33,588 nucleotides of DNA from Chthoniobacterales bacterium (lineage in GTDB: Bacteria; Verrucomicrobiota; Verrucomicrobiia; Chthoniobacterales; UBA6821). Where the stretch lies: the NCBI GenBank assembly GCA_026461395.1, contig JAPJNA010000030.1, positions 1 to 33,588 of the forward strand, given 5' to 3'. A program made the translations under genes and the position numbers. The notes under the pieces are model-generated. The model had not been told where the DNA came from. It made no database searches and saw only the letters and a program-made list of their open reading frames with translations. Each line of letters opens with the position of its first letter. Position 1 is the stretch's first letter. This document shows, piece by piece, positions 1 to 33,588 of this stretch.

Positions 1-620
1 CCCTTGAGTTCGCCTGAAGAAGCCGCCATGGCGTCGCTGGTGGTGCGAAAGTTCGCGAGCGTTATCTGTAGATTCTGCACACCCTGCTTGTTGAAGACAT
101 CATCATGGAGCGACTTGCTGACGGCATCGATATTGTCCAAGGCCGAGCTGAGTTTGGGAAGGATCTCGTCGTGAAGTTGGCGCTGGAGCTCAGAGATGCT
201 GGATTCACTCTGCCCGTTCTTAACCACGGTACCAGGTGCGATCGGCTGTGGATTGGGATTATGGTCATCCATTGTCACGGTCACGAAGCGGTCACCGAGA
301 AGTCCGGAGCTGCCGATGGAGAAGACGCTACCCTGCGGTATCTGGACGGTCTCCTCGATCTTCAGAGGTACTGCGACACCTCGCATGTTGGGCAGCACTG
401 TAGGTGGTGTTGCCACTTCTCCGATCTTAGCACCCGCCAGCATGACATCAGCCCCCTTCACGATACCGCTGGCATTCCGATACTCGACGGTCAGGGTGTA
501 ATATTTCTTAACTCCCTCGCCGAATCGTCCGAAGTAGATGACAAGTGATCCGATGCAGAGAAAGCCGAGGATCATGAAGAATCCTGCCCGGAGCTGATTG
601 GAGGTATTGGTAGTGTCCAT
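1..620 (-). CDS. mlaD: MlaD-type MCE-domain lipid-transport protein, C-terminus outside window
   Basis: This gene is absent from the ORF track because it runs off the left edge. Translating the minus strand from the ATG at 620 gives an open frame of about 206 codons. It starts with a short cytoplasmic stretch, then one membrane anchor (roughly residues 12-30, hydrophobic up to IYFGRFG). An MCE domain follows, with the family-typical VEYRNASGIVKGADVMLAG and GLLGDRFV segments. The visible C-terminal part (SISELQRQLHDEILPKL) looks helical. MCE proteins of this type form periplasmic rings that carry phospholipids for the MlaE/MlaF ABC system. The gene lies 44 bp downstream of mlaF in the same orientation, which supports the assignment. 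The true length cannot be seen. Confidence 0.88.
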   Translation of the reverse strand, partial: MDTTNTSNQLRAGFFMILGFLCIGSLVIYFGRFGEGVKKYYTLTVEYRNASGIVKGADVMLAGAKIGEVATPPTVLPNMRGVAVPLKIEETVQIPQGSVFSIGSSGLLGDRFVTVTMDDHNPNPQPIAPGTVVKNGQSESSISELQRQLHDEILPKLSSALDNIDAVSKSLHDDVFNKQGVQNLQITLANFRTTSDAMAASSGELK

Positions 621-640
621 AGTGGAATAACGGGAATGTC

Positions 641-672
641 TTAGTCTCTTATTTGATTAGTCAATTAGTCGA
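641..672. repeat. Four-unit octamer tandem repeat in the mlaF-mlaD spacer
   Basis: The plus strand reads as four consecutive 8-mers, for example TTAGTCAA then TTAGTCGA, with two more diverged units before them. The last unit contains the mlaF stop codon (TAA on the minus strand), so the repeat spans both spacer and gene end. There is no dyad symmetry, so this is not a terminator. Confidence 0.7.
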
Positions 673-1423
673 TTTCGTGGGAACGCCCTTCGATGAAATC
701 CGTAATCACTGGGTCCGTCGAGGAGTGAAGATTCGCAAGTGAGCCGTCGAAATGAATGCGTCCCTCACGGAGAAGTGCTACCCGGTCGGCAATATAATTG
801 GTACTGATCATGTCGTGGGTCACGACGATAGAAGTCACCTTGAGCTGGGATTGCATGCGCCTGATGAGCTTATTGATCGTGTCCGAAACAATGGGATCTA
901 GGCCCGCCGTCGGCTCGTCATAGAGAATGCAGGCGGGCTCGGTGATAATAGCGCGGGCAAGAGCGGCGCGCTTGCGCATGCCTCCACTGAGATTGGAGGG
1001 CATCTTCTGATCCTGCCCCTCCAGAGAGACGAGCTCCAGTGATCTAGCAACCTTCTCCCTGACAGTTTTTTCACTCCGTTCCCCGCGTTCACGAAGGGGA
1101 AAAGCTACATTCTCAAAAACCGTCATCGAGTCGAAGAGTGCTCCATCCTGAAAAAGCATCCCGATCTTCCGACGGATTGGCTCGAGCTGACGCTCATTAA
1201 GATGAGCGATTTCCTCACCATCAATCTTAATGGATCCCGAGAGTGGGGGGATCAATCCGATAAGGTGTCTGAGGAAAACACTCTTTCCTCCGCCGCTTTG
1301 ACCCAAAAGCACGATGGTCTCACCACGGGGAATGTCGAGATTCACACCGCGCAGAATCTCCTGTCCGGAGAAGCTCTGGCGCAGATCGCGGACCTCAATA
1401 AGGTTCTTGGCTGGGGAAGTCAT
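665..1423 (-). CDS. mlaF: MlaF-type ABC transporter ATP-binding protein
   Basis: This is the cytoplasmic ATPase of a phospholipid-transport ABC system with MlaE and MlaD, about 252 residues from the chosen start. Walker A is GQSGGGKS (residues 41-48), the ABC signature is LSGGM (145-149) and Walker B is CILYDE (165-170), followed by the D-loop AGLD. The track ORF is 78 codons longer, but that extension is antisense-like read-through of mlaE. The start MTSPAKNL is preceded by a strong GGAGGG sequence 7 nt upstream and overlaps the mlaE stop as TGATG. That overlap implies translational coupling. The C-terminus (HEID, stop) lies inside the octamer repeat at 641-672. ATP hydrolysis is inferred from intact motifs. 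Confidence 0.93.
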   Translation of the reverse strand: MTSPAKNLIEVRDLRQSFSGQEILRGVNLDIPRGETIVLLGQSGGGKSVFLRHLIGLIPPLSGSIKIDGEEIAHLNERQLEPIRRKIGMLFQDGALFDSMTVFENVAFPLRERGERSEKTVREKVARSLELVSLEGQDQKMPSNLSGGMRKRAALARAIITEPACILYDEPTAGLDPIVSDTINKLIRRMQSQLKVTSIVVTHDMISTNYIADRVALLREGRIHFDGSLANLHSSTDPVITDFIEGRSHEID

Positions 1424-2214
1424 CAGAACTTCCCTCCGGCTGGAAAGATAATGTTCAGCGCCATCGTCAGGAAGAAGTTGATCATCAGGATAGTCAGGGA
1501 ACTGATGACCACGGCCTCGGTCGTGGAGCGTCCCACGCCGACGGCACCGTTGCTGGTCGTGAGTCCCTGCTGGCATCCAACAAAGACAACGATCAAGGCG
1601 AACACGAATCCCTTGGTCAGCGCCATTACCATGTCCTTGGTGTGTGTGTAGAACCACATGTGCTGCATAAAGAAGACACTGTTCACGTTCAGGATCCGAG
1701 TGGCGACGTAATAGCTAGCTGTCAGGGCGAAGAAAATACATTCTCCCACGAGCAGGGGCATAGAAATCATCATCGCCACGGCACGGGGCACCACGAGGTA
1801 ATCGACCGGATTAACCGCCAGTGCACGGAGGGCGTCGATCTGCTCGGTAACCTTCATCGTGCCGATCTCCGCGCAGATGGCGGCTCCAACGCGACCAGCC
1901 ACCATGAGTCCTGTAAGGACAGGGCCGAGTTCGCGGCAGAGGGCGATGGATACCACAGGCCCGACTGCCGTACTCATGTTCAGGGCATTAAACTGGAAAA
2001 AGATCTGTGCGGTGAACACCGCGCCCGTGAAAATCCCCGTGATAATGACTACAGCCTGGGAACCGAATCCAATCTCGACGATCTGGTTCAGAACCAGACG
2101 CCAGCGGATCCTTCCAAGGAAAATTGACGAGAAGGTCTCGCCGGTCAGGAAAACGATCTGCCCCAGATAGAGGCTAAAGGCCCGTGTCAGCGGGAAAGAA
2201 TACGGAAACTTCAT
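1423..2214 (-). CDS. mlaE: MlaE-type ABC transporter permease
   Basis: This 263-residue integral membrane protein is normal in length for the MlaE/YrbE permease family. Family features include FFQFNALNMSTAVGPVV, then CRELGPVLTGLMVAGRVGAAICAE and the segment EQIDALRALAVNPVDYLVVPR. Several hydrophobic helices follow, ending with INFFLTMALNIIF. The protein forms the transmembrane dimer of the lipid-transport complex with MlaF and the MlaD ring. It lies 25 bp after rimO, and its stop codon overlaps the mlaF start. The direction of lipid flow cannot be decided from sequence. No MlaA, MlaB or MlaC gene is visible here. Confidence 0.92.
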   Translation of the reverse strand: MKFPYSFPLTRAFSLYLGQIVFLTGETFSSIFLGRIRWRLVLNQIVEIGFGSQAVVIITGIFTGAVFTAQIFFQFNALNMSTAVGPVVSIALCRELGPVLTGLMVAGRVGAAICAEIGTMKVTEQIDALRALAVNPVDYLVVPRAVAMMISMPLLVGECIFFALTASYYVATRILNVNSVFFMQHMWFYTHTKDMVMALTKGFVFALIVVFVGCQQGLTTSNGAVGVGRSTTEAVVISSLTILMINFFLTMALNIIFPAGGKF

Positions 2215-2239
2215 CGTGCTGTAATCTCAACTCCGATTG

Positions 2240-3634
2240 CTAATCGACGAGTGGCTCTGCCTCGAGATCATAGCCACGAGTACCGGTAATCCTGACATGG
2301 TGGAACTCCCCCGCCTTCACAGGCCTGGTAAAGTGGACACGGCAATCAACATCCGGGGCATCCCCCTCGGTGCGCCCAAATCCAGTAGTGTCGGCAAGCA
2401 CGAGCATCTCCCGACCAACCTGCTCCAGAGCGAGTTCGGCGGCGATCTCCTGCTGGACAAGCATCGCTTCGCGGTGACGGCGCTTTTTGGTACCGCCATG
2501 AATCTGACCCGGAAGCTTCGCGGCACGGGATTCCTCTTCGCGGGAATAGTTAAAGACACCCAGACGCTCAAACCGACGGGCATTCATGAATTCCAAAAGA
2601 CTCTCGAAATGCTCCTCGGCTTCTCCGGGGAACCCGACAATAAAGGTCGTCCTGATCGTCAGTCCGGGAATGCCGGCACGCATCCGGTCGATCAGGCGTT
2701 CGATATGTCCTCGGTCCGTTTCGCGGCGCATGGCATCCAGCATCACGTCATGGATGTGCTGGAGCGGCATATCGACATAGCGGGCTACCTTCGGATTGCG
2801 GGCGATAGCGGCGATCATGTCATCGCTCCAGTGCGCCGGATGGGTGTAGAGAAGACGGATCCAGAACTCGCCGGGGATCGCTGCCAGGGCATCGAGTAGG
2901 GCGGGAAGTCCGGGGCCTCTGGCTTCATCGACCGGCTGACGCGGTCCGGCCTTCTCCTCCCAGAGATCCATTCCATAGTAGGTGGTGTCCTGGCTGATGA
3001 GGTTGATCTCCTTCACTCCGGATGCCACCAGTCCCTCGACTTCCTTCACCACGGACTCGATCGTACGACTGCGGTGACGGCCCCGCATCCTAGGGATGAC
3101 ACAGAAGGAACAGGGGTGATTACATCCTTCCGCGATTTTCACATAAGCGGTGTGGGAAGCCGTGAGACGGACACGCGGAGTGTCATAGTCGGGGATGTAG
3201 GCGGCGCGGCGTGAGACCTCGACCAAGGCCCCCGTCTCTTCACGCTCGTCGTCAAGAAGACGGTCGAAGAACGAGCCAGCGCTCTTGATCTCATCCAAAC
3301 CCATGAAGGCATCTACTTCGGGCAACTGAATGTCGAGATCACTCGAATAGCGTTGGGAAAGGCATCCCCCTACCACCAGCTTCTGTCCCGGTTTTGCCCC
3401 ATGGAGTCGGCGACGATTGGCCTCCAAGATCGCATTGATGCTCTCCTCCTTCGCCGGGTCAATGAATCCGCAGGTATTGACAAGGACGCCATCCGCCTCA
3501 TCTGTCTCGGTCGTGAGTTCGTAGCCGTGGAGTTTGGCATCTCCAAGCAGGATTTCAGCATCGACGAGGTTCTTGGCACAGCCAAGGCTGATCAAACCGA
3601 TTTTGCGGGGTTCAGGAATCTGGGTAGTGCTCAT
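2240..3634 (-). CDS. rimO: Ribosomal protein S12 methylthiotransferase RimO
   Basis: This radical-SAM methylthiotransferase modifies an aspartate of ribosomal protein S12. The 464 residues contain an N-terminal UPF0004 domain with cluster cysteines near positions 19, 55 and 91 (SLGCAKN, VNTCGF, GGCLSQR). The radical-SAM motif CNHPCSFC follows at 171-178 and a C-terminal TRAM-like region closes the protein. The phrase GCAKNLVD and the ending GYDLEAEP favour RimO over MiaB. The gene sits between a RodZ-like gene and mlaE on the same strand with spacers of only about 25 bp, so it is probably co-transcribed with them. Its start codon abuts a 14-bp tandem repeat. Confidence 0.94.
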   Translation of the reverse strand: MSTTQIPEPRKIGLISLGCAKNLVDAEILLGDAKLHGYELTTETDEADGVLVNTCGFIDPAKEESINAILEANRRRLHGAKPGQKLVVGGCLSQRYSSDLDIQLPEVDAFMGLDEIKSAGSFFDRLLDDEREETGALVEVSRRAAYIPDYDTPRVRLTASHTAYVKIAEGCNHPCSFCVIPRMRGRHRSRTIESVVKEVEGLVASGVKEINLISQDTTYYGMDLWEEKAGPRQPVDEARGPGLPALLDALAAIPGEFWIRLLYTHPAHWSDDMIAAIARNPKVARYVDMPLQHIHDVMLDAMRRETDRGHIERLIDRMRAGIPGLTIRTTFIVGFPGEAEEHFESLLEFMNARRFERLGVFNYSREEESRAAKLPGQIHGGTKKRRHREAMLVQQEIAAELALEQVGREMLVLADTTGFGRTEGDAPDVDCRVHFTRPVKAGEFHHVRITGTRGYDLEAEPLVD

Positions 3635-3675
3635 CGTTTGGAAATTATCTGCTAGAAATTATCGGTTGGAAAAGG
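3634..3675. repeat. Three-unit 14-bp tandem repeat between the HTH gene and rimO
   Basis: Three consecutive 14-mers share the pattern TCnnnTnGAAATTA, with GAAATTA exact in the first two units. The array begins at the rimO ATG and extends over the stop codon and last codons of the upstream HTH gene. It therefore fills the whole 24-bp spacer and enters coding sequence. Confidence 0.65.
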
Positions 3676-4138
3676 AAGAGAGGCTGGCGTTGCTGGTGAT
3701 CCAAGGAATGGATCGGACACGCGACAGCTGGCGCATCACGCCCCAGGTACTCAGGAGTGTGGTCACCAGCAGGAGATAAACGGTTGCTCGTCCCAAGGGA
3801 GCCAAAGGAGCCAGCAGTTCCAGACTCCAGTCGAAGGGAGGTTTCAGAGGGCGTGCGTAATTAGAGAGATACTGGCAGTTCTTGGGTGCCAGCTCCGGCA
3901 TGGAGGGAAGGGAGTCGCGGATGGAAAGCGGATCCAAACCCAGGGCTCTCGCATAGGTCACGGCATGGATGCGGGCGATATCGGGATTCAGGGATCCTCC
4001 CTCCTCCATCAGTTCGATCTCCTGTTCGGAAAGCCTTGTTAACCGTGATGCCTCACCAAGGCTCAACCCAAGATCCTGCCTCGCCTCACGGAAAAGGGAA
4101 CCAAGCGGCCTAGCGGATGATATCGGTTGAAAAAACAT
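3659..4138 (-). CDS. RodZ-like helix-turn-helix membrane protein (short)
   Basis: The N-terminal half (about residues 10-60) is a HTH_25-type domain of the RodZ family: LGSLFREARQDLGLSLGEAS, then LSEQEIELMEEG and the ARALGLDP stretch. A single hydrophobic segment near residues 117-136 (ATVYLLLVTTLLSTWGVM) would anchor it in the membrane. In RodZ the HTH domain contacts MreB and the C-terminus is periplasmic. Here only about 25 residues follow the membrane segment, so the usual periplasmic domain is missing. The gene lies 30 bp after ftsK and 24 bp before rimO on the same strand. A role in cell shape or division is inferred from the family and its neighbours only. Confidence 0.72.
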   Translation of the reverse strand: MFFQPISSARPLGSLFREARQDLGLSLGEASRLTRLSEQEIELMEEGGSLNPDIARIHAVTYARALGLDPLSIRDSLPSMPELAPKNCQYLSNYARPLKPPFDWSLELLAPLAPLGRATVYLLLVTTLLSTWGVMRQLSRVRSIPWITSNASLSSFSNR

Positions 4139-4168
4139 GAATGATTAGTGTCGGAAAGGATAAGTCAC

Positions 4169-6679
4169 TCAGTCGTCCAAACCATCCAGGTCGACTAGAA
4201 TCTCGCGGTCCTTGGCCCCATCCTTGGGTCCAAGAATGCCACGTTGCTCGAGAATGTCGACAATACGGGCGGCACGGGTGTAACCCAGACGCAGACGACG
4301 CTGGAGCATGGAGGTAGAGGCTTTTTTCTCCTGACGAATGATCTCGAGGCACCTGTCGACAAGATCCTCTTCCTCATCGGTGATCTCATCCTCCGGCATG
4401 GTGTTCGAGGCCAGCTTGGCCGAGATGCTCGGCTCGAAGACAGGTTTGGCCTGAGTGGCAAGATTGGCCACGACTCGATGGATCTCCTCATCGGTGACTA
4501 GGACACCCTGTGCCCGCGTGAGCTTCGCGCTCCCGGGAGGCAGATAAAGCATATCCCCTTTACCGAGCAGCTTTTCCGCACCGTTCATGTCCAGGATCAC
4601 CCGACTATCGAGCCCCGATGCCACCTGGAAGGCGATGCGGGAGGGAATATTCGCCTTGATGACTCCGGTGACGACGCTAGAGCGGGGCGTCTGTGTCGCC
4701 ACGATCATGTGTATTCCAGCGGCACGTGCCTTTTGCGTAATACGGGCGATCGCCCCCTCGACATCTGCAGGCGCTGTCTGCATGAGATCGGCCAACTCGT
4801 CAACGATCACGACGATAAAAGGCATCTGATCGGGAATAATCATGTCGTCGCCGGGCTTGAGCGGAAGTTCCGACACCGCTGGTTCCTCCTGATCCTCCTG
4901 ATTGGCAACCGTGGTCGAATCGAAGGGATCATGAGTGATCTCGCTCACTTCGGCAGCTTCCTCTCCTTCGGAGGAGCCATCCGCCACCACAGGCAAGGGC
5001 GCTTTCTCGGTCTTGGGGCGACTGTTGAAGCCGCTGATATTCTTGACTCCCACCTTGGCGAAGATGCCATAACGCTTCTCCATCTCGTCGACCACCCAGC
5101 GCAATGCCAGCAGGACCTTCTTCGGATCTGTCACCACCGGAGTCACCAGATGGGGGAGATCATTGTAGACCTGCATCTCCACGACCTTCGGATCGATCAT
5201 GATGAAGCGTAGAGTCTCGGGCGTGTGCTTGAAGATCAGGCTCGTGATGATGGAGTTGATGCAGACGCTCTTGCCGCTGCCTGTAGCGCCCGCCACAAGG
5301 AGGTGGGGCATTGCTGCGAGATCGGCGATGATCGCATGTCCGTAGACATCCTTGCCGAGAGCAAGGGGCAAAGCCGCCTTGGTTGAGTGCCAAGCCTCGC
5401 TCTCAAAAAGCTCGCGGATGCTCACCTTCACCTTGCTGGAGTTGGCAATCTCGATGCCGACGGTGTCCTTCCCGGGAATAGGAGCCAGAATATTGATTCG
5501 TTCCGCGCATGTGGCACGGGCAAGGTTTTTTTCTAGCGCCGAGATACGCTCCACACGCACGCCAGTGGCGGGATAGACCTCGTAACGTGTGATTGTCGGA
5601 CCCTTAGTGATGTCTCCGGGAGAAGCCTCAATGTCGAATTGGGCAAGCGTCTCCAGAATAATCTTCTGCACTCCTTGAAGCTCGGCCGGATCAGCGGGCT
5701 TGTGCCCCTCATCATCGTAGGTCTCGAGAAGATCAAATCCGGGCAAGGTGTATTCCTCCAAACTCAACTCACCAAGACCTCCGGCAGCAGGAAGGGAATC
5801 ACTCTGCTTCGAATTGGATTTGCCCTTCATTACTTCGGCCAGTGTCGGCTTACGAGCTGGTGCTGGAACACTGGCATCGATGATCTTGGGTGAAGGGAGA
5901 TCTATAGGAAGAGGCGTTCCGAGGGAAACACCCTCATCCGACAATCCCTCGACCTTGGTTTCCGCGGTGGGAGATTTACGACGATTGCCCGTGCGGTAGC
6001 GTGGCGCCTCAACCTCCTCCAGCACCTCAGACTCCTTTTTCTGGCTGGCAAGGCGCTTTTTGATCAACCCGATCAGGAACCCCGCGAATGTTCCCGTGAT
6101 GGAAATAATTAAGGAAAAAACCCTGCGCATTGCCAGAATCGGATGGAATCCTGTTGCTAGGGTAAGGCTTACCAGGGCGAGGGCCATGAAGATCAATCCC
6201 GAGCCAAGGGTCCCAAGCACATGTCGTCCGAGCACCAGATCAATACGGTGTCCGAACCATCCGCCGGGCCCCGGAATATTGAATTTCTCTTTCCAGTCAC
6301 CCAGGATTAAATGCTGCAAATCAAGCAGGGTCGACCAACTCAGGACAAAAACGAACGACCATCCAAGGCGGATGCCGAGTCGGAAGTCCGGGGTCGTGAA
6401 CTTGGCAATTCCGAGCCCCACCAAGGCCACCGAGGCAAAGTAAGAGGCGCCTCCGAAGAGAAAGTAAAATAGGCCGGCGATATCCGCTCCCACGCGACCG
6501 ATGAAGTTCACTGGATATTCCGAGGAATGAGCATGCTTCGCATAGGGTAGCCAGGGGGAAACATCCCTTGTCTCAAAAGAGCAGAGCGCGAGAAAGAGGA
6601 GGATTCCCCCAAAAAGCAGAAGAACCCCCGTTATTTCATCCAAAGAGCGTTTACGTCGTGTCGAGACCATCCTAGGCAT
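4169..6679 (-). CDS. ftsK: DNA translocase FtsK/SpoIIIE
   Basis: This is the septal DNA pump that clears and resolves chromosomes at division. The 836 residues include an N-terminal membrane domain (about four to five helices within residues 15-206) and a linker (to about 330). The RecA-like motor carries Walker A GATGSGKS (464-471) and Walker B FIVVIVDE (621-628). A C-terminal winged-helix gamma domain contains SMLQRRLRLGYTRAARIVD. An acidic, low-complexity stretch of about 60 residues (553-615) lies inside the motor before Walker B. Two starts are possible (MPRM at 6679 or MVST at 6670), and neither has a clear Shine-Dalgarno. It heads the minus-strand block and is divergent from manA. Confidence 0.95.
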   Translation of the reverse strand: MPRMVSTRRKRSLDEITGVLLLFGGILLFLALCSFETRDVSPWLPYAKHAHSSEYPVNFIGRVGADIAGLFYFLFGGASYFASVALVGLGIAKFTTPDFRLGIRLGWSFVFVLSWSTLLDLQHLILGDWKEKFNIPGPGGWFGHRIDLVLGRHVLGTLGSGLIFMALALVSLTLATGFHPILAMRRVFSLIISITGTFAGFLIGLIKKRLASQKKESEVLEEVEAPRYRTGNRRKSPTAETKVEGLSDEGVSLGTPLPIDLPSPKIIDASVPAPARKPTLAEVMKGKSNSKQSDSLPAAGGLGELSLEEYTLPGFDLLETYDDEGHKPADPAELQGVQKIILETLAQFDIEASPGDITKGPTITRYEVYPATGVRVERISALEKNLARATCAERINILAPIPGKDTVGIEIANSSKVKVSIRELFESEAWHSTKAALPLALGKDVYGHAIIADLAAMPHLLVAGATGSGKSVCINSIITSLIFKHTPETLRFIMIDPKVVEMQVYNDLPHLVTPVVTDPKKVLLALRWVVDEMEKRYGIFAKVGVKNISGFNSRPKTEKAPLPVVADGSSEGEEAAEVSEITHDPFDSTTVANQEDQEEPAVSELPLKPGDDMIIPDQMPFIVVIVDELADLMQTAPADVEGAIARITQKARAAGIHMIVATQTPRSSVVTGVIKANIPSRIAFQVASGLDSRVILDMNGAEKLLGKGDMLYLPPGSAKLTRAQGVLVTDEEIHRVVANLATQAKPVFEPSISAKLASNTMPEDEITDEEEDLVDRCLEIIRQEKKASTSMLQRRLRLGYTRAARIVDILEQRGILGPKDGAKDREILVDLDGLDD

Positions 6680-6700
6680 CTTGCAGGATAGTGTGTGGTC

Positions 6701-6730
6701 TTGGCAATCGCAGGCATCTTAGGGGATACT
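6701..6730 (+). promoter_or_regulatory. Candidate sigma70-like promoter of manA, possibly leaderless
   Basis: TTGGCA (6701-6706) and GATACT (6725-6730) are separated by 18 bp. The -10 box ends only 12 nt before the manA ATG and no Shine-Dalgarno is present. A transcript would have a leader of roughly 5 nt. This rests on consensus matching only (5/6 and 4/6). Confidence 0.35.
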
Positions 6731-6742
6731 AGTTGACCGCAC

Positions 6743-7699
6743 ATGAATCTATCATCTCCGATCACTTTCGAGCCTCTGGCCATGGAACGCGTCTGGGGGG
6801 GACGCCGGTTCGAGACCCTTCTAGGTAAAAGGCTGCCCCACGCGGTTCCGGTCGGGGAACTCTGGGAAATGGTCGACCGACCAGAGGCCCAGAGCGTGGT
6901 GCATGAAGGCCCCCTTAAGGGAAAGACACTTCACGACCTGTGGGTCGGACACCGTGAGGAAGTCTTCGGATCCCTGCACACCTCTAACCCCTCCCCCCGT
7001 TTCCCCCTCCTGATCAAGCTCCTTGATGCCCGTGAGCGCCTCTCTGTCCAAGTCCACCCTCCGGTGGAGACCGCCACAGCCATGAATGGGGAACCTAAGA
7101 CGGAATGCTGGTATTTTCTTCATGCCTCCAAAGGAGCCTCTGTTTATGCCGGACTCAAGAAGGGTGTCTCCCGTAAGGACTTCGAGCAGGCTCTCCAAGA
7201 TGGCACACTAGAAGAGACGCTTCACATTGAGAGGGCTCACACCGGGGAGAGCATCTTCATTCCGAGTGGCAGACTGCATGCTATCGGCGAGGGGTTGGTG
7301 ATCGTTGAGGTGCAGCAGAACAGCGATACCACCTACCGCGTCTTCGATTGGAATCGCCGAGGTCTCGACGGGAAACCTCGTGATCTTCATATCAAGGAAT
7401 CACTCGCCTCCATCGATTTTAACGATTTTGAGCCACCGCTGACTCCCGCCTCTCAAACCGTAGTTGCCGACTGCCCCTATTTTCATGTCGAGAAGATCCC
7501 CCTCCCCTGCCCTGGGAATATCGCCACCAAGGGAGACTTCTCCATCGTCACGTGCCTGACGGGTGAGGTGGAGTGCTCTGGAACGATCATCCGACCTGGC
7601 GGGTTCATGCTGATTCCCTCCTTACTGGAAGAGGCCACCCTGATCCCCATCACTGGGGACACGACCATTCTAGTCACGCGTCTGCCGAGGCACTCCTGA
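6743..7699 (+). CDS. manA: Mannose-6-phosphate isomerase, class I (phosphomannose isomerase)
   Basis: The enzyme interconverts mannose 6-phosphate and fructose 6-phosphate, feeding GDP-mannose synthesis or mannose use. The 318 residues match the short bacterial form. The family opening MERVWGGRRF is present. The zinc ligands are visible as Q103 and H105 in SVQVHPP, E121 in KTECWYF and H179 in PSGRLHAIGEG. The segment QQNSDTTYRVFDWNR is also typical. It is divergent from ftsK across a 63-bp gap and upstream of carB on the same strand after 147 bp, so it may be a single-gene unit. No rho-independent terminator was seen after it. Confidence 0.93.
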   Translation: MNLSSPITFEPLAMERVWGGRRFETLLGKRLPHAVPVGELWEMVDRPEAQSVVHEGPLKGKTLHDLWVGHREEVFGSLHTSNPSPRFPLLIKLLDARERLSVQVHPPVETATAMNGEPKTECWYFLHASKGASVYAGLKKGVSRKDFEQALQDGTLEETLHIERAHTGESIFIPSGRLHAIGEGLVIVEVQQNSDTTYRVFDWNRRGLDGKPRDLHIKESLASIDFNDFEPPLTPASQTVVADCPYFHVEKIPLPCPGNIATKGDFSIVTCLTGEVECSGTIIRPGGFMLIPSLLEEATLIPITGDTTILVTRLPRHS

Positions 7700-7846
7700 T
7701 AAGGCAGCTACGGAAAAGTGACAGGGAGTTCCTTTTTCACTTAATTCCCGCAGGGCTTCGGGTTATAAAAGCAGGCGCATCGACCTACGGCTCCGGGAAA
7801 ATTCTTCTCCCGATTCATAACAGGGAATTGCTTTCAAGATTTCATC

Positions 7847-11062
<3,216 letters not shown>

Positions 11063-11074
<12 letters not shown>

Positions 11075-11104
11075 GCCGTAGCATGTGACTGTTAGCATTT
11101 TTTT
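11063..11104 (+). terminator. Palindrome and T-tract at the end of carB
   Basis: GCTACGGCTTAAGCCGTAGC (11063-11082) is a 20-bp perfect palindrome containing the carB stop codon. A run of seven T lies at 11098-11104, 15 nt after the stem rather than directly behind it. It may terminate transcription or protect the mRNA end, but the spacing is not canonical. Confidence 0.45.
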
Positions 11105-11114
11105 AATTAACCAA

Positions 11115-11193
11115 GCTCGTGGGAACGAGCGCGGAAGACAACGCCGGAGTCATTACCCGAAGAGTGGCACGGTCCGCCGAGAAGCGGATGCCA
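11115..11193 (+). ncRNA. Candidate structured RNA between carB and the ExoD-like gene
   Basis: The 235-bp gap holds consecutive stem-loops. GCTCGT/ACGAGC (11115-11130) closes a GGGA loop of the GNRA type. A weak GCG/CGC stem follows. A two-part helix TGGCA/TGCCA and TCCGC/GCGGA (11165-11193) then has a 3-nt bulge and a 6-nt loop. Downstream, CCCTCCT (11254-11260) can pair with AGGAGGG (11273-11279). I do not recognise a known riboswitch or sRNA family. The track ORF here (11085-11297) has no family features. Strand is assumed from the direction of both neighbours. Confidence 0.25.
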
Positions 11194-11309
11194 TGAATGC
11201 TTTGGGGTCATTTTCATTTCTGGGAGTCAACAGGATCCGCTTGATCCAATATCCCCTCCTTGATTTCCCTTCAGGAGGGATGAGTGTTAGTCTCTGAAAC
11301 GTACCGAAC

Positions 11310-11966
11310 ATGCTGCCAACTCCTGTTGATCAAGAACGAGATCCGTTTAGACCACGACGGCTCTCGGTGGAGTTGCAGATCCTCTCGGATTCGGCAGAGC
11401 ACTCCGATCTGACCATGGGTGACTTGGTTGATCGGCTTGAGGGGCGCGTCTACACGCTGTTACTGGTGATTCTTGCCCTTCCCTTCTGCCAACCGATTAT
11501 GCTTCCCGGTCTTTCCACCCCCTTCGGCATGGTAATCGCCCTGCTAGGATTGCGATTTGCGTTGCGCCAGCATCCATGGCTTCCGCAGCGCCTGCTCAAG
11601 ACCCATCTTTCAGGAAAATACCTTCCCAAGATCCTTCACGGGAGCGCCCGGGTCCTCGGAGGGATTGAGAAACTCCTTCACCCCCGCCTCTTGTTCCTTT
11701 TTGATTATCGCCTCACCCAGTTCCTTGCAGGCATGGCTGTTTTCTTCAGTGGCCTGATGCTCCTGCTTCCGCTGCCCATCCCCTTCAGCAACATGCTTCC
11801 CTCGCTGACAGTTGTGCTTGTGGCATCCTCCTTCTCGGAACGCGACGGCGCGACCTTAGGTGCGGGACTGATCCTCTTCCTGATCTCCCTAGGATTTATC
11901 GGTGCGATCTTCTTTGGAGGGAGCGAGGCGATCACCTGGATCTGCAACGGATTCTCTCACAGATAA
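11310..11966 (+). CDS. ExoD-family integral membrane protein
   Basis: The 218-residue protein matches the ExoD family (exopolysaccharide synthesis ExoD). A cytoplasmic N-terminus contains LSVELQILSDSAEHSDLTMGDLVDRLEGR. Hydrophobic helices follow, with the family-like LLVILALPFCQPIMLPGLSTPFG and LPLPIPFSNMLPSLTVVLVASS. ExoD was named from rhizobial mutants affected in exopolysaccharide and alkali tolerance, but its biochemical activity is not established. An in-frame stop at 11295-11297 fixes 11310 as the earliest start. It is flanked by a structured 235-bp gap and a 302-bp gap, so it is probably transcribed alone. The function in this organism is unknown. Confidence 0.8.
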   Translation: MLPTPVDQERDPFRPRRLSVELQILSDSAEHSDLTMGDLVDRLEGRVYTLLLVILALPFCQPIMLPGLSTPFGMVIALLGLRFALRQHPWLPQRLLKTHLSGKYLPKILHGSARVLGGIEKLLHPRLLFLFDYRLTQFLAGMAVFFSGLMLLLPLPIPFSNMLPSLTVVLVASSFSERDGATLGAGLILFLISLGFIGAIFFGGSEAITWICNGFSHR

Positions 11967-12268
11967 CGGAGTGACTCGGTCTGACTTGCTAGACAACTAC
12001 GACTGGCGAGATGAAGTAGAAATGGTAAAGACAGCCTCTTCCGGGATGCATAATCTCAGTTTATTTCGGCGTACCGTCTGGAAAAATGGAAAAAGTAATC
12101 CTTTTCACTATGCGAAGGGTGTGGAGTGGCCATCCTTTTCACATGGTAGATTGGGTTCATGGGAAATCTTTCAACCGCCAAGGGGAAAGACAGGATCGCC
12201 GATGCCTTGAAAATATCACTGACTTTTCCGAGTCTGTGTTTGTGAGGGTGTAAGAAGAACTCCGTCCC
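11967..12268. other. 302-bp gap before the P-type ATPase
   Basis: No convincing gene was seen. Track ORFs across it (102 aa plus, 80 and 88 aa minus) lack family features and overlap real genes. The gap holds a direct repeat, ATCCTTTTCAC at 12099-12109 and again at 12132-12142, with start points 33 bp apart. No strong promoter was identified. Confidence 0.5.
12099..12142 (+). repeat. Direct repeat ATCCTTTTCAC, two exact copies 33 bp apart
   Basis: Two identical 11-mers lie about three helical turns apart, 127 bp upstream of the ATPase start. This arrangement could be a regulator binding site. It could also reflect the pyrimidine-rich spacer sequence found before several other genes here (for example ATCCTTTTC before pgi). 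Confidence 0.45.
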
Positions 12269-15022
12269 ATGACCCCCACCTTTCCGATCGCACGGCAAGA
12301 TGCGGGATCATCATGGCATTCCCTGGATTCGGAAGCTGTCAGCAGGGTGCTTCGGGTCGATCCCGAAAGGGGTTTGGAGAACAGCGAGGTGATGGGGAGG
12401 CGCGAGGAGTCAGGTTGGAACACACTTCCGGAGGCGCGTACCCGACCGCTTGCGATGCTCTTTTTCGGACAATTCGCCAGCCCCCTGATCTACCTCCTGC
12501 TCGCGGCCGCGATCATAGCCTTAGTGATGGGGGATCGGCCTGATGCGATCGTGATCTTGGGTGTCTTGATCATGAATTCGCTGATCGGAACCTTCCAGGA
12601 GGGACGGGCCGAACGAACCATGGACGCCCTCAGAAAGCTTACAATTACAAGAGCACGGGTTATCAGGAACGGGATCGAGCAGGAAATCGCAGCCCGTGAA
12701 TTGCTTCCGGGGGATCTGCTTGTTCTCTCCGCCGGCGACCGAATCGGGGCGGACGCGCGCGTGATCCAGTCGGCCTCCCTGAGCACCGACGAGTCTGCCC
12801 TGACCGGGGAGTCTCTTCCCGTTTTCAAACAGGCCGATCTCCTTCCGCCGGAGACCTCCCTGTCGGAGAGGAACAATATGCTCTACTCGGGGACGCATGT
12901 CGCTACGGGGCGTGGACGAGCTCTCATCGTCGAGACAGGGATAAAGTCAGAGTTCGGTAAGATTGCGGCCCTTGCCACATCCACGGTCGAACCCAAGACA
13001 CCGCTGGAAGTGCGGATCACGCGGTTCGGAGGTTCTCTTGCCCTGGCTTCCGCCCTGATCTTTCTAGTGATTCTCGGCTTTGGAATGGCCCGGGGGCTTC
13101 CTTTTCAGCAGATCCTGATAGTGGCACTCAGCCAATTGGTCTCCGTGGTTCCGGAAGGACTCCCGGTCGCCATGACCATCGCTTTGGCGGTGGGCATGCA
13201 GCGGATGGCCATTCGAGGAGCTGTTGTTCGGCGTCTCGGGGCCATCGAGACCCTGGGATCGACAAGCGTCATCTGCAGTGACAAGACCGGAACCCTGACA
13301 AGAAACGAGATGACCGTCTCCCTGCTCTGGCTTCCCGACACCGGAATGATGGAGGTAAGCGGTGAGGGATACGCGCCCGAAGGGGTGATCGCCCAGGGCG
13401 GGCTTCCGATCAATGAAGCGATGAGACGATCCCTCCATCCACTCACCGAGGCGCTGCTTCTCTGCAACGACGCCCTCCTTCTCCCACCCGATGAGCGGCA
13501 TCCACGATGGCACATTCTGGGGGATCCCACCGAGGCCGCCCTGCTGACACTTGCCGGTAAGCTTGGCTCGGGCATGGAAGAAGTCAGGGAACGATGGCAG
13601 CGCATCTCTGAGATGCCGTTTGACCCTTCCTCAAAAATCATGGCGACCCTGGATCGCAACGGCGACTCCCTCTTCAGGATCTCGCTCAAGGGAGCCCCGG
13701 AAGTGATTATCCCCCTCTGTAACCGGGCAGTCTCGGCAGGGGGCGACATGCCGCTGGATTTGTCGCTGAAAGCAAAGGCTCTCGGAATTGCCGGAGAGAT
13801 GTCAGGTCAGGCACTTCGCTGCCTTGCGGTGGCCACGTGGGATCATCCCCGGCTTCTTGAGCAAGGCGGAGTAGAACAGTTTACTGGAAAGCTCACCCTG
13901 CTCGGCCTGGTGGGACAGATGGATGCTCCCCGCGAGGAAGTCGCACGGGCGTTGGAGTCGAGTGCATCAGCCGGAATCCGCACGATCATGCTCACCGGTG
14001 ATCACAAGGCAACAGGTCTCGCCATTGCACGAAAGCTCGGGATCGCGAAGGAGGGGGACATCGCAATGGAGGGATCGGAACTGGAATCCCTTCCCGATGA
14101 TGCTCTACCGGACGCCCTTCGGCGCATCTCTGTATTCGCGAGGGTTTACCCCGAGCAGAAACTCAGGATTGTCAAAGCCCTTCAGGCCGGCGGCGAGATT
14201 GTCGCGATGACGGGAGACGGCGTGAACGATGCACCTGCGCTGGCAAGGGCGGATGTCGGGGTTGCCATGGGCATCAGCGGGACGGAGGTAGCCAAGAGCG
14301 CATCAAGGATCGTCCTCACGGATGACAACTTCGCGACACTCATCGCCGCCATCCGCGAAGGACGCATCGTGTACCGGAATATCAAGAAAGTGATCCTTTT
14401 CCTTTTTGCAACCTCTCTTGACGAGGTGATAGTCCTCCTGCTGGCTCTCTTTTCAGGTCATCCCCTCCCCTTGGCAGCAGTTCAGATTCTCTGGATCAAC
14501 GTGGTCACCGAGAGTGTCGCCACGGTGAACCTTGTGATGGAAGGAGCTGAGGGTGATGAGATGCGTCACCCCCCCGTTCCTCCAGATGATCCCCTCCTGG
14601 ATCGGGAGATGATGAAGCGACTCCTCGTGATGGTCTCTTCCTCCGTGGTGGTGGTTTTCGGGTTCTACGTGTGGCGTCTCTCCACGGGGGTTCCCTTTGT
14701 GCTGGTGCAGAGCGAGACCTTCACGCTGATGGCCGTGTCACAGTGGTTCAATGTGCTCAACTGCAGAAACCGGATTCGATCCGCCGTGGATTCCAGGGTA
14801 TTTAGTAACGTCTGGCTCACTGGCGGGCTCCTATGCGGTATTCTCCTCCAGTTGATTGTCATCTACAGCGAACCGCTGAACCGCTACTTCCACACCACCC
14901 CGATCCCCCTGCGGAATCTGCTGTTTATCATAGCGCTTGGTAGTCTCGTTCTCGTGCCCGAGGAGATCCGGAAATTCCTCAAACGAAGGACACTCCGGAA
15001 GGGGTGCGGAGGAGAAGTGTGA
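12269..15022 (+). CDS. P2-type cation-transporting P-type ATPase
   Basis: This 917-residue ion pump has the full P-type core. There is an N-terminal cation_ATPase_N region and an actuator loop with TGES. The phosphorylation motif DKTGTLT has its aspartate at residue 338. A KGAPE motif lies in the nucleotide domain and MTGDGVNDAPALARADVG in the hinge. M4 carries VPEGLP as in Ca2+-ATPases. M6 reads NVVTESV, close to the N..TD pattern of SERCA but with Glu for Asp. This suggests a Ca2+- or related P2A/P2B-like pump, but the substrate is not certain. It stands alone, convergent with pgl. No heavy-metal-binding domain is present. Confidence 0.88.
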   Translation: MTPTFPIARQDAGSSWHSLDSEAVSRVLRVDPERGLENSEVMGRREESGWNTLPEARTRPLAMLFFGQFASPLIYLLLAAAIIALVMGDRPDAIVILGVLIMNSLIGTFQEGRAERTMDALRKLTITRARVIRNGIEQEIAARELLPGDLLVLSAGDRIGADARVIQSASLSTDESALTGESLPVFKQADLLPPETSLSERNNMLYSGTHVATGRGRALIVETGIKSEFGKIAALATSTVEPKTPLEVRITRFGGSLALASALIFLVILGFGMARGLPFQQILIVALSQLVSVVPEGLPVAMTIALAVGMQRMAIRGAVVRRLGAIETLGSTSVICSDKTGTLTRNEMTVSLLWLPDTGMMEVSGEGYAPEGVIAQGGLPINEAMRRSLHPLTEALLLCNDALLLPPDERHPRWHILGDPTEAALLTLAGKLGSGMEEVRERWQRISEMPFDPSSKIMATLDRNGDSLFRISLKGAPEVIIPLCNRAVSAGGDMPLDLSLKAKALGIAGEMSGQALRCLAVATWDHPRLLEQGGVEQFTGKLTLLGLVGQMDAPREEVARALESSASAGIRTIMLTGDHKATGLAIARKLGIAKEGDIAMEGSELESLPDDALPDALRRISVFARVYPEQKLRIVKALQAGGEIVAMTGDGVNDAPALARADVGVAMGISGTEVAKSASRIVLTDDNFATLIAAIREGRIVYRNIKKVILFLFATSLDEVIVLLLALFSGHPLPLAAVQILWINVVTESVATVNLVMEGAEGDEMRHPPVPPDDPLLDREMMKRLLVMVSSSVVVVFGFYVWRLSTGVPFVLVQSETFTLMAVSQWFNVLNCRNRIRSAVDSRVFSNVWLTGGLLCGILLQLIVIYSEPLNRYFHTTPIPLRNLLFIIALGSLVLVPEEIRKFLKRRTLRKGCGGEV

Positions 15023-15081
15023 AGATAAAGGTTCTCTATAGTTGCCAGCGGAAGGAAATCCTAAGACAGAAAAACAATCAG

Positions 15082-15121
15082 GATAGAGGCTTAGAGACTT
15101 GGAGGCTTGAATGTTTGGATG
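15082..15121. repeat. Five-unit degenerate octamer tandem repeat in a convergent gap
   Basis: Between the ATPase and pgl ends the plus strand reads as 8-mers such as CTTAGAGA then CTTGGAGG, with similar units on both sides. The rest of the 177-bp gap shows only short weak stems (for example GGGC/GCCC at 15124-15135) and no clear terminator. Confidence 0.6.
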
Positions 15122-15199
15122 CAGGGCCAAGTGCCCAAGGGTAAGACGTATTGAACCTGCGGCGCGGGGCAACACCGCTATTCGCTAACTCTCACCAGC

Positions 15200-15904
15200 C
15201 TACAATCCCGAAGCAGCTGCGGTGTCGGTGAGTAAAAGCGCGTTAGCCTGGCTGATACTTCCGGCAGGGATCGAATGATCAGCTGCCTTGAGTTTCACAA
15301 TCATCGGGATCTTGGCTGCTCCCGTGGCGAGCCACATGATCTGGCGCGAGCGATTAATCATCGGGTAGGTCAGGGTCATGCGCCGTCGGTTCTGGTAGAG
15401 ATTCACTGGATCGGTTAGCGCCACATCGCGGTCAGTGACCTCCAGAACCGGATCGTTCGGAGTCAATGAGGCCGTGTGTCCGTCGGGTCCAAGGCCAAGA
15501 TGAGCCATATCGAGAATCGGGGGATTCCCACAAATCTTCTGAAGGACTTTCTCGTACTCCTTAGCTCCCTCGACGGGATCCTCAGCATTCACCGGCATGG
15601 CGTGGATGTTCTCCTTTGGGATCGGAGCATTCCCCAAGAGCGACTCGTGAAGGTGTGTCAGATTGCGGTCAGGATCACCCTCGGGTGCGATGCGTTCGTC
15701 GATCTGGAAGACATGGACCTGTGACCAAGGCACCTCTTCAGATGCAAGATCCCTCAGCATGGCCCAAGGAGTCTTGCCGCCACTAACGGCAAGAGTGAAA
15801 ACTCCACGAGCAGCCACGGCCTCACGGGAGGCAGCTGCAATTACTCCTGCGGCGGCCTTCGCCACCGCATCATCATCAGCAAGGACCTCGATCTTAAGAG
15901 CCAT
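15200..15904 (-). CDS. pgl: 6-phosphogluconolactonase
   Basis: The enzyme hydrolyses 6-phosphogluconolactone, the second step of the oxidative pentose phosphate pathway. The 234 residues fit the DevB/Pgl family. Typical segments are FTLAVSGGKTPWAML, then VHVFQIDERIAP with a following PDRNLTHL, and LGLGPDGHTASLTPN near the middle. RRRMTLTYPMINRS is also typical. It follows pgi by 21 bp on the same strand, so the two sugar-phosphate genes are probably one unit. The spacer is an 11-bp duplication. Glucose-6-phosphate dehydrogenase is not in the window. Confidence 0.94.
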   Translation of the reverse strand: MALKIEVLADDDAVAKAAAGVIAAASREAVAARGVFTLAVSGGKTPWAMLRDLASEEVPWSQVHVFQIDERIAPEGDPDRNLTHLHESLLGNAPIPKENIHAMPVNAEDPVEGAKEYEKVLQKICGNPPILDMAHLGLGPDGHTASLTPNDPVLEVTDRDVALTDPVNLYQNRRRMTLTYPMINRSRQIMWLATGAAKIPMIVKLKAADHSIPAGSISQANALLLTDTAAASGL

Positions 15905-15925
15905 GACTAGATAGTGATTAGATAC
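15904..15925. repeat. Two-unit 11-bp tandem repeat filling the pgi-pgl spacer
   Basis: TGACTAGATAG is followed directly by TGATTAGATAC (9 of 11 identical). The pair begins at the last base of the pgl start codon triplet and ends exactly before the pgi stop codon. Confidence 0.55.
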
Positions 15926-17548
15926 TTACTTCTTTGCCCTATAGCGGCGGATGAGGGCGTTCGTGGAGCTGTCGTGCTTGAGCTCTGGCTCGGTCGGTGA
16001 CTCCAGCTCGGGGATAATGTGCTGGGCAAGCTGCTTGCCAAGCTCCACACCCCACTGATCGAAGGAGTTGATGCCCCAGACAACACCTTGTGTGAAGACG
16101 CTGTGCTCATAGAGAGCGACCAGAACGCCAAGTGTATGCGGGTCGAGCTTGTCGGCCATGATGACATTCGAGGGACGATTCCCCTCGAAGACGCGGTGGG
16201 GATTGAGCCAATCGGGCGTCCCCTCGGCCTTCACCTGGTCAGGTGTCTTGCCGAAAGCGAGTGCCTCGGCCTGCGCGAAGATATTCGAGATGAGGTAATT
16301 GTGGTGATGACCCAGCTCGTTGATCGCCTTGTTGAAGCCTATGAAGTCGCACGGAATGAGGCGCGTACCCTGATGGATAAGCTGGTAGAAGGAGTGTTGG
16401 CCGTTCGTTCCAGGCTCGCCCCAGTAGATCGGACCCGTGTCGAAGGTGACATGGGTTCCATCGAGACGAACCGACTTGCCATTGCTCTCCATGGTGAGCT
16501 GCTGGAGGTAGGCGGGGAAGCGCTTGAGGTACTGCTCGTAGGGAAGCACGGCAATGCTCTGGGCTCCGAAGAAGTCGTTGTACCAGACGGCAAGCAGACC
16601 GAGAAGAACGGGGAGATTCTTCTCGAGCGGGGCCGTGCGGAAGTGCTCGTCCATGGCGTGGAAACCGGCGAGGAGGTCTGAGAAGTTCTTCGGACCAATG
16701 GCGATCATGGTCGAGAGACCGATCGCGGAGTCCATCGAGTAGCGGCCGCCGACCCAATCCCAGAATCCGAACATATTCGCGGTGTCGATGCCAAACTCGG
16801 AGACTTTGGCGGCATTGGTGGAGACAGCGACGAAGTGTTTGGCGACTGCCGAGACATCCCCGCCGAAGCCCTTAAGCGACCACTCCCGGGCGCTGTTGGC
16901 ATTCGTCATGGTCTCGAGTGTGGTGAAGGTCTTCGAAGAGACAATGAAGAGGGTCTCAGTGGGGTCGAGATCACGCACGGCCTCGGAGAAATCGGTGCCG
17001 TCGACATTGGAGACAAAGCGGAAGGTCATGTCGCGATCGCTGTAAGCCTTGAGCGCCTCGTAGGCCATGACAGGACCTAGGTCAGAGCCACCGATGCCGA
17101 TATTGATGACGTTCTTGATGCGCTTGCCTGTGTGACCCTTCCACTCGCCGGAGCGGATGCGGTCGGCAAAGGTGCCCATGGACTCGAGAACCTTGTGAAC
17201 CTCGGGAACAACATCGACACCGTCGACCTTGATCACAGCATTCTTGGGGGCTCGGAGGGCAACATGGAGAACGGCGCGGTCCTCGGTGATGTTGATCTTC
17301 TCCCCGGCGAACATCTTATCGCGGTGCGCTTCAAGACCGACTTCCTTCGCGAGTTGGACGAGGTCCTTGAGGGTCTCGTCGTTGACGCGGTTCTTCGAGT
17401 AGTCGAGGTAGAGGCCGCAAGCCTCCGCGGCCAGGCGCTCACCACGTGTCGGATCTGCGGCAAAGAGCTCCTTAAGCGTGGTCTTGGCGATCTGGTCGCG
17501 ATTGGCTTCGAGTGCCTTCCAGGCAGGGAGTTGGGTCGGGTTGGACAT
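15926..17548 (-). CDS. pgi: Glucose-6-phosphate isomerase
   Basis: Pgi interconverts glucose 6-phosphate and fructose 6-phosphate. From the start [10 protein letters not shown] the protein has 540 residues, normal for the long bacterial form. The track ORF adds 32 codons that read through a tandem repeat and look non-coding, so I reject that start. Family signatures seen are [11 protein letters not shown], the segment [13 protein letters not shown] with active-site Glu/His, and [11 protein letters not shown] near the C-terminus with the catalytic Lys. It is divergent from tsaE across 89 bp and precedes pgl on the same strand. No clear Shine-Dalgarno: the ATG follows a pyrimidine-rich ATCCTTTTCGT. 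Confidence 0.96.
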
Positions 17549-17555
17549 ACGAAAA

Positions 17556-17590
17556 GGATGAATTATGAGAGATGAATTATGAAGGATTAT
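17556..17590. repeat. 14-bp (2 x 7) tandem repeat just upstream of pgi
   Basis: RGATGAATTATGAR occurs twice in tandem (17556-17569 and 17570-17583), followed by a half-unit GGATTAT. On the pgi strand it reads as TTCATnn heptamers ending 7 nt before the ATG. Confidence 0.65.
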
Positions 17591-17600
17591 TCCAGTAAGA

Positions 17601-17628
17601 TTGCTAGACTCCGTAACCCAACTAGAAT
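17601..17628 (+). promoter_or_regulatory. Candidate sigma70-like promoter of tsaE-tsaB-mrdA, possibly leaderless
   Basis: TTGCTA (17601-17606), a 16-bp spacer and TAGAAT (17623-17628) resemble -35 and -10 boxes. Only 9 nt separate the -10 box from the tsaE ATG at 17638, and there is no Shine-Dalgarno. This is consensus matching only. Confidence 0.4.
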
Positions 17629-17637
17629 GCTTGAAAA

Positions 17638-18093
17638 ATGGCAACCGACAATCCTGTCACACATCAACTGGGAGAACATACGGCCCGGAGCATTCAGGAA
17701 ACGGCGGCTATTGCCATAGAACTCCTGCCGCTGATGCTGAAGTCAGGCGTGGTCAGTCTGGAGGGACCGCTCGGTGCAGGGAAAACCCATTTCGTCAAAG
17801 CAACGGCTCTCGCCATGGGTATCACAGAGGAGGTCACCAGTCCGACCTTCACCCTGCTTCAGAGCTATGGTTCCGGAGAAAACCGCCTGCATCACTCGGA
17901 CTGGTACAGGCTGGAATCCGAATCCGAGGTGCTCGCCTTGGGATTGGAAGATTACTATCATGACGGGCTCATGTTTATCGAATGGGGAGACAAGTTTGCC
18001 GGCATCCTTCCTCCCGGGACGCTGAGGATCCGGATTGAGCCACAACTCGTGCGCACGGAAGAGATCCGCACGTTCCGCTGGGAAATCCTCTGA
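17638..18093 (+). CDS. tsaE: tRNA t6A biosynthesis ATPase TsaE
   Basis: TsaE is the small ATPase that works with TsaB and TsaD to make N6-threonylcarbamoyladenosine at position 37 of ANN-decoding tRNAs. The 151 residues carry Walker A GPLGAGKT (43-50). The TsaE-specific [10 protein letters not shown], the HSDWYRL segment and FIEWGDKF are all present. It begins a three-gene plus-strand unit: tsaB follows after 6 bp and mrdA overlaps tsaB. Pairing with tsaB strongly supports the call. tsaD is not in the window. Confidence 0.94.
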
Positions 18094-18099
18094 AATAAC

Positions 18100-18732
18100 G
18101 TGAAGATCCTTTCCCTAGACTCCTCATCACCGGTCGCCTCGGTTGCCTTCGTTTCCTTCATTAAAGGAACACCGGAAATTCTCTTTGAGAAGCAGACTCC
18201 CCATGCGCGATCCGACTCCGCTGCGCTCTTCGAGGGGTTGCGGGATGCCGTGGAGAGATGTGGCCTGCCCGATGCACTCTGCGTGGGACTTGGTCCCGGG
18301 TCGTATAATGGCCTGCGTGCAGGAATTGCGGCCGCCAGAGGGTTCGCCACGGCGCGGAATCTCCCGCTTTATGCCATTCCGTCACCCTTGGCACTGCATG
18401 GGCCTGATGAGGGCTTCTGGGCCCTCGGGGATGCGCGGGGAGGCCATTACTGGATAGCGCGGATTCAACTGGGGGTATTCGTGGAAGAACCTCGGCTACT
18501 TTCTCCCGCAGAGACACTGAGTCATCTGCACTCGCATGCCAACCTGCCCGTACTTGGGTCGGCTGTATTGCCTGAAATCGGAAACCTTCTCATAGAAACC
18601 CCAAGCGCCGTGCGACTTGCAATCCTTGCGGAAAAGAACGATCCCTCTTTCATTGTCTCGGGAACTCCCGAGCCAATCTACCTGAAGCCTCCCCACATCA
18701 CCCCGCCAAGAGCCACAGCCACCGTACCATGA
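18100..18732 (+). CDS. tsaB: tRNA t6A biosynthesis protein TsaB (YeaZ)
   Basis: TsaB is the catalytically inactive partner of TsaD in the t6A complex. The 210 residues open with KILSLDSSSPVASVAF and contain HARSDSAALFEGL, then the conserved VGLGPGSYNGLRAG motif. These match the ASKHA-fold YeaZ family. The start is GTG at 18100, 6 bp after the tsaE stop. The stop overlaps the mrdA start as ATGA, which suggests translational coupling. The C-terminal end (EPIYLKPPHITPP) is the family-typical tail. Confidence 0.93.
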   Translation: MKILSLDSSSPVASVAFVSFIKGTPEILFEKQTPHARSDSAALFEGLRDAVERCGLPDALCVGLGPGSYNGLRAGIAAARGFATARNLPLYAIPSPLALHGPDEGFWALGDARGGHYWIARIQLGVFVEEPRLLSPAETLSHLHSHANLPVLGSAVLPEIGNLLIETPSAVRLAILAEKNDPSFIVSGTPEPIYLKPPHITPPRATATVP

Positions 18733-20645
18733 GCGCACGGATTCTTTTTCCTATCCTGCTTTGCTTTCTTGCTCTCGTCTTGCCGTCAGCGGCGCAGATG
18801 AACAATGGGACGAATGCCCCCGTCGAGGAGAATCCAAAACCCACATGGGAGACCCAGAAGCAGGCCCGTACCTTCCAGCTTGGAATTCCCGCCCCGAGAG
18901 GTCAGATCACCGACAGGAATGGCTACCCGCTAGCCCAGAGTCGCCTCAGTTACAACCTGGCGCTTCAGTTCCCCACACCTCTTGACTGGAGCGAAGCCAA
19001 GGTTCTGGCTTTTGCTCGCCAACACATCACGTTCGCCAAGGGGTTCCTTGGACGCCAGATCTTGCTGCGTGATCAGGCTATCCTCAATCATTACCGCAAC
19101 CGCGGACTCCTACCGCTGACTCTGCTCGAGGATCTGCAACCCGAGGAACTGGCCGCCGCTAGACGCGGCCTCACGAGTGCACTGGTGCTCCAGCAGGTCT
19201 ATGCCCGCATCTACCCCAATGGTCAGCTTGCCTCACACATTATCGGCTACACTGGTAAGGAAGCTCCGCTTTCCATCCGTCCGATCGAGAACAAGGATCT
19301 CATCTTCACCGAAAGCGAGGGACGCGAGGGGATCGAGCAAACCTTCGACTACCAGCTCAAGGGGCACCCTGGCAGCATCCATGTCACCTACGATGCGGAG
19401 GGGCGGAAGACCTCAGAGAGGATCGCCCAGCCTCCCGTTCCCGGCGATAACGTGATCACGACCATTGATCAGAATCTGCAGCGCATCTGCGAAAAAGTCC
19501 TGAGCGAGAATTGCAAGCGCGGCGCCATCGTGATGATCGATCCCTGGACCGGTGAAATCCATGCCATGGCCTCCTGGCCCGAATACAATCCTAACCACTT
19601 CGTTCCCATCCTGAATCCTGAGATCTACCGACAACTCAGCGAAGATCCCTCCACACCCTTGCTACCGCGCGCCTATCGATCCGCTTACCCTCCCGGCTCC
19701 ACCTTCAAGACATTTGTCGCACTCTCCGGGTTCCAGTCAGGCAAGCTCACCGCAAGCGATATCTACAGCGGTCCCACTGCAATCGATATCGGCAACTTCA
19801 CCTTTCACAACTGGAAGAAGACCAGTGCGGGTCGTCTGAATTTTGTCGAAGCACTCACTCAATCCTGTAACACATGGTTCATTCAGGCCGGCATCAAGAT
19901 CGGGGCACCAAATATCATCACCTGGACCGAACGTCTGGGACTCGGGAAGAAGACAGGCATCCCGCTCAAAGCCGAATCGGGCGGTATCATTCCCACCGAT
20001 GAATACATGCTTCGCACCCAAAAGAGGAAGATCCTGAAAGGCGATGTTGCTAACATGAGTATAGGTCAGGGAGCCATCGTTGTCACTCCCCTCCAGATGG
20101 CCCAGGCTTACGGTGTCATCGCTTCGGGGGGACAATATCACCAGACACGGCTTGTGAAGCAGATTCAGGGCATCGATAACAAAGTTGTCTCAGCCTACCC
20201 TGACCGATTCCGGGATGACCTCCAGATCAAGCCCGAAGATATGGAGACTCTGAAAAAAGCTCTCGTAGCCGTAACCGAAGATGGACAGGGGACAGCCCAT
20301 CACGCGCAGGTGAAGGGATATCATGTCGCCGGAAAGACCGGCACCGCCCAATGGGGAGGCGGGGGGGACAAGGAGAAGCAGCGTACCGCCGCATGGTTTG
20401 CAGGGTTCGTTCCCGCCGAGAACCCCCAGTATGCTTTTGCTGCCGTCTATGAGGGAGAACCCGGTGATAACAACATCCATGGGGGCAGCCACGCCGCACC
20501 GCTAATCGGTAAAGTCCTCCAGGAGGTCTATGGCTCGAAAGAGGAAAAGGAATCGAAATCCACCGACTCTCCCGACCAGTCCGATAAGGATAAGGAAGAG
20601 AAGTCTAAGGATCATGAACAGCCCGAGACGGATCAGTCGAACTAG
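18729..20645 (+). CDS. mrdA: Penicillin-binding protein 2 (peptidoglycan D,D-transpeptidase)
   Basis: This class B PBP cross-links peptidoglycan for lateral wall growth, normally with RodA. The 638 residues contain an N-terminal hydrophobic anchor (about 4-22) and a pedestal domain with RGQITDRNGYPLAQ. The transpeptidase motifs are STFK (Ser324 nucleophile), SCN (379-381) and KTG (536-538). GREGIEQTFDYQLKG is typical of MrdA. The hydrophobic N-terminus ends in LPSAAQ and could resemble a cleavable signal, but family knowledge favours an anchor. The last 40 residues are a highly charged Lys/Glu/Asp/Ser tail. The start overlaps tsaB by 4 bp. rodA is not present. Confidence 0.92.
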   Translation: MSARILFPILLCFLALVLPSAAQMNNGTNAPVEENPKPTWETQKQARTFQLGIPAPRGQITDRNGYPLAQSRLSYNLALQFPTPLDWSEAKVLAFARQHITFAKGFLGRQILLRDQAILNHYRNRGLLPLTLLEDLQPEELAAARRGLTSALVLQQVYARIYPNGQLASHIIGYTGKEAPLSIRPIENKDLIFTESEGREGIEQTFDYQLKGHPGSIHVTYDAEGRKTSERIAQPPVPGDNVITTIDQNLQRICEKVLSENCKRGAIVMIDPWTGEIHAMASWPEYNPNHFVPILNPEIYRQLSEDPSTPLLPRAYRSAYPPGSTFKTFVALSGFQSGKLTASDIYSGPTAIDIGNFTFHNWKKTSAGRLNFVEALTQSCNTWFIQAGIKIGAPNIITWTERLGLGKKTGIPLKAESGGIIPTDEYMLRTQKRKILKGDVANMSIGQGAIVVTPLQMAQAYGVIASGGQYHQTRLVKQIQGIDNKVVSAYPDRFRDDLQIKPEDMETLKKALVAVTEDGQGTAHHAQVKGYHVAGKTGTAQWGGGGDKEKQRTAAWFAGFVPAENPQYAFAAVYEGEPGDNNIHGGSHAAPLIGKVLQEVYGSKEEKESKSTDSPDQSDKDKEEKSKDHEQPETDQSN

Positions 20646-20647
20646 CC

Positions 20648-20665
20648 ATGCCACAGAAGTGGCAT
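20648..20665 (+). terminator. Hairpin after mrdA
   Basis: ATGCCAC and GTGGCAT form a perfect 7-bp stem around an AGAA loop, 3 nt after the mrdA stop. No T-run follows, so it is either a weak terminator or an mRNA 3'-end structure. Confidence 0.4.
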
Positions 20666-20670
20666 TCAGG

Positions 20671-20702
20671 GATTTAGGCTATAGGTGTTTAGACTATTAG
20701 GA
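20671..20702. repeat. Four-unit degenerate octamer repeat downstream of mrdA
   Basis: The sequence runs as 8-mers each carrying TAG, for example CTATAGGT then GTTTAGAC. It lies directly behind the mrdA hairpin. The units are diverged, so this is one of the weaker arrays. Confidence 0.45.
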
Positions 20703-20787
20703 CAAAAGAAAATATCCTGCATAGAGGAAGTTGTAACGGATGCGAATCAACAGCCAGATAATCAAACACTGATACCGCAGGGCAAAT

Positions 20788-21015
20788 TCAGATCTCGTAA
20801 CGTTGCTGCAAGTAAGCAAACCGTCCATCAGGACTCCTTAAGTTCAGACGTCCTGTCCACTTGTGGATAAAGGAGAGCTTTTTAGATGTCGTAGAAATTC
20901 CTAGTTCATCGATAAGAAGTGTCTCCACAAGAAACGACAGGCTGATATTCTTCATGAGGGCCAGTTCTTTGGCTCGTTCTAGAATTATTGAATCAATTGT
21001 CAGGTCGATATTCAT
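20788..21015 (-). CDS. DUF6364-like small ribbon-helix-helix (antitoxin-type) protein
   Basis: The 75-residue product starts MNIDLTIDSIILERAKELALM, then SLSFLVETLL. This is the pattern of DUF6364 proteins: a beta-strand then two helices, as in ribbon-helix-helix antitoxins. The C-terminal stretch ending YLQQRYEI also fits that family, whose members usually end in a similar Tyr-containing helix. Such genes normally precede a PIN-domain toxin. Here only 142 bp with no coding signal lies downstream before mrdA, so it looks orphaned. A GCGCAGAG octamer array lies 20 bp upstream. DNA binding is inferred from family knowledge; the alternative is a degraded toxin-antitoxin locus. Confidence 0.62.
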   Translation of the reverse strand: MNIDLTIDSIILERAKELALMKNISLSFLVETLLIDELGISTTSKKLSFIHKWTGRLNLRSPDGRFAYLQQRYEI

Positions 21016-21034
21016 TTCTATTCCAATTTAGTAT

Positions 21035-21058
21035 CTCTGCGCCTCTGCGTCTCCGCGC
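21035..21058 (-). repeat. GCGCAGAG-family octamer array, three units
   Basis: The plus strand reads CTCTGCGC, CTCTGCGT and CTCCGCGC in tandem, which is GCGCAGAG-like on the minus strand. It sits between the small ORF downstream of lexA and the DUF6364-like gene. Confidence 0.75.
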
Positions 21059-21071
21059 GAAATAAAATTTC

Positions 21072-21290
21072 TTACCTCCGTGACTTGGAAGTCACTCCAA
21101 GGATCTCGTAAAGACGGTTTAGAATGCCTTGTGCCATCGAAGAGGAATGACGGGCCATACTGCTCGTCATCGAACGTTTTGGGGCAATGGAGGCGGATCT
21201 CTTGAGTGCAGCCCATTGCCAGAGCTCATCGGTGGATCGGATGGTGGACTTGGTGGCGGTCTTCATGGTGGTGGTTGGTGATGTTTTCAT
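21072..21290 (-). CDS. Small basic hypothetical protein directly downstream of lexA
   Basis: This 72-codon ORF starts 3 bp after the lexA stop codon on the same strand. The product is rich in Ser, Thr, Lys and Met (MKTSPTTTMKTATKSTIR). Its C-terminal half could form a helix (MAQGILNRLYEILGV). I do not recognise a family. Codon use has many C/G third positions like the neighbours. This and the tight spacing are the only support for it being real. If expressed it would be co-transcribed with lexA and hence DNA-damage inducible, which is inference. Confidence 0.42.
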   Translation of the reverse strand: MKTSPTTTMKTATKSTIRSTDELWQWAALKRSASIAPKRSMTSSMARHSSSMAQGILNRLYEILGVTSKSRR

Positions 21291-21293
21291 TGC

Positions 21294-21917
21294 TTATTGA
21301 GGAAGATGGGTACGGATCAGAGCGCGGAAGACTCCTTGGATCAGGAGTTCCCGAGCAGGAATAAGATCGGGATAGAGCGGGTTCTCAGCACGAAGGAAGG
21401 GAATACCCCCCTCCACGAGGTAGCGCTTCAGCGTCACCTCGCCGTCGATCAGGGCGGCAACGATATCGCGGTTTCGAGGTTCTGCATGCTCCAGGATCAC
21501 GACATCGCGATTCAGGATCCCAGCACCGATCATGGAGTCTCCCCTCACCTCCAGGGCGAAAGTCTTCGCATTCCGGGGAATCTTGATCGTCTCCGGATCT
21601 ACGGTAATGCAGCGATCCACATCCTGCTCCTGGCCCTCGGGGATACCGGCAGGAATCATTCCGTAAAGGGGTACTTCGAGAAGTTCCAGACGGGACTTCC
21701 TACCACCACGATCGGGCAGAATGATATTCCTCGAACGCCCTGCCTCGCGACGAATGGCCCCTTTCTTTTCCATGAGATCCAGATGACTCGCCACGGTAGC
21801 CGGGGAGCTGAATCCAAAACGGGCCATGATCTCACGCACCGAGGGAATACCTCCCCTCTCCTCCGCGCAGTCGCGGATGAAAGAGAGGATTTCGCTCTGT
21901 CGTGAGGTGAGATTCAT
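21294..21917 (-). CDS. lexA: SOS repressor LexA
   Basis: LexA represses DNA-repair genes and self-cleaves when RecA is activated. An N-terminal winged helix (LTSRQSEILSFIRD, then FSSPATVASHLDLMEKKGAIRR) is followed by an S24 peptidase domain. From the start MNLTSRQ the cleavage site is Ala90-Gly91 (MIPAGIPEG). The catalytic dyad is Ser128 (RGDSMIG) and Lys164 (VTLKRY). A start 12 nt earlier (MNFSMNLT) is possible but would place the ATG inside the upstream inverted repeat. The length from the first RQ motif also favours the downstream ATG. It is followed closely by a 72-codon ORF. Autorepression through the repeat at 21925-21956 is likely. Confidence 0.94.
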   Translation of the reverse strand: MNLTSRQSEILSFIRDCAEERGGIPSVREIMARFGFSSPATVASHLDLMEKKGAIRREAGRSRNIILPDRGGRKSRLELLEVPLYGMIPAGIPEGQEQDVDRCITVDPETIKIPRNAKTFALEVRGDSMIGAGILNRDVVILEHAEPRNRDIVAALIDGEVTLKRYLVEGGIPFLRAENPLYPDLIPARELLIQGVFRALIRTHLPQ

Positions 21918-21924
21918 GCTGAAA

Positions 21925-21956
21925 TTCATATACCGTTCATTTGTTCGGTATATGAA
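21925..21956. promoter_or_regulatory. Inverted repeat at the lexA promoter, probable LexA operator
   Basis: TTCATATACCG (21925-21935) and CGGTATATGAA (21946-21956) form a perfect 11-bp dyad around a 10-nt centre. Inside it GTTC-ATTT-GTTC is a direct repeat. The dyad lies 8-39 nt upstream of the chosen lexA ATG and includes a TATATG sequence that could be the -10 box. It does not contain a complete TGTTC-N4-GAACA, the motif I recall as described for Verrucomicrobia LexA. Confidence 0.7.
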
Positions 21957-22001
21957 ACCAAAAGGGTCTGCAAGGAGTTTTTACAAAAAAACAAACTGGG
22001 A

Positions 22002-22928
22002 TTACCTATTCAGGCCTGCCTGCTCGGCCAAGCCCTCAATCGGATTGAAGTCGGATGCATGGTAGGAACTCCGCACCAAGGGACCGCTCGCCACATGAGT
22101 GAATCCCTTCTTCCTAGCGATCTCTCCGTAGAGATTGAAGGTCTCGGGGGTGATGTATTCGATAACCGGCAGATGCTGAGGACTGGGGCGGAGATACTGG
22201 CCCATGGTGAGCACGCTGACATTAGCCTCACGCAGGTCATCCATGGCCTGGAAGATCTCGTTCTCCTCCTCGCCAAGACCAAGCATGATACCGCTCTTGG
22301 TCACCATTTTTTGATCACGTGAATCGGCAAGAGCGCGGGCGCGCTTAAGGAAATCCAGCGAGAGGCGGTACTTTGCCCGGGAGCGAACCATCGGAGTGAG
22401 ACGCTCCACAGTCTCGAGGTTATGATTGAAGATATGGGGAGCCGCATCGACGACAATCTGTAGGGAAGAGTCCTTGCCATTGAAATCAGGCGTCAGGATC
22501 TCAATGATGACCGAGGCATCCATGTCCCGGATCGCCTGGATCGTGCGGGCAAAATGCTCCGCGCCGCCGTCGGGAATGTCATCGCGGGCAACGGCAGTGA
22601 CAACGACGTGCTTAAGTTTCATCCGACGGACCGCCTCGGCGACCCGCTCCGGCTCATCCTCCTCCAGGGCATAGGGCTTGGCCGTGTCGACCGCACAAAA
22701 TCCGCAAGCGCGCGTGCACCGGTCTCCAGCAATCATCATGGTGGCCGTCCCACCACTCCAGCACTCCCACCGGTTCGGGCACTGGGCGCTCTCACAGACC
22801 GTATGAAGGCGGAGATCGGCGATCATCGCCTTGGTCGAGAAAAAGACAGGATTCGACGGAAGGCGTACTTTGATCCAGTCGGGCTTACGCTCCTGATGGA
22901 GAGCTGGATCGATCTTCGGAATTGCCAT
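22002..22928 (-). CDS. lipA: Lipoyl synthase
   Basis: LipA inserts two sulfurs into octanoyl groups on lipoyl domains. The 308 residues from MAIPKIDPAL carry the auxiliary-cluster cysteines C45, C50 and C56 (CESAQCPNRWEC). The radical-SAM cluster cysteines are C71, C75 and C78 (CTRACGFC). Typical later segments are MVTKSGIMLGLGE and the C-terminal PLVRSSYHASDF. The track ORF is 74 codons longer only because it reads antisense through a GxxExxY remnant and repeats, so that start is rejected. No lipB or dehydrogenase genes are nearby. Confidence 0.95.
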   Translation of the reverse strand: MAIPKIDPALHQERKPDWIKVRLPSNPVFFSTKAMIADLRLHTVCESAQCPNRWECWSGGTATMMIAGDRCTRACGFCAVDTAKPYALEEDEPERVAEAVRRMKLKHVVVTAVARDDIPDGGAEHFARTIQAIRDMDASVIIEILTPDFNGKDSSLQIVVDAAPHIFNHNLETVERLTPMVRSRAKYRLSLDFLKRARALADSRDQKMVTKSGIMLGLGEEENEIFQAMDDLREANVSVLTMGQYLRPSPQHLPVIEYITPETFNLYGEIARKKGFTHVASGPLVRSSYHASDFNPIEGLAEQAGLNR

Positions 22929-22973
22929 GGAGTGAAAGGATAAAGGAATGAAAAAGTGAACGTAGAAAAAATC

Positions 22974-22997
22974 GCGCAGAGGCGCTGAGACGCAGAG
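22974..22997 (+). repeat. GCGCAGAG-family octamer array, left side of GxxExxY remnant
   Basis: Three tandem 8-mers, GCGCAGAG, GCGCTGAG and ACGCAGAG, end 9 nt before the remnant ATG. They mirror the array at 23200-23223 in opposite orientation. Confidence 0.8.
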
Positions 22998-23006
22998 AGT
23001 ATTAAA

Positions 23007-23156
23007 ATGAGGGAAAATGAAATTGGCACCAAAATAATTGAAACTGCCATTGCGGTTCATCGGGAGCTCGGACCGGGACTCCTGGAAACCGTCTACGAAA
23101 TCGTGCTGTGCCGGGAGTTGAATGAGGCAGGACTGAAAGTGGAGAGGCAATCTTAA
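23007..23156 (+). pseudogene. Truncated GxxExxY (PDDEXK_3-like) protein
   Basis: This ORF is too short for the track: 49 codons from the ATG at 23007 to TAA at 23154-23156. It contains the family hallmark GPGLLETVYE (G-x-x-E-x-x-Y), then ELNEAGLKVERQS. Complete GxxExxY proteins run to about 120-130 residues and continue with the nuclease-like core, which is missing. The stop falls where the next strand would begin, so this looks like a 5' remnant. It is flanked by octamer arrays in inverted orientation, the sort of setting in which I recall such genes lying. The function of the full-length family is not established. Confidence 0.75.
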
Positions 23157-23199
23157 AGAGTGGCATCACGCGTTGTGTGAATGGCCTAGAAAAATAATT

Positions 23200-23223
23200 C
23201 TCTGCGCCTCCGCGCCTCTGCGG
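23200..23223 (-). repeat. GCGCAGAG-family octamer array, right side of GxxExxY remnant
   Basis: CTCTGCGC, CTCCGCGC and CTCTGCGG in tandem are the reverse orientation of the array at 22974-22997. With it they bracket the remnant gene and its 43-bp tail. The array lies about 16 bp from the end of the chorismate mutase gene. Confidence 0.8.
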
Positions 23224-23239
23224 GAGAATCAATCGAGGC

Positions 23240-23782
23240 TTATTTACCTCCCAAGGGGCTCACAGCGATCTTGGCGACATCGGGTGAGATTCCCCGATCC
23301 CGGAGCATACGCTCCGCCTCTTCGCGATCAGCCCAGTCTAGGTGAGTATGACAGACTACCTCCCACTGACGGAGCATTTCGAGGTTCAGCTTGTCCAAAC
23401 GCGGCCTGATTTCGGAGGCAAGGTCGAGGGGCTTGATCTTCGGCACATCGATACCTGAATGCCACCCGGCGATTAGTTCCTCCTGATAGCGGCGTGAGGC
23501 GGCGATCTGGGGAATGAACAACCTGATCACCTCTTCGGAGGTTAGGCCCACCTGCCTTCCGGCGACCTTCAGATCGGTCAGCATCCGTGCCTCCCGTATG
23601 CGATCGGCGACAGGAATCCCAGCCTGGCATTTGCTCCAGGCAACCTCACGTGACAACTGGAGTCTCTGGATTATGAGGGTCACCAGAGGATTGAGACGCT
23701 CATCAACGGCGGCTATCCCGCTGGTGGGAAAAGCCGCAAGCAAAAGGCAGACGCAGAGCAGGAGTAACCTGTGCAAAATCAT
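23240..23782 (-). CDS. Secreted chorismate mutase, AroQ-gamma type
   Basis: The product converts chorismate to prephenate, probably in the periplasm. From the start MILHRLLLLC the protein has 180 residues. A signal peptide covers about 1-25 (LLLLCVCLLLAAFPTSGIAA). An all-helical AroQ domain follows: LVTLIIQRLQLSREVAWSK, then GIPVADRIREARML. R40, K51 and R61 align by eye with active-site residues of the secreted mycobacterial enzyme. The later LFIPQIAASRRYQEELIAGW segment puts Gln where that enzyme has Glu. The track start 23 codons earlier would bury the signal peptide. It lies 28 bp after recR. I am fairly sure of the fold, less of activity. Confidence 0.78.
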   Translation of the reverse strand: MILHRLLLLCVCLLLAAFPTSGIAAVDERLNPLVTLIIQRLQLSREVAWSKCQAGIPVADRIREARMLTDLKVAGRQVGLTSEEVIRLFIPQIAASRRYQEELIAGWHSGIDVPKIKPLDLASEIRPRLDKLNLEMLRQWEVVCHTHLDWADREEAERMLRDRGISPDVAKIAVSPLGGK

Positions 23783-23810
23783 GAATACTGAAGGAAATCT
23801 TAAGAAAACC

Positions 23811-24446
23811 TTAAGGAAATGACTTATTGCTTCCATTGCTTCCGTAAGCACCGCGATTCGCTAGGGCACGGTGGAGCGTAATCTGATCGGCCTGATCGAC
23901 ACCGCCGCCAGCGGGTAATCCCTGTGCGATCCGCGTCACGTGGACGCCGGTGGGTGCAATCATCTCAGCCAGATAATGGGAGGTGGCCTCACCCTCGACA
24001 TCGACACCAAGAGCCAAGATCACTTCGGAGGGACGCTCATCTCCGATACGCTCAAGCAACTCACCAATCCGGAGTTGCTCAGGCCCGATGCCATCCAGAG
24101 GTGAGAGTTTCCCACCGAGAGCATGGTAACGCCCGCGAAAGACCCCAGTTCGCTCCAACGGTAGGATATCGGTAGCCGTCTCCACGACACAGAGTTCGCG
24201 TCCCGCACGAGCCTCGTCCAGGCAGAGAGAGCACTCATCAGACTCGGCGAAGAATCCGCAAAGACGGCAGGTTTTCAGACTCTCGCGAGCTTTGGAAACT
24301 GCCGCGATCAGCTGCTCGGACTTAGCGTCGGGGGAACGCATCATCCAGAGGGCGATCCGCTCGGCGCTCCGGGGACCAATCCCGGGAAGCCTCCGAAACT
24401 GGCGGACCAGTTCGCGGAAAGATTCGGGATAATCGAGATGGGACAC
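23811..24446 (-). CDS. recR: Recombination protein RecR
   Basis: RecR forms a ring clamp that works with RecF/RecO to load RecA at gaps. The start is GTG at 24446. The 211 residues contain the helix-hairpin-helix LPGIGPRSAERIA and the zinc motif CRLCGFFAESDECSLC. A Toprim domain (ELCVVETATDIL, ILALGVDVEGEAT) follows, and then the C-terminal Walker-like region VTRIAQGLPAGGGVDQAD with LHRALANR. The last residues read GSNGSN, encoded by a 9-bp tandem duplication, a tail I would not expect in RecR. A clean heptamer array lies just upstream. A dnaX or YbaB gene, its common partner, is not adjacent. Confidence 0.95.
   Translation of the reverse strand: MSHLDYPESFRELVRQFRRLPGIGPRSAERIALWMMRSPDAKSEQLIAAVSKARESLKTCRLCGFFAESDECSLCLDEARAGRELCVVETATDILPLERTGVFRGRYHALGGKLSPLDGIGPEQLRIGELLERIGDERPSEVILALGVDVEGEATSHYLAEMIAPTGVHVTRIAQGLPAGGGVDQADQITLHRALANRGAYGSNGSNKSFP
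23826..23843. repeat. Exact 9-bp tandem duplication inside the 3' end of recR
   Basis: ATTGCTTCC occurs twice in tandem (23826-23834, 23835-23843). On the recR strand it encodes Gly-Ser-Asn twice, just before the C-terminus. Confidence 0.7.
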
Positions 24447-24457
24447 GGAACGGGAAA

Positions 24458-24492
24458 AGGATGAAACCTGAAGTCTGAAACCTGAAATTGAG
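24458..24492. repeat. Heptamer tandem repeat upstream of recR
   Basis: Five consecutive 7-mers fit the pattern; AACCTGA occurs twice, separated by AGTCTGA. The array occupies most of the 61-bp gap between the dnaJ-like stop and the recR GTG, ending 12 nt before recR on its own strand. Confidence 0.75.
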
Positions 24493-24507
24493 AATAAAGA
24501 ATAATCG

Positions 24508-25467
24508 CTATCCGAGTGTGGAGAGTTTTTCCCAAAGCTCTTTCTGGTCAGGTGTCAACGATTCGGGAATTGAAATCTCAATCACCGCGTAGAAGTCCCC
24601 ACGAGCCTCCTTGCCCGGAAGCCCTCTCCCCGGAATGCGAAACTGGCGGCCATTCTTCGTGCCTGCAGGGATCTTAAGCTTAGCTCTCCCATCAGGAGTA
24701 GGAATGGTGAGTTCACCACCGAGTACCGCCTGCCAGGGAGGAACATCGGCCTCGTAATAAATATCAGATCCCTCGAAGCGGTAATCAGGGTGCTGCTGGA
24801 GCTTAACCCGTAGGTAGAGATCACCTGCCTCGCCGCGCGAACCTCCCGATCCACCCTGACCGGCAAGACGGATACGCTGCCCCTCGCGGACACCCTTCGG
24901 GATCTTGACGGTGTAAGTCTGGATGTCCGGAGAGTTCCCCTTGCGGAAAGAGATCTGACGGGTGGCCCCGTGCAGTACCTCCTCTAGCGTCACCAGGATA
25001 TCGGCCTCGACATCGCGACCACGCTGAGGAGTCTCCTCGAAATCGACTCCGCCGCCGCCGCCGCTGAATCCCCTGCCTCGCCGTGTGCCGAAGAACTGCT
25101 CGAAGAAATCGCTGTAACCCGTCCCTCCAAAGTGAAACTCCGAGGCATCGCCTCCGCCTCCATAACCACCACCAAATCCACCAGAACCAGTACCTCCACG
25201 CCCCCCACCACCACCGGGCGGGAACCCATTGCCGGCATGCTGCCAGTTGGCTCCGTATTCGTCGTACTTCTTACGCTTTTCGGGGTCGCCTAGGACCTCG
25301 TAGGCCTCATTGATCTCCTTGAACTTCTCCTCAGCGGCCTTCTTGTCCTTAGCCAGATCGGGGTGATGCTTACGGGCAAGTTTACGAAAGGCGCTCTTGA
25401 TCTCGTCAGCGGAGGAGGTCTTTGCGACTCCTAGGGTTTCGTAATAATCGCGGAACTGTGCGGCCAT
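24508..25467 (-). CDS. DnaJ/CbpA-type co-chaperone without zinc finger
   Basis: This Hsp40 protein stimulates DnaK. From the start MAAQFRDYYETLG it has 319 residues. The J-domain (1-70) has the HPD motif at 35-37. A Gly-rich linker follows (PPGGGGGRGGTGSGGF). The C-terminal substrate-binding repeats include FRKGNSPDIQTYTVKIPKG and GGELTIPTPDGRAKLKIP. The four CxxCxGxG zinc-finger motifs of DnaJ are absent, which makes it CbpA-like (class B). The track start 14 codons upstream overlaps the promoter candidate, so it is rejected. dnaK and grpE are not nearby. It is divergent from tatA. Confidence 0.93.
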   Translation of the reverse strand: MAAQFRDYYETLGVAKTSSADEIKSAFRKLARKHHPDLAKDKKAAEEKFKEINEAYEVLGDPEKRKKYDEYGANWQHAGNGFPPGGGGGRGGTGSGGFGGGYGGGGDASEFHFGGTGYSDFFEQFFGTRRGRGFSGGGGGVDFEETPQRGRDVEADILVTLEEVLHGATRQISFRKGNSPDIQTYTVKIPKGVREGQRIRLAGQGGSGGSRGEAGDLYLRVKLQQHPDYRFEGSDIYYEADVPPWQAVLGGELTIPTPDGRAKLKIPAGTKNGRQFRIPGRGLPGKEARGDFYAVIEISIPESLTPDQKELWEKLSTLG

Positions 25468-25480
25468 GGTGAGGTATTTA

Positions 25481-25509
25481 CTTCTAATCCCAATTCGGCC
25501 GCCTGACAA
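25481..25509 (-). promoter_or_regulatory. Candidate sigma70-like promoter of the dnaJ-like gene, possibly leaderless
   Basis: On the minus strand TTGTCA (25509-25504), a 17-bp spacer and TAGAAG (25486-25481) match -35 and -10 boxes 5/6 and 4/6. The -10 ends 13 nt before the ATG and no Shine-Dalgarno is visible, so the leader would be about 6 nt. Confidence 0.4.
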
Positions 25510-25605
25510 TCTCGCCGAAAAATTGATCGAATCCGCAAGCCGCTAACTCAACAAAGGACGGGACTTTTTGTTGCATGGATCGCAGGGAGTGTTAGGAGAT
25601 AGATT

Positions 25606-25956
25606 ATGCAGATGAGCGCACAAATACTCGGCACCCACCCTATTCTGGCCTTTGGTATCCCGAGTGGCCCTGACCTGATCATCCTGTTGGTGATCGTCTT
25701 GGTTCTCTTCGGCGCAAAGCGCCTGCCGGAACTCGCCCGCGGTTTCGGCCAGAGCGTGAATGAATTTAAGAAGGCAAAGGATGAGTTCGACAAGGAAGTG
25801 GCAAAACCATCCATATCTCCTGCGGCTCCAGTTGTTCCAGTCGCTCCAGTCACTCCCACGATCGTCGCATCCACTCCCGTCGCCTCCGCGGAATCCCATC
25901 CAGCCTCTCCCTCTTCGACTCCTGCTCCCATCAAGGACGAGCAGAAGCCTGCCTGA
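25606..25956 (+). CDS. tatA: Twin-arginine translocase subunit TatA
   Basis: TatA forms the pore-like assembly that exports folded proteins bearing twin-arginine signals. The 116 residues contain a short N-terminus and one membrane helix (LIILLVIVLVLFG). The hinge FGAKRLPELARGFGQS and an amphipathic helix (VNEFKKAKDEFDKEV) follow. The last 45 residues are a flexible Pro/Val/Ala/Ser-rich tail. AGGAG at 25594-25598 lies 7 nt before the ATG and fixes the start. It is one of few genes here with a good Shine-Dalgarno. tatC is not in the window. The sulfatase at the right end carries a Tat signal and is a plausible client. Confidence 0.9.
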   Translation: MQMSAQILGTHPILAFGIPSGPDLIILLVIVLVLFGAKRLPELARGFGQSVNEFKKAKDEFDKEVAKPSISPAAPVVPVAPVTPTIVASTPVASAESHPASPSSTPAPIKDEQKPA

Positions 25957-25961
25957 AGATC

Positions 25962-25997
25962 GAATCGTTAGAATCGTCAGCATCATCAGCATCGATA
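25962..25997. repeat. Four-unit nonamer tandem repeat between tatA and the EEP gene
   Basis: GAATCGTTA, GAATCGTCA and two further similar 9-mers follow without gaps, filling most of the 61-bp spacer. The period is 9 here, unlike the 7, 8, 11 and 14 seen in other spacers. Confidence 0.7.
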
Positions 25998-26017
25998 GAG
26001 AGATCTAAGACAGGTTC

Positions 26018-26962
26018 ATGAAGACGATCTCTGCGCTAGGGATCGTCTTTTGTTTTTTCAGTTCTACAGGTCCGCTCCATGCCGAAGGGACGAACGGATT
26101 CCGGATCGCCTCCTACAATGTGGAGAACTACATCACCATGCCGCGTCGGGTCGACGGCAAGCTTCGGGCTAAGGCTGGCAAGCCGGAATCCGAGCGGGAT
26201 GCGGTAGTCCGCATGATCGGATTAATCAGGCCCGATGTTCTGGGCCTGGAAGAGATGGGGGAGCCGGGGCAATTCTCAGACCTGCAAAGGCGTCTCCGCA
26301 AAGCAGGTCTTGACTTCCCCTACAGCGAGTATCTGCAGGCAGGCGATACCAGTCGTCATGTTGCACTGCTAAGCCGCACCCCGATTGTGGAGCATCATTC
26401 TCAGAATAATCTGCCGCTCAGGGTGAACGGGATGACCTTGCTCAGTCCTCGCGGTATTCTGGATGTCACGGTGGAACCCGTTCGAGGAGAGAAGATTCGT
26501 ATTCTCTGCGTCCATCTGAAGGCCAAGTTGGAAGTTGCGGAATACGATCAGGCAGACCTTCGATTAGCCGAGTCGCAGTATCTCGGGCGTTATGTGAGGG
26601 ACATCCTGCGCACGGATCCCTCGGCACGTCTTGTCATGATGGGTGACTTTAATGACACGAAGAATGAAAAAGCGATCTGGCAGATCATGGGCAAACCGGA
26701 GTGGCCAGATAGCCTGAAGGCCCTGCCCCTTGCAGACGACCGCGGGGAATTCTGGACGGAATTCTGGTCATATGCCGATGTCTACTCGCGCATTGACTAC
26801 ATTCTGGTCTCCAAGAAACTGGAGGGAGAGATTGATTCTGCTCAGTCAGGCATAGCCCGTCCGTCCTTCTGGAACGAGGCGAGCGATCATTGTCCCATCT
26901 ATCTCACACTAAGAAATCCGACGACACCGTCTCCCGCCATCACCGCCCCAACCATTCCATGA
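26018..26962 (+). CDS. Secreted endonuclease/exonuclease/phosphatase-family protein
   Basis: The 314-residue product begins with a signal peptide (about 1-22, ending PLHAEG). An EEP (DNase I-like) domain follows. Motifs in order are RIASYNVENY (metal-site Asn), GLEEMGE (Glu), VHLKAKL (His), VMMGDFNDTK (Asp/Asn), SRIDYILVS and the terminal SDHCPIYLTL (Asp-His pair). All catalytic positions appear intact, so a phosphodiesterase or nuclease working outside the cytoplasm is likely, but the substrate is unknown. Its stop overlaps the start of the TlpA-like gene (ATGA), so the two are translationally coupled. Confidence 0.85.
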   Translation: MKTISALGIVFCFFSSTGPLHAEGTNGFRIASYNVENYITMPRRVDGKLRAKAGKPESERDAVVRMIGLIRPDVLGLEEMGEPGQFSDLQRRLRKAGLDFPYSEYLQAGDTSRHVALLSRTPIVEHHSQNNLPLRVNGMTLLSPRGILDVTVEPVRGEKIRILCVHLKAKLEVAEYDQADLRLAESQYLGRYVRDILRTDPSARLVMMGDFNDTKNEKAIWQIMGKPEWPDSLKALPLADDRGEFWTEFWSYADVYSRIDYILVSKKLEGEIDSAQSGIARPSFWNEASDHCPIYLTLRNPTTPSPAITAPTIP

Positions 26963-28011
26963 TGATACCCTACAGACGAGTGCTCTTGCTGATGATCGGT
27001 ACAGTCACACTACCCATTCTACAAATTGGTACCCTGCATGCCGACTGGTCACGGGTGACCGATCTGGACCAACCGGTGACGCGACTCTCACCCGATCCCC
27101 GGAAGGCAAAGTTGGCCATGAAGGCTCACTTCGAGGCGCAGATTGCAGCCAATGAAGCCTTCCTCAAGGAGGTCTCATCATCATCCAAGGATCCCCATAT
27201 CTACGAAGCCAAAGTACGAATCGCCGTGGCGCAGGCTAAGCTGGCTTCGCTGTACGGCAACCCTTCCGCAATCACTGAAGCACTCGAGAAACTGAAAATC
27301 TTGGAAAAGCAGGCTCCTGATGATTCCCAACATGCCGAGACGATGTTTCGCCGTCTCTCCCTCCAGTGGCAGAATCTCGGCGATACAGCCGACCAGCGTC
27401 GCGAGAACGCGACCACCTACGCTCGCCTGTTTGCGACGGAATTTCCCCAGGATCGACGGGCCCCACGCCTCCTGGCAGAGGCAGCCGCGCTCTGCGACAA
27501 CCATCCAGAAGAGAAAGCCAGGCTCATCGAGCAGGCTCTAACCCTGAGCAGGGAGGAGAGCCTCACACAGCGCCTTCAGGATGACAGGAAACGACTTTCA
27601 CAGCTGGGTAAGCCATTGGATCTTAGTTTCACCACCACGGAGGGGGAGCAGTTTAACCTCTCCAAGGAAAAGGGACATGTCGTTGCCCTGATCTTCTGGT
27701 CTGCAGAATCAGCCCCCTGCCTAGTCTGGATGCAGTATTTCTCACGGTATGCAGCCGAGATTCCGGCACTGAAAGTCGTGACAATAAGCCTCGACCGGGA
27801 TCGCACCGATCTGCGCTCGGCAATGCAGTCCTTGAATGTCACCTGGCCCACTTTCTTTGACGGCAAGGGATGGGATAACACGATCGCCCGACGCTTCGGC
27901 ATCAACACCATCCCCACACTCTGGCTGATCGACCGCAAGGGATGCCTTCAGGCGCTCAATGCCCGCAATGATTACCAGCTGAAGATTAGCGGCTTACTTC
28001 AGCAGAAATAA
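26959..28011 (+). CDS. Secreted TlpA/thioredoxin-fold protein lacking the first active-site Cys
   Basis: From the ATG that overlaps the preceding stop codon the protein has 350 residues. A signal peptide covers about 1-28 (VLLLMIGTVTLPILQ, ending LHA). A helical, TPR-like region rich in Ala/Leu/Glu spans about 60-215. A TlpA-like thioredoxin domain follows: VVALIFWSAESAPCLVWM and the cis-Pro motif TIPTLWLIDRKG. The usual WCxxC is replaced by Ser251-Ala-Pro-Cys254, so the nucleophilic first Cys is missing. The track start 23 codons upstream lies inside the EEP gene. A redox reductase role is therefore doubtful; binding or a one-Cys function is possible. Confidence 0.78.
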   Translation: MMIPYRRVLLLMIGTVTLPILQIGTLHADWSRVTDLDQPVTRLSPDPRKAKLAMKAHFEAQIAANEAFLKEVSSSSKDPHIYEAKVRIAVAQAKLASLYGNPSAITEALEKLKILEKQAPDDSQHAETMFRRLSLQWQNLGDTADQRRENATTYARLFATEFPQDRRAPRLLAEAAALCDNHPEEKARLIEQALTLSREESLTQRLQDDRKRLSQLGKPLDLSFTTTEGEQFNLSKEKGHVVALIFWSAESAPCLVWMQYFSRYAAEIPALKVVTISLDRDRTDLRSAMQSLNVTWPTFFDGKGWDNTIARRFGINTIPTLWLIDRKGCLQALNARNDYQLKISGLLQQK

Positions 28012-28031
28012 TCCTCAGATTATCTTTTTTT
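28008..28031 (+). terminator. Weak A/T-rich terminator after the TlpA-like gene
   Basis: ATAATC (28008-28013) and GATTAT (28018-28023) form a 6-bp stem with a CTCA loop, followed by C and seven T (28025-28031). The stem includes the stop codon. The geometry is right but the stem is weak. Confidence 0.45.
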
Positions 28032-28134
28032 CTTGGCCCGATAGTTGCTCTCCTCAGTCATCCCTTCTTCCCGTGTGGAACTGGGAACTGACTTTCATCC
28101 CCATCATGTGGCATTATCCTTCCCCAACTCTCCC

Positions 28135-29595
28135 ATGCTGCTGAACAACTATCAAACGGAAGACTTTTTTGACGAAATGTTCACGGAGGGAGGGCATGGT
28201 GTCCGACCCCACTACCAGCGCGTCGCTGATCGACTCCAGTCACTGGATAGCGGAGAGCATCGGCGCAAGCAGACTGCAGTCGATCTAGCCTTCATGCGTG
28301 GAGGTGTCACCTTCACGGTCTACAACGACGATCAGGGGACCGAGCGGATCTTTCCCTTCGATCTCGTGCCCCGTGTCATCCCGGACACAGAGTGGCAGCG
28401 GATCGAGAAGGGCCTGATCCAGAGGATCACCGCCCTAAATCTCTTCCTGCACGACATCTATCACGACCAGAAGATCCTCAAGGACCGGATCATTCCCCCT
28501 CACTACATCCTCGGGGCAAAGCATTTCCGCCGTGAGTTCATGGGATTCAATGTCCCTAAAGATATCTATGTCCACGTCTGCGGCACCGATCTGATCCGCG
28601 ACCGCGATGGGAACTATCTCGTTCTGGAGGATAATCTCCGCTGCCCCTCGGGTGCCAGCTACATGCTCGAGAACCGCGCGGCTCTCAAGCGTGCCTTCCC
28701 CGATCTCTACCGCAATGCCCGCGTGCAACCGGTAGACAACTACGCAGCCGACCTTCGCAAGGTCCTCCAGTATGTTTCTCCCCCATCGCTCGGGAGTGTA
28801 CAGCCGAATGTCGTTCTAATGACACCGGGCGTCTTCAACAGCGCCTACTTCGAGCATGCCTTCTTGGCACGCCAGATGGGCATTCCCATCGTCGAGGGAC
28901 GCGATTTGGTCGTCCGGGATGCACGCGTCTACATGCGTACGACCTCGGGACTCGTTCCCGTCGATGTCATCTACCGCAGGATCGACGATGACTTCCTTGA
29001 TCCCACTGTGTTCCGCCCAGACTCTCTCTTGGGAGTTCCCGGCCTCGTCCATGCCTACCGCTCGGGCAATGTAAGCCTCGCGAACAGCATCGGCACCGGC
29101 GTGGCCGATGACAAGGTGGTCTACTACTTCGTTCCAAAAATCATCAAATACTACCTCGGCGAGGAGCCGATCCTGCCGAATGTCGATACGTTTCTGGCAA
29201 GCGAGCCGCAGGACCGAGGCTTCATCCTGGAGAATCTCGGAAAGCTCGTGGTCAAGTCGGCCAATGAAGCGGGCGGCTATGGCATGCTCATGGGTCCCTG
29301 GGCTAGCAAGGAGGAGATCGAGAGTTTCCGCGAGCAGATCCTGGCTAATCCCCGCAACTTTATCGCCCAACACCCGATCTCTCTCTCGCGACACCCCACC
29401 TGGTGCAACACCGAGACGGGAGGTGGATTCGAAGGGCGCCATGTCGATCTGCGTCCTTATATCCTTTATGGAGAAAAGATCACCGTTACTCCCGGGGGCC
29501 TCACCCGCGTGGCGCTCCGCAAGGGATCACTGGTTGTCAATTCCTCCCAAGGCGGTGGCTCCAAGGATACCTGGGTGCTCCATGGTGATTCCTAG
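28135..29595 (+). CDS. Circularly permuted type 2 ATP-grasp protein (DUF404/DUF407)
   Basis: This is a predicted ATP-dependent carboxylate-amine ligase. From the start [16 protein letters not shown] the protein has 486 residues. Family segments are [13 protein letters not shown], then [13 protein letters not shown] and [19 protein letters not shown]-like [22 protein letters not shown] and [14 protein letters not shown] follow, with [15 protein letters not shown] and [11 protein letters not shown] near the end. The track start 30 codons upstream has no family similarity and is less likely. It leads the three-gene set with alpha-E and transglutaminase genes. These sets have been predicted to make or attach short peptides, but no product is known. 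Confidence 0.88.
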
Positions 29596-29628
29596 TTAAA
29601 CGATCCTCTCGAGCACTCTCTTTTCCGC

Positions 29629-30708
29629 ATGAGCGAAACTTTTATCCCCACGGCTCAGAAGCCGATTTCGAATCGGCGCGACAGCCTTGTCATGCTCTCC
29701 CGCGTGGCAAATTCCCTCTACTGGATGAGCCGCTATATCGAGCGCTCGGAGAATGTCGCCCGCCTGCTCGACGTAAATCTCCAGCTGATGCTGGATTTCG
29801 CGGACTTCGATGACGATCAGCTCGAGAAACACTGGCTTCCTATTCTTTGCTCGGCCGGCAATGAGAAGACCTTCTTCCAGCTATACGAGAAAGCCGATAG
29901 CGAAAGCGTCACCGAGTTTCTGACCTTCCGGGAAGAGAATCCCAACTCCATCATCTCCTGTCTCTTCTCCGCACGTGAGAATGCGCGTCAGGTCCGTGAT
30001 CAGATCTCCCTGGAGATGTTCGAGACGCTCAACGAGTGCTACCTTTTCCTGAAGTCGAGTAACGCCCGAGAGGTATGGCAGACGGGAGCCCATGAATTTT
30101 ACGAGCAGATCAAAAAATACTCCCACCTCTTCCAGGGACTCACCGGATCGACCTTCACCCGCAACGAGGGGTACGAGTTTATCAATCTCGGCAAGTTCCT
30201 GGAGCGCGCCGACAAAACCTCGCGCATCCTCGATCTGAAATACCATATCCTACTCCCCAGCGTGGCGGATGTGGGAGGAGCCGTGGATGCGGCACAGTGG
30301 CAGGCAATCCTTCGCTCGGCCAGTGCTCTGGAGGCTTACCGCCGTTTTCATGTCGAGGACATCCTTCCGAAGAAGGTGGCGGAGTTTCTCATCTTCTCAA
30401 CCACCTTCCCCCGATCGATCCGTGCCTGCATGCAGCATCTCGACGAGGATCTGCACCGCCTGAGTGGGAAGGAACGACGCGAATACAAGAGCCCGGAGGA
30501 ACGGGCATTTGGAAAGCTCCTTTCTGACATGAACTTCATGACCATCGAGGAGATCCTTGATACCGGTCTCCATCAGTTTCTCGAGCTCATCCAGACCACG
30601 CTGGATCAACTCGACGACCACATCTACCGAGAATACATGCACCATCCGCCAGTGGATAACCAAGCGGAAATCCTTCTTCATCAACAGCAGATGCAGCAAC
30701 AGCAATGA
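29629..30708 (+). CDS. Alpha-E domain protein (DUF403)
   Basis: The 359-residue, largely helical protein opens its domain with MLSRVANSLYWMSRYIERSE, then NVARLLDVN, the hallmark of the alpha-E family. Later family-like stretches are SARENARQVRDQISLEMFE and FLERADKTSRILDLKYH. The about 20 residues before MLSRVAN are poorly conserved by eye, so 29692 is an alternative start. It has no recognised catalytic motif. Alpha-E proteins are almost always encoded beside circularly permuted ATP-grasp and transglutaminase-like genes, as here, and may scaffold them. The stop overlaps the next start as ATGA. Confidence 0.88.
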   Translation: MSETFIPTAQKPISNRRDSLVMLSRVANSLYWMSRYIERSENVARLLDVNLQLMLDFADFDDDQLEKHWLPILCSAGNEKTFFQLYEKADSESVTEFLTFREENPNSIISCLFSARENARQVRDQISLEMFETLNECYLFLKSSNAREVWQTGAHEFYEQIKKYSHLFQGLTGSTFTRNEGYEFINLGKFLERADKTSRILDLKYHILLPSVADVGGAVDAAQWQAILRSASALEAYRRFHVEDILPKKVAEFLIFSTTFPRSIRACMQHLDEDLHRLSGKERREYKSPEERAFGKLLSDMNFMTIEEILDTGLHQFLELIQTTLDQLDDHIYREYMHHPPVDNQAEILLHQQQMQQQQ

Positions 30709-31610
30709 TTTCCCATTCTTCCCCAACGCCGGAAGTTAAAGGAGCGAAGGTTCCATGGACGGAGCCGATCCTTCTCTCGATCTCCCATCTCACTCGTTAC
30801 ACCTACGAGGGAGCGGTGCAGGATAGCTTCAACGAGGCACGCCTGCAGCCGATCACCGACACACTTCAGCAATGCCGGGATTTTCGCTTCACGATCGATC
30901 CGACCTCCTCGGTTCGTGACTATCCCGATTTCTACGACAACTGCGTTCATTACTTCGATGTCCCTCAACCTCATGAATCACTCGAAGTCTTGGCAGAATC
31001 CGAGGTTCAGACCATCACCGAGACGCGAGGCCCCGTTCCCGAAGCGGGACTAAAGAGCCTGGAAGACCCCTCGGTGAGGGAGCAGAACTTCGACTTCCTG
31101 CATGCCTCGGAATTCGTCTCTCTGGAGGCCGATGTCTGGAGAGAAGCAGTTGACGCGCTGCCCGGTGGAGTCAGCAATGTCTGGCAGGACACCGCGACGA
31201 TCGGCGAATATATCCATCGCAACTACAAGTACACCCCGCTTTCCACCAACGTGAACACCCGCGCCATCGAGGTGATCAAGAGGAAGCAGGGCGTCTGTCA
31301 GGACTTTGCCCACCTGATGCTCGGAATCTGCCGGACTCACGGCATTCCCGCCCGCTACGTCAGTGGCTATTTCCTTAACCAGCACAAGCTCCCCGGAGAG
31401 ATCGAGGCCAGCCATGCATGGCTCGAGGTCTTCATCCCCGGCTACGGTTGGAAGGGCTACGATCCGACCCATCGACGAGAGGCTGATACCCGCTATGTGA
31501 AGCTGGCGGTGGGACGTGACTACGGTGACATTCGTCCCGTGGGAGGAACCTTCCGTGGGAAGGGAACGCGCAAGATGGTCGTCGAAGTCTCCGTCCAGCG
31601 GATCTCGTAG
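30705..31610 (+). CDS. Transglutaminase-like cysteine protease/amidotransferase family protein
   Basis: The 301-residue protein has an N-terminal beta-rich domain typical of bacterial transglutaminase-like proteins (LSISHLTRYTYEGAVQDS). A papain-fold core follows. The catalytic triad is visible as C198 in QGVCQDFAH, H237 in ASHAWLEVF and D253 in GYDPTH. It ends with VVEVSVQRIS. No signal peptide is seen, so action in the cytoplasm is likely. It overlaps the alpha-E gene by 4 bp and closes the three-gene set. In such sets the enzyme is predicted to cleave or transfer peptides made by the ATP-grasp partner. Confidence 0.9.
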   Translation: MISHSSPTPEVKGAKVPWTEPILLSISHLTRYTYEGAVQDSFNEARLQPITDTLQQCRDFRFTIDPTSSVRDYPDFYDNCVHYFDVPQPHESLEVLAESEVQTITETRGPVPEAGLKSLEDPSVREQNFDFLHASEFVSLEADVWREAVDALPGGVSNVWQDTATIGEYIHRNYKYTPLSTNVNTRAIEVIKRKQGVCQDFAHLMLGICRTHGIPARYVSGYFLNQHKLPGEIEASHAWLEVFIPGYGWKGYDPTHRREADTRYVKLAVGRDYGDIRPVGGTFRGKGTRKMVVEVSVQRIS

Positions 31611-31642
31611 GAGATCGGTAATTGGGGGATGGAGGGCATCTC

Positions 31643-31658
31643 GCGCAGAGGCGCAGAG
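31643..31658 (+). repeat. GCGCAGAG octamer, two exact copies
   Basis: GCGCAGAG occurs twice in tandem, preceded by TCTC and followed by a diverged unit. It matches the arrays at 21035, 22974 and 23200. No GxxExxY gene is next to it. Confidence 0.75.
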
Positions 31659-31857
31659 AACCGAAGAAATCAGGAAACTAACCCTCGGCCCTCTTCCTAA
31701 TCCAGCGGGCTTTTCACCGCGATTACCGGCTAGTTGAGCACATGGGAGAGCAAGCTTTGTGAAAATCTGGCCCACCTCTCATCCCACTGCGCATCGTATT
31801 TAGGCGAACTCTGTGGCTCCTTGGAAATCAACGATTTATCAATCTTTTTCAAGTTAG

Positions 31858-31896
31858 CACATGTGATTGATTATTGCAGTATAATGACATGTCATT
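31858..31896 (+). promoter_or_regulatory. Candidate promoter with overlapping palindromic operator of the sulfatase gene
   Basis: TATAAT (31880-31885) is a perfect -10 box but no -35 match lies at the right distance. The 14-bp perfect palindrome AATGACATGTCATT (31883-31896) overlaps it. A second CATG palindrome, CACATGTG (31858-31865), is centred 28 bp upstream. This looks like an activator/repressor site pair, by sequence symmetry only. Confidence 0.4.
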
Positions 31897-31941
31897 CTGA
31901 AATACGTTCGGCAAAAATGAAATAAGGCGGAAGAATCACCA

Positions 31942-33582
31942 ATGAAGGCCCTCACGCGACGAGTATTCATCACCACCGCATCCGCGGCAGTATTCATAGC
32001 GGCTTTCGGCAATCGGCTCTTCGCAGAGGAGAAATCAGCCAAGCAACCCAATATCCTGTTTCTTGTCGCGGATGACCTGAGATGGAACAGCACCGGATTC
32101 GGCGGAGATCCGCTGGTACAAACACCGAACCTGGATCGGCTCGGGGCGGCGGGCGTCATATTCAACCGGGCGGCCGTCACCACCTCGATCTGCATGGCCA
32201 GCCGTGCCAGCATGTTAACTGGCCAATGGCTCAGTCGCATGGGCGGTGCGCGGGTCACACCGCAAACCTGGAAGGACACGTGGCCCGCTCAACTTCGGGC
32301 TGCCGGTTACTATGGCGGCCACATCGGCAAGATTCACGTGAGCGGACAGAGCGCTTCCGGCTATGACTTCTGGGCGGGGCGAAATGGCCCCTACCATTGG
32401 CTGAAAGGCAACGGCGCCGAGGGCGGGGGCATTCACAGCATTCAAAAGGACACGGACGAAGCGCTGCGATTCCTGGACAAGCGGCCGAAGGACAAGCCTT
32501 TCTTCCTGCAAGTCGCCTACACTGTGCCACATGCGGAAGACCACGACCCGAAACAATACCTTCCGATGCCACAAGAAGATGCGCTTTACGCCGCTCGCGC
32601 CGTGCCCGTGCCGGAAACTGTGGCCCCTGAATACTGGCTACGGCTGCCGCCGTTTTTCCGTGAGGCTAGGAATGAGAGCCGGGCTCGCTGGACGAAGCGC
32701 TTTGATACGCCGGAGAAATATCAGGAGATGGTCAAAAACTACTACCGCCTCATCAGCGGCATGGACCGCAGCATCGGGACTATTCTCGAGGCCTTGCGCG
32801 CCGGGGGCGTCTCCGACAACACCGTGGTCGTCTTTATCGGTGATAAATGGCTACTTCCTCGGGAACATGGGTTAGCGGACAAATGGTATGCCTATGAGGA
32901 AAGTTTGCGGGTGCCATTGCTTATCTACGATCCGCGGTTGCCGGCAGAAGGTCGCGGGAAGCGTTGTGACAACTGGGTGCTGAATGTGGATATCGCGCCA
33001 ACGTTTTGCGCTATGGCTGGTGTGAAGGCACCCGCCGCAATGCAGGGCTGTGACATCACCCCCCTCCTGCACGGACAGACACCTGCCGCCTGGCGAACGG
33101 ATTTTCTGTATCAGTTTAAATGGTACAGCGAAGTCATCCCGGCATCCGAAGCCGTTTGCAGCAAAGATTGGAAATACATCCGCTGGGTGGGACACCGCAC
33201 CGAGGAGCTCTTCGATCTTCGCAATAATCCCTTGGAAACCCGGGATCTCTCGAAAGATCCGGCACATGCCGCCGACCTCGCCCGCCTGAGAGCCCGGTGT
33301 GACGAGTTGAAGAGGGAAGTGGGCGGCTCGACGCTGCAAGATTTAACCAATATGCCGTATGGCGTGAAGGAAAAAATAAGTGATGCCACCGGAGAATCTC
33401 AGGTTGTTTCTAACGGTCGACTTTGGCGCCGTGTGGAATGCTCAACGCGTTTGAAGAGTACAAGTGACGACCTTTTAGTTGATAATTATGAAGGGTCTTA
33501 TGTAGTTGATGGGGTGCTGATGGGGTATAAGTCCCTAATCAGCAATGAAGAACAGATATTCAAAAGGTGCGCACGTTTCTGA
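31942..33582 (+). CDS. Tat-exported sulfatase with compensated frameshift and suspect C-terminus
   Basis: This type I sulfatase would cleave sulfate esters outside the cytoplasm after export through Tat (TRRVFITTASAAVF signal, about 1-28). Metal-site Asp-Asp lies at residues 44-45 (VADDLRWN). The formylglycine site is C84-M-A-S-R, a CxASR variant of CxPSR. Later LADKWYAYEESLRVPLLIYD is family-typical. Residues 301-307 read DKWLLPR where the family has DNGYFLG. Removing one A at 32845-32847 and adding one G at 32861-32863 restores DNGYFLGEHG. The last about 70 residues are not sulfatase-like and follow an A6 run. A plausible Shine-Dalgarno-like AAGGCGG precedes the ATG. Substrate unknown. Confidence 0.85.
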   Translation: MKALTRRVFITTASAAVFIAAFGNRLFAEEKSAKQPNILFLVADDLRWNSTGFGGDPLVQTPNLDRLGAAGVIFNRAAVTTSICMASRASMLTGQWLSRMGGARVTPQTWKDTWPAQLRAAGYYGGHIGKIHVSGQSASGYDFWAGRNGPYHWLKGNGAEGGGIHSIQKDTDEALRFLDKRPKDKPFFLQVAYTVPHAEDHDPKQYLPMPQEDALYAARAVPVPETVAPEYWLRLPPFFREARNESRARWTKRFDTPEKYQEMVKNYYRLISGMDRSIGTILEALRAGGVSDNTVVVFIGDKWLLPREHGLADKWYAYEESLRVPLLIYDPRLPAEGRGKRCDNWVLNVDIAPTFCAMAGVKAPAAMQGCDITPLLHGQTPAAWRTDFLYQFKWYSEVIPASEAVCSKDWKYIRWVGHRTEELFDLRNNPLETRDLSKDPAHAADLARLRARCDELKREVGGSTLQDLTNMPYGVKEKISDATGESQVVSNGRLWRRVECSTRLKSTSDDLLVDNYEGSYVVDGVLMGYKSLISNEEQIFKRCARF

Positions 33583-33588
33583 GGCCCG

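Follow-up and report, generated by a model that had tools for sequence, protein, structure and literature searches.

Pairs of opposite indels lying a few codons apart, which restore the reading frame but leave a short peptide replaced by an unrelated one, have been described as pCFMs (Biba et al. 2022, PMC8935012). They were described in vertebrates and insects, in less conserved regions. The locus described below has the same architecture: a sulfatase gene carries two compensating frame-breaking indels, and the segment between them matches its orthologs in the other frame only. It differs in that here a bacterial enzyme is hit, in a catalytic motif that hardly varies, which makes loss of function likelier than tolerated novelty.

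A parallel for the amino acid change itself is provided by the human S1 sulfatases. The pair D334/H335 of IDS, equivalent to D301 and residue 302 of the protein studied here, ligates Ca2+ (PMC5472762), and the active site of ARSB comprises D53, D54, C91, R95, K145, H147, H242, D300, N301 and K318 (PMC6272068, PMC3637222). The ARSB variant p.N301K (mucopolysaccharidosis VI) is severely pathogenic, with the precursor below normal and mature enzyme not seen (PMC3637222, PMC6272068). It shares with our case the replacement of Asn by Lys in the D-N metal-site pair, although there a point mutation alters one residue of a lysosomal enzyme, whereas here a double frameshift changes five more. The best solved relative is an alpha-L-rhamnosidase/sulfatase (GH78; PDB 6hr5), which aligns over the whole sulfatase domain (E 1e-80) and has DNGYFLGE where the protein encoded here has DKWLLPRE. 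Verrucomicrobiota are one of the phyla in which integrons, to which the upstream region of the gene bears a likeness, have been reported (PMC8618304).

The frameshift in the metal-site motif

The window, that is, the whole stretch of DNA analysed, is a complete contig (C4) of 33,588 bp from a genome of 2.03 Mb in 80 contigs (G000). The sulfatase gene is its last gene, and the contig stops 6 bp past it, within an IS1595-type element (Table 1). A match to PF00884 at residues 36-361 (151 bits against a cut-off of 25) places the product in the S1 family; PF16347 matches residues 308-457 with 101 bits, and the final ~80 codons of the ORF are not sulfatase-like. Its closest relatives, L033 (66% identity) and L034 (67%), come from metagenome-assembled genomes labelled uncultured Opitutae bacterium and Proteobacteria bacterium, respectively.

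A sequence-only reading of this DNA had noted that the family motif DNGYFLGEHG appears here as DKWLLPREHG, and both letters and coordinates proved correct: the ORF contains VVVFIGDKWLLPREHGLADKWYAYEE, and the protein reads GDKWLLPREHGLADKW around the motif (GDKWLLPREHG), the same region in L033 and L034 being DNGYFLGEHGLADKW, with exactly DNGYFLGEHG in both. All 40 best relatives have DNG at the first three positions. The codon of D301 (GAT, 32842-32844) is retained; the two indel sites beyond it, 16 bases apart and of opposite sign, scramble six amino acids. That deleting one A and adding one G would restore the motif, as the same reading claimed, also holds, since NGYFLG, the +1-frame reading of codons 302-307, agrees with both relatives at 6/6 positions. 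Its description of the sites as homopolymers is right as to position, but neither is a long run: both comprise three bases, and L033 has no run at all at the second site, where it reads GGCGAG.

The uniqueness of this match was assessed by scanning every 6-codon stretch in the +1 and -1 frames for the BLOSUM gain relative to aligned L033 and L034. Codons 302-307 gain +43, against a gene mean of about -27 (s.d. about 11), and the only other positive scores in the gene belong to overlapping neighbours of the same codons. The equivalent scan of 26 other ORFs of the window against the 92%-identical genome G004 (18,896 tests) gave nothing above +5, so that, of about 19,800 such frame tests over the whole contig, the motif alone stands out. 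This unique 6/6 match in the shifted frame shows that, measured against the family, the segment carries a compensated frameshift and has not simply diverged by chance.

Table 1. Features of the sulfatase locus (positions in the window)
Feature	Coordinates	Strand	Details
Integron-type leader (attI-like), directly upstream of the sulfatase	31643..31915	+	273 bp; 89% identical copy on contig C46
Degenerate remnant of IntI C-terminus	31700..31753	-	LLSHVLN*PVIAVKSPLD vs IYTHVLNKPGIAVRSPLD
GTTCGGC, probable attI crossover core just before the sulfatase	31906..31912	+	read in the sequence
S1-type sulfatase ORF containing the altered motif	31942..33582	+	546 aa
Metal ligands D44-D45, intact	32071..32076	+	sequence and homolog alignment
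Formylglycine signature C84-M-A-S-R88 (C-x-[PA]-S-R), intact	32191..32205	+	sequence and homologous stretches
Altered metal-site segment	32842..32872	+	D301 kept; N302G303Y304F305L306G307 of relatives replaced by KWLLPR; frame regained at E308
AAA, first indel	32845..32847	+	one base more than aligned relatives (3 A vs 2 in L033 and L034)
GGG, second, opposite indel	32861..32863	+	one base less than L034 (3 G vs 4)
Open, mostly non-homologous ORF tail	33340..33492	+	51 codons; GC 0.43; GC3 0.37 vs 0.68 in the gene; low pLDDT
Left end of IS1595-type element	33493..33588	+	transposase start 33545 (MKNRYSKGAHVSEA); common to nine contig ends of the genome

Loss of the metal ligand

The N-terminal D-D pair (D44, D45) and the Asp of the D-[NHQ] pair (D301) are all kept, whereas the second metal ligand of the latter pair, which should be Asn, His or Gln, is Lys (K302). 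At positions 302 and 303, occupied by K and W in the window protein, N and G are found in L033, L034 and another 38 homologs without exception (40/40). Across a wider range of 73 homologous stretches, position 302 is occupied by N (56), H (11), Q (4) or S (2), and by K in none. The assignment of this residue as the metal-site Asn, made in the sequence-only reading, agrees with the role of H335 of IDS as a Ca2+ ligand (PMC5472762) and with the placement of ARSB N301 in the active site (PMC6272068); the evidence thus supports residue 302 as the Asn/His/Gln ligand position of S1 sulfatases. The remaining active-site residues, D44, D45, C84, R88, K130, H132, H197, D301 and K314, are all present, and D301 and K314 are invariant across the 40 aligned homologs.

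AlphaFold predicts that the sulfatase fold is kept. Its confidence falls slightly, and at the loop only, with scores of 88 and 89 in the 10-residue blocks there compared with 95 and 94 in intact L034, such models being insensitive to small changes. As encoded, the enzyme has probably lost sulfate-ester hydrolysis, or retains it in badly impaired form. Missing maturation machinery does not explain the loss, because the genome encodes a formylglycine-generating enzyme (PF03781, 289 bits, G000:C77:25061-26014) near its one other sulfatase above the Pfam cut-off. Domain-based pipelines would annotate the present allele as an intact sulfatase, as it scores more than 120 bits over the Pfam cut-off despite the broken metal site. 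Frame-compensated losses of this type evade pseudogene detection, and a simple scan of the shifted frames against orthologs catches them.

Genomic context

The sequence-only reading was silent on the surroundings of the gene: downstream the contig ends inside an IS1595-type element, and upstream lies a leader of integron type that contains a decayed integrase tail. Synteny with G004 stops at 31606, just past a transglutaminase gene, and the leader follows. Copies related to it, some of them partial, are found in G002, G004 and other genomes of the genus. The IntI remnant gives tblastn E values of only 0.004-0.03 on its own; stronger matches come from the copies in C46 (6e-4) and G004:C32 (1e-8), and a complete IntI above the family cut-off is present in three genomes of the genus. 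In the C46 and G002 copies the place of the sulfatase is taken by cassette-like genes, in G002 at the same chromosomal position; on C46, attC-like hairpins (z -4.6 and -7.7) lie between the genes behind the leader. Judging from this arrangement, the sulfatase would occupy the first-cassette position of a decayed integron-type array. No attC-like fold was found between the sulfatase and the IS element; the attC behind the gene may have been cut off by the IS element and the contig end.

Besides the one in the window, dispersed leaders were seen at G000:C46:1661-1933, on C1, C7 and C8 of G002 and on C32 of G004. Most of the integrase gene is absent from them and the attI-like end is kept, in some cases with the integrase C-terminal tail; at least two precede cassette-like genes. 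The occurrence of several integrase-less leaders within one genome looks unusual.

At the opposite end, the last 29-30 residues of the sulfatase ORF are derived from the IS element, a complete copy of which contains PF12762. The first ~15 codons of the preceding tail resemble the C-terminus of L034. The frame is open from the expected C-terminus to the IS element. This high-copy element breaks the assembly here and at eight other contig ends of the genome, and it also occurs in G001, G007, G009 and G015 of the same genus.

No ortholog of the sulfatase was found in the same-genus genomes searched and no second copy in viral contigs; its plasmid relatives all fall below 60% identity. The gene was probably acquired horizontally, at a mobile locus. 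The combination of IS and integron context signifies instability and is no proof of a dead gene.

Origin of the double indel

Is the altered motif a property of the organism or of its assembly? The sequence-only reading had offered two assembly indels and a true loss of the Asn as alternatives without choosing between them; both are coherent, but the evidence gathered here favours the real loss. One end of each of nine contigs of the genome consists of the same 95-98 bases, the left end of the IS element. When the distance to the branch point is counted so as to include the bases shared with another contig before the IS element, six of these nine contigs end exactly 99 bases past it and the other three at 96-98 bases, possibly because their best partner is absent from the bin. 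We read the 99-base overlap as the signature of short reads assembled through a de Bruijn graph with k=99. Short reads seldom carry indels in 3-base runs. Furthermore, both indels fit in a single 99-mer, which the reads must have contained, and over 600 bp separate the site from the end of the contig. Comparison with the 92%-identical G004 over the 29,576 bp of other coding sequence in the contig revealed no 1-nt indels; with the 95% upper bound derived from this zero count, about 2e-4 pairs of opposite sign within 20 nt would be expected in the sulfatase through independent error. Taken together, the k=99 signature, the shortness of the runs and the absence of any other 1-nt coding indel indirectly favour the view that the double indel belongs to the organism's own DNA. 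Two artefactual indels, in an organism with the ordinary DNGYFLGEHG motif, would be in keeping with the otherwise well conserved catalytic domain and the perfect old-frame peptide, as well as with the position of the gene near the contig end, but in the face of these observations we regard it as rather unlikely.

The explanation that we consider likely is a real and recent compensated double frameshift that removed a metal ligand and thereby probably inactivated the sulfatase, leaving a decaying allele at a mobile locus. One base would have been added in the A run and one lost in the G run 16 bases on, the frame being regained with six residues of the active-site loop exchanged, including N302 for Lys and the invariant G303 for Trp. 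The protein would presumably still be made and largely folded, its metal binding lost or badly impaired. The gene would then stand as an inactivated allele in decay, behind a leader retaining only an integrase tail, with the 3' end of the gene running into an IS1595-type element. Could the altered loop instead be functional, its frame kept by selection in a working sulfatase whose metal site is changed or missing, or in a pseudoenzyme? The frame compensation and full-length ORF, the intactness of the other catalytic residues and the low pairwise dN/dS are in line with this idea. Yet Lys is found at position 302 in none of the homologous stretches, the invariant Gly is gone as well, the corresponding substitution in ARSB causes severe disease (PMC3637222), and the low dN/dS, given how recent the event is, says nothing about the new form, all of which make such a function improbable. 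Still less probable is that the KWLLPR loop itself has been selected, whether in a protein that still works, its active site altered or metal-independent, or in a pseudoenzyme confined to binding, although a working loop would be of real enzymological interest. Production of the usual motif by translational recoding, with ribosomes shifting by +1 at AAA and back at GGG, seems hardly credible at all: the shifted frame is indeed intact between the two sites, but neither site has a standard slippery heptamer, two opposite shifts within 16 nt would each have to be efficient, and the arrangement is absent from the two closest relatives. The frameshifted sulfatase is most likely a new case of a known kind, an instance of ordinary gene decay.

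We had also considered that the contig might be generally prone to indels, and rejected this on account of the zero 1-nt coding indels relative to G004. The length differences from G004 at 15630/15636, 23799 and 25474 are in frame in sum or lie near gene starts.

Age and mechanism

The rest of the sulfatase gene appears under purifying selection in pairwise comparisons, at dN/dS of 0.07-0.14 with dS near saturation. In the near-invariant columns (73), beyond the two shifted positions, the window protein departs at I167, Y193 and N429; the residues at 167 and 193 are shared with L033 and L034, so that D429N alone is particular to it, and no further disabling change was seen in the catalytic domain. 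The perfect preservation of the old-frame peptide, along with the conservation of the rest of the gene, marks the frameshift as recent. Against the likely explanation given above it may be noted that the nearest homolog of the allele is merely about 67% identical, and no closely related copy of the frameshifted allele was found in the genomes searched.

In a drifting pseudogene an exact second compensation would be improbable, which makes a single complex event, or short-lived selection on the downstream part of the protein, the more plausible course. A search within the gene for a nearby template that could have produced both indels in one step returned only a 7-mer, as expected by chance. 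More generally, compensation by chance is unlikely without selection, and this points to a single complex mutation, to selection on the product or to an artefact.

Elsewhere on the contig, an ABC-transporter gene apparently overlaps an MlaE permease gene (665-1657 and 1423-2214, minus strand). The overlap stems from a GTG start placed too early in the ABC-transporter gene, as only from residue 61 onwards is its product homologous to G004.
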